From Lysinibacillus sphaericus (GTDB lineage: Bacteria > Bacillota > Bacilli > Bacillales_A > Planococcaceae): a stretch of 64,000 nt of DNA. Position 1 is the stretch's first letter. Each line of letters opens with the position of its first letter. Both the position numbers and the translations under genes were made by a program. Shown here piece after piece: positions 1-64,000 of the stretch. Under the pieces are notes generated by a model. It was not told where the DNA came from. It ran no database searches and saw only the letters and a list, made by a program, of their open reading frames with translations. The stretch covers positions 1 through 64,000 of the forward strand of contig NZ_SADV01000019.1 of assembly GCF_006864135.1 (NCBI RefSeq). Reading direction: 5' to 3'.

Positions 1-296
<296 letters not shown>

Positions 297-468
297 GAAA
301 TTTGATTAGCTCAAATTGTTTTGCTGGCATCATGTTTGATGTCCAAAATTTTGTTTCGTTCACTAACTCGAGGTTAGCTAGTAAAAACTTTATTGATTAC
401 GTTTTGCTTGTTCAGTTTTCAAGGTTCATTAATCTTTGTTTTAAGCATCACCTCTTGGCGACTCACTA
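297..468 (-). other. rrn leader region
   Basis: Transcribed spacer between the rrn promoter and 16S. It carries the block CCTTGAAAACTGAACAAG (complement of about 404-424), typical of Bacillus rrn leaders and spacers. No gene is present; the small open frame at 236-469 is a chance reading of rRNA and leader. Confidence 0.7.
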
Positions 469-497
469 ATAATATCAAGAATCTAAAACCATGTCAA
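469..497 (-). promoter_or_regulatory. rrn promoter
   Basis: On the minus strand TTGACA (492-497) is followed after exactly 17 bp by TATTAT (469-474). This is a near-consensus sigma-A promoter about 170 nt upstream of the 16S 5' end, as expected for a growth-rate-regulated rrn P2-type promoter. A second upstream promoter was not identified with confidence. Confidence 0.8.
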
Positions 498-589
498 CAC
501 TTTCTCAAAAATAATTAATAGTTTTTTAAAATCTATTATTATTCTTCTACACCACTTTGTTCAGAGGATTAGTTAGCCTTGCATCAACA

Positions 590-662
590 TTTCATTTAAC
601 CTCCTATAGAGATAAGAGACTTCTGTAGCTGACGCTTTGCTTTTGCTACAAAAGACATTGTA
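590..662 (-). repeat. 5' fragment of the large RNA-like repeat (family B)
   Basis: The complement of this stretch contains GCAAAGCG, CTACAGAAGTC and CTCTATAGG in the same order as the left ends of the family B copies at 20013 and 38075. Only the left part is present. It lies immediately upstream of the rrn promoter. The rest of 498-884 is AT-rich with no gene that I can support. Confidence 0.55.
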
Positions 663-840
663 ACTGCTGTTTCACTTACGTTACATAAAACATTTCTGAA
701 AGAAGTTAAATTATTTCAAAGAGATCATTTTTTCTAGTTCACTTCGTTTATTTAAAATATCAATTTTCTCGTGCTTAGCTAGAGGTTAAAGTCTTTGTTG
801 ATACTTTAGTTTTATCACCATTTATCGATCGAATAAAAAT

Positions 841-883
841 AAAAAAAGGCGAACGCCAATGTTAATGGGTTGCCCTTCTAACT
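841..883 (-). terminator. terminator of the HD-GYP gene
   Basis: On the minus strand a short GGCG-TT-CGCC hairpin runs straight into seven T residues just downstream of the HD-GYP stop codon. The stem is short, so strength is uncertain. Confidence 0.55.
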
Positions 884-884
884 A

Positions 885-1967
885 TTATAAATCCGTTATA
901 ATACGTGAAATATAGAAAGTACGATTTTTACCTAAATCAAATATCTCTCCTGAATGACATAATTTGATAAGTGGTCGGGTTGGTGCAAATTTATTTACAA
1001 ACATTACTTCGCCTTGTTCCAGATTAGATAATTCAACTATTGTTCCTATAGGAAGGTCGGCAACAATATCTATTAGTGCACGAACTACTTTAATATCAAA
1101 CTTTCCAAATTCAGATTCATTAATCATCTCTATGACTCTAAAGGAAGATTGCTTTGTTCTATACACTCGCTCACATGTCATTGCATGGAATACATCTGCA
1201 ACAGCGATGATTTGAGCGAAAGTAGAAATATTTGCGATTTTTTCCCCTTTCGGATAGCCACTACCATTTAAACGCTCATGGTGCTGGAAAATAGCCTCTT
1301 TCATTGTATCCTTTAAGATCGTTAAATCTTTGACCATATTATAGCTATAAATCGGATGCTTATAAATTTCATTAAACTCTTCCTCTGTTAAGGTTGTTTT
1401 TTTATCGCGGATACGTGGATGAACTTTTGCCATTCCACAATCAGCTAGCAACCCTCCAATTGCAACTTGTATTGTAATTCCTTTATCATAGCCTAATTTT
1501 TGTGTAATTACGGAAGAAATCAATGCTGTTGCTACACAATGATGGTACAAATAGTCTTTGGGATTTGAATACTCATTTAAATCAAAAATTATTGTACGAT
1601 CTTCTAAAACCATTTCTAATAATGGCAAAATAATTTTACGTGCTTTCGTAATATCTACCTTTGCACCAGCTTCCCAATTTTTAAATTCCCTTTTGAATTG
1701 TTCAATAGAATTGTCATAAATCTTTTTAAAAGATGGAATAGCCTCTATTGGAACAACTAATTCTGTTTCTTTTATCTCTGATCGAGCCTCTATACCATCT
1801 TTATAAACTGGGACTCTCGATATATTAAAAGCAAAAAAAACTGGTAAATGTTCATGGGAAATTATCGTATTTTTAAAAATTATTGGATATTGTGTATTAG
1901 CAAAAATATCTTCAGAAATTACTTTTCCAACGCGTAACTCTGAAATAGGGATATGTATAGTTTCCAC
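885..1967 (-). CDS. HD-GYP domain protein with altered HD dyad
   Basis: A 360-residue protein of the HD-GYP family; canonical members are cyclic-di-GMP phosphodiesterases. The C-terminal half carries HHERLNGSGYP (about 229-239) and DVFHAMTCERVYR, which match the family's HHExxxGxGYP and DxxDAMTSxRxYR motifs. The central HDxGK motif is replaced by ADCGMAK (Ala175-Asp176), so the metal-binding histidine is missing. The roughly 130-residue N-terminal region is not recognised. Start is GTG at 1967, preceded by AGGAG at 8-nt spacing. It is a single gene between gyrA and the rrn operon with its own short terminator. Given the lost histidine it may bind rather than hydrolyse nucleotide, or use an altered metal site; this is inference. 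Confidence 0.85.
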   Translation of the reverse strand: METIHIPISELRVGKVISEDIFANTQYPIIFKNTIISHEHLPVFFAFNISRVPVYKDGIEARSEIKETELVVPIEAIPSFKKIYDNSIEQFKREFKNWEAGAKVDITKARKIILPLLEMVLEDRTIIFDLNEYSNPKDYLYHHCVATALISSVITQKLGYDKGITIQVAIGGLLADCGMAKVHPRIRDKKTTLTEEEFNEIYKHPIYSYNMVKDLTILKDTMKEAIFQHHERLNGSGYPKGEKIANISTFAQIIAVADVFHAMTCERVYRTKQSSFRVIEMINESEFGKFDIKVVRALIDIVADLPIGTIVELSNLEQGEVMFVNKFAPTRPLIKLCHSGEIFDLGKNRTFYISRIITDL

Positions 1968-2058
1968 GTAATTAACTCCTCTTCACTATTTCACTTATAA
2001 GGTTAATTTTATTTTATCATGGAATTCAAAATAATTACTTATTTTTCATGATTTATGC

Positions 2059-2104
2059 TAAAAAACCGATGAACGGCAACACTAGCTGTCGTCATCGGTC
2101 TTTT
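2059..2104 (-). terminator. gyrA terminator
   Basis: Minus-strand hairpin GACCGATGA/TCATCGGTT followed by a T run, starting right at the gyrA stop codon. Confidence 0.85.
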
Positions 2105-2105
2105 A

Positions 2106-4583
2106 TTATTCTTCTACTTGATCATTTTCTTCATTAGATTCTTCGTTAGATTCTTCTTCTTTTTCAACCTTCGCTACAGTTGCTACAAGCTCGTCATCAC
2201 CTAAACGGATTAAACGAACTCCCTGTGTACTACGACCAATTAAAGAGATATCATTCACATCCATACGGATTAGCATGCCATTAATTGTAATAAGCATTAA
2301 ATCTTCTGAACCATCAACAGTTTTTACAGCTACCATTGGACCGTTTTTATCAGTGATTTGAATTGTTTTTAATCCTACACCACCACGGCTCTGTAAACGA
2401 TATTCTTCTTCAGAAGTACGTTTACCGTAACCTTTTGCTGTAACAACTAAAATTTCCTCTCCTGGTTCAACGATTTCCATACCAACTACTTCGTCACCAT
2501 CACGTAGTTTAATACCTCGTACACCACCTGCAGTACGGCCCATTGAACGAATATCCTCTTCTTGGAAACGTACAAGCATTCCATCACGAGTACCGATAAT
2601 CACTTGTTTATCTCCATCTGTTAAACGAACAGAAATAAGATCATCGTCTTCTCGTAAACTTATAGCTATTAAGCCGTTTGTTCGGATGTTAGCAAATTGA
2701 GATACTGGTGTACGCTTTGTAATACCTGTTTTAGTAGTGAAGATAAAGTATGCATCTTCATCAAATGAACCAACACGGATCATTGCTGTTACTTTCTCAC
2801 CTTTTTCAATATTGAGTAAGTTAACAATCGGTAATCCTTTCGCTGTACGGCCAAATTCCGGAATCTCATAACCTTTTGCTCTAAATACTTTTCCTTTTGT
2901 AGTGAAGAACAAAATTGTATCGTGTGTAGATGTATTCATAAGATGCTCTACAAAATCATCTTCATTTGTGCCCATACCTTGTACACCACGACCACCACGT
3001 TTTTGACTGCGATATGTATTCGCAGCTAAACGTTTGATATAGCCATTGTGCGTTAAAGTTATAACCGAATTTTCGACTGGGATTAAATCCTCGTCCTCAA
3101 TCATTTCTAAGCCACCAGATGTTATTTCAGTACGGCGTATATCGTTAAAACGATCTTTTAGTTCGACTATTTCAGTACGAATAATATCAACAATTTTAGT
3201 CTCATCCGCTAAAATCGCTTTTAATTCAGCAATTAATATTTGAAGCTCTTGATATTCTGCCTCAATTTTTTCACGCTCTAATCCACTTAAACGAACTAAA
3301 CGCATATCTAAAATCGCTTGCGCCTGACGTTCAGATAAATTAAATCGTTCCATTAATTGTGGTTTTGCTTCATCACCGCTTCGCGAACCACGGATAATAG
3401 CAATAATTTCGTCGATATGATCAAGGGCAATACGTAAGCCCTCTAAAATATGCGCACGATCTTCTGCTTTTCTTAAGTCAAATTCCGTACGACGGCGAAT
3501 AATAACCTTTTGGTGCTCTAAATAATGATGCAGCATTTCTTTTAAGCCCATTACTTTAGGCTGACCATTTACTAATGACAGCATATTAATACCGAAGCTC
3601 GATTGCATTGCCGTTTGTTTATATAAATTATTTAAAACTACATTGGCATTTGCATCTTTGCGAACTTCGATGACTACTCGCATACCACGTCGGTCAGACT
3701 CATCGCGTAGGTTTGTAATACCATCAATTTTTTTATCGCGTACAAGCTCTGCTATTTTTTCAATAAGTTTAGCTTTATTGACCTGGTATGGTAATTCATG
3801 AATAAGAATCGTCTCTTTACCATTTGATTTCTGTTCAATCTCTACCTTTGCACGAATAATGATCGAGCCACGACCTGTTTCGTAGGCACGGCGAATACCG
3901 CTACGGCCCAAAATTAATCCACCAGTTGGGAAATCAGGTCCTGGGATAATCTCCATCAATTCTTCCGTTGTAATAGCTGGATTTTCAGAAAGTGCAATCA
4001 CGGCATCTATCGTTTCACCAAGTTGATGTGGCGGAATATTTGTCGCCATACCAACCGCAATTCCTGCCGCTCCATTTACTAATAAGTTTGGATAGCGACT
4101 AGGAAGGACAATAGGTTCCTTTTCTGAACCATCATAGTTATCTGTATAGTCAATTGTGTCTTTATTTATATCGCGAAGCATTTCCATCGCTATACGAGAC
4201 ATACGTGATTCCGTATAACGCATCGCTGCCGCTCCGTCGCCATCAACAGATCCAAAGTTACCATGACCATCGACTAGCATGTAACGATAGCTGAAATCTT
4301 GCGCCATACGTACCATTGCATCATAGATGGATGAGTCACCATGTGGGTGGTATTTACCCATTACGTCCCCAACAATACGTGCTGATTTTTTGTACGCTTT
4401 ATCTGCTGTATTCCCTAGCTCTTGCATGCCATATAAAATACGGCGATGTACAGGCTTTAATCCATCTCGTACGTCTGGTAATGCACGAGAAACGATTACA
4501 CTCATCGCATAATCGAGGAAGGATGTTTCAATTTCTTTTGTTATATTAACTCCTTTAACACCGGAGCGTTCTTGTTCTGACAA
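2106..4583 (-). CDS. gyrA: DNA gyrase subunit A
   Basis: The breakage-reunion subunit of DNA gyrase: with GyrB it introduces negative supercoils. 825 residues, normal for Bacillus GyrA. The catalytic tyrosine is Tyr123 in AAMRYTE. The quinolone-determining stretch [10 protein letters not shown] has Ser84 and Asp88, the usual drug-sensitive residues. C-terminal beta-pinwheel repeats begin around residue 500 and include the GyrA box QKRGGRG. The tail is acidic (runs of Glu, Asn). Start is TTG at 4583, with GAGGAGGT about 7 nt upstream. It is 25 nt downstream of gyrB, so the two are probably co-transcribed. Confidence 0.98.
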
Positions 4584-4608
4584 AGTGTAGACCTCCTCTC
4601 AAGAAAAA

Positions 4609-6543
<1,935 letters not shown>

Positions 6544-6634
6544 CTACTCCTTCATAACATCATTGTGTGTAAATGAATGAACAGTCAACCGAGCTGACTA
6601 TTACCATTCTTTTGTAATCTAAAAAACTCCCGGG

Positions 6635-7750
6635 CTAACTTTCTTCAATCGCGCCTTGTTTCACGTGAAACAGCTGTGCATGCTCCATCGTTTCATGGTG
6701 AATTCCATCAACACTTGTAGTCGTAACAAAGGTTTGAACTTCACCTTGAATGGTATTTAATAAATGCGATTGGCGATAATCGTCGAGTTCTGACAATACA
6801 TCATCTAAAAGTAGTATGGGTGTTTCATTTGTTTCTTGTTTAATTAACTCGATCTCAGCAAGTTTTAATGAAAGAGCGGTTGTACGTTGCTGTCCTTGTG
6901 AACCATATGTCTGAACATCATAGCTATTTACCAAAAACTGCAAATCATCTCGGTGTGGACCAACTAGTGTTACACCCCGATCAAATTCACGCGGCTTAGC
7001 TTCTATTAGCTTTTTATGCAAGAAGTCTTCAATTTCACTGGAAGTATGTTCTTTTTCAATACCCGCTACTGTGCGGTATTTAATAACTAATGTTTCCTTC
7101 CCTTGTGAAATACCTGCGTGAATTGGCTCTGCCCACTCCTGCAATAAATCCATAAATTGAAATCTTTTTCGAATAATTTGGGTAGCTGCGTGAATATATT
7201 GTTCATTATAAACCTCGTACATCACGTCATCTGGCATTGCTTTCCCTTGATTCATTTTTAAAAAGTGGTTACGTTGCTTTAAAACTTTTTGGAAAGTTAA
7301 TAAATCATGTAAATAAACAGGCGAAATTTGCCCAATCTCCATATCAATAAAACGTCGTCGTATTTGCGGACTTCCCTTTACGACATTTAAATCTTCGGGT
7401 GCAAACATCACGACATTCATTTGGCCAATATAATGACTTAGGCGACTTTGTTCTATGTGATTTATCTTACCTTTTTTGCCTTTTTTTGTAATCGTAAGTT
7501 CAATCGGTAAAATACCATGCCTTTTTTGAACGGCCCCTTCTATTTTACCATAGTCTGAATCCCAACGTATTAATTCTTTATCGTTCGTCGTGCGGTGGGA
7601 TTTAGCCATCGCCAATACGTAAATAGATTCCATAACATTTGTTTTTCCTTGAGCATTTTCACCAATGAAAACATTAATTTTTGGAGAGAAGTTTAAAGCT
7701 AAGGCATCATAGTTACGGTAATTTGTAAGTTTTAATTGCTCTATATGCAT
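6635..7750 (-). CDS. recF: DNA replication and repair protein RecF
   Basis: SMC-like ATPase that helps load RecA at single-strand gaps. 371 residues, family-typical. Walker A is GENAQGKTN near residue 35, the signature motif is [14 protein letters not shown], and Walker B is [14 protein letters not shown] start at 7750, 3 nt after the yaaA stop codon, so the two genes are translationally close. A perfect parS site is embedded in its 3' end (6657-6672), which fixes the codons there. Confidence 0.97.
6657..6672. promoter_or_regulatory. parS site (perfect) inside recF
   Basis: TGTTTCACGTGAAACA is the exact 16-bp palindrome bound by Spo0J (ParB), as known from B. subtilis. It lies in the last codons of recF, about 4.3 kb from oriC. 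Spo0J and Soj are encoded at 20.4-22.0 kb in this window. Confidence 0.95.
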
Positions 7751-7753
7751 AAT

Positions 7754-7978
7754 CTACTGCCCAGCGGTACCAATGATACGAAATCGACCACATCCAGGAA
7801 TATTTACAATGTCACCGTCACGTAATTTACGACCGCGGCGATCATCTATTTCTCCATTTACATATACATCATTTTCGTGTAAAAACCACTTGGCCATACC
7901 ACCAGAGCTAATGGCATCGGTCATTTTTAAAAGTTGCCCTAATGTGACAAACTCTACATCAATTTCAATGTCCTTCAT
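7754..7978 (-). CDS. yaaA: S4-domain RNA-binding protein YaaA
   Basis: A small S4-like protein of 74 residues found between dnaN and recF across Firmicutes. The RNA-binding fold signature is visible as the run ISSGGMAKWFLHENDVYVNG followed by the RRGRKLRDGD turn. The ATG at 7978 is preferred because GGAGGGG lies about 10 nt upstream; the longer frame starting at 7996 would begin inside that ribosome-binding site. Proposed roles in ribosome assembly come from the family, not from this sequence. Confidence 0.9.
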   Translation of the reverse strand: MKDIEIDVEFVTLGQLLKMTDAISSGGMAKWFLHENDVYVNGEIDDRRGRKLRDGDIVNIPGCGRFRIIGTAGQ

Positions 7979-8042
7979 AGCTGAGTTCCCCTCCAAATAC
8001 AGATCGTCTATCTCTCTATCATACCTAAAAATTCACCATAAG

Positions 8043-8074
8043 TAAAAAAAGATAGCCGCAATTAGCGACTATCA
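8043..8074 (-). terminator. dnaN terminator
   Basis: On the minus strand GATAGTCGC pairs with GCGGCTATC and is followed by seven T residues. It separates dnaN from yaaA-recF-gyrBA, so those genes probably need their own promoter or read-through. Confidence 0.75.
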
Positions 8075-8149
8075 GTACATTTTTCAAGGTCCTTTGGGTT
8101 TGAAATGATGGAGTTTATTCTCTCCAACAAAAATTATTTACTTCTTTCA

Positions 8150-8187
8150 CTGATTCCGGACACAATTTGGCCTCGATTTAATTGATT
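8150..8187 (+). repeat. remnant of family B repeat 3' end
   Basis: GATTCCGGACACAATT, then GGCCTCGATTTAATTGATT, aligns with the 3' end of the full family B copy at 20329-20366 (GAATCCGGACACAATTATGCC and so on). The stem is degraded. Confidence 0.5.
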
Positions 8188-8189
8188 TT

Positions 8190-9326
8190 TTAATACGTAC
8201 GCACAGGTAAAATCAATTGTAAAATAGCATCGTCATGAACAGAACGTAAAATAAATGGTCTCATTGCCCCTGTGAATTGAATGACTACTTCTTGACCATC
8301 AATTGCTTTTAGTGCTTCCATCATGTATTTCGCACTGAAAGAAATTTTTAAGTTCTCCCCTTCTAATGACTCAACAGGAATTTCCTCTTGTACTTTACCA
8401 ATTTCTGGAGAATTAGAAGAAACTTCGACAGCTTGATTATCTAAAATCTCAAAACGTACAACATTGTTACGATCGCCACGAGCAACAAGAGATGCACGAT
8501 CGATTGCTTGTAATAATGATTTACCATTAATCGTTAGATTTGTTTGGTACTCTTCTGGAATTAAACGTGATGTATCTGGGTAGTTACCTTCAAGTAAACG
8601 AGAGAAGAATAATACTTCTCCTGTTTTAAACAATACTTGCTGACTTGTTATAACAATTTGTACAAGATTTGTAGAATCCTCTAAAACTTTATTTAACTCA
8701 TTTAAGCTTTTACCAGGAATGACAACACTATGTTCAACCTCAGGTAAATTTTCCAGTTGAACTTTACGTCTTGCCAAACGGTGGCTATCTGTTGCAACAC
8801 AGATTAATGTTTCATTTTTTATCTGCCAGTTTACACCTGTCAACACCGGTCTACTTTCTGAAGTGGCAACAGCGAATACTGTTTCACGGATAATTGATTT
8901 TAATAGATCTGCAGGAATAGTAAATTTTTGATCTTCTGTTAATTCGGGTAATAAAGGATATTCAGTAGCATCAGAGCCAATTAAGTGGAATTCAGATTTA
9001 CCTGAACGGATATGAGTTTGGAAACCAGTTGTTACTTGAATTTCAACCTCATTTGTTGGTAACTTACGTACAATTTCATTGAACATACGAGCTTGTACAA
9101 CAATTGATCCTGTTTCTGTTATATGAATTATTTGTTGGCCATCTTCTTCAACTGGAATAAATGTTTGAATTGTAATATCAGCATCACTACCTGTTAAGCG
9201 AATACCCTCATCTGTTACATCAATTTTTATCCCCGTTAAAATCGGTATAGTCGTTTTTGAACTTACGGCTTTCATGACATCATTTAAACCCTCTAATAAA
9301 CGGTCACGTAAAATATCAAATTTCAT
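8190..9326 (-). CDS. dnaN: DNA polymerase III beta sliding clamp
   Basis: The ring-shaped processivity clamp of the replicase, 378 residues, the usual length. Three clamp domains are recognisable; family-typical stretches include the N-terminal MKFDILRDRLLEGLNDVMKA, ESRPVLTGVNW, SHRLARR and the C-terminal LILPVRTY. Start ATG at 9326 follows GAGGGAA at about 5 nt. It is downstream of dnaA with the unwinding part of oriC between them. Confidence 0.98.
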   Translation of the reverse strand: MKFDILRDRLLEGLNDVMKAVSSKTTIPILTGIKIDVTDEGIRLTGSDADITIQTFIPVEEDGQQIIHITETGSIVVQARMFNEIVRKLPTNEVEIQVTTGFQTHIRSGKSEFHLIGSDATEYPLLPELTEDQKFTIPADLLKSIIRETVFAVATSESRPVLTGVNWQIKNETLICVATDSHRLARRKVQLENLPEVEHSVVIPGKSLNELNKVLEDSTNLVQIVITSQQVLFKTGEVLFFSRLLEGNYPDTSRLIPEEYQTNLTINGKSLLQAIDRASLVARGDRNNVVRFEILDNQAVEVSSNSPEIGKVQEEIPVESLEGENLKISFSAKYMMEALKAIDGQEVVIQFTGAMRPFILRSVHDDAILQLILPVRTY

Positions 9327-9494
9327 TCGTTTTCCCTCACATATTTATATTATTTATTTATATAAAATAAAAAGATATAGTAATAGGTCCTGTGGATTTG
9401 TGGATAAGTGCTTCCAAGTGAATAAAATCAGTCTATCCACATGTAGATAGACTGTGTATAAGTTTGTGTTTAAATGTTTGTGTTGTCCACAACA
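9327..9494. other. oriC, dnaA-dnaN part: DnaA boxes and unwinding region
   Basis: Contains a perfect DnaA box TGTGGATAA (9399-9407), near-perfect boxes TGTGGATTT (9391-9399), CTATCCACA (9433-9441), TGTGTATAA (9453-9461) and TTGTCCACA (9483-9491), and an almost pure A/T block at 9345-9380 next to dnaN. TAG-TAA-TAG (9378-9386) then GTCC directly abuts the first box. This resembles the DnaA-trio arrangement that directs strand opening in B. subtilis. Function is inferred from that model. Confidence 0.8.
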
Positions 9495-10844
9495 TTATTT
9501 CCCTAACATGCTTCGAATTTGTTTAATATCTTGCTGTAGCTGAACGTCATTTTTCAACATAGAAGATATTTTTTCGTGAGCATGGATAACAGTAGTATGG
9601 TCACGTCCACCAAATTCTTCGCCAATTTTCGGCAGCGAAAAATCTGTTAATTCGCGAGATAAAAACATGGCGACTTGACGCGGGAAGGCAATTAACTTCG
9701 TACGTTTTTTCGCGACAAAATCTTCCAAACGAATGTTAAAGTGCTCTCCTACTGCATTTTGAATGTCTAATATCGTGACAGTTCGCGGCTTTGAATTAGG
9801 GATAATATCCTTTAATGCTTCAGCAGCCAAAGTTGCATTAATATCCTTGTTAACAAGTGATGAATAGGCAACGACGCGAATAAGCGCACCTTCAAGCTCC
9901 CGGATATTGGAGTCAATCTGGTTCGCAATATAGAGCATGACTTCATTTGGCACTTCTAGGCCATCAGCCTTTGCTTTTTTTCGAAGAATGGCGATACGAG
10001 TTTCCAAATCAGGGGGCGCAATATCTGTAATTAGTCCCCATTCGAATCGAGAACGTAAACGATCTTCCAAGGTCGGTATTTCCTTAGGAGGACGGTCACT
10101 AGAAATAACAATTTGTTTCGATTCTTCATGCAATGTATTAAAAGTATGGAAAAATTCTTCTTGAGTTGATTCTTTTCCAGCTAGAAATTGAATATCATCA
10201 ATTAGCAGTACATCTACATTGCGATATTTATTGCGAAAATCAAGTGCCTTATTATCTCGAATTGAGTTAATAAATTCATTTGTAAATTTTTCAGATGATA
10301 AATATACCACCTTTGCATTTGGATTATGTTCAAGTACATAATGACCAATCGCATGCATTAAGTGTGTTTTGCCAAGCCCTACTCCCCCATAGATAAAAAA
10401 TGGGTTATAAGCCTTCGCAGGCGCTTCTGCGACAGCTAGCGAGGCAGCATGTGCAAAGCGGTTACCAGAGCCAATAACAAATGTATCAAAAGTATATTTC
10501 GGGTTTAACATACCTGGTGAAATATCATGATGATCGTCATTTTTTGCTTGGATAATCGGCGCTGGTAAATCAAAATCGTCCGAATCCTGGTTTTTTTGAA
10601 CAACAAACTTAATAAGCAAGTCTTCGCCTGTAAGCTCCGTTAATATACCTGTAATCAAATGAATATAATGATTTTCAAGCCAGTCTCGAGCAAACGAATT
10701 TGGCGCAGCAATTGTCACAGTAGAACCACTACCATTGTAGGAAAGTAGTTTAGTAGACTTTAGCCACGTTTCGAAGCTTGGTTTAGAAATTTTTTGTTCA
10801 ACTTGAGCCAGGACATTATTCCATAGTTCTTCTAAATGTTCCAA
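9495..10844 (-). CDS. dnaA: chromosomal replication initiator DnaA
   Basis: Initiator ATPase that binds DnaA boxes and opens oriC. 449 residues. The N-terminal domain I ([20 protein letters not shown]) is followed by a short linker, the AAA+ domain with Walker [10 protein letters not shown] and Walker [12 protein letters not shown], then the C-terminal DNA-binding signature [15 protein letters not shown]. Start TTG at 10844 with AAGGAG 9 nt upstream; no ATG or GTG gives the full domain I. Perfect DnaA boxes upstream suggest autoregulation. Confidence 0.98.
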
Positions 10845-10929
10845 GCTGCTAATCTCCTTTTCAGTTCAATACAATTAAAAGCGCATTTATAGAAACGGTA
10901 AATACGTTCATTTTACAACTAGTCCACAA

Positions 10930-11245
10930 ACTCACAAGTTGTGGATAAAAGTTAACCAAAGGCTGTGATAAAAATTATCCACAGCATATTAACAGTTGTG
11001 GATAAAATTAAAGTTCATTTCAGTTTTCAACAAAGTGAAGCACAGATATCGTATCAGAAAAACAAAGCTATTTCAATAGTTTGTGAAACTTATCCACATA
11101 CCTTTCATTTATGCACTTCCAAGTTGTCCACAAGGTCTGCGTATGTGAAAAAGGTGTAGATAAGTGTTGTGGATAAAAAAATATGCAAAAAATACTATAC
11201 ACAACTCTGTGTAAAAAAAACAAGTACTCTGTGGATAATTTATTT
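10930..11245. other. oriC, upstream DnaA-box cluster
   Basis: Six perfect copies of the DnaA box TTATCCACA or its complement are found at 10940-10948, 10975-10983, 10997-11005, 11090-11098, 11168-11176 and 11230-11238. One-mismatch boxes lie at 11124-11132 and 11155-11163. They sit in the divergent dnaA-rpmH gap and correspond to the incA/incB part of the bipartite Bacillus origin. The gap also holds the rpmH promoter; no other gene is seen in 10845-11399. Confidence 0.95.
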
Positions 11246-11317
11246 TTATTTAGTAGAAGATGATCGAAATAAAAAATAGACATAGATTTGCGTAAATATA
11301 GAAATTTATAAAATTCA

Positions 11318-11347
11318 TTGACAAAATAACTAGTTACTTTATATAAT
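11318..11347 (+). promoter_or_regulatory. rpmH operon promoter
   Basis: TTGACA (11318-11323) and TATAAT (11342-11347) with an 18-bp spacer, about 50 nt upstream of rpmH. Both hexamers match the sigma-A consensus. Confidence 0.85.
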
Positions 11348-11399
11348 ATTCAAGTCTGTATGTTGAAAAATTCAACTCATCCAGGAGGTGTCTATATAA

Positions 11400-11534
11400 A
11401 TGAAACGTACTTACCAACCAAAAAAACGTAAGCACAGCAAAGTTCACGGTTTCCGCGCACGTATGAGCACGAAAAACGGTCGCAAAGTTCTTGCTGCTCG
11501 CCGTCGTAAAGGAAGAAAAGTATTATCAGCATAA
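11400..11534 (+). CDS. rpmH: 50S ribosomal protein L34
   Basis: 44-residue, strongly basic protein starting [20 protein letters not shown] and ending KGRKVLSA, a textbook L34. ATG at 11400 with AGGAGGTG about 9 nt upstream. First gene of the right arm. It was too short for ordinary ORF cut-offs and was read directly from the bases. Confidence 0.98.
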
Positions 11535-11537
11535 AAT

Positions 11538-11572
11538 AAGTCCACTGAGACACATCAGTGGTCTTTTTTTTC
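11538..11572 (+). terminator. rpmH terminator / attenuator
   Basis: CCACTGA (11542-11548) pairs with TCAGTGG (11555-11561), followed by TCTTTTTTTT. It lies between rpmH and rnpA, probably allowing partial read-through so that L34 is made in excess over RnpA. Confidence 0.85.
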
Positions 11573-11635
11573 TTTATTTTTGGTAAACCTAAAAATGAGG
11601 ATCAAAGGATAATTATCGAGTAGCAGGTGAAAGTA

Positions 11636-11980
11636 ATGAAAAAACGCCAACGAGTGAAAAAAAACGATGATTTTCAAAAGGTGTTTAAAAAGGGTAAATC
11701 TTTCGCTAATCGTCAGTTTGTCGTATATTTTTTAGAAAAAGAGGGACAAGCGGAATTTCGTATAGGATTATCGGTTAGTAAAAAGCTTGGGAATGCAGTA
11801 ACACGCAACCAAATCAAACGCTATATTCGACAAAGTATTCATGAATTAAAAGATGAACTAAAGCCGAATATGGACTATGTTATTATCGCCAGACAACCGG
11901 CGGCCACGATGGATTTTCATGAAGTAAAACAAAGTTTGCAGCATGTGCTACGAATCGCAAAAGTATTGAAGAAAGCCTAA
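11636..11980 (+). CDS. rnpA: ribonuclease P protein component
   Basis: Protein subunit of RNase P, which trims tRNA 5' leaders. 114 basic residues. The family's central RNR-type motif is seen in [17 protein letters not shown]; the N-terminus [19 protein letters not shown] is typical. I chose ATG 11636 (GGTGA about 5 nt upstream) over the in-frame GTG at 11627, which overlaps that ribosome-binding site. Classic rpmH-rnpA-yidC-jag order. Confidence 0.96.
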
Positions 11981-12275
11981 TATGGATGGCAACCAAAGTG
12001 GTGAGATAGAATAGTTTAGTTTCTGCGCGAAAGTGAAGCCAATGTAAATACGTATAAGGGTATTTTAAAATTGGATTTTCACTGCAATATATGAATTATT
12101 AGTAACATTACTTAGCAAATATGTGCCCGTTGTTAGAATATTTAGTAGAGTGAAACGATATATGCATGATAAAATAACTGATAACTTTATTCAGTTGCAG
12201 GAAACTGTAATTGTCTAAAGAAGAGAATGCATATAGTTTTAGAAAAAGTGAATAGTATTTGTAGGGGGAAAAAGG

Positions 12276-13046
12276 TTGAAGAAACAACTTTGGGTAATTT
12301 TGTCGCTAGCATCAGTAGCATTACTACTATCTGGTTGTACAGAATTTAAAGAACCAATCTCCAAAGAAAGCACAGGCTTCTGGAATGAATTCATTGTTTG
12401 GCCTTTAGTGTCAGCGATTAAATACTTTGCTGAGTTGCTCGGTTCATATGCATGGGGGATCATTGTTGTAACGATTATCATTCGTTTAGCAATTCTTCCA
12501 TTGATGATTAAACAAACAAAGAGCTCTAAGAAAATGCAAGAAATTCAGCCAAAATTGAAGGAATTGCAAAAGAAGTATGCTTCTAAGGATGCACAGACAC
12601 AGCAACAGTATCAAAAAGAGATGATGCAACTTATGAGTGAGTCTGGTGTCAATCCACTTGCTGGATGTTTACCTGTATTCATTCAAATGCCAATTTTAAT
12701 TGGTTTCTACCATGCGATTAGTCGTATGAATGCTACACCTGCTTTTGATTTAGGGAATTTCTTTATTTTCCCGTTAGCAGAAACTGCACCGACACTAGCA
12801 ATTACGGCTGGTTTAATGCAATTTATCGTTTTACGTACGGGCCCAGCGATGGATAACCCTCAAATGAAAATAATGATGTACATTATGCCATTTATGATTA
12901 TTGCTTTCGGTATGGCATTACCAGCAGCATTATCACTATACTGGGTAATCGGTAACATTATTTCGATTGCTCAAAACCTGTTTATTTACAAACCTTGGGA
13001 AAAAAATAAAACACAACCTGCTCAAAATGGAGGGGCTAAAAAGTGA
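12276..13046 (+). CDS. yidC: membrane protein insertase YidC/SpoIIIJ
   Basis: Oxa1-family insertase of 256 residues. It has a lipoprotein signal with lipobox LLSGC (Cys21), five predicted membrane segments, and the charged cytoplasmic hairpin rich in Lys/Gln after the first core TM (about 80-120). Start is TTG at 12276 with AGGGGG 7 nt upstream. In B. subtilis the paralogue at this position, SpoIIIJ, is needed for forespore sigma-G activation; the same role here is inferred from position. The stop codon overlaps the jag start (GTGA). Confidence 0.95.
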   Translation: MKKQLWVILSLASVALLLSGCTEFKEPISKESTGFWNEFIVWPLVSAIKYFAELLGSYAWGIIVVTIIIRLAILPLMIKQTKSSKKMQEIQPKLKELQKKYASKDAQTQQQYQKEMMQLMSESGVNPLAGCLPVFIQMPILIGFYHAISRMNATPAFDLGNFFIFPLAETAPTLAITAGLMQFIVLRTGPAMDNPQMKIMMYIMPFMIIAFGMALPAALSLYWVIGNIISIAQNLFIYKPWEKNKTQPAQNGGAKK

Positions 13047-13852
13047 AACAACATACGCAAATAGGCGCAACAACACAAGAAGCGATCTCATTGGCGTTAC
13101 AGAAACTTGGCAAAACCCGTGAACAAGTAGATGTTGAAGTTTTACAAGAAGGTAAAAAAGGATTTTTAGGTTTTGGTGCACGATCTGCAGAAGTTCGTGT
13201 AACAGTAAAGGAAGTACAGGTTCGATCAACAATTGAAGTAGAAGAAGCTGAACAGCAAAATACGACTCAATTTGTCGAACCAACAGTAATAGATGATGTT
13301 GAAACAATAAGTTCACAAGTTTCTGAACAACCAAGTGATATCGAAACTGTTCAACAAATCGTAGAGGAACAAAAAGAGGAAGAAGAAACCTCGATAAACC
13401 CAATTGAAGATGCAAAGACTTATTTAGTAAATATTGCTGAACAATTGGGTATTCATGATCTTGAGATTGAAACGACACGTGAAGGGAAATATGTATTATT
13501 TCAACTGAAAAGCGAGAAAGCTGCACTGCTTATAGGGAAACGTGGTCAAACATTAAATTCCCTACAGCAATTAACACATCTTGTGTTAAATAAAAGTGCC
13601 AAGCAGTTCTTAATGGTGAAATTAGACGTAGAAAACTATCGTGAACGTCGTCAAGAAGCTTTAGAATTACTAGCAGATCGTATGGCGGATAAAGCACTTC
13701 GCTTAAATCAGCGTGTGACATTTGAGCCAATGCAGTCGTACGAAAGAAAAATTATTCATAATCAATTGGCAAATCGCCTTGATATTGAAACATATTCAGA
13801 AGGAACGGAGCCTAATCGTTATTTAGTTATTGAACCTGTAAAGAACGGCTAA
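13043..13852 (+). CDS. jag: RNA-binding protein Jag/KhpB
   Basis: 269 residues: N-terminal Jag-N domain (TTQEAISLALQKLG, then KKGFLGFG), a low-complexity acidic linker rich in Glu/Gln/Val (about 80-130), a KH domain with LIGKRGQTLNSLQ, and a C-terminal R3H domain (YRERRQEAL and following). Start GTG at 13043 overlaps the yidC stop by 4 nt, so translation is coupled. It partners KhpA in RNA binding in other Firmicutes; target RNAs are unknown. Confidence 0.95.
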   Translation: MKQHTQIGATTQEAISLALQKLGKTREQVDVEVLQEGKKGFLGFGARSAEVRVTVKEVQVRSTIEVEEAEQQNTTQFVEPTVIDDVETISSQVSEQPSDIETVQQIVEEQKEEEETSINPIEDAKTYLVNIAEQLGIHDLEIETTREGKYVLFQLKSEKAALLIGKRGQTLNSLQQLTHLVLNKSAKQFLMVKLDVENYRERRQEALELLADRMADKALRLNQRVTFEPMQSYERKIIHNQLANRLDIETYSEGTEPNRYLVIEPVKNG

Positions 13853-13881
13853 ACTTCGTAAAAAACATACAGACAAAAATA

Positions 13882-13920
13882 AAAAGTCATTTTATCGTCA
13901 TGATAAAATGACTTTTTTTA
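13882..13920 (+). terminator. jag operon terminator
   Basis: A perfect 15-bp stem (AAAAGTCATTTTATC against GATAAAATGACTTTT) ending in a T run. Confidence 0.92.
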
Positions 13921-14111
13921 TGTTGTTGAAAAACTAGATGGTTAAGGGATTTTTATGAATGTTGTGGTGCCTTAGATAAGGGTAATTTCCATTCCAGGTT
14001 ACTTGCTTGTCGCTGACGCTTCGCTTTCGCAAAGATAAACAATGCTGAAGTTTTCGTTTTATTACTATAAATTTTGAGTGACCTGCCAGAAGATATCTGC
14101 CAGGAGAAGTA

Positions 14112-14183
14112 GTTGATTGGAGTGGAGACTAAGCGTCTCCTCGGATGCCCCCAGGAAAGCGCTCAGTCGGAACGGAAATCAAC
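14112..14183 (+). repeat. family A repeat (GTTGATT element), copy 1
   Basis: Begins GTTGATTGGAGTGGAG and ends CGGAACGGAAATCAAC, so the ends are inverted (GTTGATT/AATCAAC). The same borders occur at 19768, 36025 (reversed) and 59978. The ORF at 14145-14360 is a chance reading through it. A loose fragment of related sequence (GCTGACGCTTCGCTTTCGC) lies at about 14012. Confidence 0.85.
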
Positions 14184-14257
14184 CCCTCATTTTGCCGAAA
14201 AGCATACTTTATTCATTTGCACGATATTTTTAAAATCAAGTGTGAACGCTTTAGCAT

Positions 14258-14288
14258 TTGTAGCCTTTGTCGAAATACGTGCTATAAT
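14258..14288 (+). promoter_or_regulatory. mnmE promoter (extended -10)
   Basis: TGCTATAAT (14280-14288) is an extended -10; the best -35 is TTGTAG (14258-14263), 19 bp away. The three DnaA boxes lie between it and mnmE. Confidence 0.5.
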
Positions 14289-14302
14289 GTAGAGCTTTCT
14301 GA

Positions 14303-14406
14303 TTATCCACAATTGGAAATTATCCTTACTTTAGATTTTGCAGAAAATATGTTAGTCTAAGGTGTTAGTAAGTATTGGTCGGTTTTATTTATCCACATGT
14401 GGATAA
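14303..14406. promoter_or_regulatory. DnaA-box cluster upstream of mnmE
   Basis: Three perfect boxes: TTATCCACA at 14303-14311 and 14389-14397, and TGTGGATAA at 14398-14406. The last two abut as an 18-bp perfect palindrome that ends 18 nt before the mnmE start codon. From memory, a DnaA cluster in the jag-trmE (mnmE) gap is also reported in B. subtilis. Confidence 0.9.
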
Positions 14407-14424
14407 CGTTAAGGAGGTCATTAA

Positions 14425-15810
14425 ATGGAGTTCGATACAATTGCTGCGATATCCACACCTATGGGTGAAGGAGCTATTGCTATTGTTCGTTTAAGTGGGG
14501 ACGAAGCAGTCGCGATTGCAGATAAAATATTCAGATCGCCTGGTGGTAAAAGTTTAACAACGAAGGCTTCACATACAATTCATTACGGACATTTGGTTGA
14601 TCCAAAAACAGATGAGATTGTAGAGGAAGTAATGCTGTCATTAATGCGTGGGCCTAAAACATTCACTCGTGAGGATGTAATAGAAATTAACTGTCACGGG
14701 GGACTAGTTTCGGTGAACCGTGTATTAAAGCTAGCATTAACAAATGGAGCAAGACTCGCAGAGCCAGGTGAATTTACAAAACGCGCATTCTTAAATGGAC
14801 GTATCGATTTATCACAGGCTGAGGCAGTGATGGATTTAATAAGAGCAAAAACTGATAGAGCGATGAATGTTGCGTTGGGACAAATGGATGGCAAATTATC
14901 GCGTTTAATTGGTGACTTACGCCAAGCATTACTAGAGACATTAGCACAAGTAGAGGTTAATATAGATTATCCGGAGTATGATGATGTAGAAGAGATGACG
15001 GTACCAGTATTAGTAGAAAAATGTACATGGGTACGAAATGAAATTATTAAACTTTTGCAAACATCTTCTCAGGGAAAAATATTACGAGAGGGTCTATCAA
15101 CTGTTATTTTAGGCCGCCCAAACGTTGGGAAATCTTCTCTTTTAAATAGCTTAGTACAGGAGAACAAGGCTATTGTGACAGATATAGCTGGTACAACTCG
15201 TGATATTATAGAAGAGTACGTGAATGTACGTGGTGTTCCGCTTCGTTTAGTCGATACAGCTGGTATTCGAGAGACAGAGGATATCGTCGAGCGAATTGGT
15301 GTTGAACGTTCACGTGAGGCGTTGCGTGGCGCAGATTTAATTTTATTTGTTTTAAACTACGCAGAGGAATTGACTGCCGAGGATGAACGTCTATTCGAAA
15401 CAATTCAAGCGATGGATTACATCGTTATTGTCAATAAAACAGATCTACCGCAAAAAATAGATATAGCTCGTGTCAAAGAGCTAGCAGGCAATCATCGCGT
15501 TGTGACAACTTCTCTTTTACAGGAAGAGGGCATCGCAGAGCTAGAGGAAGCAATTGCCGCGCTATTCTTTGAAGGGCAAATTGAAGCGGGCGATTTAACA
15601 TATGTTTCAAATGCAAGACATATAGCATTACTTCATCAAGCACAAGCAACGGTCGAGGATGCATTAGCTGGAGCACAAGCTGGTGTACCTGTTGATATGG
15701 TGCAAATAGATGTTACTAGAACTTGGGAAATACTTGGGGAAATTATCGGCGACACAGTACAAGAAAGCCTAATCAATCAGTTATTTTCACAGTTCTGCTT
15801 AGGAAAATAA
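14425..15810 (+). CDS. mnmE: tRNA modification GTPase MnmE
   Basis: With MnmG it installs the carboxymethylaminomethyl group on U34 of certain tRNAs. 461 residues. The N-terminal folate-binding domain starts [20 protein letters not shown]; the inserted G domain has GRPNVGKSS (from Gly230), DTAGI and NKTD; the C-terminus is the invariant CLGK with the catalytic cysteine. ATG with AAGGAGGT 8 nt upstream. Followed after 28 nt by mnmG, its functional partner. Confidence 0.98.
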
Positions 15811-15838
15811 TTTTACTAAAGAAAGGAAGATACGAGCT

Positions 15839-17734
15839 ATGCCAACAAATTATGAGGCAGGCACGTTTGATGTTATCGTAATTGGCGCAGGTCACGCAGG
15901 TTCTGAAGCTGCACATGCTGCTGCCAAAATGGGTGCTAACACACTGATGTTAACAATCAATGTAGATATGATTGCATTTATGCCATGCAATCCTTCCATT
16001 GGTGGTCCTGCCAAAGGAATCGTAGTACGAGAAATTGACGCATTAGGTGGCGTCATGGGGAAAGTTATTGATAAAACGCATATTCAAATGCGGATGTTAA
16101 ATACAGGGAAAGGCCCTGCTGTGCGTGCATTACGTGCACAAGCGGACAAAGTTTTATACCAACAAGAAATGAAACGTGTGTTGGAGGAAACTGAAAATTT
16201 AACAATTCACCAAGGAATGGTGGAAGAGCTAATCATTGAAAACGGGGAAGTAAAAGGTGTTATTACACAAATTGGTGCTATTTATCGCGCTAAAACAGTT
16301 GTTATCACAACAGGTACATTCCTTCGTGGTGAAATCATTATTGGTGACGTAAAATATTCAAGTGGTCCTAATAACCAACAACCGTCAATTCGTTTAGCTG
16401 ATAACTTAAAAGAGCTTGGTTTTGACCTTGTGCGTTTTAAAACAGGTACACCACCACGAGTGAATAACCGAACAATTGATTATGATAAAACAGAGATTCA
16501 ACCAGGGGATGATGTTCCACGTGCTTTCAGCTTTGAAACAACTGAATTCATCATGGATCAGCTACCTTGCTGGTTAACTTATACAAGCCTAGAAACACAT
16601 GAAATTATCGAGGAGAACTTACATCTTTCACCGATGTATTCAGGGATGATTAAAGGTACGGGTCCACGTTATTGCCCTTCTATTGAAGACAAGGTTGTGC
16701 GATTTAACGATAAACCGCGCCACCAAATTTTCTTAGAGCCAGAAGGTCGCAATACACGTGAAGTATATGTACAAGGTTTATCAACTAGCTTACCAGAGCA
16801 TGTGCAAACGCGTTTACTAAAATCAATTCCAGGCTTAGAAAAAGCAGAAATGATGCGTGCTGGCTATGCTATTGAGTACGATGCAATTGTGCCAACACAA
16901 TTGTGGCCAACTTTAGAAACAAAACGTATTAAAGGTTTATATACAGCTGGTCAAATTAATGGAACATCAGGTTACGAGGAAGCGGCTGCTCAAGGCTTAA
17001 TGGCTGGGGTAAATGCTGCTGCTAATGTGCTTGGTAAACAAGAATTAATTTTAAGCCGCTCGGATGCTTATATTGGCGTATTAATTGATGATTTAGTAAC
17101 TAAAGGAACAAATGAACCGTATCGCTTATTAACATCTCGTGCGGAATATCGTTTACTACTTCGTCATGATAACGCTGATTTACGTTTGGTAGAGCTAGGT
17201 TATAATATAGGAATGATTACTGAAGGAAGATATGCAGCATTCAATGAGAAAAAAGAGCTGATTGAAAACGAAATTGCACGTCTCCGTGAAGTGATTATTA
17301 AACCAAATGAAGCAACACAAGCTACTATTCGCTCTGTAGGTGGTAGTGAGCTAAAAGATGGTATCCGTGGAGCAGATTTATTAAAACGTACAGAAATGCA
17401 TTATGCGTTAATTTCTTCGTTAATTCCAGCAGACATAGAGTTTTCGGATGAAGTGAAGGAACAAATTGAAATTCAGCTTAAGTATGAAGGTTATATTGAA
17501 AAAGCATTGCAACAAGTTGAGAAGCTTCATAAAATGGAAAATAAAAAAATCCCTGAAAATATTGATTATGACGCTATTTCAGGTCTAGCAACAGAAGCTA
17601 GACAAAAATTAAAACAAGTTATACCACTTTCCATTGCCCAAGCATCGCGAATCTCTGGTGTAAACCCAGCAGATATTTCAATATTACTTGTTTATATAGA
17701 GCAAGGTAAAATTGCACGTGTCAGCGGCGAATAA
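15839..17734 (+). CDS. mnmG: tRNA uridine-5-carboxymethylaminomethyl modification enzyme MnmG
   Basis: FAD-dependent partner of MnmE (GidA family), 631 residues. The dinucleotide-binding motif [10 protein letters not shown] is near residue 16, with the family signatures [10 protein letters not shown] and, further on, [11 protein letters not shown]. The C-terminal helical domain contacts MnmE and tRNA in the family. ATG at 15839 with GAAAGGAAG upstream. Same operon as mnmE. Confidence 0.98.
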
Positions 17735-17757
17735 TTAACAACAGTAAAGTGAATAAG

Positions 17758-17792
17758 AGGCGGGCATACCTTTGTGCCCGCTTCCTATTTTT
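17758..17792 (+). terminator. mnmG terminator
   Basis: GCGGGCA (17760-17766) pairs with TGCCCGC (17775-17781), then CTTCCTATTTTT. The T run is interrupted, so it may be leaky into rsmG. Confidence 0.7.
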
Positions 17793-17897
17793 AAGGCTAG
17801 TCTTATTTTTATATAGTTGATTTGTAAATGGGAACGAGTACATGCTTACAAATCAAAAATAGGGATAGTAAAGCCAGTTAGAAAAAGGAGACTTTAC

Positions 17898-18614
17898 ATG
17901 AACGAACAACAATTTATCGAGGATCTGAAGGAAAAGGGCATTGAACTCTCTGAAAAGCAGATGGCTCAATTCAAAAAATACTTTGAGTTACTTGTTGAGT
18001 GGAATGAAAAGATGAACTTAACTGCTATTACGGATTTAGAAGGAGTTTATTTAAAGCACTTTTATGATTCGATTAGTGCCTCTTTTTATTTTGATTTTTC
18101 AAAAGTGACGACAGTTTGTGATGTTGGAGCAGGTGCTGGTTTCCCAAGTATTCCAATTAAAATCTGCTTCCCACATTTACATGTAACAATTGTCGATTCT
18201 TTAAATAAAAGAATTACATTTTTAAATCATTTAAGTGATGAGTTACAATTAGATAATATGAATTTCGTACATGCCCGTGCAGAGGAATTTGCACAAAATG
18301 CGAAATATCGTGAACAGTTTGATGTTGTAACAGCTCGTGCGGTAGCCCGATTATCAGTCTTATCGGAGTTATGTGTACCACTAGCGAAGCAAGGTGGCTA
18401 TTTTGTTGCTTTAAAAGCGGCTGCTGGTGCGGAAGAATTAAAAGATGCAAAAAAAGCATTGGCCACATTAGGGGTTGCACTAAAAGAAGAATTTTCTTTC
18501 CTACTACCTGTTGAAGAAAGTGACCGCATGTTATATATCTTTGATAAAATAAAAGGAACACCGAAAAAATACCCGCGAAAACCAGGTGTACCAAATAAAA
18601 CACCAATTCAATAA
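17898..18614 (+). CDS. rsmG: 16S rRNA (guanine-N7)-methyltransferase RsmG
   Basis: Methylates G527 (E. coli numbering) of 16S rRNA. 238 residues, normal. The SAM-binding glycine motif is [20 protein letters not shown] 17898 has AAAGGAG 7 nt upstream; the open frame reaches back to 17817 but lacks a ribosome-binding site there. Third member of the mnmE-mnmG-rsmG group. Confidence 0.97.
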
Positions 18615-18618
18615 TTAG

Positions 18619-18634
18619 TGTTTCATGTGAAACT
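18619..18634. promoter_or_regulatory. parS-like site
   Basis: TGTTTCATGTGAAACT differs from the parS consensus at two positions. It sits just after rsmG. Binding by Spo0J is plausible but weaker than at a perfect site. Confidence 0.55.
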
Positions 18635-18793
18635 TCTCAAAGTAGAAAATATTTTTTCTATTTTGAGCATACATACTAGTTATGGATGGTTCACGCAAAT
18701 GACATCTACGAACTATATACATTTTAAGAAATATAATAAATAATAATAGAATGAAACAGAGCAAGATAGTTACTTAAAGGTGGTGCCACTTGG

Positions 18794-19693
18794 ATGAAAA
18801 GTCCTTTTTCACGTTTTTTTGGAGGCGGAAATAAAACTGAGCCTATTGTGAAAAATGAAGTAGAACAAGCAGAGACGGTTCATGCAGCAGAAGAAGTTAT
18901 AAAGCTGCCTATTGATCAAATTGTACCTAACCGTTTTCAGCCACGTACTATTTTTGATGATGAAAAAATTGAAGAATTATCAAGAACCATTCATACACAT
19001 GGTGTAATTCAGCCAATTGTTGTACGTAAAACAGCAGAAAATCAATATGAAATCATTGCTGGTGAGCGTCGCTATCGAGCAATGAAAAAGCTACAATGGA
19101 CAGAAGTCCCGGCAATTATAAGAAATTTAACTGATAAGGAAACGGCCTCTATCGCGTTAATCGAGAACCTACAGCGTGAGGAATTAACAGCAATTGAAGA
19201 AGCTGTTGCCTATCAAAAATTATTAGAGCTTCATGAGCTGACACAAGAGGCTCTGGCCCAACGACTTGGAAAAGGACAATCCACGGTAGCCAATAAATTA
19301 CGTTTACTAAAGCTTCCTGAAGAAGTGCAGCAAGCTATTTTGAAGCGTGAAATCTCTGAACGACATGCACGTGCATTAATTGCAATTAAAGATCGGCCAT
19401 TACAGTTAGAAGTTTTACAACAAACGATTGAAAATGATTGGAATGTTCGCCAGTTAGAAGAACAGATTTATGTTTTATTACATCCGGAGGTAGTAGCTCA
19501 AGAAGAAGCGGAGCCAAAGAAAGTAAAGCCGAAACGTAAGGCCATTAGTAAAGACGTACGCATTGCTTTAAATACGATTAAACAATCGTTATCTATGGTA
19601 ACAAAGAGCGGTATAACAGTTAAGACCGAAGAAGAAGACACAGAGGAATATTATCAAATTACAGTGAAAATACCTAAAAAGAAAAAGTCTTAA
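18794..19693 (+). CDS. noc: nucleoid occlusion protein Noc
   Basis: ParB-family DNA-binding protein that blocks FtsZ assembly over the chromosome. 299 residues. The N-terminal [10 protein letters not shown] is the amphipathic membrane-targeting helix known from B. subtilis Noc and absent from Spo0J, which separates the two paralogues. The ParB CTPase motif GERRYRAM and an HTH ([20 protein letters not shown]) follow; the C-terminus is very Lys-rich. ATG at 18794 with AAAGGTGG upstream. A Noc-box-like site is seen at 38016. Confidence 0.94.
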
Positions 19694-19767
19694 GTAGTGA
19701 TTGAAGTTATATTAGAAAAATAAAGAATTGGCTTTTATAGCATCATCAAAGGATGATATTTCTATAA

Positions 19768-19827
19768 GTTGATTGGAGTGGAGGATAAACGCCCCCAGGG
19801 AAGTATCCAGTCGGAACGAAATTCAAC
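19768..19827 (+). repeat. family A repeat, copy 2 (short)
   Basis: Same borders as copy 1 (GTTGATTGGAGTGGAG ... CCAGTCGGAACG ... TTCAAC) but only 60 nt. It lies between noc and soj. Confidence 0.8.
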
Positions 19828-19867
19828 CTCGTGATATGATGATGAACTACTTATATATCTCTGTAAG

Positions 19868-19912
19868 GAGGAGGCATCTCAGTAATAATTCTGGGAGATG
19901 TCTCCTTTTTTG
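19868..19912 (+). terminator. noc terminator
   Basis: GGAGGCATCTC (19870-19880) pairs with GAGATGTCTCC (19895-19905), one G-U pair, followed by six T residues. Confidence 0.85.
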
Positions 19913-20012
19913 CATATATTCTTAATATTTTATACAACTATTTTCTGTTTTTTTGATAGAATGAAAGTTAGATAGAGATATTTAACTTCTTTGGAGCAAG
20001 TGTTTTTTGTCA

Positions 20013-20368
20013 CGAAAGTGAAACGGCAGTTACAGAAGTCTCTCACCTCTATAAGTGGTAAGATGAATGCGGGTCTAAGTTATTTTTCGCGGGTGGGGTG
20101 TCCAACCATCCGCTGAAATAGAGGAACTCAGTCTAAGAACGCCACGTCCTGTGGCAACGACTGAGAGACCAACATCTTGCTGCTGACGCTGCGTTAGCAC
20201 TACGCTTTCGCGCAAAAAACATCTGTTGGCCCAAAACCTCCGGCGGATGTCACGGATTCGGAAAGGAGTTAATAAAGGATGTTAGCCTAAAATCATCGCA
20301 TCTATGCGAAAACGGCTAACTGACAAAGCCGAATCCGGACACAATTATGCCGAGGCATAATTGATCAG
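20013..20368 (+). repeat. family B structured repeat, copy 1
   Basis: About 355 nt of largely paired sequence. Stems seen: CTCAGTC (20127-20133)/GACTGAG (20159-20165) enclosing GCCAC/GTGGC with loop GTCCT; GGATTCGG (20254-20261)/CCGAATCC (20329-20336) enclosing GTTAGCC/GGCTAAC and TCGCAT/ATGCGA; and CAATTATGC (20342-20350)/GCATAATTG (20355-20363). A second full copy is at 38075. No coding frame is conserved, so it looks like a structured RNA or its DNA form. It fills most of the 734-nt noc-soj gap, normally short in relatives. Confidence 0.8.
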
Positions 20369-20427
20369 TGATTTTACAAATGATTTGTCAAAGTGAACCT
20401 TTGATAGATGAAAGCAGGTGCTTTTAA

Positions 20428-21189
20428 ATGGGTAGAATTATAGCAATCGCCAATCAAAAGGGTGGCGTAGGAAAAACAACGACATCGGTCAATTTGAGCG
20501 CTTGTCTAGCATACTTAGGGAAGAAAGTGCTCTTAATCGATACTGATCCACAAGGAAATACAACAAGTGGACTTGGTGTAAATAAAGGAGAACTTCAAGG
20601 CTGCATTTATGATGTATTAATTGATGATGAAAACGTTGAAAATGTCATTCAACAAACAAATGTCGAAAACTTAGCAATTGTTCCAGCAACCATTTCACTA
20701 GCAGGAGCAGAAATTGAATTAGTTTCGACAATTTCCAGAGAAGTACGTTTAAAGCACGCACTTCAAGATGTAAAAGAAAACTATGATTATATTATTATTG
20801 ATTGCCCGCCTTCGTTAGGGCTACTAACAATTAATGCTTTAACTGCTTCGGATGCGCTTATTATTCCTGTACAATGCGAATATTACGCATTAGAGGGGTT
20901 AAGTCAGTTGTTATCAACTGTCCGTTTAGTGCAAAAACATTTAAATCAGCAATTATACATTGATGGCGTATTGTTGACGATGCTTGATGCACGAACAAAC
21001 CTAGGCTTACAAGTTATTGATGAAGTAAAAAAGTATTTCCAAGATAAAGTATACAAAACAATTATTCCTCGTAATGTGCGATTAAGTGAGGCTCCAAGTC
21101 ATGGGCAGCCAATTATCATTTATGATGCAAAATCAAGAGGTGCAGAAGTGTATTTAGAGATGGCGAGGGAAGTGATTAAAAATGGCTAA
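20428..21189 (+). CDS. soj: chromosome-partitioning ATPase Soj (ParA)
   Basis: ParA-type ATPase, 253 residues, with the deviant Walker A QKGGVGKTTTSVNLSACL near the N-terminus. It acts with Spo0J on origin segregation and, in B. subtilis, also controls DnaA. Start ATG 20428, with GCAGGTG upstream. It overlaps spo0J by 8 nt. Confidence 0.97.
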   Translation: MGRIIAIANQKGGVGKTTTSVNLSACLAYLGKKVLLIDTDPQGNTTSGLGVNKGELQGCIYDVLIDDENVENVIQQTNVENLAIVPATISLAGAEIELVSTISREVRLKHALQDVKENYDYIIIDCPPSLGLLTINALTASDALIIPVQCEYYALEGLSQLLSTVRLVQKHLNQQLYIDGVLLTMLDARTNLGLQVIDEVKKYFQDKVYKTIIPRNVRLSEAPSHGQPIIIYDAKSRGAEVYLEMAREVIKNG

Positions 21190-22036
21190 AGGTCTAGGAA
21201 GAGGCATAGGTGCATTATTTCCTGGAGAGTCTATAGAACAAAGTGGGCAAGTGGAAGAAATACAATTAGAGCTTATCATCGCAAACCCATTTCAGCCTCG
21301 TAAAATTTTTGATGAAGAAACTTTACAAGAATTAGCTGACTCTATACAGGAACATGGTATTTTACAGCCAATTGCTGTACGTAAAAAAGGGCGTAAATAT
21401 GAAATCGTTGCCGGAGAACGCCGTTATAGAGCGACTCAATTAGCAGGTTTAGAGGTTATTCCAGCTATTATAAAAGAGCTATCAGATGCGCAAATGATGG
21501 AACTAGCTATTTTAGAAAATCTACAGCGTGAAGATTTGACAGTTATTGAAGAGGCTGAGGCATATCAAAGCTTAATGGAAAGCTTACATTTAACGCAGGA
21601 GGAGCTATCCAAAAGATTAGGGAAAAGTAGACCGCATATTGCCAATCATGTTCGTTTACTTGCATTACCAGAGGATGTTCGTGAGTTTATGAATGATGGA
21701 ACACTATCGATGGGGCAAGGACGAGCGTTACTTGGATTGAAAAATAAAAGAAGAATAGTAGAAGTGGCAAATAAGGTCATCAAACAAGGTTTAAACGTAC
21801 GGCAAGTTGAAATGTTAGTACACAATTTGAATGAAGAAGTTTCACGTGAAACAACTCAACTAAAGAAAAAAGATATATTCGTGGCAGCTAAGGAAACACA
21901 GTTACGTGATTACTTTGGAACAAATGTACAAATTAGAAAATCTAATAATAAAGGGAAAATTGAAATTGAATTTTACTCTGAAGATGATTTAGAACGTATT
22001 TTAGAAATATTAAATTTACAGGAAGAGGAAGAATAA
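21182..22036 (+). CDS. spo0J: chromosome-partitioning protein Spo0J (ParB)
   Basis: 284 residues: N-terminal MAKGLGRGIGALF (Soj-stimulating segment), ParB/CTPase domain with GERRYRATQ, the HTH that reads parS (LTQEELSKRLGKSRPHIAN), and a C-terminal dimerisation domain. It starts inside the soj stop region (ATGGCTAA overlap), so translation is coupled. A parS-like site lies within its own coding sequence, as in B. subtilis. Confidence 0.97.
   Translation: MAKGLGRGIGALFPGESIEQSGQVEEIQLELIIANPFQPRKIFDEETLQELADSIQEHGILQPIAVRKKGRKYEIVAGERRYRATQLAGLEVIPAIIKELSDAQMMELAILENLQREDLTVIEEAEAYQSLMESLHLTQEELSKRLGKSRPHIANHVRLLALPEDVREFMNDGTLSMGQGRALLGLKNKRRIVEVANKVIKQGLNVRQVEMLVHNLNEEVSRETTQLKKKDIFVAAKETQLRDYFGTNVQIRKSNNKGKIEIEFYSEDDLERILEILNLQEEEE
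21838..21853. promoter_or_regulatory. parS site inside spo0J
   Basis: AGTTTCACGTGAAACA differs from the perfect palindrome only at the first base. Confidence 0.88.
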
Positions 22037-22058
22037 GAGAAATATCAATAACGTGATC

Positions 22059-22091
22059 AGAGCGCCGAACTACAAGGCGCTCTCTATTTTT
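22059..22091 (+). terminator. spo0J terminator
   Basis: Perfect 8-bp GC-rich stem AGAGCGCC/GGCGCTCT (22059-22066, 22076-22083), then TATTTTT. Confidence 0.85.
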
Positions 22092-22114
22092 CTAGAGAGA
22101 AGGAAGGTTTGGAC

Positions 22115-22828
22115 GTGGTATTACTAGGGGCATTAATTAACGCTTTGCTTATTATGACGGGTGCATTAGTAGGACGTATCTTTAAAAATATTCCTGAATC
22201 GATGAAATCTACTGTATTATCGATTATTGGTTTAGCAGTTGCACTTTTAGGGATTAAAATGGGCTTTGAAAGTGATAATTTTATTATTTTAATGATTAGT
22301 TTAGTGGTAGGTACAGTAATTGGCGAGTGGTTAGATTTAGATAAGCAAATGAATAGACTTGGGAAATGGGTAGAATCTTTATTTAGTAAAAATCGAACTG
22401 ATAATAATCAAATTGGCATAGCAGAAGGTTTTGTAACGGCATCTTTAATATTTGTAGTTGGCTCTATGGGCGTCATTGGTGCACTCGATAGTGGTCTGCG
22501 TAACGATCATAATATACTTATTACGAAAGGACTAATCGATGGATTTATATCGATAATCTTAACATCTACATTAGGTATTGGCGTGCTATTATCTGCAGTA
22601 CCTGTATTCGTCTATCAAGGATTAATTGCACTTTTTGCAGGCGTTATTAGCTCTTTTATATCAGATGCTGCACTACAAATGTTTATTCAAGAAATGACTG
22701 CAGTAGGTGGTGTTATGATTTTTGCCATTGGTTTAAATATAGCAGGCTTAACTAAGATCAAGGCCGCTAACTTGTTGCCAGGTCTCATCATTGTCGGTAT
22801 TGTGGTTGCTATCTTCTATATTTTTTAG
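22115..22828 (+). CDS. DUF554 family membrane protein
   Basis: 237 residues, very hydrophobic, with about seven membrane segments. The N-terminal LLGALINALLIMTGALVGR and later GSMGVIGALDSGL are typical of the DUF554 family (YdfK-like). Function unknown. I prefer GTG 22115 (AGGAAGG 7 nt upstream) over the TTG at 22109, which is too close to that site. Its last 81 nt overlap the 3' end of yyaC on the other strand. Confidence 0.85.
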   Translation: MVLLGALINALLIMTGALVGRIFKNIPESMKSTVLSIIGLAVALLGIKMGFESDNFIILMISLVVGTVIGEWLDLDKQMNRLGKWVESLFSKNRTDNNQIGIAEGFVTASLIFVVGSMGVIGALDSGLRNDHNILITKGLIDGFISIILTSTLGIGVLLSAVPVFVYQGLIALFAGVISSFISDAALQMFIQEMTAVGGVMIFAIGLNIAGLTKIKAANLLPGLIIVGIVVAIFYIF

Positions 22829-23380
22829 TGAGTAACGATGTGTAGCGAGCAATAGAGCCCTTGAAAGTTTTTCCGCCATTGCATAAGAAATATGAAGTCT
22901 TGTATTTTGTAAAACAAGCATTTCCATAAAGCCTCCAACATTGACTATTCCTTTAATGGAAATATCGCCGATGGGAGGTAATTGTTTTTTTACAGCTTTC
23001 CCCGGAAAAATAGGTCCATTCTGTACAGAAATATGTCCAACGTTTTGTTCACTTCCAAGACATGCATCAATCGCAATAATGAATGGTTTTATAGTATGAT
23101 TGTGTAGCTGTTGCATAGTAGTATCTAAATTAAGAGCATGCAAAGGATTGTCTAAAGAGCCTACAATTTCATATGGAAAACTAACAGACTTTTTTAGAAA
23201 GCTACCTGTTAATGGTCCAAGTGTATCACCTGTACAACGGTCACTTCCAATACAACAGAAAATAAGGCGTTCATGATGAAAGGGTATATGTTCTAAAAAT
23301 AATGTACTCAACTGCCAAACGATATTTTTACTTTCATGATGAAGAGAATAAGGAAGTAACAATTTTGGTATAGTATTCAT
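22748..23380 (-). CDS. yyaC: spore protease-like protein YyaC
   Basis: 210 residues, YyaC family (germination-protease-like fold, sporulation genes next to spo0J in Bacillus). Conserved CIGSDRCTGDTLGPLTGS and IIAIDACLG stretches are present. ATG at 23380 has GGAAAG upstream; the open frame further upstream has no ribosome-binding site. Catalytic activity has not been proven for the family as far as I know. Convergent with the DUF554 gene, with an 81-nt 3' overlap. Confidence 0.88.
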   Translation of the reverse strand: MNTIPKLLLPYSLHHESKNIVWQLSTLFLEHIPFHHERLIFCCIGSDRCTGDTLGPLTGSFLKKSVSFPYEIVGSLDNPLHALNLDTTMQQLHNHTIKPFIIAIDACLGSEQNVGHISVQNGPIFPGKAVKKQLPPIGDISIKGIVNVGGFMEMLVLQNTRLHISYAMAEKLSRALLLATHRYSLKNIEDSNHNTDNDETWQQVSGLDLS

Positions 23381-23473
23381 AAAAAAACTCACTTTCCTTT
23401 TTATTTGTAAGAAGTGCTCGATTTTTATGCAGTATACGCAAATTTTTAGCAAGTTATTCAAGAGGTGGTAATA

Positions 23474-24352
23474 ATGGATTGGTTTAGTGAAAGGGTATTA
23501 AAAAACGGTTTGGATAAGCTGATGTCAGAGGAACTCTGGATAAATATAACAAAAGTTTCGGTTAAGATTACTATTATCTTGATTGCATCGTGGCTAGCTG
23601 TACGATTAGGAAAGAAGTTTATTAAAAAAGTGTTTTTAATGCGTATGCGTTCACCATTAGATCATTCAGAACGTCGACAAACAACAATTTCAAGATTATT
23701 ACAAAGTGTCATTTCCTATGTTGTTTATTTTTCAGCAATCGTTGCTATTCTCTCTATCTTAGAGATTAAGATAGCAGGGTTATTGGCAGGAGCAGGGATT
23801 GTCGGTTTAGCAATTGGTTTTGGTGCGCAAAGTTTAGTAAAAGATGTCATTACTGGATTCTTTATTATTTTTGAAGATCAATTTGGTGTTGGCGATTATA
23901 TAAAAATAAATGCTGCTGAAGGAACTGTTGTAGAAATCGGTTTACGTACGACAAAGATTAATGGTTCTACAGGAGAGCAGTTTATTATTCCGAATGGTTC
24001 GATTGGTGAGGTTGTCAATTACTCTGTCAACAACTCTAAAATTTATATAGATTTACAAATGACGACCGATGCCAATTTTGACAGAGCTGAATCTATTATT
24101 AAAAAGTATTTAAATACTTTACCTGAAATTCATAAGGAGCTTGTAGCAGTACCTGTCTTTTTAGGTGTACAAAATGTTAAGGGGACAGAGGTAACGATTC
24201 GTATAGCCGCAGAAACATTACCACAGCAACAACATGGAGTGGCTCGTACGATTCGTCGTGATGTTACAAAACTCTTTGAAGAAAATAATATACCAATGGC
24301 TCAACCGAAAATGATGTTCTATGGTGTTAATGAAGAGGGGAGAAGTGAGTAA
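23474..24352 (+). CDS. MscS-family mechanosensitive channel
   Basis: 292 residues. N-terminal TM helices are followed by the pore-lining TM3 (GLLAGAGIVGLAIGFGAQSL), the beta domain (VGDYI and following) and the C-terminal domain, as in small-conductance channels. It releases solutes at hypo-osmotic shock. ATG 23474 is 5 nt after AGAGGTGG. Divergent from yyaC (93 nt); 1 nt before the DUF951 gene. Confidence 0.93.
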   Translation: MDWFSERVLKNGLDKLMSEELWINITKVSVKITIILIASWLAVRLGKKFIKKVFLMRMRSPLDHSERRQTTISRLLQSVISYVVYFSAIVAILSILEIKIAGLLAGAGIVGLAIGFGAQSLVKDVITGFFIIFEDQFGVGDYIKINAAEGTVVEIGLRTTKINGSTGEQFIIPNGSIGEVVNYSVNNSKIYIDLQMTTDANFDRAESIIKKYLNTLPEIHKELVAVPVFLGVQNVKGTEVTIRIAAETLPQQQHGVARTIRRDVTKLFEENNIPMAQPKMMFYGVNEEGRSE

Positions 24353-24353
24353 T

Positions 24354-24554
24354 ATGGAAGCAAAGAAATTTTGTTTAAACGATATTGTTGAAATGAAAAA
24401 GCAGCACCCATGCGGTACAAATGAATGGAAAATTATTCGGATGGGGGCGGATGTACGCATTAAATGTGAAGGCTGTCAGCATAGTGTCATGATTCCGCGC
24501 CGCGAATTTGAGAAAAAAATGAAAAAGGTTATCATTTCGGCTAGTGAGGACTAG
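24354..24554 (+). CDS. DUF951 family protein (YyzM-like)
   Basis: 66 residues with DIVEMKKQHPCGTNEWKIIR and CEGCQHSVMIPRREFEKK; the CxxC pair plus an upstream Cys suggests a metal-binding or small RNA/DNA-binding fold. Conserved in this position in Bacillaceae. Function unknown. ATG 24354 starts one base after the mscS stop codon; co-transcribed. Confidence 0.9.
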   Translation: MEAKKFCLNDIVEMKKQHPCGTNEWKIIRMGADVRIKCEGCQHSVMIPRREFEKKMKKVIISASED

Positions 24555-24601
24555 TTTTTATCTTCAATCAGTAGGTGTTCTGACACCCACTGAATAAAGA
24601 T

Positions 24602-24695
24602 AAAGCCTCCGGCGGATGTCATGGATTTTGAAAGGAATGAATTGTGCGGGCACAATTCAAAATCCGGACGCAATTATGCCAAGACGAAATTGATG
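24602..24695 (+). repeat. family B repeat, 3' half only (copy 3)
   Basis: Starts AAGCCTCCGGCGGATGTCA, as the full copies do from about 20238 and 38301. GGATTTTGAA (24623-24632) pairs perfectly with TTCAAAATCC (24656-24665) around a TTGTGC/GCACAA hairpin, so the stem is kept while its sequence differs from copies 1 and 2. The last hairpin is degraded. It fills the DUF951 gene-ychF gap. Confidence 0.75.
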
Positions 24696-24832
24696 TGTAT
24701 TAGACTTTTTAGAAGTGAATCAATATAATAGATAGGGTTATACAGTGATGAATCAGTGAGGATTTCTGTAACCTCACAGTATCCGTTATTAAGAGCAAAT
24801 TTGAACAGATCATAGAAAGGTTGTGTCTATAC

Positions 24833-25933
24833 ATGGCATTAACAGCTGGAATCGTTGGTTTACCTAACGTTGGAAAATCAACATTATTTAACGCAATTAC
24901 AAAAGCGGGCGCATTGGCTGCAAACTATCCATTCGCAACAATCGATCCGAACGTCGGTATTGTTGAAGTACCAGATGCACGTTTAGATAAATTAACAGAA
25001 TTAGTAACACCTAAAAAAACAGTACCAACAGCATTTGAGTTTACAGATATTGCTGGGATCGTAAAAGGCGCTTCAAAGGGTGAAGGGTTAGGGAACAAAT
25101 TCCTTGCTCATATTCGTGAAGTAGATGCAATTTGCCAAGTTGTACGTTGTTTTGTTGATGAAAATATTACGCACGTATCAGGTGGAGTTGATCCGATTGA
25201 CGATATTGAGGTCATTAATTTAGAGCTTGCACTTGCTGATTTAGAATCTGTTGATAAGCGATTACAACGTGTTAGCAAAATGGCTAAGCAAAAAGACAAA
25301 GAAGCCATGATCGAAGAACCAATTCTTGTGAAAGTTAAAGAACAATTAGAAAACGGTCGACCAGCACGCGCTGCAGAGCTTTCAGAAGACGAGCTAAAGG
25401 TTATTAAAGGACTTCATCTTTTAACAATTAAACCTATGCTTTATGTGGCAAACGTTTCAGAAGATGAAGTAGCTGATGCAGATAATAACGAATATGTGCA
25501 AAAGGTACGTGAGTATGCAGCTGCTGAAGGAGCTCAAGTTATCACAATTTGTGCAAAAATTGAGGAAGAAATTTCTGAGCTTGATGATGAAGAAAAATCA
25601 ATGTTCTTAGAAGAACTAGGTATTAAAGAATCTGGTTTAGACCAGTTAATCCGTACTTCATATGATTTATTAGGGCTAGCAACTTATTTCACTGCCGGGG
25701 TACAAGAGGTACGTGCATGGACATTCCGTAAAGGTATGAAGGCACCACAATGTGCAGGAATCATCCATACAGACTTTGAACGTGGATTTATTCGTGCAGA
25801 AACAGTTGCTTTCGAAGATTTAGTAGAAGCCGGTTCTCAACCTGCTGCTAAAGAAGCTGGGAAAGTACGTCTTGAAGGTAAAGAGTATGTTGTACAAGAC
25901 GGCGATATTATGTTATTCCGTTTCAATGTGTAA
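24833..25933 (+). CDS. ychF: redox-regulated ribosome-binding ATPase YchF
   Basis: Obg/OLA1-family P-loop protein of 366 residues. It has GLPNVGKST, the switch region DIAGIVKGASKGEGLGN and the C-terminal TGS-like domain ending FRFNV. YchF prefers ATP over GTP in studied members. ATG 24833 gives the invariant N-terminus MALTAGIVGLPNVGKS; the ribosome-binding site AAAGG is rather distant. Confidence 0.96.
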   Translation: MALTAGIVGLPNVGKSTLFNAITKAGALAANYPFATIDPNVGIVEVPDARLDKLTELVTPKKTVPTAFEFTDIAGIVKGASKGEGLGNKFLAHIREVDAICQVVRCFVDENITHVSGGVDPIDDIEVINLELALADLESVDKRLQRVSKMAKQKDKEAMIEEPILVKVKEQLENGRPARAAELSEDELKVIKGLHLLTIKPMLYVANVSEDEVADADNNEYVQKVREYAAAEGAQVITICAKIEEEISELDDEEKSMFLEELGIKESGLDQLIRTSYDLLGLATYFTAGVQEVRAWTFRKGMKAPQCAGIIHTDFERGFIRAETVAFEDLVEAGSQPAAKEAGKVRLEGKEYVVQDGDIMLFRFNV

Positions 25934-25944
25934 AAAACGCCAGG

Positions 25945-25973
25945 GGCAATCTTTCAAAAGATTGCCTTTTTTT
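25945..25973 (+). terminator. ychF terminator
   Basis: Perfect stem GGCAATCTTT/AAAGATTGCC with a 2-nt loop and seven T residues. Confidence 0.92.
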
Positions 25974-26013
25974 GTATATAATTTTATCTGAATTTTCAAT
26001 TAGGAGGATTAGT

Positions 26014-27054
26014 ATGAACATATTACAAATAAAAGATCGTGGTTTAGAAATGGAGGAGTTAGGTAAATTACCAGAAGACATATTAGATCTTATTTATGAG
26101 CATCAATTGTTTAAGCTATTCACCGCAAAGGAATTAGGCGGTAAAGATTTAGATCTACTAGAGGGTATTAAAGTATTTCAGCAGATGTCTGCACTTGATG
26201 GTAACTTTGGCTGGCTTGTCACAATAGGAACAGGGGGTAACGTGTTTATTCCAACATTGAACAAAGGGGTTGTTGGAAAAATGTTTTCACCAAGAAATGC
26301 AGTCATAGCAGGCAGTGGCTATCCTACTGGCGTAGCAGTAAAAATAGATGGGGGCTATCGTGTCACTGGTCAATGGAGGTATTGTAGTGGATCAGATTAT
26401 GCTACAACTTTTACGATGAATTGCTTTGTCGAGGATGAAGGTAATAGAACAGATGAAATAATTAGTTGTTCAGTAAATCGTGATCAAATAGAGATTCTTA
26501 ATGATTGGCGAGCAATGGGCTTAAAAGCGACAGCTAGCCATACGATCCGTGTGCAAAATGTTTGGGTACCACAAGAGGAAACATTCCAATTGGGTATAAT
26601 TAAAAACAAGTATGGAAGTGCGGTACATAGTTTTCCGTTTGGAACATTTGCAGAAGCCTCATTTCTAAGTGTTTGTCTTGGGATAACAGAAAATTTCTTA
26701 GAAGAGGCGTCTATTTTAGTAAAGCAAAGAAAGCATGATCCAAGCCGTACCGAACGTATGGGTGCAATACAATTTTTATTGATGCAGCAACAGAAGAACT
26801 TTAGACAGCTTGAAGAGCGATATTATTTACTGTTGAACGAATACTGGCAAAAACATAAAGAAGGTCATGAGTTGACTGAAGAACAACTCCAACAATTTTC
26901 ACGAATAAGTAAAGATAGTGCAGCGGCTTGTGTAGACATTGCCAATAGCTTACTACGTAGACTTGGCATGGATGCAATTACGGAGACATCTTCCATTAAT
27001 CGTATTTGGAGAAATTTATATACAGCTGCACAGCATAGTTTTTTAACGCCATAA
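26014..27054 (+). CDS. acyl-CoA dehydrogenase-like flavoprotein
   Basis: 346 residues, acyl-CoA dehydrogenase / class D flavin monooxygenase-like fold. The N-terminal helical region (ELGGKDLDLLEGIKVFQQM...DGNFGWLV) and middle beta domain (YRVTGQWRYCSGSDYATTF; DWRAMGLKATASHTIRVQNV) are clear, and the C-terminal four-helix domain ends in AQHSFLTP. A general acyl-CoA dehydrogenase catalytic Glu is not obvious, and the G-W-R-Y-CSG pattern is closer to the monooxygenase or desaturating subgroup. Substrate unknown. ATG 26014 behind TAGGAGG. Single gene. Confidence 0.8.
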   Translation: MNILQIKDRGLEMEELGKLPEDILDLIYEHQLFKLFTAKELGGKDLDLLEGIKVFQQMSALDGNFGWLVTIGTGGNVFIPTLNKGVVGKMFSPRNAVIAGSGYPTGVAVKIDGGYRVTGQWRYCSGSDYATTFTMNCFVEDEGNRTDEIISCSVNRDQIEILNDWRAMGLKATASHTIRVQNVWVPQEETFQLGIIKNKYGSAVHSFPFGTFAEASFLSVCLGITENFLEEASILVKQRKHDPSRTERMGAIQFLLMQQQKNFRQLEERYYLLLNEYWQKHKEGHELTEEQLQQFSRISKDSAAACVDIANSLLRRLGMDAITETSSINRIWRNLYTAAQHSFLTP

Positions 27055-27064
27055 ATTTGTGTTA

Positions 27065-27104
27065 AAAAATAGAACCTGCTTGGGGACAAGCAGATTCTAT
27101 TTGT
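27065..27104. terminator. bidirectional terminator
   Basis: AAATAGAACCTGCTT pairs with AAGCAGATTCTATTT. On the minus strand the one mismatch becomes a G-U pair and a T run follows, so it mainly ends the DUF3267 gene, while also facing the acyl-CoA dehydrogenase gene. Confidence 0.75.
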
Positions 27105-27123
27105 CACGTGACACTCAGCAAAG

Positions 27124-27684
27124 TTATTTCTTTTCCTCGGGCAAATATACATAAAGCTTAGGTAAATGAGGATCATCTTGTATTAACGCATTTTTTGGGT
27201 ATTTACGTAATTCTGTATACATGGAAAAATCACCGACTGCTCCAGCGATTAAAAAAGCACCTACTAATACTAAAACAGTACTGTTAACGTAGAAACCAGC
27301 AATTGTCGGGAGAACGCCAGTTGTCCAAAATGGAAGTAATAAAGCTTTTTTCATTGCATGATTCGGTAACGGTTGTTCAGTTGTTGCGTACGCTATGCCA
27401 AGTTCTAAATTCAGACCATATTTTAACGATTTAAAGGGTACGCCTCCAAAGACCATAAAGCCAATTAAATGAAAGGCTTCATGTAAGACAATGAAAATAA
27501 TATACAGAATAACAAAAAGGATAGATCCAATAATCATATTCCAAAATGAAAAATCAAAATCTTTAAAGCAAATAGCTTGAATAGCTACAAATAATATGAC
27601 GAGACCACTTGTACCAACAATATTATCCATCATTAGTTTTTTTATATCCAACTCGATTACGATAGGTTCTTTATCTGGTAGCAT
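27124..27684 (-). CDS. DUF3267 putative zincin membrane protein
   Basis: 186 residues. The HEAFH motif (VLHEAFHLIGF) resembles the HExxH zinc site of membrane metallopeptidases and is the hallmark of DUF3267. Four hydrophobic segments flank it. ATG 27684 has GAGGAGGATC 6 nt upstream; the longer frame lacks one. Substrate unknown. It is inserted between ychF and rpsF on the lagging orientation. Confidence 0.85.
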   Translation of the reverse strand: MLPDKEPIVIELDIKKLMMDNIVGTSGLVILFVAIQAICFKDFDFSFWNMIIGSILFVILYIIFIVLHEAFHLIGFMVFGGVPFKSLKYGLNLELGIAYATTEQPLPNHAMKKALLLPFWTTGVLPTIAGFYVNSTVLVLVGAFLIAGAVGDFSMYTELRKYPKNALIQDDPHLPKLYVYLPEEKK

Positions 27685-27789
27685 GAAGATCCTCCTCTCA
27701 TTCATGAATTAAGTTCATTATATAGAAAGAATTGTTTGGTTGCGACTTGAAAGACATGTATCTATATGTTACAATTCATTGATGTGAGT

Positions 27790-27842
27790 AATAATTATTA
27801 CTTGCTCCTTGCTCCCTGTATACAGGAGAGCCTCAGTCCATA
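27790..27842 (+). promoter_or_regulatory. rpsF leader hairpin (candidate)
   Basis: A GCTCC-CTGTATACAG-GAGAGC palindromic hairpin lies just ahead of the rpsF ribosome-binding site. S6:S18-binding leaders are known for rpsF operons in many bacteria, but I do not see the CCG bulge clearly, so the assignment is tentative. Confidence 0.35.
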
Positions 27843-27857
27843 AGGAGGTGTAAACAG

Positions 27858-28145
27858 ATGAGAAAATACGAATTAATGTACATCGTACGTCCGAACATTG
27901 AAGACGAAGCGAAGAAAGCTTTAGTTGAACGTTTCAACGAAATCTTAACTTCTAACGGTGCAGAAGTCATCGAATCAAAAGAGTGGGGCAAACGCCGCTT
28001 AGCTTATGAAATTCAAGACTTCCGCGAAGGTTTCTACCAAATCGTGAAAGTAAACGCTACTTCAGAAGCAATTAACGAATACACACGTCTTGCTAACATT
28101 AGCGAAGATATCATTCGTCACATTGCGGTTCGCCAAGAAGCATAA
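27858..28145 (+). CDS. rpsF: 30S ribosomal protein S6
   Basis: 95 residues, starting [13 protein letters not shown] and containing [19 protein letters not shown], both diagnostic of bacterial S6. TAAGGAGGTG precedes the ATG. First gene of the rpsF-ssb-rpsR operon. Confidence 0.98.
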
Positions 28146-28183
28146 TCATTTAACAAAATGCTGAAAAGGAGGTTGCATTTCTG

Positions 28184-28753
28184 ATGATAAACCGTGTCGT
28201 ATTAGTTGGAAGACTAACAAAAGATCCTGAGCTACGCTATACGCCTAATGGTGTTGCGTCTACAAGATTTACAGTTGCTGTGAATCGAACATTCTCAAAC
28301 CAACAAGGTGATCGCGAAGCTGATTTCATTAGCTGTGTTGCATGGCGCAAACAGGCTGAAAACTTAGCAAACTTCATGCGAAAAGGAAGTTTGATTGGAG
28401 TGGAAGGTCGCATTCAAACAGGCAGCTATGAAGGACAAGATGGTAAACGAGTATACACAACAGATGTAGTGGCAGATAGCGTACAGTTTTTAGAGCCTCG
28501 TAATACTAGCGGTGCTCCTGCTCCTCAATATGGTGGGCAGAATACTTACGGTAATAATCAACCGTCATATGGCGGTGGACAACCACAGCAACAGTTTGGT
28601 GGTGCTATGCCAGGGCAGGGTTCATTTGGCGGCGATGCTTATCAGCAAAATCAACCACCTATGAATCAGCCGAATTATACACGTGTAGATGAGGATCCAT
28701 TTGCTAATAGCAAAGGACCGATAGAAGTATCTGAGGATGACTTACCATTCTAA
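28184..28753 (+). CDS. ssb: single-stranded DNA-binding protein
   Basis: 189 residues. N-terminal OB fold ([21 protein letters not shown]), a Gly/Gln/Asn-rich flexible linker from about residue 110, and the acidic C-terminal tip EDDLPF that recruits replication and repair partners. AAAAGGAGG upstream. Between the two small-subunit ribosomal genes, as in Bacillus. Confidence 0.98.
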
Positions 28754-28791
28754 TGCTTCTAAAATAAAAAATGATAAGGAGGAGACATACT

Positions 28792-29028
28792 ATGGCACCA
28801 CGTCGCGGAGGCCGCAAACGCCGTAAAGTTTGCTACTTCACTGCTAATAACATTACGAATATCGACTATAAAGATGTGGATTTACTTAAAAAATTCATCT
28901 CTGAGCGCGGTAAAATCTTACCACGTCGCGTAACTGGCACTAGCGCTAAGTACCAACGTAAATTAACTTCAGCTATCAAAGTTTCTCGTATCATGGGATT
29001 ACTTCCATTCGTAGCAGAAGACAAATAA
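28792..29028 (+). CDS. rpsR: 30S ribosomal protein S18
   Basis: 78 residues, [20 protein letters not shown] start and [14 protein letters not shown] motif typical of S18. The ATG at 28792 is behind AAGGAGGAG. A Cys in the N-terminus matches zinc-containing S18 forms only partly. Confidence 0.97.
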
Positions 29029-29032
29029 GATA

Positions 29033-29079
29033 ATAAAGGCACAACGAGGTTTAATTAACTTTAGTTGTGCCTTTTTATT
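29033..29079 (+). terminator. rpsR terminator
   Basis: AAAGGCACAAC (29035-29045) pairs with GTTGTGCCTTT (29064-29074), followed by T-rich sequence. Confidence 0.88.
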
Positions 29080-29302
29080 TATAAAACTGGAGTTGCTGAT
29101 CTTGTCATCTCTAATACTATAGAGATGACCTTATTTTACCTCAGTAATTACTCTATATATTACCATTTGCCATTAGTATAAGAATTTATTACACTTTTAA
29201 GAGACATGAATAACGAAAAAATGAATGTTAGAGATTGAGAAACAAATTGCTAAAACGTATGAATGAGAAGAACAATCGACTAAGTAACATTTTTAAAAAC
29301 AA

Positions 29303-29338
29303 ACGGCTTATAATCATTTCGATTAAAAGCCTTTTTTC
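29303..29338 (+). terminator. orphan terminator-like hairpin
   Basis: GGCTTATAATC/GATTAAAAGCC with one mismatch, then TTTTTT. No gene ends near it. The rest of the 29080-29570 gap shows no gene. Confidence 0.55.
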
Positions 29339-29517
29339 ATGCAGTAGTAACGGTCGTATGCATCGTTGAAAAATTTCAACAATATATATAAGAACATAAA
29401 TAATGAATTTGTTATGCCTTTTCGGTAAAAAATCTCCCTATATAGCTATTTATTTCACGCTTTAGTCATTGGTTCTACAAAATTAATGGCAAAGCATTCA
29501 GTTGTTCTTAGCGTTTT

Positions 29518-29547
29518 TTGTTCAATAACCTAAAAAAATGGTACAAT
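29518..29547 (+). promoter_or_regulatory. promoter of the DUF2232-gdpP-rplI-dnaB operon
   Basis: TTGTTC (29518-29523), 18-bp spacer, TACAAT (29542-29547), 40 nt upstream of the first gene. Confidence 0.55.
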
Positions 29548-29586
29548 AAAGGTCAGTAAGATTGACTGAAAAAAGGAAGGTTTTCA

Positions 29587-30528
29587 ATGCCGAATAATCA
29601 AACAAAGGCGCTTTTACATGGCTCAATGATGGTCGCAATCTTTACGTTTCTTATGCTTATTTCTGCATATGTACCATTCATTCTTATAGTAAGTCTATTA
29701 TTTGCCCCATTACCGATTGCTTGGTATAGCGCAAATTATAAGCGTTCATCATCAGTATTTGTAGCAGTAGTAGGCTGTATTTTAACCACTCTAACAACTG
29801 GCTTAATTATGTTACCATTTGCCTTTGTATTGGCATTACTTGGTGTCGTAATAGGAAATGCAATTAATCAAAAGAAGAGCAAACTTTACCTATTCATGTC
29901 ATCTGGGGTTGCTGTTCTTCTATCAATGACAATTGTCTATGTAGCCTATGTTCAATTTACTGGTATCAATATGATTAACATAAGCATGGAGTTGTTCCGT
30001 GAAAGTTATGAGCAATCAAATGAACTGACAAAAACTATGACAGGTCAAGAAGCGTTTCAGCCAGAGCTAATTGAGGCTCTGTTAAAAACAGCTGAACTGA
30101 CAATACCTGCATTAGTAACACTCTCTGCATTTATGACAGCATTTATTGTCATGACGTTCAATTTACCTGTATTAAAACGTCTTGGTTTAGACGTACCGAA
30201 ATTTGCCCCGTTCCAACATATGCGTCTACCACGATCTATTTTATGGTATTACATGATTGTTTTATGCATTAACTTATTTCTGCGTCCAGAAGCTGGATCT
30301 ACATTAGATGTTATTGTTTTAAATGTTTCTTATGTTTTATGGATATTATTAATCCTGCAGGGGATTTCCTTTATACATTTCCTTATTTCTAAAAAGGGAA
30401 TGCCGAATGCTGTAAAATGGATAGCTACTTTGTTAGCCTTACCACTATCATCTTTTATGATATTGCTAGGCATCGTAGATTTAGGTTTCGACGTACGTTC
30501 ACTTGTGAAGGGAAAAACTAAAGAATAA
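29587..30528 (+). CDS. yybS: DUF2232 membrane protein YybS
   Basis: 313 residues, about eight hydrophobic segments, DUF2232 family; possibly related to transporter S components. Function unknown. Located directly upstream of gdpP as in B. subtilis. AAAAGGAAGG precedes the ATG. Confidence 0.88.
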   Translation: MPNNQTKALLHGSMMVAIFTFLMLISAYVPFILIVSLLFAPLPIAWYSANYKRSSSVFVAVVGCILTTLTTGLIMLPFAFVLALLGVVIGNAINQKKSKLYLFMSSGVAVLLSMTIVYVAYVQFTGINMINISMELFRESYEQSNELTKTMTGQEAFQPELIEALLKTAELTIPALVTLSAFMTAFIVMTFNLPVLKRLGLDVPKFAPFQHMRLPRSILWYYMIVLCINLFLRPEAGSTLDVIVLNVSYVLWILLILQGISFIHFLISKKGMPNAVKWIATLLALPLSSFMILLGIVDLGFDVRSLVKGKTKE

Positions 30529-30540
30529 GGGGCTGATGTA

Positions 30541-32514
30541 ATGGGGACTTTTAGAAAACGACCAATCCGCTATCCGCTTTTTGTTCTTTCCATTTTTGGC
30601 ATTGTGACGTTCGTGCTTCTATGTATTTGGAATATCGGGATAGGTGTCGGTTATGGAGTAGGTTTTGTACTATTAATGGTCTATACGTGGAAGGTAGAAA
30701 AGATTACCTTTGATGAAACAGAAAGGCATATTGAATCCATTTCTTTCCGCATGAAAAAAGTAGGGGAAGAGGCATTGCTTGAAATGCCAATTGGGATTTT
30801 ACTTGTCAATGATCAATATGAAATAGAATGGTCGAATCCATATATGCAAGGCGTTTTAAATATGGAGAATTTAGTAGGTGAAGGAATCGTTAATATATCT
30901 GACGACATTTACGTGCTAATGAAAAGCGAAGAGACAAACGAAGATACGATTACGCTCCGTGATCGTAAATATCGAGTTTATTATAAAAAAGAAGAGAATT
31001 TACTCTATTTCTTTGACATAACGGAGCAGATAGCTATTGAAAAACAATACTATGCAGATCGTACAGTTATCGCCATTTTATTTGTTGATAATTATGACGA
31101 AATTACGCAAGCAATGGATGACCAGCCACGTAGTTTAACGAATACGATGGTGACATCAATTGTTAATGATTGGGCAGCTGAGCAAGGGATATTTGTCAAA
31201 CGAATATCATCCGATCGTTTTTTAGCTGTATTAAACGAATCCATTTTAATGGAGCTTGAGAAGAAAAAATTTGCCATTTTAGATACAATTCGAGAAAAAA
31301 CAGCGCAAAAAAATATGTCATTAACATTAAGTATTGGTGTTGGCGCAGGATCATCTTCATTAGTAGAGCTTGGTGAACTAGCACAATCAAGTTTAGATCT
31401 TGTTTTAGGTCGTGGTGGTGATCAGGTTGCCATCAAGCAACCTACAGGGAAACTGAAATTCTATGGTGGGAAAACGAACCCTGTTGAGAAACGTACACGC
31501 GTTAGAGCACGTGTTATTTCCCATGCACTACGTGATTTAATTCAGGATAGTGACCAAGTATTTGTTATGGGACATAAAAACCCTGATATGGACTCTATTG
31601 GTGCCTCTGTTGGTGTACGTAAAATGGCACAGATGAATGATGTGAAGGGCTATGTGATCGTGAATTTCGAAGAATTAAACGGAAGTGTAACACGTTTAAT
31701 GAATGAAATAGAGAGTAAATCGGATTTCTATGAAAATTTCCTAACGCCAGAGGAAGCTGCAGCAAGAATGACAGAAAAATCTTTACTCGTTATAGTCGAT
31801 ACGCATAAACCAGATTTAGTCATCGAATCACAGCTATTAAAGCTGGCAGAAAAAGTTGTGGTGATTGATCACCATCGTCGCAGTGAGGATTTTATAGAAA
31901 ATCCAACGCTTGTTTATATGGAGCCATATGCATCGTCCACAGCTGAGCTTATAACAGAGTTACTCGAGTACCAACCAAAACGTGCGAAGATTAATATGCT
32001 AGAGGCTACGGCATTGCTGGCGGGAATTATAGTCGATACAAAGAGTTTTACACTGCGCACAGGAGCCCGTACGTTTGAAGCGGCTTCTTATTTACGGACA
32101 AATGGTGCCGATACAGTGCTAGTACAGCGATTATTAAAAGAAGATGTCGATACGTATATTGAGCGTTCTAAAATAGTGCAAACTGTTAAGTTCGTGAAGC
32201 CTGGTATTGCTATTGCTGTAGGTGAGGAAGCGAAAGTGTATGATTCTGTACTAATTGCGCAAACAGCAGATATTTTACTAACAATGAAGGATGTTGGTGC
32301 TTCCTTTGTCATTGCACATCGTTCAGATGGCAAAATCGGCATAAGTGCAAGATCACTTGGCGAAGTAAACGTGCAGCTTGTTATGGAAAAGCTAGGCGGC
32401 GGTGGGCATTTAACGAATGCAGCTTGCCAAGTCGAAGCAAGTTCCATTGCTGGAGTAAAAAAATATTTAGAAGAGGCCATAAATGAGGTACTCGAAGGGA
32501 GTTCTGAATCATGA
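30541..32514 (+). CDS. gdpP: cyclic-di-AMP phosphodiesterase GdpP
   Basis: Degrades c-di-AMP. 657 residues: two N-terminal TM helices (about 10-50), a PAS-like haem-binding domain (about 85-150), a degenerate GGDEF domain (about 170-300), then DHH ([22 protein letters not shown]) and DHHA1 ([12 protein letters not shown]) domains. Metal-binding residues of DHH are intact. Its stop codon overlaps the rplI start (ATGA). c-di-AMP levels link to potassium and cell-wall homeostasis. Confidence 0.96.
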
Positions 32515-32957
32515 AAGTAGTATTTTTAAAAGATGTTAAAGGAAAAGGGAAAAAAGGGGAAATAAAAAATGTAGCTGACGGCTATGCACAAAACTTCTTG
32601 ATTAAAAATGGCTATGCTGCTGAAGCAAATGCACAAGCATTAAGTCAATTAGATGGTCAAAAGAAATTAGAAGCTAAAAATGCCGCTGCAGAATTAGCTG
32701 AAGCGAAAGCGTTAAAAGAAAAATTAGAAGCTTTAACAGTAGAATTAAAAGCAAAATCAGGTGAAGGTGGTCGCCTATTTGGTTCAGTATCTACAAAGCA
32801 AATTGCTGATGGGCTTCAAAAAACGCATGGCATAAAAATTGATAAACGTAAAATGACTTTAAGTGATGGAATTCGTGCGCTAGGCTTTACAAATGTACCT
32901 GTAAAACTACATCATGAAGTATCTGCAACATTAAAAGTTCATGTAACGGAAGAGTAA
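32511..32957 (+). CDS. rplI: 50S ribosomal protein L9
   Basis: 148 residues; N-terminal [19 protein letters not shown] and the connecting helix with the globular C-domain are diagnostic. Overlaps gdpP by 4 nt; 13 nt before dnaB. Confidence 0.98.
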
Positions 32958-32970
32958 GGGGCGACGAACC

Positions 32971-34332
32971 ATGAACGAACCGATGATGGACCGCGTCCCA
33001 CCGCATAACCGGGAAGCGGAGCAATCGGTTATCGGTGCAATTTTCCTTGATCCTCAATCGTTAATCACGGCATCTGAAATTTTACTAGCAGATGATTTTT
33101 ATCATAATGCACATAAAACAATTTTCGAAACGATGCTACGTTTAAGTGATCAAGGAAAAGCGATAGATGTTGTAACAGTTACGGAAGAATTATCAGCTAA
33201 AAAGGAAATTGAGGATGTTGGCGGGCTATCTTATTTACTAGAGCTCGCCAATGCTGTCCCTACAGCTGCTAACGTCGCACACTATGCGAAAATTGTCGAA
33301 GAAAAGGCATTATTACGTCGTTTAATTCGTGTTGCTACTAAAATAGTAGAAGATGGCTATACTCGTGAGGATGAGGTAGAGGCATTACTAGGTGAAGCAG
33401 AGAAGAAAATGATGGAGGTAGCCAATCGTAAAAATGCGGGGGACTTTAAGCATGTTAAAGACGTATTGGTGGAAACCTTTGATAACATCGAAAAGCTTCA
33501 ATCACAAAAAGGTGATGTTACAGGTATCCCGACAGGCTTCCGTGATTTAGATAATATAACAGCTGGCTTCCAGCGCAACGATTTAATTATTGTAGCGGCA
33601 CGTCCTTCTGTAGGGAAAACAGCCTTTGCGTTGAATGTTGCGCAAAGTGTTGCCGTTCAAGCACGTGAAAATGTCGCGATCTTCTCTCTAGAGATGGGTG
33701 CTGAGCAGCTAGTTATGCGTATGCTTTGTGCGGAGGGAAATATAGATGCACAAGTTTTACGTACAGGTGCTTTAACAACGGAAGATTGGGGTAAACTAAC
33801 TATGGCAATGGGAAGTTTATCGAATTCCGGAATTTTTATTGATGATACACCAGGTGTACGTATTAATGAAATTCGAGCAAAATGTCGACGTTTAGCACAG
33901 GAGCATGGCCTCGGTATGATTTTGATCGATTATTTACAGCTTATTCAAGGTAGTGGTAAGCCAGGTGAGAACCGTCAGCAAGAGGTATCTGAGATTTCAC
34001 GTTCTTTAAAAGGTTTAGCGCGTGAGTTAAAGGTTCCGGTCATTGCATTATCACAGCTATCTCGTGGCGTTGAGCAACGTCAAGATAAGCGGCCTATGAT
34101 GAGTGACTTACGTGAATCGGGAAGTATTGAGCAAGATGCTGATATTGTTGCCTTCTTATATCGTGATGATTATTACGATAAAGAGTCCGAGAGTAAAAAT
34201 ATGATTGAGATTATTATTGCTAAACAGCGTAACGGTCCAACGGGTACAGTTACACTTGCTTTTAAAAAAGAATTCAATAAATTCATTAATGTGGATTGGT
34301 CGCAAATGCCGCCACCACCTCCACGTGAGTAA
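32971..34332 (+). CDS. dnaB: replicative DNA helicase
   Basis: Hexameric 5'-3' helicase (called DnaC in B. subtilis), 453 residues. The N-terminal domain starts RVPPHNREAEQSVIGAIF; the RecA-like domain has ARPSVGKTAFAL, FSLEMGAEQL, ILIDYLQLI and DLRESGSIEQDAD. C-terminus proline-rich. No internal intein is seen. Confidence 0.97.
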   Translation: MNEPMMDRVPPHNREAEQSVIGAIFLDPQSLITASEILLADDFYHNAHKTIFETMLRLSDQGKAIDVVTVTEELSAKKEIEDVGGLSYLLELANAVPTAANVAHYAKIVEEKALLRRLIRVATKIVEDGYTREDEVEALLGEAEKKMMEVANRKNAGDFKHVKDVLVETFDNIEKLQSQKGDVTGIPTGFRDLDNITAGFQRNDLIIVAARPSVGKTAFALNVAQSVAVQARENVAIFSLEMGAEQLVMRMLCAEGNIDAQVLRTGALTTEDWGKLTMAMGSLSNSGIFIDDTPGVRINEIRAKCRRLAQEHGLGMILIDYLQLIQGSGKPGENRQQEVSEISRSLKGLARELKVPVIALSQLSRGVEQRQDKRPMMSDLRESGSIEQDADIVAFLYRDDYYDKESESKNMIEIIIAKQRNGPTGTVTLAFKKEFNKFINVDWSQMPPPPPRE

Positions 34333-34448
34333 ATATTTATCTTCATTCATAAGAAAAATTTCCTTCTTTTAGAGGAACTCAACGTTGGAGATTACACCAA
34401 GACGGAATTAATCTGAATGTTAGATAATATTCATACCATTCTGTTATT

Positions 34449-34493
34449 AAACACGAACGTTGAATCATATTTTTTGATTTTATGTTCGTGTTT
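34449..34493. promoter_or_regulatory. PurR operator (two inverted PurBoxes)
   Basis: AAACACGAAC (34449-34458) and its exact complement GTTCGTGTTT (34484-34493), separated by 25 nt, with AATCA/TGATT also in register. This is the PurBox pair bound by Bacillus-type PurR upstream of pur genes and purA. It lies just upstream of the purA promoter. Confidence 0.88.
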
Positions 34494-34506
34494 TTAAGTA
34501 TTTTTG

Positions 34507-34536
34507 TTGACTAGGCGTTTCTATCATTGATACAAT
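34507..34536 (+). promoter_or_regulatory. purA promoter
   Basis: TTGACT (34507-34512), 18 bp, TACAAT (34531-34536). Confidence 0.75.
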
Positions 34537-34589
34537 AATTAACGGCTTAAAAATTGAGATACAAATGGTATCTAACGGAGGTGCTGACT

Positions 34590-35882
34590 ATGACATCAGT
34601 TGTAGTTGTAGGAACACAGTGGGGAGACGAAGGAAAAGGTAAAATTACAGATTTCCTTTCACAAAAAGCTGATGCAATCGCTCGTTTTGCAGGCGGTGAT
34701 AATGCAGGACATACAATTAAATTTGATGGTGAAACTTATAAGTTACATTTAATTCCATCAGGTATTTTCTATAAAGAGAAAACTTCAGTAATCGGAAATG
34801 GTTTGGTTGTTAATCCAAAGTCATTAGTTACTGAGCTTAGAGGCTTACAAGAGCGTGGCATTGATACAGAAAATTTACGAATTTCTAATCGTGCGCATGT
34901 TATTTTGCCATATCATATTAAGCAAGATATCGCCGATGAGGAAAGCCGTGGCGATAAAAAAATTGGTACGACTTGTAAAGGGATTGGACCATGCTATCAA
35001 GATAAAGTAGCACGTATCGGTATCCGTATGGCTGATTTACTAGACAAGGATGTATTTGAAGAAAAACTACGTCAAAATTTAGCAATTAAGAATAAGTTAT
35101 TTGAGAAATTTTACGAAGTTGAAGGCGTAACATTCGAAGAAATTTTCGAAGAATACTACGGCTATGGACAAGAAATCGCAAAATATGTAACTGATACGTC
35201 TAAAATCTTAAATGATGTACTAGATGAAGGCGGCAAAGTGTTATTTGAAGGAGCACAAGGTATTTTACTTGATGTCGATCAAGGTACGTATCCATTTGTA
35301 ACATCTTCAAATCCTGTTGCTGGTGGAGTAGCGATTGGTGCTGGTGTTGGTCCTTCACGAGTTACAAGTGTTATTGGTGTATCTAAAGCCTATACGTCTC
35401 GTGTTGGCGATGGACCGTTCCCAACTGAATTATTTGATGAAGTAGGTCAACAAATTCGTGAAGTTGGTCGTGAATACGGTACAACAACTGGCCGCCCACG
35501 TCGTGTAGGTTGGTTTGATACGGTAGTTGTGCGCCACTCACGCCGAGTAAGTGGTATTACGCATCTTGCGCTTAACTCTATCGATGTTTTATCTGGTTTA
35601 GAAACAGTTAAAATTTGTACAGCGTATAAATATAAAGATGAAACGATTACTGAGTATCCAGCAAATCTTCATATTATTGAACAATGTGAACCAATTTATG
35701 AAGAGCTTCCAGGCTGGTCAGAAGATGTTACAGGCTGCAAAACATTAGAAGAGCTACCTGAGAATGCACGTCGTTATGTAGAACGCGTGAGTGAATTAAC
35801 TGGTATTGAAATTGCTACTTTCTCTGTTGGTCCTGCACGTGAACAAACAAACGTTTTAGTGGATGTTTGGGAAGCAAAATAA
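34590..35882 (+). CDS. purA: adenylosuccinate synthetase
   Basis: First committed step from IMP to AMP. 430 residues, the usual length. [14 protein letters not shown] (P-loop), DNAGHTI and [15 protein letters not shown] are present. ATG 34590 follows CGGAGGTG; the longer frame to 34554 has no ribosome-binding site. Regulated by the PurR operator upstream. Confidence 0.98.
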
Positions 35883-35891
35883 ATATAAATC

Positions 35892-35928
35892 AAAAAAGGG
35901 CGTACCATATGCGGTACGTCCTTTTTTA
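35892..35928 (+). terminator. purA terminator
   Basis: AAAAAAGGGCGTACC pairs with GGTACGTCCTTTTTT around loop ATATGC. Almost the same hairpin recurs at 36448. Confidence 0.92.
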
Positions 35929-36024
35929 TACCTCTTTCCTTACTTTGAATTTTGGGGCGAGACGCAATTATTGTCCTATATTTTATGTATTCAAAATTAG
36001 TAAGACTCTTCGGCAAAACGAGGG

Positions 36025-36214
36025 GTTGATTTCCGTTCCGACTGAGCGCTTTCCTGGGGGCGTCCGATGAGCCGCTTCACTCGCGCTGCTCGCTCCAGGG
36101 TCTCGGGCCAACACGATGTTGGTCACGAAGGCGTTATCACAGGATGTGATGCTTTTAGCCTTCGTTCCTCTATTGCTGATCCCCAAGGAGTCGCTCAGTC
36201 TCCACTCCAATCAG
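36025..36214 (-). repeat. family A repeat, copy 3 (reversed, with inserted hairpin module)
   Basis: Borders GTTGATTTCCGTTCCG ... CCACTCCAATCA are the complement of the other copies. Inside is a module homologous to family B: outer stem CGAAGGC (36126-36132)/GCCTTCG (36158-36164), inner ATCAC (36136-36140)/GTGAT (36146-36150), loop AGGAT (ATCCT on the other strand). The stems differ from family B copy 1 but still pair. The open frames through it are not genes. Confidence 0.82.
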
Positions 36215-36447
36215 CCACTTCACTTAGCGTATATTTTCTGGCATATTACTCTAAATTTATAGTGATAATATGTGAAAATATAGTGGTAGTAATAGATGTC
36301 TTTTGTGTGAAAGCGAAGCAGCAATAGATTCTTTTTACAAAGTGTAGCTACACAAAATGTAAAATAGCGTCACTGTAATAAGCCTATTCAATTTGATTAT
36401 GGTAAGTAGCCATAATATTCACTTTCATAGATGTATTTCAACAACAT

Positions 36448-36482
36448 TAAAAGGACGTGCCATATGCGGTACGTCCTTTTTT
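36448..36482. terminator. terminator of the YitT-family gene, copy of the purA terminator
   Basis: AAAGGACGT...ACGTCCTTT with the same ATATGC loop as 35892-35928. It abuts the stop codon of the YitT-family gene, which comes from the right. Confidence 0.8.
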
Positions 36483-36484
36483 CA

Positions 36485-37387
36485 CTAGTGAATATCTCTC
36501 TTCTTGAAGCGGCCACCTCTAACCTCTGCAATATTACCAATTGCTAGGAATGCATGATCATCAATTTCTGCGACGATTGATTTAAGCTTGGATTCCTCTA
36601 ATCGGGTAATGACGGTAAAAATAACTTTTTTATCGTTACCTGTATAAGCCCCCTCACCATGAAGGAAGGTTACACCTCGACCTAGTCGGTCCATAATCGT
36701 TTGCCCAATTTCATCAATTTCATCACTAATGATATAAACGGATTTTGATTCCTCCATCCCTTGAATGACGATATCAATCATTTTATAAGCAATATAGTAT
36801 GCCAGGATAGAGTACATGGCTTGTTCCCATGTGAACACAAACCCCGCTACTGCAAAGATGAGTAAATTGCAGAACATAATAATTTCACCAACGGAAAACG
36901 GTGTTTTACTATTAAATAAAATAGCTAAAATTTCAGTCCCATCTAATGAGCCACCATAACGAATGACAATGCCGACACCAATACCTAAAATCATGCCACC
37001 AAAAACTGTGGCCAATAGCGTATCTTGAGTGAACGGGTTTAGATTATGTAAGAAAAGAGTTGTTAATGAGAGTACTGTAATTCCGAGCCCTGTGGAAAGT
37101 GCAAAGGTTTTACCGATTTGTTTATAGCCTAAAAAGATGAAAGGTAAGTTTAAAATGAAGATGAAAATACCAAGAGGTAAATTTAATAAATGAGAAGTAA
37201 TAATGGAAACACCTACGATTCCACCATCCATAATGTGGTTTGGTACTAAAAATAGCTCTAGCCCCAGTGCCATAATGACTGCACCTAATGCCACCATAAT
37301 GGTCCTAATGATAAGTTTTCGAACGGGATTTTTACATTGAGGCTTTCTTACTTTAGGGGTTATTTCAGATGTTTGTAAAACATTCAA
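36485..37387 (-). CDS. YitT family membrane protein (DUF161/DUF2179)
   Basis: 300 residues: a short charged N-terminus, five TM helices (about 35-210), and a C-terminal cytoplasmic DUF2179 domain with GRGVTFLHGEGAYTG. The family is widespread in Firmicutes with unclear transport function. I chose TTG at 37387, since GGAG lies 8 nt upstream; a TTG six codons earlier (37405) would include that site in the coding region. Runs against the main direction. Confidence 0.85.
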   Translation of the reverse strand: MNVLQTSEITPKVRKPQCKNPVRKLIIRTIMVALGAVIMALGLELFLVPNHIMDGGIVGVSIITSHLLNLPLGIFIFILNLPFIFLGYKQIGKTFALSTGLGITVLSLTTLFLHNLNPFTQDTLLATVFGGMILGIGVGIVIRYGGSLDGTEILAILFNSKTPFSVGEIIMFCNLLIFAVAGFVFTWEQAMYSILAYYIAYKMIDIVIQGMEESKSVYIISDEIDEIGQTIMDRLGRGVTFLHGEGAYTGNDKKVIFTVITRLEESKLKSIVAEIDDHAFLAIGNIAEVRGGRFKKRDIH

Positions 37388-37769
37388 ATTAATCGCTCCA
37401 TTCAACTAATGTATCTAATCTTTATTTTATCAGAATATTTAAAAAGCAAAAAGTGATAAGTTTAAAATTATAGTAAAAATAAATGGAATACTAGCGGCTT
37501 TATTCAAAGAACTCAGCTAATCGCTTGGAGTAGAGGTTGAGCGGCTTGGGGTCTAGATATCTCATGAAAAGTACAAGACAGGAACAAAATCTAATTCTGA
37601 AACTATACTTTTTAATAGCTATAAGAAAGGAATGATGTAACAATTAGTAGAGAATTAATACATTTACATTACAAAAAGGTGAAAACAGTTAAACTGTATT
37701 TTCTTTATGGTACAGTATATTGGTGCAAAAAATATTTGTGGGTAATTAATACTACTATAGAAAAGGTGG

Positions 37770-37947
37770 AAGGTGCTTTACGGTCACCTAACATCAATTA
37801 AAGCGCAAAGTTAGGACAAGTAAGTAGTAGGGGAAATCTGTTAGGGGAATTATAGGCACTACTAGAAATCCATCAGGTACACATCTACACTTTGAAGTTA
37901 AGAAAAAGGGTTCGTTAGAAAACCTATTATCATATGCAGGGCGTTAA
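37770..37947 (+). pseudogene. remnant of an M23 metallopeptidase gene
   Basis: One frame reads VLYGHLTSIKAQS then a stop; after frameshifts it reads SRGNLLGEL and then GTTRNPSGTHLHFEVKKKGS, ending SYAGR-stop at 37947. YGHL and GTHLHFEV are the zinc-site motifs of LytM/M23 peptidases. No intact start or continuous frame exists. It lies upstream of walR, where some relatives, from memory, carry an intact M23 gene. Confidence 0.85.
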
Positions 37948-37961
37948 TCAATTCGAATAGA

Positions 37962-37990
37962 AGGCAGTCCAAAATAGGGCTGTCTTTTTA
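37962..37990 (+). terminator. terminator of the decayed M23 gene
   Basis: GGCAGTCC/GGGCTGTC with G-U pairs, followed by TTTTT. Confidence 0.65.
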
Positions 37991-38015
37991 TATACTTCGT
38001 ATGTAAATCTATGTT

Positions 38016-38029
38016 ATTTCCCGAGAAAT
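38016..38029. promoter_or_regulatory. Noc-binding-site-like sequence
   Basis: ATTTCCCGAGAAAT matches the B. subtilis Noc box ATTTCCCGGGAAAT at 13 of 14 positions. Noc is encoded at 18.8 kb. A weaker two-mismatch site is at 59876-59889. Confidence 0.5.
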
Positions 38030-38074
38030 ATTTGTCGAAATATATTTTAACTTTTATTAGCAACTTTTTTCTGT

Positions 38075-38457
38075 AGTGAAAGCAAAGCGACAGGTACAGA
38101 AGTCATCCGCCTCTATAGGTGATGAGATGAATGCGATTTTAAGTCAATTTTCAGAGAGTATCCAAATATCTAAGAACGCTGTGTCCTGTGGCAACGGCTG
38201 AGTGACTAACTTTGTACTGTTGCCGCTGTCGCATAGACAAAACACTGTGCTGACGCTGCGTTAGCACTACGCTTTCGCGCAAAAAACATCTGTTGGCCTA
38301 AAGCCTCCGGCGGATGTCACGGGTTCGGAAAGGAGCTTTTTTATAGGAAGTTAGCCTAAAACCATCGCATCCATGCGATAACGGCTAACTGACCTGCATC
38401 ACGCAGGCCTAAGCACAAAGGCCAATTCCGGAAGCAATTTGTTGAGGCATAATTGAT
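38075..38457 (+). repeat. family B structured repeat, copy 2
   Basis: Nearly full-length second copy. It keeps GCTGT (38178-38182)/GTGGC with loop GTCCT (pairing with G-U wobbles), CCTCCGGCGGATGTCACGG, GTTAGCC/GGCTAAC and TCGCAT/ATGCGA. It adds an extra CCTGC/GCAGG hairpin at about 38391-38408, and ends GAGGCATAATTGATT. It occupies most of the gap before walR. Confidence 0.8.
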
Positions 38458-38587
38458 TATAACAATATCGTAAAATGTCTTAGGATTTAGAATAATGCAT
38501 AGAAGTTAAAAGCATGGTAGAGTTAGAGTAGTGACTTTAAAAATACAATCGTTTAAAAATAGATAAAAAGCGAAAGGGAGAAAAAAT

Positions 38588-39301
38588 ATGGACAAGACCA
38601 TTTTAGTTGTTGACGATGAAAAACCAATCGCAGATATTTTACAGTTTAATTTAATAAAAGAAGGCTACAAAGTTATTTGTGCTTATGATGGAGATGAGGC
38701 ACTAGAGAAGGTTGAGGAAGAACAACCAGATTTAATGCTTTTAGATATAATGTTACCTAAGCGTGATGGGATGGAAGTATGTCGAGAAGTACGAAAAAAA
38801 TATGATTTCCCTATCATTATGCTAACTGCAAAAGGGTCTGAAATTGATAAAGTATTAGGACTAGAAATGGGCGCGGATGATTATGTGACAAAGCCATTTA
38901 GTACACGTGAGCTCATTGCACGTGTAAAGGCAAATATGCGTCGCTTACAGGTAGTAGCCCCTACTGCCGAAGAGGTTGAAGAAGAGTCCAATGAAATTGT
39001 AGTAGGCTCGCTTGTTATTCAGCCAGATGCTTACTTAGTATTGAAACGTGATGAAGCAATTGAACTAACACACAGAGAGTTTGAACTATTACATTACTTA
39101 GGGAAGCATATCGGACAAGTAATGACGCGTGAGCATTTACTACAAACTGTGTGGGGCTATGACTATTTCGGTGATGTACGAACAGTAGATGTAACAATTC
39201 GTCGTTTACGAGAAAAAATAGAGGACAATCCTAGTCATCCGGCTTGGATTGTAACACGCCGTGGTGTAGGTTATTATTTACGAAATCCTGAACAGGAGTA
39301 A
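38588..39301 (+). CDS. walR: essential response regulator WalR
   Basis: OmpR-family regulator, 237 residues; receiver domain with phospho-acceptor Asp53 ([11 protein letters not shown]) and a C-terminal winged helix. It controls autolysin and cell-wall genes. ATG behind AAAGGGAG. First gene of walRKHIJ; 6 nt before walK. Confidence 0.97.
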
Positions 39302-39307
39302 AAAGGA

Positions 39308-41173
39308 ATGCAGAAAGTTAGCTTCTTTAAATCAATTCATGTCAAGCTAGTACTAATTTACATTTTGCTAATCCTACTTGCTTTGCAAATAATAGGAATT
39401 TATTTTGCGCGTGAATTAGAGCAAAATTTAAAAGATAACTTCCGACAATCCATTTTTCAACGTGTCGATTTAATGCAATATAGCATTCGTGAAGAAATGT
39501 TAAAAGAGCGCGATGAAAGTATGCCAACTCTTGAAGAGAGCTTGAAAACGATTGTTATGGAATTTTCCACAGGGTTGAAGGACCTTTCTAAAGGAGATAT
39601 TTTAGAAATCCGTGTCATCGATAATAGGCAGCGTATTCGCGCCACATCTGAGATAGACAATCAAAGTTTGATTGGACAGCGCTCGAATAATGACCTCGTA
39701 CGCCGTGCTATCTCTGCAGAAACATTATTTGAAAACATTAAACTTGATAATAAAACAAGAAATCGAGTGTGGGTGTTAGCTTCGCCAATTCGAGATGGTG
39801 CAGGACCTGATGATGAAATCATAGGGGTACTCTATATTGAGGCAAATATTGAATCTGTTTTTGAACAAGTGAATGACATTAACCGTATTTTCCTTGGTGG
39901 TACAGCGGTGTCCTTAGTAATTACTATCTTTTTAGGTATCTTAGTGGCACGAACAATTACACAGCCAATTTCAGATATGCGTAAGCAGGCACAGGCGATG
40001 GCAAAGGGTAACTATTCTCGAAAAGTGCGGGTTTATGGTACAGATGAGATAGGGCAGCTTGCTATAACCTTTAATCATTTAACAAATCGCTTGCAGGAGG
40101 CGCAATCTACTACTGAGGCGGAACGACGAAAGCTCGATTCGGTCCTTAGTAATATGACGGATGGCGTTATTGCAACAGATCGAAAAGGGCGTATCATTCT
40201 TATTAATGACCCCGCACTAGAGCTGCTGCATATTTCAAGAGATATTACATTAGGCCGACCGATTGCATCTGTTTTAGGAATTGACCAAGAGTATAGTTTT
40301 GAGGATTTAATTCACATGAATGATGCGGTGAATTTAAATTTTAGTACAGCAGACGCACCGTATATTTTACGTGCGAATTTCTCTGTTATTCAAAAAGAAA
40401 CGGGCTTTATTAATGGTCTAATTACCGTACTGCACGATATTACGGAACAGGAAAAAATAGAGATGGATCGCAGGGAATTTGTATCAAATGTGTCACATGA
40501 ATTAAGGACACCGTTAACGACGATGCGCAGTTATTTAGAGGCGTTAGCAGATGGTGCATGGAAAGATGAAAATATTGCTCCAACATTTTTGAATGTCACA
40601 CAAACAGAGACAGAGCGTATGATCCGCTTAGTGAATGACTTATTGCAGTTATCAAGAATGGATAGTTCAGATTATGAACTGAATCAAGACATTGTTCTAT
40701 TTAATTCATTCTTTAACCGTATTATCGATCGTTTTGAAATGTCTAAGTCAGATAAAGTGATGTTTGAACGTTTATTCCCAGAGGCATCTTATTATGTAGA
40801 AATCGATACGGATAAGGTGACACAAGTTATCGATAATATTATTTCTAATGCTATTAAGTATTCACCCGATGGCGGTAATATTCGCTTTGGCTTTACAGCG
40901 CAAGGAGATATGCTAAAGGTTATGATTTCCGATGATGGTATGGGAATTCCTAAGGAAAATGTAGGACGTATTTTTGAGCGTTTCTATCGAGTAGATCGAG
41001 CTCGAGCTCGTTCTATGGGAGGCACAGGTCTAGGTCTAGCTATTGCCAGGGAAATGATTGAAGCTCATGGCGGTAAAATATGGGCTGAAAGTGAAGAAGG
41101 GCATGGAACAACGGTTTTCTTCACATTACCACTTAATTTAGATGATTTTGACGAGGCAGGTGAGTGGGAATGA
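39308..41173 (+). CDS. walK: sensor histidine kinase WalK
   Basis: 621 residues: TM1 (about 10-30), extracellular Cache-like domain (about 35-185), TM2, HAMP, PAS (about 265-370), HisKA with His397 in VSHELRTPL, and HATPase with GTGLGLAI. Septal kinase that phosphorylates WalR. The stop codon overlaps the walH start (ATGA). Confidence 0.97.
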   Translation: MQKVSFFKSIHVKLVLIYILLILLALQIIGIYFARELEQNLKDNFRQSIFQRVDLMQYSIREEMLKERDESMPTLEESLKTIVMEFSTGLKDLSKGDILEIRVIDNRQRIRATSEIDNQSLIGQRSNNDLVRRAISAETLFENIKLDNKTRNRVWVLASPIRDGAGPDDEIIGVLYIEANIESVFEQVNDINRIFLGGTAVSLVITIFLGILVARTITQPISDMRKQAQAMAKGNYSRKVRVYGTDEIGQLAITFNHLTNRLQEAQSTTEAERRKLDSVLSNMTDGVIATDRKGRIILINDPALELLHISRDITLGRPIASVLGIDQEYSFEDLIHMNDAVNLNFSTADAPYILRANFSVIQKETGFINGLITVLHDITEQEKIEMDRREFVSNVSHELRTPLTTMRSYLEALADGAWKDENIAPTFLNVTQTETERMIRLVNDLLQLSRMDSSDYELNQDIVLFNSFFNRIIDRFEMSKSDKVMFERLFPEASYYVEIDTDKVTQVIDNIISNAIKYSPDGGNIRFGFTAQGDMLKVMISDDGMGIPKENVGRIFERFYRVDRARARSMGGTGLGLAIAREMIEAHGGKIWAESEEGHGTTVFFTLPLNLDDFDEAGEWE

Positions 41174-42489
41174 AATATATAGAACCAGTTAAATCAGTTG
41201 TTTTATTCCTACTTGTTGTGCTAAGTGTTGTTTTAACCTTTATAATTTGGACATACACGCCAGATTATAAATTTATTGAAAAGACTGAAGGAAAAGAAAT
41301 TCTAATCGGACCACAAAAAAAAACGGAGGATGTAATTCGTCCTTATAAAGCTATTTACCGTTTTGATAAAGAATTTACCGGAACAGTATCTAATGGTGCA
41401 ATGGTAGATATTATGGACGCATTTCATGGGTGGAATATCCTGGATTTAATGCCCGTTGACAATAATCTTAAGGCGGACTCTGTAAACGATATGATTCGTT
41501 CTAACAATTATATGACTGTCTTTTTCCCTGGTGAGATTCCTTACTCTGCCTTTAACACGATTTTTCAATTCGCCGATAAGGAGCTACCTGAAACAACCTT
41601 CAATCGTATGATTATAGATTGGAGCAATTATAATAGCAAAGTAATACAGGTATTTTTCATTAGTGGCAATAATGAACTATTAATGCGTTCACGTGTAAGT
41701 CTAGAAAATGCTAATCAATTTGTAAGAGCTATTATTGAGCCAGCGAAAACATACGGCACTTTTAAAGAAGTGGAGCGAGAGGGCTTTACCTCACTATATA
41801 TTGCAAATGATAAAATTGAATCTGCAAAATATACGTATTTTACCGAAGAGAAACCTGAATTATTTAAAAATGTGGTATTTACAAATCTAAACAATGTCGT
41901 GCGCACTGATGAAAGTGCAACTACTGAAAAATATCACGATGGAATGTCACGGATGGTGATTGATTCGAAGGTGAAATCATTAACCTATGTATATCCAGCT
42001 GCAGAAAGTAGTGTAAGAATAGAGCCTTCCAAGCTCTTTACGGATAGCTTTGAATTTATCAATGAACACGGAGGTTTTACAGATGATTATCGCTTAGCCT
42101 CAACAAGTACAAGCAATAATCAATTGGATTATCAGCTATATTTACATGGATTACCGATTTATAGTGATCAGGCTATAAACCGAATTACAACCGTTTGGGG
42201 AGAAAATCGTATTTTCCGCTACAAACGTCCATACTTTTCTTTTGAGAAAGATATTCCGTCCGAAAAAGAGATGAAGGAACTTCCATCAGGATCGGAAATC
42301 GTTGAAAAGATTAAAAAGCTAAATAACATTGCTTTATCAGATATAGATGATATTGTTGTGGGTTTCTATTTAACCTATGATCAAAGCACAATAGTGACAT
42401 TAGAGCCATGCTGGTTTGTTATTCGTAATGGTATATCGACAAAACTGACGCCTGACATATTAGGGGGTGTCAAAAATGGATTGGAATAG
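41170..42489 (+). CDS. walH: WalRK regulator WalH (YycH)
   Basis: 439 residues, one N-terminal TM helix (VVLFLLVVLSVVLTFIIWTY) and a large extracytoplasmic part. YycH family, known to restrain WalK in B. subtilis through membrane contacts. I use ATG 41170, overlapping walK; GTG 41164 is also possible. It overlaps walI by 14 nt. Confidence 0.92.
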   Translation: MKYIEPVKSVVLFLLVVLSVVLTFIIWTYTPDYKFIEKTEGKEILIGPQKKTEDVIRPYKAIYRFDKEFTGTVSNGAMVDIMDAFHGWNILDLMPVDNNLKADSVNDMIRSNNYMTVFFPGEIPYSAFNTIFQFADKELPETTFNRMIIDWSNYNSKVIQVFFISGNNELLMRSRVSLENANQFVRAIIEPAKTYGTFKEVEREGFTSLYIANDKIESAKYTYFTEEKPELFKNVVFTNLNNVVRTDESATTEKYHDGMSRMVIDSKVKSLTYVYPAAESSVRIEPSKLFTDSFEFINEHGGFTDDYRLASTSTSNNQLDYQLYLHGLPIYSDQAINRITTVWGENRIFRYKRPYFSFEKDIPSEKEMKELPSGSEIVEKIKKLNNIALSDIDDIVVGFYLTYDQSTIVTLEPCWFVIRNGISTKLTPDILGGVKNGLE

Positions 42490-43303
42490 AACAAAGTCTA
42501 TTTTTATATTCGTTTTTTTAATCTTAAATATCTTCTTGTATTGGTTATATTTAAATCGCTATAATGAAGCGCAGAGCGTAGAAATACTAGGTGAAAAAAC
42601 AATAGAAGCCCGTTTGAAAGATGATAATATTACGTATGGACCACTGCCGAATAGTAATGAATCAGCTTCTTACATTACAGGAAAAGTGCATAATTTTAAA
42701 AATATTGTTAACGATGACAATCAGCGAGTAAGTTTCACTGATGAGAAACATGCACATATACGTGTTAATTTTATTAACCCTGTGAAATTACGAAATATTA
42801 GTGATGATGCAAGCTTTACCGATTTTGTCCATTTAAACGTTAAAGATGGAGATTTTTATGCATTATGGAAGGTAGATCGTGAGGAACGAGTCGCAATCTT
42901 CTTCCAAAAGAAAAATAATCGAATGTTCTATTACAATGATAGTGCCTTATTAAAAGTACAGTGGAATTTAGATAACGAAGTGACAATGTATGAGCAGACA
43001 ATGATTGATAATATCGAAGAGATGGAGCAACAGGAGACGGTCATACCACCACTTCAAATTTTCCAGACACTTTATAATAAAGGGCTATTAAAATCAGAAT
43101 CGCGTATTAAGCATGTGAAGTTAGGTTACTCGACATTTAGTAATTTAACGCAAACGCAAGTGTTGATACCAACATGGGAAGTACAAGTGGAATTACCGGA
43201 CGGAGAAATAGAAGAGTACTTCGTGGATGCTATTGATGGAAAAATTATTGAAATCCAAGGAGACAAGCAAAAGGCTGAAGAGGAAGACTGGGGAGTTGAA
43301 TAA
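42476..43303 (+). CDS. walI: WalRK regulator WalI (YycI)
   Basis: 275 residues, N-terminal TM helix ([17 protein letters not shown]) followed by an extracytoplasmic YycI fold. Partner of WalH in control of WalK. ATG 42476 lies 9 nt after AGGGGG, inside the end of walH. Its stop TAA shares one base with the walJ start. Confidence 0.92.
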
Positions 43304-44091
43304 TGCGATTTAGTGTTTTAGCAAGTGGCAGTACAGGAAATTCGATTTATGTAGAGAATGATGAGCATGCATTTATTGTCGATGCGGGTCTTAGTGGCAA
43401 AAAAATGGAGCAACTATTTACAAAAGTCGACCGCAATATGAAACAGCTAAGTGGCATTTTCGTTACACATGAGCATAGTGATCATATTAAAGGAATAGGT
43501 GTATTGGCACGAAAATATAATGTACCTGTTTATGCTAACGCCAAAACGTGGCAGGCGATGGACGGGCTAGTTGGTGATATACCGTTAGAGCAACGTTTTG
43601 AATTTGAAATGGATACTGTAAAGCATTTTGATTCATTGGCTGTTGAATCTTTTGCAGTATCACATGATGCAGCAGATCCAATGTTTTATAGCTTTCATGA
43701 AAATGGGCGTAAGCTTGTTGTTATTACGGATACAGGCTATGTCAGTGACCGTATGAAAGGGATTATTCGTGGTGCTGATTCCTTTGTATTTGAAAGTAAC
43801 CACGATGTGAATATGCTGCAAATGGGACGTTATCCATGGTCTATAAAACGTCGTATTTTAAGTGATGTAGGGCACGTTTCAAATGAGGATGCAGCTATCG
43901 CAATGAGTGAAGTAGTATTTGAAAAGCCAACAAATATATATTTATCACATTTAAGTAAAGATAATAATATGAAAGAGCTTGCACGCATGAGTGTTACACA
44001 AACTTTGCAATCTTGCGGCATTATTGTCGGTGAGTATTTAAATTTATTTGATACAGATGCAGAAGAGCCGACGAAGTTAGTAACCGTTTAA
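43303..44091 (+). CDS. walJ: metallo-beta-lactamase fold hydrolase WalJ (YycJ)
   Basis: 262 residues. Metal-binding motif [10 protein letters not shown] and downstream ITDTGYVSD and LSHLSKDN fit the YycJ family of probable 5'-3' exonucleases. Last gene of the wal operon proper, coupled to walI by TAATG. Confidence 0.95.
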
Positions 44092-44114
44092 TGATAAAAT
44101 ATCAAAGCTTTAAT

Positions 44115-44165
44115 GAGGCTGTTCAATGGCATTTATAGAAAATGCATTGAACAGCCATTTTTATG
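44115..44165 (+). terminator. walJ terminator
   Basis: GGCTGTTCAATG (44117-44128) pairs with CATTGAACAGCC (44145-44156), followed by ATTTTTA. Confidence 0.9.
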
Positions 44166-44259
44166 TCCATTTTATTTATTTTTCATCTGATTTTAATGTT
44201 TGAATTGTAATATTAGGGTAACAACTAGCAAATACTTAATAAAGGAAAGGATGAGGTAA

Positions 44260-45561
44260 ATGGGCTATTTTCAAGATGATGATAAAAATAATGATTTATT
44301 AAAAAATGATGAAATACAAAAGTCACCTCTTCAGGAGCGACTCGAACAAGAGGAGCGAGAAACACAAGAGAAGCGTCATAAAAAGAAAGGCGGTGGCGGA
44401 GGTAAAGGTGGTTATTTATTTACCGGTTTTATCGGCGTTATCATAGGCGCTTTACTCGTTTGGCTCATGATGCCTGGACTTGTCAATCAAATGCCAGGTA
44501 CAACAACAAGTAGCGCAGGTAATAAAAGTGAAACAACCATTAATCAAGTAGCAACAGAAGTGACAACTGACGTTACAAAAGCAGTAGATAAGGCTTCAGG
44601 GGCTGTTGTAGGGATTACAAATATTCAAGAAGTGTCAAGTGGCGGATTCTGGAGTCCACGATCCTCATCAGAACAGCCTGCGGGAAGCGGTTCAGGTGTT
44701 ATTTACAAAGTTGAAGGTGATAAAGCCTTTATCGTGACAAATAACCATGTTATTGAAGGTGCAAAGCAGTTAGAAGTAACAATGCCTGATGGAACGAAAG
44801 AAGTAGCACAATTAGTTGGTCACGATGTTTGGACAGACTTAGCAGTCATTTCAATCAGCTCTAAAGATGTTAAGACAGTAGCGACATTTGGTAACTCAGA
44901 TGTATTAAAACAAGGTGAAACAGTAATTGCGATTGGTAATCCACTTGGCTTAGAATTCTATGGCTCAGTTACTACAGGTGTTGTTTCTGGTAAGGATCGT
45001 TCTGTACCAGTTGACATAAACGGTGATGGTACTATAGATTGGCAGCAAGAAGTATTACAAACAGACGCAGCTATCAATCCTGGTAATAGTGGTGGTGCAC
45101 TTGTAAATCTTGCTGGTGAATTAGTCGGCATTAACTCCATGAAAATTGCACAATCCTCTGTTGAGGGTTTAGGCTTCTCAATTCCGATTAACTCAGCAAT
45201 TCCAATTATCGAGGAATTAGAGAAAAATGGTGAAATGAAGCGTCCAACAATGGGTATTTCATTAGTAGACTTAACGGATGTTCCGTCATTCTACCAACAA
45301 GAAACGTTAAAATTACCAAAAGACGTAACAACAGGTGTTGTTATTACAGATGTTGTGTCGAACTCTCCAGCTTCAAAAGCAGGCGTTAAACAATACGATG
45401 TTATTGTTGAAATGGATGGCCAAAAAATCGAAACAGCAATCGATTTACGCAAACATTTATATAACCACAAAAAAATTGGTGATAAATTAACGATGAAAGT
45501 ATACCGCCAAGGTAAATTAGTGGATCTATCACTAACATTAACAAATAGCGATTCGTTGTAA
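44260..45561 (+). CDS. htrA: HtrA-type serine protease
   Basis: 433 residues. Cytoplasmic charged N-terminus, Gly/Lys-rich stretch, one TM helix (about 50-70), trypsin-like domain with His in NNHVIEG, Asp in TDLAVISI and Ser in NPGNSGGAL, then one C-terminal PDZ domain. Membrane-anchored quality-control protease. In B. subtilis this position holds YyxA (HtrC). AAAGGAAAGGATGAGG upstream. Confidence 0.94.
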   Translation: MGYFQDDDKNNDLLKNDEIQKSPLQERLEQEERETQEKRHKKKGGGGGKGGYLFTGFIGVIIGALLVWLMMPGLVNQMPGTTTSSAGNKSETTINQVATEVTTDVTKAVDKASGAVVGITNIQEVSSGGFWSPRSSSEQPAGSGSGVIYKVEGDKAFIVTNNHVIEGAKQLEVTMPDGTKEVAQLVGHDVWTDLAVISISSKDVKTVATFGNSDVLKQGETVIAIGNPLGLEFYGSVTTGVVSGKDRSVPVDINGDGTIDWQQEVLQTDAAINPGNSGGALVNLAGELVGINSMKIAQSSVEGLGFSIPINSAIPIIEELEKNGEMKRPTMGISLVDLTDVPSFYQQETLKLPKDVTTGVVITDVVSNSPASKAGVKQYDVIVEMDGQKIETAIDLRKHLYNHKKIGDKLTMKVYRQGKLVDLSLTLTNSDSL

Positions 45562-45565
45562 ATTA

Positions 45566-45606
45566 AAAATCAGTGGGGATGATATGATCTCCACTGATTT
45601 TTTTGT
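45566..45606 (+). terminator. htrA terminator
   Basis: AAATCAGTGGGGAT pairs with ATCTCCACTGATTT, then TTTT. Confidence 0.88.
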
Positions 45607-45639
45607 TGTTGAGTCAATGATAGTAAGGTGGTATAGTTC

Positions 45640-45800
45640 TTCAGCAAAACAAGAGGTTGGTTATGTGTGAAAGCGACAACAGCAATATATGTACAATTGC
45701 ATCACGGTTATAAGTCTATTTTGCTTAAGTTTGGTGAGTAGTGAGAACGAGTAATCTCTGAGTTGAAAGTCACCTCGTCGCAACGTTCACTGAATTATTT
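45640..45800. repeat. degraded repeat sequence, no gene
   Basis: CAGCAAAACAAGAGGTTG and GTGTGAAAGCGACAACAGCAA resemble pieces of family A and of sequence at 36013 and 36305. The stretch from 45607 to 45975 has no supportable gene. Confidence 0.4.
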
Positions 45801-45809
45801 AGAAAATAT

Positions 45810-46227
45810 TGTGGATAACTAGAAAATTGTGAATAATAATATATACAGTGCGAGTGGCGGTAGAAAGCCTATTCTTCCATACTCGCCTGACCTTTGTTAC
45901 AATAGATTGTGGATAACATAGACTAAATTGTGAATAAGTTTGTGGAAATTTCGGAAAATAAGAAGAGGTGCAAAAATGGAAAAATACAGCTGTGAAAACC
46001 ATATAGAACACGCTTTAGACATGTTTGTGGCTGAGCAAAAAGAGTTTCCAATTATGGATAAAATCGAAGAGGATGAAAAGTTATCCACAAAATGTAGCTA
46101 CTGTGAACGACCTGCAGAATATCTTGTATCAAGTAAATAACTTTACACAAGATATAGGAATCGCTTGTGGATATGTTGATAACTTTTGTGGATAATTTGT
46201 TTGTAAATGAAATGTAAAGGTGGATAA
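45810..46227. promoter_or_regulatory. DnaA-box cluster around the CxxH/CxxC gene
   Basis: Perfect boxes at 45810-45818, 45908-45916, 46081-46089 (inside the gene) and 46187-46195. One-mismatch boxes at 45828, 45929, 46166 and 46219. Eight sites in 420 bp, about 35 kb from oriC. Confidence 0.85.
45976..46140 (+). CDS. CxxH/CxxC protein
   Basis: 54 residues; begins MEKYSCENHIEHALDMFVAE and has CSYCERPAEYLV near the end. The C-x-x-H / C-x-x-C pair suggests a zinc site; this is the small CxxH/CxxC family found next to rlmH in Bacillaceae. Function unknown. ATG 45976 is 5 nt after AGAGGTG. It sits inside a DnaA-box cluster. Confidence 0.88.
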   Translation: MEKYSCENHIEHALDMFVAEQKEFPIMDKIEEDEKLSTKCSYCERPAEYLVSSK

Positions 46228-46230
46228 CGT

Positions 46231-46710
46231 GTGAATATAACGATTGTATCAGTCGGAAAACTAAAAGAAAAGTACTTAAAAATGGGAATAGATGAATACG
46301 TAAAACGCCTCGGTGGCTACGCAAAAATGGATTTAATCGAAGTACCAGATGAAAAAGCACCCGAGCAGCTTAGCGAAGCAGAGATGGAAATTGTAAAGAA
46401 AAAAGAGGGTGAACGTATTCTATCTAAAATCAGCCCAGATACATACGTTATCGCCTTAGCCATTAATGGCAAAATGAAAACCTCTGAACAAATGGCGGCA
46501 GATCTTGAATCCCTCATGACCTACGGCAAAAGTAAAATCGCATTCGTCATCGGTGGCTCCCTTGGTTTACACGATGATGTGTTGAAACGTGCTGATGAGA
46601 AACAATCCTTTGGAAAAATGACATTACCGCATCAGCTAATGAAGCTTGTTTTGGTGGAGCAGATTTATAGAAGTTTTAGGATTATAAAGGGTGAACCGTA
46701 TCATAAATAA
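46231..46710 (+). CDS. rlmH: 23S rRNA (pseudouridine1915-N3)-methyltransferase RlmH
   Basis: SPOUT methyltransferase, 159 residues (orfX in staphylococci). [15 protein letters not shown] start, [12 protein letters not shown] knot, C-terminal [15 protein letters not shown] start behind AAAGGTGG. The 3' end (GGTGAACCGTATCATAAATAA) corresponds to the chromosomal attachment site used by SCC elements in staphylococci, and copies of it recur downstream in this window. Confidence 0.96.
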
Positions 46711-46720
46711 GTGCGGTTAT
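46690..46720 (+). other. att-like site 1 (rlmH 3' end)
   Basis: Codons G-E-P-Y-H-K-stop (46690-46710) followed by GTGCGGTTAT. TAAGTGCGGTT (46708-46718) is repeated inverted at 48979-48989. The organisation is like staphylococcal SCC attB with its inverted repeat. Confidence 0.75.
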
Positions 46721-46723
46721 AAA

Positions 46724-46772
46724 AAAAAGCTATCTACATCGTTGACATATCAACGTTCTAGATAGTTTTTTA
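46724..46772 (+). terminator. rlmH terminator
   Basis: CTATCTA (46730-46736)/TAGATAG (46759-46765) with inner CGTTGA/TCAACG, followed by TTTTT. If the SCC reading is right, it lies just inside cassette 1. Confidence 0.85.
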
Positions 46773-46884
46773 TTTTATAGATGATTTTCTTTTTTCCAAT
46801 CACGATATTTCCACCATTCTAAAATTAATTCAACAAAAACCACTGATAATGTGGGAACTATATAGTGTTTTGGAGGACTTATTA

Positions 46885-47139
46885 TTTCGGAAAAACGGAC
46901 TGATTTTTACTTACTCTTAAATTAGGTAAATATAATTTAATTGATGATAAATTTCTAGGATATGCAGCAGCTACGCTGGTTGTACCAACAGCTCTCGCTT
47001 TTACTTATGACCAAACTGAAGGAGTAGTATACAAATAATTTAAAAAGTGACTATCAATGACGATAAGATGGGTATTGAGGACATTGTAAGGAAATATCAT
47101 AATTTAGATTCAAAAGAAGTAATTAATAATCAAAGTTAA
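46885..47139 (+). pseudogene. unidentified gene remnants
   Basis: Two open but startless pieces. One reads KLGKYNLIDDKFLGYAAATL and continues to a stop near 47037, with a hydrophobic segment; upstream ISEKRTDFYLLL is in another frame. The other (47047-47139) reads TINDDKMGIEDIVRKYHNLD and stops. They look like a broken small membrane-protein gene; no family recognised. The rest of the 46773-47151 gap shows nothing. Confidence 0.45.
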
Positions 47140-47151
47140 ATAGAAGGTGTA

Positions 47152-48966
47152 ATGAAAATGGGTTTTCCCTTGATTGGAAGAAAAAAAATATTAAATACCA
47201 GGAGGACAACTAAGCGCTCTAAAAAAGCGAATTCTAGAAGTTTAGTATTTACGAGCTCGTTATTTCTCTCCGCTCTCATAATTATCGTTATCGGATTAAT
47301 GATTTCCCTGTCCATCCGCGAACAACGTGGGGCGTACTTTCGCCAATTTGATGAATATGGAAAAGTATTTAAATCCATAACTCAACAAAATGAACCTCTT
47401 GTTGCCGAAGCAACGAAGACAATTCTTGAGCATCAACCATTGGAGGGAAAACCATTCGAGGAACTCCCCAATATTTTGAATTCTATGAAATCCAATCATA
47501 TGGTAGTGGATGTCTATTTATTAACACCGGACATTATCAAGAAGGATGGCAAAGAATACTTATATAACTCAGAATATGGTCGGGATCCAGTTGAATATGC
47601 TGAAGAGTTAGGTACGTTATATGAATTAGATTCGGAATTTCTTAAAAGTTACGAAGATACAATGAGAAACGGTAGCACCTTAACTGATGTTTACACTGAT
47701 GAAGGTGGAACTTTCATCTCGTATTTAGCGCCGATTAATGACGGAAGCGGGAAACCAGTTGCGTTGCTCGGTGTCGATTTCGATTATGGGATTGTTAAAA
47801 AGGAACTCCAACGAATTCTATGGACGAATATCACGGTTGGTATTTTTTTTGTACTTATGTTAATCGCGTTGGTTGTATTCATTCTTCGTAAAATGTTGCG
47901 TCCGCTTGCACGTTTAGCTGAAGTGTCTGAACATGCTTCGAAAGGCGATTTAACCGTTGAAATTCCTGTACTGAACCATAATGAGATTGGTAAGGCTGCA
48001 AGTTCATTTAATCAGATGATTAGCGGACTTAGGATATTGACCCATAACATACAAAATTCTTCGAATGAAGTTGCAGTATCTTCTTCTCAATTACAAGAAA
48101 GCGCTGCCCAGACCGAAGCAGCTACGCAAGAAATCACAGGTGCCATTCAAAACATTGCTGTTGGTCTCGATGAACAACTTCGTCATACTAATGAGTGTCA
48201 ACAATCAATGAAGGAAATGGGAGTGGGTATTCATAGAATCGTAGATGCATCCTCTGTCGTCTCAGAATTGGCTTCGGTTACAGCAGATAGCGCAAATGCA
48301 GGAATGAAGGATATAGAAACAACAGTTGCTCAAATGAGCACAATTGAACAAAACTTGAAAACATCGGTCGAAGCAATCCATGGACTGAAGAAATTAAGCG
48401 ATCAAGTTAGTGAAATGGTTACATTAATAGGTAGCATTGCTAATCAGACCAATTTGCTTGCACTTAACGCATCGATTGAGGCATCGCGAGCAGGTGAGCA
48501 TGGTAAAGGTTTTGCCGTTGTGGCTCAAGAAATTCGTATACTCGCTGAACGATCTAAAACCTCTTCGGAGAAAATAACTGACATACTCCAAGGTATCAGC
48601 GATCACACGAGTAAAACAGTGGTTTCTTTGGATAAATCAATGACAGAAGCCCAGGCAGGTACACACATTGCGAATAAGGCAGGGCAAACATTTAGTTCGA
48701 TCGTGGAGTCGATTCAGAAAGTGTCTGATCAGATTGATGAAGTATCTGCAGCTTCGGAACAACTGTCATCAGGAAGTGAGTTAGTTGCGGCTTCACTAAC
48801 AGTGCTGGAGGGTATCGCAAATTCATCTTCAGCCGACTCCGCTCACGTCGCCGCCTCATCAGAAGAACAACTTGCAGCCATGCAAGAGGTAGCCAGTTTT
48901 GCAGCTATGCTTTATGGGCTGGCGGATGAATTGAAACAGAGTGTTGACCGTTTCCATGTAAAGTAG
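47152..48966 (+). CDS. methyl-accepting chemotaxis protein
   Basis: 604 residues: basic N-terminus, TM1 (about 27-50), periplasm-side Cache-type sensor (about 55-215), TM2 (about 222-243), HAMP ([20 protein letters not shown]), coiled coil, and the signalling hairpin with [20 protein letters not shown] and [21 protein letters not shown]. Ligand unknown. ATG 47152 with AAGGTG upstream. It is flanked by att-like sites 1 and 2 and its base composition seems slightly richer in GC than its neighbours, consistent with acquisition. Confidence 0.93.
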
Positions 48967-48978
48967 GTTACTGGTTAA

Positions 48979-49030
48979 AACCGCACTTACATTAGTTACG
49001 GAGAACCGTATCATAAGTAAGTGCAGTTTA
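48979..49030 (+). other. att-like site 2 with inverted repeat
   Basis: AACCGCACTTA (48979-48989) is the exact inverse of the TAAGTGCGGTT after rlmH. TACGGAGAACCGTATCATAAGTAA (48997-49020) would encode Y-G-E-P-Y-H-K-stop, a copy of the rlmH end, and is followed by GTGCAGTTTA. Confidence 0.75.
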
Positions 49031-49035
49031 TGAAA

Positions 49036-49082
49036 AGAACCACCTAGAACGTTTTGAGTGTCAGCGTTTTAGGTGGTTTTCA
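49036..49082. terminator. bidirectional terminator
   Basis: AACCACCTA (49038-49046) pairs with TAGGTGGTT (49070-49078) with an inner AACG/CGTT pairing. It serves the minus-strand gene ending at 49084 and the chemotaxis gene. Confidence 0.8.
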
Positions 49083-49083
49083 T

Positions 49084-49713
49084 TTATCCAAATTCAATAA
49101 TGTCAGTTTTAATAAATGAGGGTAGTAACTTTTGTACATTTTCTAATGTTGAAAAGCGATTTTCGTTTGAAAAAATATCTGTACCTTTGAAGTCATGACT
49201 AAATAAAAAAGCGGTTGTTGGTTCGTTAAAATGAATGCAAATGGTCTCCTCTATCGAAGCATCTATCCCATCCGTACGTTTCGCGTCCCAAATTTTGCTC
49301 TCTATCATAAACGTGTCTTTTCGATTTGACCAAATAGAGCACATATTATAATTATGCTGCCAAATCATGATAGGAATTAGGCGCATTAGTTCTTGATGAT
49401 TTATGACAGTAATCATTAAATAAGTGTTCTTTTTTGATTGATAAAATACTTCAAATGGTAGCTGTGCATCATGTAATTCTTGTTTAATCTCTTCAATAAT
49501 TTTTCTATTATTCTGCTCGAATAAATAATAAAGTGGAAATGGGGCTAAGCTTTCTGTAAATAAAGCAAGTTGTTCGTCTGTATAGTCTGGATAATACATC
49601 TCGCCAATATTAATGGCATATTGAATGCCTTCATTTATAGAAAAGTAATAGCCCCCAGTTGAAGGTGCATTTTCATAATACTTTTTGGGTAAAAAGCCAA
49701 TTCCTAAATTCAT
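49084..49713 (-). CDS. hypothetical protein in a one-gene cassette
   Basis: 209 residues, not recognised. Soluble, aromatic-rich, N-terminus MNLGIGFLPKKYYENAPSTG, no signal peptide or TM helix. ATG 49713 is preferred over the GTG at 49722 because AAGGA is 10 nt upstream of the former and almost touches the latter. It is the only gene between att-like sites 2 and 3 and points back towards rlmH. No basis for a function. Confidence 0.7.
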   Translation of the reverse strand: MNLGIGFLPKKYYENAPSTGGYYFSINEGIQYAINIGEMYYPDYTDEQLALFTESLAPFPLYYLFEQNNRKIIEEIKQELHDAQLPFEVFYQSKKNTYLMITVINHQELMRLIPIMIWQHNYNMCSIWSNRKDTFMIESKIWDAKRTDGIDASIEETICIHFNEPTTAFLFSHDFKGTDIFSNENRFSTLENVQKLLPSFIKTDIIEFG

Positions 49714-49757
49714 TACAATCACATCCTTAGATTATAGTATAAATCTGATTGGAAAAA

Positions 49758-49810
49758 AAACGCACTTATACATGTTACGGAGAGCCCTACCATAAGTAGA
49801 TGAGTTTTAT
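49758..49810 (+). other. att-like site 3 with inverted repeat
   Basis: AAACGCACTTA (49758-49768) is inverse to the TAAGTGCAGTTT after site 2 apart from one base. TACGGAGAGCCCTACCATAAGTAG (49776-49799) again encodes Y-G-E-P-Y-H-K-stop through partly synonymous changes. Confidence 0.7.
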
Positions 49811-49883
49811 TCAAAAAGAATTATGGGGTGATTACCGAAGGCAATTAAGTTCCTATTCAAAAAGAGACTTTCAGCGTTAGCAA

Positions 49884-49935
49884 TTAGGTAAAGTCCAATT
49901 TCCAAAGAGCATATAAAGAACATTGGACTTCTCTT
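49884..49935 (+). terminator. orphan hairpin
   Basis: AAGTCCAAT/ATTGGACTT stem followed by CTCTTTA. No gene ends here. The rest of 49811-50204 holds no gene that I can support. Confidence 0.4.
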
Positions 49936-50204
49936 TAGTGAGGCAATCGGATACTTACATTTATAGTAATCTATAACGATTAATAAGAGTAGTCGCAGTT
50001 AAAATGAGCATTAAATATGAGGAAGAATACCGTTTATAGCATTGAATCATCAAAAAATAAGCATGACTGTTAATAAAATCATACAGAATGCGAAGAGAAC
50101 TTGCTGCATTCCTTATCTTTTTTCTCAAAAAATTGCCCTGCGTTAGATAGATCTTAAGAGATTATCAGTATTGTTAATACGTTAAGAAATGAGGGAAAAA
50201 ACAT

Positions 50205-50230
50205 TTGGAATCTGGTATACCAGATTCCAA
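50205..50230. promoter_or_regulatory. 26-bp perfect palindrome upstream of glpP
   Basis: TTGGAATCTGGTA followed by its exact complement TACCAGATTCCAA, no loop. It is 110 nt upstream of the glpP start. Could be an operator; no T run follows. Confidence 0.6.
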
Positions 50231-50340
50231 TGGGACATTGGCCGTATCTTTTCTTTTTTTTAGCTAGGCTTTACAATGACATTGAAATAATACATGTAAC
50301 ATCGTTCAACAGAAGATGTTTCAAAGAGAGGAATTTGTCT

Positions 50341-50943
50341 ATGGAAAAATACGTCGTGGGGCGAGTTTTGCAAGAAAGGTTAGAAAAGCATAAAATGGTG
50401 GCAGCGGTAAAGGATCCAAAGTATATTGAACGAGCTATTAAGTATAAAGAAAATTTAAGCGCTGTATTATTAATGACGGGAACGATTTTAACAGTAAAGA
50501 GATATGTGGATTTCATACAGTCTGAGGGGCTTCCAGTTATTTTACATGTTGAAAAAATAGGTGGATTAGAAATGGATCGTGCTGGAATTGAATTTATAAA
50601 AAGAAATGTTCAGCCGTCCGCAATCGTCACAACGAGGACTGGAATTATAAAAAAGGCAAAATCAAGCGGACTTTTTGTGATTCAGCGAATCTTTTTAATT
50701 GATACGGATGTTTATAATAACTTAGTGGAGGATGCTAGTCAGATTCGCTCAGATATCATTGAGATTATGCCCAGTCGAGCACCAGAATATATAAAAAAGT
50801 TAACAAATGTGTTGTCAGTCCCTATTATCACAGGTGGATTATTAAACCAACCTGAACATGCTAAGGAAGCACTCGAGAATGGTGCCGTTGCGATTTCGAC
50901 GTCAAACTCAGAAATGTGGAAAATGAACTTAAATGAATTATAA
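50341..50943 (+). CDS. glpP: glycerol-3-phosphate-responsive antiterminator GlpP
   Basis: 200 residues, GlpP family (TIM-barrel-like): begins MEKYVVGRVLQERLEKHKMV, has MTGTILTVKRYVDFIQ and near the end PIITGGLL and AVAISTS. In B. subtilis it binds glp leader mRNA when glycerol-3-phosphate is present and prevents termination. The ATG at 50341 is 9 nt after GAGAGG; the open frame to 50230 lacks one. Immediately downstream is a terminator ahead of the transporter operon. Confidence 0.9.
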   Translation: MEKYVVGRVLQERLEKHKMVAAVKDPKYIERAIKYKENLSAVLLMTGTILTVKRYVDFIQSEGLPVILHVEKIGGLEMDRAGIEFIKRNVQPSAIVTTRTGIIKKAKSSGLFVIQRIFLIDTDVYNNLVEDASQIRSDIIEIMPSRAPEYIKKLTNVLSVPIITGGLLNQPEHAKEALENGAVAISTSNSEMWKMNLNEL

Positions 50944-51026
50944 ACAAAATTTACATATCATTAATACTTACTTAATACACACCGTCTATATTATAACTAT
51001 AAAGTGAATAGACAAATGGTGCGGGC

Positions 51027-51086
51027 AGAGAGACCTCAAATACATGTATATGAATATATACATATATTTGAGGTCTCTCTTTTTTG
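51027..51086 (+). terminator. leader terminator of the glycerol-phosphate operon (GlpP target)
   Basis: AGAGAGACCTCAAATA pairs perfectly with TATTTGAGGTCTCTCT, with further pairing inside (ATGTATAT/ATATACAT), then a T run. It comes before, not after, the operon and follows glpP, so antitermination is the likely control. A weak promoter (TTACTT, 18 bp, TATAAC, 50968-50997) precedes it. Confidence 0.75.
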
Positions 51087-51129
51087 TTACGCTTTGCATT
51101 TTCTATAATCATGAACAAAGGAGTTTGCC

Positions 51130-51945
51130 ATGTGGAAAAATAACATCAAGGTATTGATTTTTGATATGGATGGAACGCTCTATCAAGAAGATTCCTTTTT
51201 AGAAAGATACATAACTTATATGTTAGATGATCGATATAGCGACAAGGAAATCGAGCGGGTCATTAACGAAGTTTATGACATCTTAAACGGCAAGCATAGC
51301 GTCTCTTTAGGTCATTACTACGATTTTGCAACAAATAGTATTTTTACGCATTCGGAATTAGTCCCAAATTGTGCTTTCGATTGGGATGGTCAGAAACTGA
51401 ATCATCATTTTTCTAGAGAAAGCCAATTGTTTTATATTGGAGATCCATGGTGTATAGCCTATTTGTTTGGAGAGAAGTTAGGAATCAGTGAAGAAACTAG
51501 AACCAATGCTTATAGCCGAGTGAGGGCTGAAATGTTAACGGCTGACTATGAGATTCCAAAAAGTGAGTCTTTGGTCGAAGTGTTAAAGAATATCGATGTG
51601 GAGATGAAAGTGCTTCTTACGAATGCTCCCTTTGAGTCAGGAGAGGTATTTTTAGAATATTTAGAGGTGCTCCCTTATTTTGATCAAGCCATTTATGATG
51701 GAAAAAAACCGAATGGTATGGAGCAAGTTCTAAAAATGTTAATGGAAAAAGGATATAAACCAGAAGAAATTCTTTCTATTGGCGATAATCCCATTAATGA
51801 TTTATACCCGGCTCGTAAATTAGGAGCTAGGACAATTTTTATTTCGGATTATCGACAAGTAGATCAGACTCCTTGGGATCATAAGGTTCATACTATTGAT
51901 GAATTGGTCTCATTTTTACAACAATTTAAGAAAAGAGAGTTATAA
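51130..51945 (+). CDS. HAD-superfamily hydrolase
   Basis: 271 residues. Motif I DMDGTLYQ, motif II LLTNAP, a Lys in YDGKKPNG, motif IV GDNPINDLYPA: a complete HAD phosphatase set. The cap is helical. In this operon a phosphate-ester substrate such as glycerol phosphate is plausible but not shown. ATG behind AAAGGAG; 33 nt before the ABC ATPase gene. Confidence 0.88.
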   Translation: MWKNNIKVLIFDMDGTLYQEDSFLERYITYMLDDRYSDKEIERVINEVYDILNGKHSVSLGHYYDFATNSIFTHSELVPNCAFDWDGQKLNHHFSRESQLFYIGDPWCIAYLFGEKLGISEETRTNAYSRVRAEMLTADYEIPKSESLVEVLKNIDVEMKVLLTNAPFESGEVFLEYLEVLPYFDQAIYDGKKPNGMEQVLKMLMEKGYKPEEILSIGDNPINDLYPARKLGARTIFISDYRQVDQTPWDHKVHTIDELVSFLQQFKKREL

Positions 51946-51978
51946 ACAAATAGTAAAAGGAAAGAAGGAGATTATTAA

Positions 51979-53100
51979 ATGGCGCACGCTGAACTGGTTA
52001 ATCTTTCAAAATCATATGATGAAAAGTCCCATGTATTAAGTGAAATAAACCTTTCAATTAATAAGGGGGAGTTCTTTGTTTTAGTCGGACCTTCGGGTTG
52101 TGGGAAAAGTACTTTATTAAGAATGATTGCGGGATTAGAAGAAATAACTGGGGGTGTACTAAAGATCAATGATAAAGTAGCCAATCATCTGTCTCCTAAA
52201 CATAGAAATTTATCGATGGTTTTCCAAAATTATGCACTCTATCCTCATTTAACAGTCGAACAAAATATTCTTTTTGGTTTAGATATTAAAAAAGTTGATA
52301 AAAGAGAACAACAAAGAAAACTCCAAGAAACGGCAGAAATGATTGGATTAAGTGAATTATTGAAAAGAAAACCGAGGGAACTATCAGGTGGTCAAAGACA
52401 AAGGGTGGCCCTAGCTAGAGCAGTTGTAAGTGAAGCGCCACTTTGCTTAATGGATGAACCGCTTTCTAATTTAGATGCTAAATTGCGTGCACATATGCGT
52501 GTTGAGATTCGCAAATTACAAAGAGAATTGGGACTTACGATGATTTATGTGACCCATGACCAAGTTGAAGCCATGACGATGGGCGACAGAATTATGGTGT
52601 TAAATGACGGGGAAATTCAGCAAGTTGGGAAACCGATTACGTTATATAACGAACCGGCCAATACATTTGTCGCCTCTTTTATCGGTTCTCCAAAGATGAA
52701 TATGGGAAAAGCTGAACTATCCGTTGAAAAACAACAAATTATGGTTGAAGGTAAGCTTACGTTTAAATTAAGTCCATCAGACTTAAGAAATATACCATCA
52801 GCCAAAAAGACAATGATTGGAATTAGAGCAGAACATATTTTTCCGGCAGCTGAACACGAAGCAACGCATAAGTTGAATGTTGTAGGTGTAGAGCAACTAG
52901 GAAATGAAACGATGATCGTCTTTGAAGAATTAGGCGGCCAATTATGGAATGCTAAATGGCCAGGGCAATGGATGATTTATCCGGGTGATAAAGTTCCAGT
53001 TAAACTATCCGTTCAACATTTTTGTTTCTTTGATTTCGAAACCGGTCAATTATTACAAGCTGCATATAAAGAGCAGAAACAAGAGGTCGTTGCACAATGA
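51979..53100 (+). CDS. ugpC: sugar/glycerol-phosphate ABC transporter ATPase (UgpC-like)
   Basis: 373 residues. Walker A GPSGCGKST, Q-loop VFQNYALYPH, signature LSGGQRQR, Walker B LCLMDEP, and the C-terminal TOBE/MalK regulatory domain. MalK/UgpC/MsmX type. It overlaps the next gene by 4 nt. Confidence 0.92.
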   Translation: MAHAELVNLSKSYDEKSHVLSEINLSINKGEFFVLVGPSGCGKSTLLRMIAGLEEITGGVLKINDKVANHLSPKHRNLSMVFQNYALYPHLTVEQNILFGLDIKKVDKREQQRKLQETAEMIGLSELLKRKPRELSGGQRQRVALARAVVSEAPLCLMDEPLSNLDAKLRAHMRVEIRKLQRELGLTMIYVTHDQVEAMTMGDRIMVLNDGEIQQVGKPITLYNEPANTFVASFIGSPKMNMGKAELSVEKQQIMVEGKLTFKLSPSDLRNIPSAKKTMIGIRAEHIFPAAEHEATHKLNVVGVEQLGNETMIVFEELGGQLWNAKWPGQWMIYPGDKVPVKLSVQHFCFFDFETGQLLQAAYKEQKQEVVAQ

Positions 53101-54035
53101 ATCACGAAGCGGCATTGATGGTTAAACATAATCAAGTTCATTATGAGAGGGTAAAAAAACAACAACGTAGGAAAAACTTTGTAAAGGGGCTTCTATTCTT
53201 ATTACCATCCATCTTTTTATTTAGTGTTTTTATCTTTTATCCAATGATTCGTACAATCTATTTAAGTTTCTTTTTAACCAATCAAGCGGGTGCCACAACG
53301 GTTTTTGTCGGCATACAAAATTATCTAGATCTCTTTACATCTCCGATTTTTATGAAAAGTTTGGGATCAACCTTTTTATTTGTTCTATACACCTTGCCAG
53401 GTACGATTATCATAAGCTTATTTTTGGCCGTTATGGCCAATGAAAAGTTAAAAGGTATTGGCATTTTTCGAATGATTTTCTCATCTACAATGGGAGTTTC
53501 TGTAGCCGCTGCGTCTGTATTTTGGTTGTTCTTATTTCATCCTAGTATTGGATTCTTTAATAAATTATTAGTGACATTTGGTTTTGACAAAATTGCTTGG
53601 TTAACAGATTCGTCGTGGGCACTCCTTTCTGTTTCATTACCTACGGTTTGGATGAATATCGGCTTTACCTTTTTAATTTTACTTGGCGGTTTGCAATCTA
53701 TCGATTCTCACCTTTATGAAAGTGCCGATATTGATGGCGCCAGTTATTTTTACAAATTGCGTCGGATTACGATTCCTATGCTTTCTCCGACCCTATTCTT
53801 TGTGACGACTGTGTCCATCATCAATGCCTTTCAAACCTTTGGTCAAATCGATATGTTGACTAAAGGGGGACCAAGTAATGAAACGAACCTAATCGTTTAC
53901 TCGATTTATCGTGAAGCCTTTGTGAATTATCAGTACGGGTCAGCCAGTGCACAAGCGGTAATCCTATTTATTATTATTTTAATTATGACCGTGATTCAGT
54001 TTAAGCTCGGAGAAAGGAAGGTCCACTATCAATGA
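53097..54035 (+). CDS. ugpA: ABC transporter permease (UgpA-like)
   Basis: 312 residues, six TM helices. The EAA-like loop reads ESADIDGASYFYKLRRITIP. MalF/UgpA family. The N-terminus is Lys/Arg-rich before TM1. ATGA overlaps on both sides (with ugpC and ugpE). Confidence 0.9.
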   Translation: MNHEAALMVKHNQVHYERVKKQQRRKNFVKGLLFLLPSIFLFSVFIFYPMIRTIYLSFFLTNQAGATTVFVGIQNYLDLFTSPIFMKSLGSTFLFVLYTLPGTIIISLFLAVMANEKLKGIGIFRMIFSSTMGVSVAAASVFWLFLFHPSIGFFNKLLVTFGFDKIAWLTDSSWALLSVSLPTVWMNIGFTFLILLGGLQSIDSHLYESADIDGASYFYKLRRITIPMLSPTLFFVTTVSIINAFQTFGQIDMLTKGGPSNETNLIVYSIYREAFVNYQYGSASAQAVILFIIILIMTVIQFKLGERKVHYQ

Positions 54036-54850
54036 GGATGTCTCTTTCCAAAAAAATTATCTTATACATATTGCTCACAATTTCAGCGCTGATCATCTTT
54101 CTACCTATCATTTTGGCTTTTTTAATGAGCTTTATGAACAATCAAGATGTCATGTTAGGTAAAATCATACCTTCTACTTGGACAATAGAGAATTATGTGA
54201 AGGCATTTGAACGCTTACCATTGCTGAAATTTTTATTGAACAGTTTTATTAGTTCCCTGTTGATCATGATTGGTCAGTTAGTTTTATCTAGTTTAGCAGC
54301 TTACGCTTTTGTGTTTCTAAAATTTAAAGGTAGAGATGTGATATTCTACTTGTTTATTGCAACGATGATGATTCCATTTGAAGCATCCATCATCCCGAAC
54401 TTTCAAACGATTAAAGGGATGAATTTAATTGATACGTATCCAGGACTAGCCTTACCCTTTTTGGCTACAGCATTTGGTACATTTTTATTAAGACAAACCT
54501 TTAAACAAATTCCAAAAGAACTGAAAGAAGCGAGTGAAGTTGCAGGTATGGGTGATTTTAAATTTTATTTAACTGTCGTTTTACCTGTCGCAAAAACAAG
54601 CTTAGTTACCTTAGGGATTTATGGCTTCTTATCGGCTTGGAATATGTACTTATGGCCGCTTCTATCCACAACAAATGATACAGTACGAACCGTTCAAATT
54701 GGCTTAAAGCAATTACAATCACAGGAAACAGTCAATCAATGGGGAGTTGTTATGGCAGGTGCCATGATTGTGGCTATCCCTACGTTGCTTTTATTATTCT
54801 TTGGTCAGAAGAAACTGCAAAAAGGATTAGCTGAAGGTGCGCTTAAATAA
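54032..54850 (+). CDS. ugpE: ABC transporter permease (UgpE-like)
   Basis: 272 residues, six TM helices, EAA loop KEASEVAGMGDFKFYLTVVL. MalG/UgpE family. Starts inside the ugpA stop codon. Confidence 0.9.
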   Translation: MRMSLSKKIILYILLTISALIIFLPIILAFLMSFMNNQDVMLGKIIPSTWTIENYVKAFERLPLLKFLLNSFISSLLIMIGQLVLSSLAAYAFVFLKFKGRDVIFYLFIATMMIPFEASIIPNFQTIKGMNLIDTYPGLALPFLATAFGTFLLRQTFKQIPKELKEASEVAGMGDFKFYLTVVLPVAKTSLVTLGIYGFLSAWNMYLWPLLSTTNDTVRTVQIGLKQLQSQETVNQWGVVMAGAMIVAIPTLLLLFFGQKKLQKGLAEGALK

Positions 54851-54915
54851 TTGGCTTTGTTAATGAATGAATCAATCAATCAATCAATCAACACTCCTAT
54901 TTAACAAAGTCCAAT
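54850..54915 (+). repeat. ATCA tetranucleotide repeat within an imperfect stem-loop
   Basis: ATCA is repeated five times (54871-54890) in the loop of a stem ATTGGCTTTGTTAA (54850-54863)/TTAACAAAGTCCAAT (54901-54915). It starts at the ugpE stop codon. Such hairpins often protect or attenuate transcript ahead of binding-protein genes. Confidence 0.75.
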
Positions 54916-54968
54916 AATTATCGGTTTTAACAATATCAATAGATAAATAATCTAAAGGAGAGATGATC

Positions 54969-56294
54969 ATGAAGAAAAAGCTTTTATCCTTATCTATGGC
55001 AAGTTTATTATTGATCGCAGCAGGATGTAGTTCAAGTAATGAGGCTGCAACAAAGACGAAGGAACAAACAGTCGTAACATTTTGGCATTCGATGAATGGT
55101 GTACCTCAAGAAACATTAAATAGTATTGTTGAAGAATATAATAACGCTCAAGATAAAATTCAAGTGAATGCAGAGTTCCAAGGAACCTATGAAGAGTCAT
55201 TACCGAAGTTTCATAGTGTTGCTGGAACAAAAGATGCACCTACAATGATTCAAGTGCAAGAAATCGGGACAATGTCAATGATTAATAGTGGTAAAGTGGA
55301 ACCGATTCAAAAATTTATCGACGCTGAAAACTATGATATGAGTGGACTTGAAAAAAACATCATAAATTATTATAAAGTGGATGGTCAATTCTACTCCATG
55401 CCATTTAACTCATCAACACCAGTCATGTACTACAATAAAGATGCTTTTAAAAAGGCAGGGTTAGATCCTGAAAAAGCTCCACAAACGTTTGAAGAAGTGG
55501 AAGCAGCAAGTAAGAAAATCGTTGCAAGTAATGATCATATGAAAGGGTTCGCCTTACAAGCATATGGCTGGTTATTTGAAGAATTATTAGCCAATCAAGG
55601 TGGCTTGCTTATGAATAACGACAATGGCCGCTCCAAAACACCTACAGCAGTAGCATTTGATAATGAAAAAGGGAAATCAATCTTTGAATGGGCGAAAAGA
55701 ATGAATGACGATGGAACTTTCGCCAATTATGGAACAAACTCTGATAATATGGTTTCAGGTTTCTTAGCAGGCGATGTTGCTATGTTCTTACAATCTTCAG
55801 CTTCTTCAAGAGATGTTATAGATAACGCACCATTTAAAGTAGGTGTAGCATTCCTCCCTCACCCTGAAAGTCAAGAACGCCAAGGTGTAGCAATTGGAGG
55901 AGCAAGTTTATGGATGTCAGGTGGTAAAGATGAGGAAGAACAAAAGGCAGCATGGGCATTTATGAAATATTTGCAAACTCCAGAAGTACAAGCTAAATGG
56001 CATGTAGGTACAGGTTATTTCGCCATCAACCCAGCTGCTTATGATCAGCAAGTCGTTAAAGATGCTTATAAAAAAATGCCGCAATTACAAGTTTCTGTAC
56101 AACAACTTCAAGCAACAAAACCATCTTATGCGACACAAGGAGCATTAATGGATATGATTCCTCAAGAACGTAAAATCATGGAAACGGCACTTGAAACAGT
56201 TTATAACGGTGGAGGCGTAGACGAAACCTTTGATAATGCGGTTAAACAAGTGAATGCAGCCATCGAACAATCAAACGCAGCAAGAGGTAAATAA
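54969..56294 (+). CDS. ugpB: extracellular solute-binding lipoprotein (UgpB-like)
   Basis: 441 residues. Lipoprotein signal with lipobox LIAAGC (Cys about 20), then a mature family 1 binding protein (VTFWHSMNGVPQETLNSIV; AWAFMKYLQTPEVQAKWHV). ATG 54969 is 8 nt after AAAGGAG; the ATG at 54963 is too close. Glycerol-3-phosphate or glycerophosphodiester is inferred as ligand from glpP and ugpQ. Confidence 0.9.
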   Translation: MKKKLLSLSMASLLLIAAGCSSSNEAATKTKEQTVVTFWHSMNGVPQETLNSIVEEYNNAQDKIQVNAEFQGTYEESLPKFHSVAGTKDAPTMIQVQEIGTMSMINSGKVEPIQKFIDAENYDMSGLEKNIINYYKVDGQFYSMPFNSSTPVMYYNKDAFKKAGLDPEKAPQTFEEVEAASKKIVASNDHMKGFALQAYGWLFEELLANQGGLLMNNDNGRSKTPTAVAFDNEKGKSIFEWAKRMNDDGTFANYGTNSDNMVSGFLAGDVAMFLQSSASSRDVIDNAPFKVGVAFLPHPESQERQGVAIGGASLWMSGGKDEEEQKAAWAFMKYLQTPEVQAKWHVGTGYFAINPAAYDQQVVKDAYKKMPQLQVSVQQLQATKPSYATQGALMDMIPQERKIMETALETVYNGGGVDETFDNAVKQVNAAIEQSNAARGK

Positions 56295-56393
56295 ATTTCC
56301 ATAATAAAAGATTAAGGTAATAGACGTAGAGAATGAAGTGATAATATATGCTTTGTTCTCTATCTCCTTTTCCAAGAAAGGATGCTATAGCTT

Positions 56394-57149
56394 ATGAATC
56401 ATACGAAAATTTTTGGTCACCGAGGGAGTATGGGGACTATGCCAGAAAACACATTATTAGGATTCCGTCATGCATTGGATTTAGGTGTGGACGGTATTGA
56501 GCTTGATGTGCAATTAACAAAAGATGGGGAATTAGTCGTGATTCACGATGAACAAATTGATCGAACGACAGATGGTTCAGGCTATGTCAAAGACTATACT
56601 TTAGCCCAATTAAAACAGTTTAGTACAGGTATTAAATTTTCCCACTTAGCATTGTTTGATAAAAATGTTTGGAGTAAAGAGAGGATACCGACACTAGAAG
56701 AAGTTTTAGAATTAATTGTCCCCTATCAGATTGAGTTAAACATAGAATTGAAAACGAATATTTTTCCGTACGATGGTATTCAAGAAAAAGTGATAGCTAT
56801 AGTTAATCAATTTGACTATGCTGATAAAGTAGTTTACTCATCATTTCATTTACCTTCTATTGTAAAATTGAAACAAATGGAACCAAGTGCAAAAATCGCC
56901 TGGTTATTAGAATATGAGCTGAGCCGCCCTTCTGAATACGTTAAAAGTTTATATTTAGAAGGACTACATCTTCATAAGGATTTATTATTAAATGGGGTAT
57001 ATGATAAAAAAAGTGGCGCTGATTTTAATATCCGAGTGTGGACTGTTAATAATGGAAAAGAAATGGAACAACTATTAAAAATGAATAACGTAGAAACCAT
57101 TGTAACAGATTTTCCGAGGGAAGCTATTTCTTTAAGAACTGATCAATAA
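56394..57149 (+). CDS. ugpQ: glycerophosphodiester phosphodiesterase
   Basis: 251 residues, GDPD family: GHRGSMGTMPENT near the N-terminus, ELDVQLTKDGELVVIHDE and LNIELKTN provide the catalytic His and metal ligands. Cytosolic (no signal). Splits imported glycerophosphodiesters to glycerol-3-phosphate and an alcohol. GAAAGGATG upstream. Last gene of the operon. Confidence 0.94.
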   Translation: MNHTKIFGHRGSMGTMPENTLLGFRHALDLGVDGIELDVQLTKDGELVVIHDEQIDRTTDGSGYVKDYTLAQLKQFSTGIKFSHLALFDKNVWSKERIPTLEEVLELIVPYQIELNIELKTNIFPYDGIQEKVIAIVNQFDYADKVVYSSFHLPSIVKLKQMEPSAKIAWLLEYELSRPSEYVKSLYLEGLHLHKDLLLNGVYDKKSGADFNIRVWTVNNGKEMEQLLKMNNVETIVTDFPREAISLRTDQ

Positions 57150-57460
57150 GTACATATCGAAATAAGTGATGACAAACAGGCAATGACTTTTCCTGTAGCT
57201 TATTTGGCTCCTGAAAGTAGATACGTTTTTTTATTAAGTCCTCTATATGTCGTTACTTGTAGTCTATTTAAAATTTTTGATCGATTTAAAGAAAAACGAA
57301 AAAATATAAAACTATTGGTTAGCCTGATCTGAAAAGCGCTATTTTACACCAATTGCTAAGCAGTTATCGCCCAATTTGTTTTAAAATAATTTTTATCAAT
57401 TTCTCACAATGGCCATCTATAGAGATGAAGATCTTATAGGGAAGTATAATATAAACGAAA

Positions 57461-57515
57461 AAATAAGCTGTATAGAAAGTTAAATTTCAATAACTTCTGT
57501 ACAGCTTATTTTTTA
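57461..57515. terminator. terminator, about 310 nt after ugpQ
   Basis: AAATAAGCTGTA (57461-57472) pairs with TACAGCTTATTT, with AGAAAGTT/ACTTCT extending the stem, then TTTTT. Between it and ugpQ is an open but startless stretch (to about 57332) in the ugpQ frame. No other gene is seen in 57150-57633. Confidence 0.75.
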
Positions 57516-57633
57516 ATTAATATGCCTTAAAGCATACGTCTCACTCTATCAACACTCTTGAAAAATTGATCATGTATGCCTTAAATTTGCATGAGGCATA
57601 AACATAATCAAGAGGCATAGTAAGAACTATTCG

Positions 57634-58056
57634 TTAACTTTTTATAGCTAGGCCACTAAAAGAAATCGGTCCAACAATGTTTGCTTGTGTGTTGGGTGTA
57701 ATATTCTCAGCAAAAACCTGATAGAAGTTAGCGCCAGCTATCAAATTGGAATCAATAGCTTGGAAGGTAAAGATGTAATTTTGTTCTGAACCAGCTGACT
57801 CTACTCCATCTTGCGTATTATAGATTTCTTTCCCGTTACGGAAGACTCTAAATACAATTTGGGAAATATCAGTAACTCCTGCCACGCCGATGCTTGCAAG
57901 TAGCTCAACACTATTGTTTCTTGAAGCGGTGCCTGGGATGTTTATTTGAATCGAAGCTAAAAGAATTTTAAATGGTGCCTGCGGAATTGGAAAAGCAGTT
58001 GCTGGGTTAAACGTACTTAGAGGTTCAGTTGCTTGGTAATCAAGAATTTGTACCAT
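57634..58056 (-). CDS. exosporium protein C-like protein
   Basis: 140 residues; begins MVQILDYQATEPLSTFNPAT and contains FRVFRNGKEIYNTQDG and GPISFSGLA. From memory it resembles exosporium protein C of the B. cereus group: a beta-rich, TNF/C1q-like small spore-surface protein. A strong AAAAGGAGGTGAT lies upstream of the ATG at 58056. It is probably sporulation-controlled; no promoter was identified. Not related to the adjacent transporter operon. Confidence 0.65.
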   Translation of the reverse strand: MVQILDYQATEPLSTFNPATAFPIPQAPFKILLASIQINIPGTASRNNSVELLASIGVAGVTDISQIVFRVFRNGKEIYNTQDGVESAGSEQNYIFTFQAIDSNLIAGANFYQVFAENITPNTQANIVGPISFSGLAIKS

Positions 58057-58308
58057 TTTATCACCTCCTTTTGCTAGGATACTATAAGATATGTTCTATA
58101 TTAGAGTTGAATTGTGTAGTAAACTAAGCCGTGTTATTTTTTAAACTTCGTCTAGTGAACTGTTCTAGTTTTTATGGAATTATGAGCTTTCAAATTAAAA
58201 TCATTTAGACTTACGATCATAAGTTTGAAGTAATAAAATAGGTGAAAAGGTATGTGAACATAGTTGTTTTCCATACCTTTTAAGATGAGATGGATTAAAG
58301 AATGGTAT

Positions 58309-58650
58309 TTAAATTGGAGGCAGCTTTTCTTTTGGCATTGAAATGAGCCAAATAAAATCATCTTCAATAATAATTTGAATGTCTTGGCCGAGGCTAATTA
58401 ATTTCTCCGCTTTTAATTGTTTCGTACTTATACCGCGACGTTTGTCCCCGAGAATAACGAAATCTGTATCTTGTGTCACAGTCCCTTGCATAATTCCTCC
58501 ACAAGATCGTACTCTTTTCGCAGCTTCTGAACGTGTCATCGTGGAAAGGGCCCCTGTAAAAACGATTTGTTTATTATAAAACGGATGCATCAAGCACTCG
58601 GATGGATCAGAAAGTAAGATGATTTCTGTGTTGTCCTTATTGTTGTTCAT
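58309..58650 (-). CDS. stand-alone BRCT-domain protein
   Basis: 113 residues. From about 30: QIVFTGALSTMTRSEAAKRV, then CGG, TDFVILGD and the C-terminal hydrophobic EDDFIWLI: a single BRCT domain like that of NAD-dependent ligase or polymerase epsilon-like proteins, without any catalytic part. ATG 58650 is 6 nt after AAGGAGA; the longer frame runs through att-like site 4 and has no signal. Function unknown. Confidence 0.82.
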   Translation of the reverse strand: MNNNKDNTEIILLSDPSECLMHPFYNKQIVFTGALSTMTRSEAAKRVRSCGGIMQGTVTQDTDFVILGDKRRGISTKQLKAEKLISLGQDIQIIIEDDFIWLISMPKEKLPPI

Positions 58651-58752
58651 GTTGGTTCTCCTTGATGATTTCAACCTAAATGATAGGTGAGCTTGATTAT
58701 AATTTGAATAATGACCGGTAACAAAGGAATAGTACTCTACATCAAAACTAGT

Positions 58753-58776
58753 CATGGAGAATCGTATCATAAGTAA
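58753..58776 (+). other. att-like site 4 (rlmH 3'-end copy)
   Basis: CATGGAGAATCGTATCATAAGTAA would encode H-G-E-S-Y-H-K-stop. The core CGTATCATAAGTAA equals that of site 2. An inverted repeat is not clear here. Confidence 0.6.
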
Positions 58777-58828
58777 AGGAGGTTGGTAGATGTAATTGAT
58801 ACACGCTAGAGGAAATGTACTTGAAGTA

Positions 58829-58850
58829 CCGTATCGAAAATAGTGCAATT
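58829..58850 (+). other. att-like site 5, degenerate
   Basis: CCGTATCGAAAATAGTGCAATT aligns with the rlmH-end sequence CCGTATCATAAATAAGTGCGGTT with a few changes. Confidence 0.4.
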
Positions 58851-58919
58851 TACTCTAGAAAGTGAAGTGTTAAAAGGCTTATTAAAGGAGACGCGCATAT
58901 TAGACGGTTTCCTTTCTTC

Positions 58920-59255
58920 TTAAACTTGCGCTTCACTCATGAATGCATGAGTATTATCTTCTGTATCTTTAAAAAATATCATCCATGTTTCTTGTTTGTT
59001 CCATTATTGCTACTACATGTGGTTCGTCGATAAACGTAACATTTTTATTTACTAAATCCTCATAAGTCATGCTCATATTTTTAACTTAAAAATTCGTCTT
59101 TTTCTGGCAAGATTAACAAAAGACGTAATCCATTACAATCAAAGAATGCCATGCTGTCAGTATTAAATAAAAGTGAAAGCCCTAATGTATAGCTCGAACT
59201 AACTCTTTAATTGGAATTCCAAATTGTTTTGAATGCCATTTATTTCCAATGATGG
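58920..59255 (-). pseudogene. broken VOC/glyoxalase-family gene
   Basis: On the minus strand, pieces in different frames read IPIKELVRAI, LGLSLLFNTDSMAFFDCNGL (to LPEKDEFLS-stop), MTYEDLVNKNVTFIDEPHVV and WMIFFKDTEDNTHAFMSEAQ-V-stop. In order these are the blocks of a glyoxalase/bleomycin-resistance (VOC) protein. Frameshifts, a stop and missing segments make it non-functional. The remaining gap to 59395 has nothing else. Confidence 0.8.
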
Positions 59256-59395
59256 TATCCTCTTTCAAATATGAATTTATCTTAAGCGTAGATTACATAG
59301 ATATTCATTAAATTTTCCGTACATATTTTCTGCACATTTTCCAATACTATATCTAGATTACTTATATCAAATTGGCACGAAGGGAAGAGGCAAAA

Positions 59396-59665
59396 TTGGC
59401 TAAGCACTCAGATATGAGCTGGAAACAGGATCATCCAAGCACTTTGTTTGGGAACTCTGTCCAAAAGGCAGAGCGTTTGTTAAAGCATGCAAAGTCACAT
59501 CCGGAGGAGATAGCGATTGAGCATGCTTTCAATCAAATCGAACATGCAGAAAATGCATTCATGAATGCAAAGCAATTTGGTGAGCATTTGGATACAGTCC
59601 AGCAAAATAAAGAATACTTAGAGCAAATCAAGCAGCAATTACACGAAATGCAAGGCAAACAGTAG
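59396..59665 (+). CDS. small helical hypothetical protein
   Basis: 89 residues, all-helix in appearance with heptad-like Glu/Gln/Ala spacing (IEHAFNQIEHAENAFMNAKQ, ending LHEMQGKQ). No family assigned; the ending is loosely like small Bacillus proteins of the DUF2524/DUF3813 sort. TTG at 59396 is 5 nt after GGGAAGAGG; an earlier TTG (59372) precedes that site. Single gene with a strong terminator. Confidence 0.65.
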   Translation: MAKHSDMSWKQDHPSTLFGNSVQKAERLLKHAKSHPEEIAIEHAFNQIEHAENAFMNAKQFGEHLDTVQQNKEYLEQIKQQLHEMQGKQ

Positions 59666-59682
59666 ACAGAGGATATAAAAAT

Positions 59683-59734
59683 AATACAATTAAGCGGCTT
59701 AAGCCTAAAAGGACTTGAGCCGCTTAATTGTATT
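59683..59734. terminator. long terminator hairpin
   Basis: A 21-bp stem (AATACAATTAAGCGGCTTAAG and its near-complement) with a 10-nt loop. The T run is weak on both sides. Confidence 0.75.
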
Positions 59735-59977
59735 CCTTCTGCTTGTAGTAACTTTACATTTTAGTCGATTATTAGCGCTATATTGCGCAGAAGAGGAAAC
59801 ATAACGTTTTCTTTTCCGATGGATCCTGGGCTGTGATCCACCGAATTGGAATACACTTTTTCCAAAACTGAGCATCTTTCCTGGGAAATATTTTCAGTGT
59901 TTTTTTACATTTAATTTAGTTTTTGTATCATTACTAAAAGTTAGGAATGATGTTTATTAAAAACGTATGCCATATAA

Positions 59978-60101
59978 GTTGATTGGAGTGGAGGCTGGCG
60001 ACTTCTTGGGGATAGCGTCTCATCGGACGCCCCCAGGAAGCTTTGCTCTGTGCGAAAGCGAAGCGGCAGCAACAAAGCGTCCAGTCGGAACGGAAATCAA
60101 C
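59978..60101 (+). repeat. family A repeat, copy 4
   Basis: GTTGATTGGAGTGGAG ... CCAGTCGGAACGGAAATCAAC borders with an internal GTGCGAAAGCGAAGCGGCAG block also present near other repeats. No gene in 59735-60127. Confidence 0.85.
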
Positions 60102-60127
60102 CCCACGTTATGGTGACGAACCTATTC

Positions 60128-60619
60128 TTAACACCAAACGATTATTTTATACGGAGTAGTTTGTGCAGGAATACTCCTTGTAGTAGGACCATAAATAACA
60201 ATTAAGTTTCGATTTGCCGGGCTTTTTGAAAAAGGTTGCCCATTTTTAAGCAAGATAAGTGTATAAGCAGAAAGATTTAGTTGTAATTGACCATCACTAC
60301 TCACTAATTGATTATTAAAAAAGTCGACTTTGACATTTTGAAAGCTATTTTCCTTTACGACGACGAGGGCTCGATATTGAGGTGGATATATCAAAGGAAC
60401 AGGTGCATTCCCATCATAATATCCAGTAATCAGATCACCGATTGTTACAATTTCTTGGTTTACAAAATAAGTAGAAGGTGAGACGACAAAATTGATAATG
60501 CCCTGAGTACTATCTTCTACCGTCATAAGTTTATAACAGCCTTCCTTTTCCCCATTTTGCCCGATCGGAAAATCATCAATCTGAGTAACGACCCCACGAA
60601 ATGATTTAAAGTTTACCAT
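60128..60619 (-). CDS. conserved hypothetical protein
   Basis: 163 residues, beta-rich, starts MVNFKSFRGVVTQIDDFPIG and has GYYDGNAPVPLIYPPQY and NLIVIYGPTTRSIPAQTTP. I recall similar unnamed proteins in Bacillus and Lysinibacillus; no function is known to me. No signal or TM. ATG 60619 is 6 nt after AAAGGA; the frame to 60661 is not used. Confidence 0.78.
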   Translation of the reverse strand: MVNFKSFRGVVTQIDDFPIGQNGEKEGCYKLMTVEDSTQGIINFVVSPSTYFVNQEIVTIGDLITGYYDGNAPVPLIYPPQYRALVVVKENSFQNVKVDFFNNQLVSSDGQLQLNLSAYTLILLKNGQPFSKSPANRNLIVIYGPTTRSIPAQTTPYKIIVWC

Positions 60620-60833
60620 TGCTATTCCTTTCTTTATTAAAATCAAAAATTGGTGAAACAAGCTAAAAGAAAACCGACTTTATAATAAGCAGCGTCATTT
60701 TAATTTATGTAACATCTCCAATTTGGGTGACAGAATGATTTTATGATCAAAAGGTTAGGTTTCTATATTACATGAATCAATATATACTTAATTTGCAAAC
60801 TATAACCGTTATTTTTCAGAGGAGGGGAGATTA

Positions 60834-60986
60834 TTGAAGTGGATTTCTAAAAATAAGAAGCCCCTTTTACTATTCACCATTATTATTATTTTCATTGCTG
60901 GTATACTCGATATCAAATATGAAGGATTATTCTTTCAACTATTACCAGGATCTATTCAAAACTATTTAGCTGATATTTTTAAATAA
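60834..60986 (+). CDS. small single-pass membrane protein
   Basis: 50 residues. Basic start MKWISKNKK, one TM helix (LLLFTIIIIFIAGIL), then a short tail ending YLADIFK. TTG start at 60834, with GGAGGGGAG 4 nt upstream, a very good ribosome-binding site. Not recognised. Confidence 0.6.
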   Translation: MKWISKNKKPLLLFTIIIIFIAGILDIKYEGLFFQLLPGSIQNYLADIFK

Positions 60987-61126
60987 GTAGGATTAGGAGA
61001 AAGAGACTGAGCTATTCATAGCTGAAATTGAGTTAATGACTTAATTAGTAACAGCAGTATATTTCTTGTACTAACGATAGGTAGTAGTTCTAGAAGAATG
61101 ATTACTGCTCTTCTGATTTTAATCTG

Positions 61127-61157
61127 TTGACATGGAGTTAACTCCATCTTTTAAAGT
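61127..61157 (+). promoter_or_regulatory. MerR-type promoter/operator
   Basis: TTGACA (61127-61132), 19-bp spacer, TAAAGT (61152-61157). The spacer holds a perfect 16-bp palindrome ATGGAGTTAACTCCAT (61132-61147). Long spacers with a dyad between the hexamers are the mark of MerR-activated promoters, and a MerR gene is two positions downstream. Confidence 0.8.
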
Positions 61158-61186
61158 GAAAGTATTAAAAGAATGGGGTGATGTAA

Positions 61187-61504
61187 ATGGATATTATTGT
61201 TTATGTATTGATAGGGGTATACGTATTATTAACAGGGATTGCAGGCTTGCATCAATGGAAAGAGAATGGATTTCAAATACGAGCATTCTTATTTGTGGTC
61301 ATATCTATCAGTATTCTTGTAACAATATTTTTACCAAACAAAGCTCTAGTACTGATGTTACTAATTCTAGAATTTGTTCTGTTACATGTATTAACAGTTG
61401 CGGAAGGGCTATTAACAAATAAACAGCTAAGATATAGTCACCATATCATTCGTTTCATATTCCATTGTATATTACTATTATTGGTTTATAAATTTATAAT
61501 GTAG
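61187..61504 (+). CDS. four-TM hypothetical membrane protein
   Basis: 105 residues, almost entirely hydrophobic in four segments, Lys-free helices; N-terminus MDIIVYVLIGVYVLLTGIAG. Small multidrug-resistance-like size but no such motif. Preceded by GGGGTGAT and by the MerR-type promoter; 6 nt before merR, so co-transcribed and likely the regulator's target. Confidence 0.75.
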   Translation: MDIIVYVLIGVYVLLTGIAGLHQWKENGFQIRAFLFVVISISILVTIFLPNKALVLMLLILEFVLLHVLTVAEGLLTNKQLRYSHHIIRFIFHCILLLLVYKFIM

Positions 61505-61510
61505 TAGGTG

Positions 61511-61906
61511 ATGATCATAAAAATTGGCGAATTTGCTACATGTACGGATCTTAGTAAAGATACGATCCGTTATTACGAAAAAATGGGTTTATTACATCCG
61601 GAAATAAAAAACAAACATCGTGAGTATAACGAGGAACATATTGAAATCATTAGTGCAATTCGTAAACTAAAACAATGTGGTTTTTCACTTCAAGAAATTA
61701 AAATGCTTTTTGAATGGTCGCAAAATACGGATGAAAATGATGAATTGACAGAAGCGGAAATCCAAAACGTTCAACAGCTGAAAATATTATTTCAAAATAA
61801 GTATAAACAGATGATTCAAAGAGAAAATGAGATTAAACAAATAAAGCAAGTCTTGCTACAAGCTAATCATAAAATGGAGCAGCTGCTAGAAAAAAATAAA
61901 GGTTAG
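61511..61906 (+). CDS. MerR-family transcriptional regulator
   Basis: 131 residues. N-terminal winged HTH (IKIGEFATCTDLSKDTIRYYEKMGLL...REYNEEHIEIISAIRKLKQCGFSLQEIKMLF) and a long C-terminal dimerisation helix; few cysteines, so probably not a metal sensor of the MerR/CueR type. ATG 61511 is used; the adjacent GTG 61508 is possible. The inducer is unknown. Confidence 0.9.
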   Translation: MIIKIGEFATCTDLSKDTIRYYEKMGLLHPEIKNKHREYNEEHIEIISAIRKLKQCGFSLQEIKMLFEWSQNTDENDELTEAEIQNVQQLKILFQNKYKQMIQRENEIKQIKQVLLQANHKMEQLLEKNKG

Positions 61907-62027
61907 ATGGGTGTTCTAATTAGAATAACGACATCATTTTAGAGACAATTAAGATATTCATCTAATTGAACAAAAGAGATCCTGAAAACAAAGGGAACAG
62001 CATAAAAAAGATAATATTTCATAATTT

Positions 62028-62057
62028 AACACAGCTAATGGGCTGTGTTTTTTTTAT
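62028..62057 (+). terminator. merR terminator
   Basis: AACACAGC/GCTGTGTT stem with a 6-nt loop and eight T residues. Confidence 0.85.
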
Positions 62058-62142
62058 AAAAAGTAAAAGGTTTTCTTGAATAAATCTTGAATATATTGTG
62101 GTATTCCAAAGTCCGATTTTTAAGAAGGGTGATGATAGTTTT

Positions 62143-62910
62143 ATGGAAGAATGGAAAATGGCACTTGAAGAGTTTTTAAAAGATTGGAAGAATCGAAATG
62201 ATGTTGTAGGGGCACTCGTATGTGGGAGCTATATAACAGGAGATCCTTCAAAGCGTTCTGATATAGATGTACATATTATTTTATCTGAAGATGTTGATTG
62301 GCGAGAGCGAGGGAATAGGATTATGAATGGTTTTCTTATAGAATATTTCGCTAATCCACCAAAACAAATTCGCAAATACTTTCAACAAGATTTTCAAAAC
62401 CAAAGAACAATGTCCATGGTTCAATTTATTACAGGAAAGATTTTATTTGATAACACGGGGACACTTAATGAATTAAAAATCGAAGCGGAACATTGGCTAA
62501 ACAATGATTATGATGAACTAAATAAAACAGTTTTAGAAATTAAAAAATATTCACTATGGGATTCACTAGATAATTTAAAGGATTGTTTTGAACAACAAAG
62601 AGAGGATTTCCCCTTTGTATATTTTAATTCATTAGCTAATTTATTTTCTGAGTACTGTCAGTTTCTAAGGTTAGAAAGCATTCCATACTATCAAGTACAT
62701 TCTTATCTTATAGATCCAACATATATTAAAAAATATTTAAAAAATGTTTTTCCCGATTCAATATTTAAAGAATTGTTTTTAAAAGCATTATTAGAAGTGA
62801 ACAAACAAAAGATGATGGAGGCATATGAACAGTTAGTAAACCATGTATTTAATCAGATGGGTGGTTTCAAAATAGATGGTTGGAAAATAAAAAGCCCTGT
62901 CGAAAAATAA
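62143..62910 (+). CDS. nucleotidyltransferase-domain protein
   Basis: 255 residues. GSYITGDPSKRSDIDVHII is the G-S-x-x-x-G...S-D-x-D motif of the polymerase-beta superfamily (aminoglycoside adenylyltransferase or minimal nucleotidyltransferase type); the C-terminal half is helical. The substrate cannot be told. ATG 62143 with AAGGGTGAT about 9 nt upstream; the longer frame starts at a GTG with no signal. Confidence 0.82.
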   Translation: MEEWKMALEEFLKDWKNRNDVVGALVCGSYITGDPSKRSDIDVHIILSEDVDWRERGNRIMNGFLIEYFANPPKQIRKYFQQDFQNQRTMSMVQFITGKILFDNTGTLNELKIEAEHWLNNDYDELNKTVLEIKKYSLWDSLDNLKDCFEQQREDFPFVYFNSLANLFSEYCQFLRLESIPYYQVHSYLIDPTYIKKYLKNVFPDSIFKELFLKALLEVNKQKMMEAYEQLVNHVFNQMGGFKIDGWKIKSPVEK

Positions 62911-63231
62911 ATAGGATGAGAATTGATTTTTTGGTTAGAATAAAAAAGAAATAATTTTAAGATAACACTAGAAACGATTAAGAATATTCGTTATATTTTT
63001 ATATGTGGTGGAGCTGGTGCAAAAACAAGACTGGTTCCATATTTTTATGTTATTATATAAATATAATATTAAAAAATCTGCATTATCATATGAAAACGCT
63101 AGCCAATTTTAGGTCAATTATTCCATAAAACTTAAATAAAGATTAGGTTTCTTTGTGGTGGAATAGGAGGTTTTTCTCTTGATTTATTAAGGGGAAGGCT
63201 CGAAAAATGCACATAACTCTCATATAGATAG

Positions 63232-63261
63232 TTGATATTTTAATCTTTATGTAATTATGAT
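63232..63261 (+). promoter_or_regulatory. candidate mqo promoter
   Basis: TTGATA (63232-63237), 18 bp, TATGAT (63256-63261). Downstream, CCTAGG is repeated around a 5-nt loop (63307-63323). The rest of the 62911-63389 gap has no gene. Confidence 0.5.
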
Positions 63262-63389
63262 ACACTGCAATAAGGTAATAATTGATACAGAAAAGGTGTA
63301 TTCCTAGGCTACTCCTAGGCTTACTGAGACATCTAAGCAGGAGCGCTTTACATCCTTTCTGCAAATCTTAATATATAAGGAAGGTAAAA

Positions 63390-64000
63390 ATGAGTAACAG
63401 ACAAATTAAATCAGATGTTATCTTAATTGGTGCCGGAATCATGAGTGCGACTTTGGGGACAATGCTCAAAGAATTAGCGCCAGATTGGAAAATTACAGTG
63501 TTTGAGCAGCTCGATAAAGCTGGTGAAGAAAGTTCTCACGAATTAAATAATGCGGGAACTGGGCATGCGGCACTTTGTGAGCTTAACTACACTTCAGAGA
63601 AAAAAGACGGATCAATCGATATCAGCAAAGCGATTAAAGTTAATGAACAGTTCCAACTTTCAAAACAATTTTGGTCTTATCTTGTGAACAACCAACTGAT
63701 CAGTAATCCGCAAGACTTCATTATGCCTTTACCTCATATGAGTTTAGTACAAGGTGCAGACAATGTAGAGTTTCTAAAAAAACGTCATGAAACGATGACA
63801 AAAAATCCTTTATTCCAAGGTATGGAATTTTCTGATAACCCAGAAACACTAAAGGAATGGATTCCTCTTATTATGGAGGATCGTCCAGCAGATGAAGCGA
63901 TCGCTGCGACAAAAATTGACACTGGTACAGACGTTAACTTTGGTGCATTAACACGTATGTTATTCGACCACTTAAAAAATAAAGACGTTGACATCAACTA
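63390..64000 (+). CDS. mqo: malate:quinone oxidoreductase (5' part)
   Basis: Membrane-associated FAD enzyme that oxidises malate to oxaloacetate with transfer of electrons to quinone. About 203 residues are in the window, with no stop. The FAD motif [20 protein letters not shown] and [20 protein letters not shown] are typical of Mqo. ATG 63390 behind AAGGAAGG. The gene continues past the window end. Confidence 0.95.

Follow-up and report, generated by a model that had tools for sequence, protein, structure and literature searches.

A putative array of small SCC-like cassettes at the 3' end of rlmH in Lysinibacillus sphaericus and its relatives

Staphylococcal SCC elements, including SCCmec with its methicillin resistance, composite SCC and ccr-less pseudo-SCC, use the 3' end of rlmH as target, are bounded by direct and inverted repeats, form tandem composites and comprise units with and without ccr genes. 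Outside staphylococci, a cassette at rlmH has been reported for Enterococcus faecium (PMC6222049). According to the sections of that paper drawn on here, this Enterococcus cassette chromosome (ECC) resembles the locus described below in its rlmH target, its TATCATAA core, its dyad att sites of about 50 bp and its large serine recombinases, whereas ECC elements average 42 kb with ccrAB and small-unit arrays are not described in those sections. Likewise, rlmH-inserted islands with large serine recombinases, some of them in tandem, occur in several Bacillota (PolA-SSB islands, PMC10061031). As far as the main text of that paper goes, these islands are alike in rlmH repeats, large serine recombinases, empty sites and tandem composites (Paenibacillus pinistramenti), and unlike in that primase-bearing units are in focus and Lysinibacillus is not named. 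A preliminary description of the DNA studied here had called nested rlmH islands little described outside staphylococci and macrococci; this is too broad, since both rlmH insertion and tandem composites are already in print. It holds for Lysinibacillus insofar as no literature on rlmH islands was found for this genus, the rlmH titles dealing with Staphylococcus or Macrococcus and most subscription journals lying outside the coverage. IME8 of L. sphaericus was considered as the same element and rejected, as it targets yolD with tyrosine recombinases (excerpts of PMC13239906).

The window analysed here is a stretch of 64,000 nucleotides of the soil bacterium L. sphaericus (assembly GCF_006864135.1, contig NZ_SADV01000019.1). 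It holds four strong copies of the rlmH 3' end, rlmH itself included, all on the same strand as rlmH (Table 1). The three further copies had already been noticed; they are real but longer than first thought, extending over about 50 bp with paired arms at the two inner copies, and the distal one encodes G-E-S-Y-H-K-stop instead of the G-E-P-Y-H-K-stop initially assigned to it. Both inner copies are dyads centred on GA, with a AAAACCGCACTTA-like arm before and a TAAGTGCGGTTTT-like arm after, and resemble attP sites of serine recombinases; of 25 arm positions, 19 pair at 49000 and 16 at 49779, compared with 10 at rlmH and 7 at 58756. Beyond the four strong sites, a 22-column weight matrix (four of its seven seeds being these same sites) detected none of at least 13 bits on either strand of the whole 64 kb, and a single match of at least 17 bits came out of 20 first-order Markov simulations of the window taken together. 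A fifth copy proposed initially is a weak candidate and was discarded as evidence: its centre is GT and its score low, one position on the minus strand of the 64 kb reaching 10.8 bits.

Table 1. Coordinates of rlmH, att sites, cassettes and their genes in the window
Feature	Position	Strand	Remarks
rlmH (rRNA methyltransferase), 3' end is the attachment site	46231..46710	+	Pfam PF02590, 196.6 bits
First att site: rlmH half and left end of cassette E1	46690..46711	+	central GA 46693-46694
Cassette E1	46694..49003	+	2,310 bp between GA centres
Hairpin then T's, left end of E1, directly behind rlmH	46727..46771 (approximate)	+	-22.5 kcal/mol for 46711-46790
Methyl-accepting chemotaxis protein, 604 aa	47152..48966	+	PF00015, PF00672; PF02743 below its cut-off
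Second att site, attP-like dyad	48977..49029, core 49000-49021	+	arms pair at 19/25 positions
Cassette E2	49004..49782	+	779 bp
Hairpin, left end of E2	49037..49079 (approximate)	+	-25.3 kcal/mol
212-aa protein	49084..49722	-	no family match
Third att site	49757..49807, core 49779-49800	+	arms pair at 16/25 positions
E3, interval up to last strong att	49783..58758	+	
GlpP-like glycerol-3-phosphate-responsive antiterminator (start uncertain)	50230..50943	+	PF04309
HAD phosphatase, ABC ATPase and two permeases (these three presumed), solute-binding protein, GDPD	51130..57149	+	Pfam for HAD, solute-binding protein, GDPD
Older unit: 140-aa ORF and BRCT-domain ORF	57437..58758	-	
Distal att copy, encodes GESYHK	58756..58777	+	arm pairing not above random level
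Fifth copy of the preliminary description	58823..58844	+	central GT; just under 10.8 bits
First conserved right-hand core gene (presumably mqo-like)	63390..64000	+	continues to 64871 on contig

Sites of the same kind recur in the rlmH regions of 31 Lysinibacillus genomes, where 62 extra sites lie in rlmH orientation and a single one in the opposite orientation (the first site per locus was counted as that of rlmH itself, by which locus L057 is undercounted by one). By the weight-matrix count, extra sites occur in 24 of the 31 loci, and two of the remaining seven end at contig ends. Scoring of the right half alone gave 91 plus-strand sites, 79 of them with GA, and one site on the minus strand; in 80 named loci, 43 contain extra sites, amounting to 78 sites with one control match. 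An exact pattern was matched 75 times in 32 genomes, its reversed version never. That the copies might be chance or low-complexity matches, as the preliminary description had allowed, is conceivable for the fifth copy alone and practically negligible otherwise: the 62 to 1 strand bias and the 75 to 0 outcome of the pattern search stand against it, and for the four strong sites it was rejected on these results together with those of the weight matrix and the Markov simulations. The exact matches were split by hand into 54, 20 and 1; as 20 of them lie away from rlmH, the target is not exclusive. A lone site is found on contig C6 of the window's own genome, near genes which we take to be glnA-like and Tn554-like; being a single site, it was rejected as an array. 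At a secondary array in genome G011, the alignment with G010 ends just beyond the first att core. For a secondary site in G031, no unoccupied counterpart was found, most of the matches being to short repeats.

Gene content varies among the 31 rlmH regions, and 51 of 65 intervals are shorter than 5.5 kb, 19 of those 51 having one ORF, which distinguishes them from SCC. Individual cassettes are common to different genomes and genera. An interval of 2,188 bp is 99.6% identical between G003 and G007, compared with 92.9% for rlmH, and 2,183 bp of it are also present in Solibacillus palustris; a second one, of 2,868 bp, is 99.4% identical between G029 and G023 (rlmH 95.6%). A histidine-kinase cassette shows 97.6-97.9% identity between Lysinibacillus and S. 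palustris, while rlmH shows 78.8%. One species pair offers an occupied and an unoccupied version of the same site: in G027, a 14,651-bp unit with a CcrB-like recombinase is located between rlmH and a cassette that in G014 adjoins rlmH, with the junctions at a common GAACCGTATCATAAGTAAG, a difference which may reflect loss in G014. Homologous recombination after DNA uptake, proceeding via rlmH and the downstream flanks without a site-specific step, would be compatible with rlmH identities of 84-96% within the genus (eight pairs measured) and with a common cassette in G014 and G027 that has diverged as much as rlmH (95.0% versus 95.2%). Such a process is nevertheless very unlikely to account for the arrays, given junctions at the GA core in the one pair examined and cross-genus cassettes that are 94-98% identical where rlmH reaches 74-79%.

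An open CcrB-like gene is situated within 24 kb of rlmH in eight of the 31 Lysinibacillus genomes, and with the CcrB-like protein of G021 as query against 32 genomes, the ten best matches all fell within this distance of rlmH. Seven of nine rlmH-linked recombinases, all from relatives, were scanned for domains, and each combines the Resolvase, Recombinase and zinc-ribbon domains of large serine recombinases. With the CcrB model, all nine score 209-454 bits and thus remain below the cut-off of the CcrB equivalog (NCBIfam NF047343, 900 bits), which, like the different genus, separates them from SCC. Three unlinked recombinases, picked without a rule while others were left out, reach 115-179 bits and also have CcrB as best NCBIfam model, the lowest linked score (209) being little above the highest control (179). 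In relatives of the window, as in SCC, a CcrB-like recombinase shares its unit with DUF1643, RadC and DUF927/Cch-type genes: the G027 unit carries DUF1643, RadC and DUF927+Cch-HTH genes, the G029 unit DUF927+Cch-HTH. Adjoining the Cch-like gene of G027 is also a gene for a 281-aa tyrosine recombinase, in line with a scheme in which the rlmH end is the target of a tyrosine recombinase or another integrase, with the Ccr-like genes carried along as passengers. We consider this highly improbable in view of the rlmH-linked CcrB-like genes in eight genomes and of the dyads with near-constant central GA, a form typical of serine-recombinase sites according to sections of PMC6222049.

The window's contig has no Recombinase-domain match, in agreement with the earlier statement that ccr is missing from the window, and ccr homologues, which the preliminary description had proposed to look for elsewhere in the same genome, were not found in this draft assembly with the CcrB-like protein as query at 1e-30. 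Regarding the features by which SCC elements are recognised, insertion at the rlmH 3' end is seen in the window, flanking direct repeats with terminal inverted repeats are seen in the window and the genus (the distal copy lacking paired arms), and ccr within the element is seen in units of relatives only. E1 and E2, with rlmH-type att bounds and no ccr, correspond to pseudo-SCC. Three other genomes, G028, G025 and G021, have att-bounded cassettes at different places in their arrays that match positions 47129-49020 of E1 with 95.8-97.4% identity; in G025 and G021, the initial 0.4 kb of the counterpart is unlike that of E1. The chemotaxis protein and the 212-aa protein are the sole non-overlapping ORFs of at least 90 aa in E1 and E2, respectively, and face in opposite directions. 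PADLOC matched neither of the two, and for the 212-aa protein Pfam, NCBIfam and PADLOC were all negative at 0.001. Relatives of E2 are present in G018 (L039; 96% over 755 bp) and Viridibacillus soli (L127; 91.4% over 769 bp), both with the right att kept and the left-end att undetected.

The stretch 49800-58776, originally taken as one intact unit, is by its alignments probably a composite of two, and E3 as a single intact cassette was rejected. In 37 rlmH regions, the part from 49800 to about 57437 has one 98-bp alignment and otherwise none of at least 80 bp, whereas 57437-58776 has several. The right-hand unit possesses att at both sides in G015 and G028 and lacks the left one in the window; for the left part, a right-hand att of its own was not found. 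This left part probably contains a glycerol-phosphate uptake operon. At 1e-100, four of 32 genomes have its solute-binding protein, and only in the window does it lie near rlmH; an ancestral position of the operon was rejected on these grounds. The island had been thought to end at 58850, but the variable stretch may extend to 63.2 kb, close to the presumably mqo-like core gene. Matches to that gene by tblastn come from 18 further loci, two strains being represented twice, and its distance from rlmH is 321 bp in Paenisporosarcina sp. OV554, 743 bp in Viridibacillus arvi and 16,680 bp in the window.

The att lost from the apparently composite E3, the decayed arms of the distal site, the E2 matches without left att and the absence of a CcrB-like match from the genome would all be expected if the units were remnants of full-length SCC-like elements with ccr deleted, their small size reflecting decay rather than a mobile form. 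This is possible but, on balance, unlikely, because certain small units reappear, unchanged in length and with both ends preserved, at other array positions and in another genus, such as the 2,188 bp unit of G003 and G007 with its 2,183 bp counterpart in S. palustris.

We therefore prefer, with a probability of roughly 85%, to regard the region as an array of SCC-like cassettes at the rlmH 3' end that would be moved by a CcrB-like serine recombinase encoded elsewhere. This is close to the serial SCC-like insertions without ccr, remnants or mobilisable cassettes, of the preliminary description, which the variable arrays, the occupied and unoccupied species pair, the shared cassettes and the CcrB-like genes near rlmH have borne out. 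Larger SCC-like units of other strains or species would encode the enzyme, which would recognise the central-GA dyad and insert a circular cassette behind rlmH; the final codons of the gene would thereby be regenerated, and a direct repeat would remain at the distal end. Judging from the one species pair, newer units would enter beside rlmH and displace older ones outward. With no recombinase of their own and no CcrB-like match in the genome, the window's units were either moved in trans or are stranded; probably, they are recombinase-less SCC-like cassettes moved in trans. Serine integrases generally do not recombine attP-attP-like pairs, according to parts of PMC3783163, and as the inner sites are attP-like on both arms, the proposal leaves excision of a single inner cassette unexplained.

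The hairpins at the left ends of E1 and E2 (neither among the predictions of a consensus terminator scan) would end rlmH transcription. Unusually stable hairpins were found at the start of 19 of 65 cassettes, some of which are relatives of one another and not independent. In a wider reading, for and against which we see even chances, rlmH would be a platform shared by Lysinibacillus and neighbouring genera for small, often single-gene, recombinase-less cassettes, moved in trans between genera by CcrB-like recombinases and in part bringing their own terminator shielding rlmH. They would thus form an equivalent of the integron cassette pool based on serine recombinases. Integron gene cassettes likewise form arrays of small cassettes common to several genera, an analogy only. 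Here, serine-type dyads replace attC, some cassettes start with a stable hairpin and cargo faces either way; the dyads argue against integron membership. New with respect to the published rlmH islands is the multi-genus pool of small cassettes, some of them starting with such a hairpin. With its cassettes crossing genera, this pool extends SCC-type biology to a group of mostly environmental bacteria and affords a system for asking how ccr-less cassettes move with resistance genes not in view. Furthermore, it suggests that rlmH as a platform for Ccr-type enzymes is not confined to the resistance elements of staphylococci, a point of relevance to their origin.

The rlmH end was modelled as a weight matrix, with seeds taken partly from the window itself; applied to both strands of the 64 kb, it gave four sites of at least 13 bits, all on the plus strand, at 46690 (rlmH's own), 49000, 49779 and 58756, while 20 Markov simulations of the window gave one site of at least 17 bits in total. 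The strong copies of the rlmH end in the preliminary description are thus confirmed; the distal copy, however, translates as GESYHK and not as GEPYHK as stated there, and the proposed fifth copy, at 58823, is weak and has a central GT instead of GA. An 18-base pattern has four exact matches in the same draft genome, three of them in the window, and misses the 49779 copy because this ends in TAG. Another contig carries an isolated rlmH-type site (G000:C6:96042-96062; L104:12042-12063) that has an incomplete inverted-repeat arm and lies near genes which we take to be glnA-like and Tn554-like.

These att sites extend beyond the rlmH end, since the inner copies form a dyad centred on GA, with 19 of 25 arm positions paired at 49000 and 16 of 25 at 49779; at rlmH 10 of 25 are paired, and the distal copy (7 of 25) is at random level. 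When sites were picked by their right half alone in 31 genus loci (the window plus 30; G010, 86% complete and without an rlmH match, was left out), 91 lay on rlmH's strand versus 1 on the opposite one, and 79 of the 91 carried the central GA. Mean arm pairing in these 79 was 8.0/25 for the first site per locus and 13.35/25 for the 48 others, compared with 6.8/25 at random places. In dyad form and TATCATAA core, the sites resemble those reported for the Enterococcus cassette chromosome in the available excerpt of PMC6222049, and GA is also the central dinucleotide for CcrAB according to the excerpt of PMC10581047.

rlmH and the three units of the window (E1 to E3, in order away from rlmH)
Feature	Position	Strand	Length	Content
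rlmH	46231-46710	+		Pfam SPOUT_MTase
E1			2,310 bp	one chemotaxis receptor
E2			779 bp	one 212-aa protein
E3			8,977 bp	probable glycerol-phosphate uptake operon; older unit at right end

The E2 protein has no family match. At 1e-100, the solute-binding protein of the E3 operon was detected in 4 of the 32 genomes, and it is rlmH-proximal in the window only. The older unit of E3 contains a BRCT-domain ORF and has att at both ends in G015 and G028, while its left att is absent in the window.

Extra sites of at least 17 bits are present in 24 of the 31 loci, two of which are short owing to contig ends, with 62 sites on rlmH's strand and 1 opposite. Following most arrays up to 20 kb, 67 intervals between sites of at least 15 bits were obtained in 25 loci; two measure 72-73 bp, and 51 of the other 65 are shorter than 5.5 kb, 19 of these having exactly one non-overlapping ORF of at least 90 aa. 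The att pairs 72-73 bp apart belong to G013 (L. piscis; L057 526-619 and 10230-10324, in rlmH orientation) and resemble cassettes having ends but no cargo; rlmH of this genome terminates in NAPYHK in place of GEPYHK. Some proteins of small cassettes in L032, L041 and L059 resemble defence genes (AbiU-like AIPR protein, GmrSD-like, UvrD-type helicase).

Recurring intervals form eight groups, each in two to four genomes; the sample holds one genome per species and therefore captures few recent events. G003 and G007 share a 2,188-bp interval at 99.6% identity (rlmH 92.9%), G029 and G023 one of 2,868 bp at 99.4% (rlmH 95.6%), and G026 and G009 one that reaches 97.0% over 3.2 kb (rlmH 88.9%). Within E1, 47129-49020 has relatives in G028 (97.4%), G025 (96.6%) and G021 (95.8%), each in an att-bounded interval at an array position different from the window's; the first 0.4 kb of the window's E1 has no counterpart in G025 and G021, whose versions match end to end at 95.2%. 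G018 has E2 at 96% identity, with no att found where the match begins on the left. Across genera, extra sites within 10 kb occur at 43 of 80 named loci (78 sites, compared with 1 control match on the minus strand or upstream); these are the best 80 of 267 with an encoded relative in an RlmH scan, partly the same strains as the genus genomes and some with less than 10 kb downstream. Solibacillus palustris carries the histidine-kinase cassette of G003/G007 at 97.6-97.9% identity over 2,183 bp, and its rlmH matches that of G003 at 78.8%; a transporter cassette of G014 reaches 94% in Ureibacillus galli (rlmH 74.3%), and Viridibacillus soli has E2 at 91.4% over 769 bp, the right att being present and no left att detected.

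In G014 (taken as L. boronitolerans) a cassette directly follows rlmH, and in G027 (L. capsici PB300) this cassette lies behind a 14,651-bp unit; at 95.0% versus 95.2% for rlmH, the two copies are no closer than rlmH. To the left of the core, G014 has rlmH and G027 has the end of the unit, and the sequences agree from GAACCGTATCATAAGTAAG onward, so the unit would either have been inserted between rlmH and the older cassette in G027 or been lost from G014. In the window, 16,680 bp separate rlmH from an mqo-like gene, compared with 321 bp in Paenisporosarcina sp. OV554 and 743 bp in Viridibacillus arvi.

The likely enzyme is a CcrB-like recombinase. With the CcrB-like protein of G021 (taken as L. 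sphaericus 2362) as query against 32 genus genomes, the ten best matches (at least 209 bits) all lie within 24 kb of rlmH, and the eleventh (185 bits) is on a contig other than rlmH's. Stop-free linked genes occur in 8 of 31 rlmH-bearing genomes (G007, G008, G019, G021, G027, G029, G030, G031), G013 has a fragment, and six genes lie inside intervals with sites on both sides. Nine rlmH-linked proteins score 209-454 bits with the NCBIfam CcrB model, all below its 900-bit equivalog cut-off. Three unlinked recombinases of the genus (115-179 bits) also have CcrB as their best model; hence the score, not the name, separates linked from unlinked proteins, and the margin of the lowest linked one (209 bits) is small. 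Among the further genes of these units, both the G029 and the G027 unit match DUF927 together with the Cch helix-turn-helix domain, and the G027 unit additionally has DUF1643 and RadC matches. The G027 unit also has a tyrosine recombinase gene (L043:9986-10831) between the Cch-like and CcrB-like genes, and the G019 unit (L036) has a similar ORF. Two recombinase genes of G030 (L. macroides DSM 54; L055:722-4022) are oriented towards rlmH, and the first of them ends within the 3' end of rlmH, on the other strand. The search for ccr homologues elsewhere in the window's own genome, suggested in the preliminary description, gave no CcrB-like match at 1e-30; contig C11 has two Recombinase-domain matches that exceed the family cut-off, away from rlmH (41.6 bits with an internal stop; 31.8 bits in a 265-aa frame), neither of which reaches this threshold. 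The window's units would thus be mobilised in trans or be stranded cassettes. The usual serine-integrase rules leave the excision of single inner cassettes unexplained.

At cassette left ends, folding is more stable than at 300 random control places: 19 of 65 rank within the top 5% of these controls for stability (binomial P about 3e-10, assuming independent cassettes, some of which are related), compared with 4 of 65 right ends. E1 and E2 have such a hairpin, E3 has none. A consensus terminator scan lists neither hairpin; they would be putative terminators, and the left-end hairpins possibly shield rlmH.

An exact 21-base pattern has 75 matches in 32 genomes (reversed control 0), of which, by hand count, 54 are at rlmH or up to 35 kb downstream of it, 20 lie in other places and 1 is unplaceable. 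Three consecutive sites about 2.2 Mb away from rlmH in G011 (L189:8088-9983; G011:C1:4202087-4203982), delimiting units of 1.3 and 0.55 kb, suggest that secondary arrays probably occur. The operon that follows, presumably que-type, is located behind the rlmH array in G031 (L048).

Such islands had preliminarily been called little described outside staphylococci and macrococci. This holds for Lysinibacillus, for which no paper on rlmH cassettes was found among the matches listed, but rlmH insertion by Ccr-type enzymes is already published, as far as the available excerpts go, for Enterococcus faecium (PMC6222049) and several Bacillota (PMC10061031), with further genera enumerated in PMC10581047. 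As far as the literature search goes, what is new is that many units are small, that units are shared across genera and that cassettes can have hairpins at their left ends.
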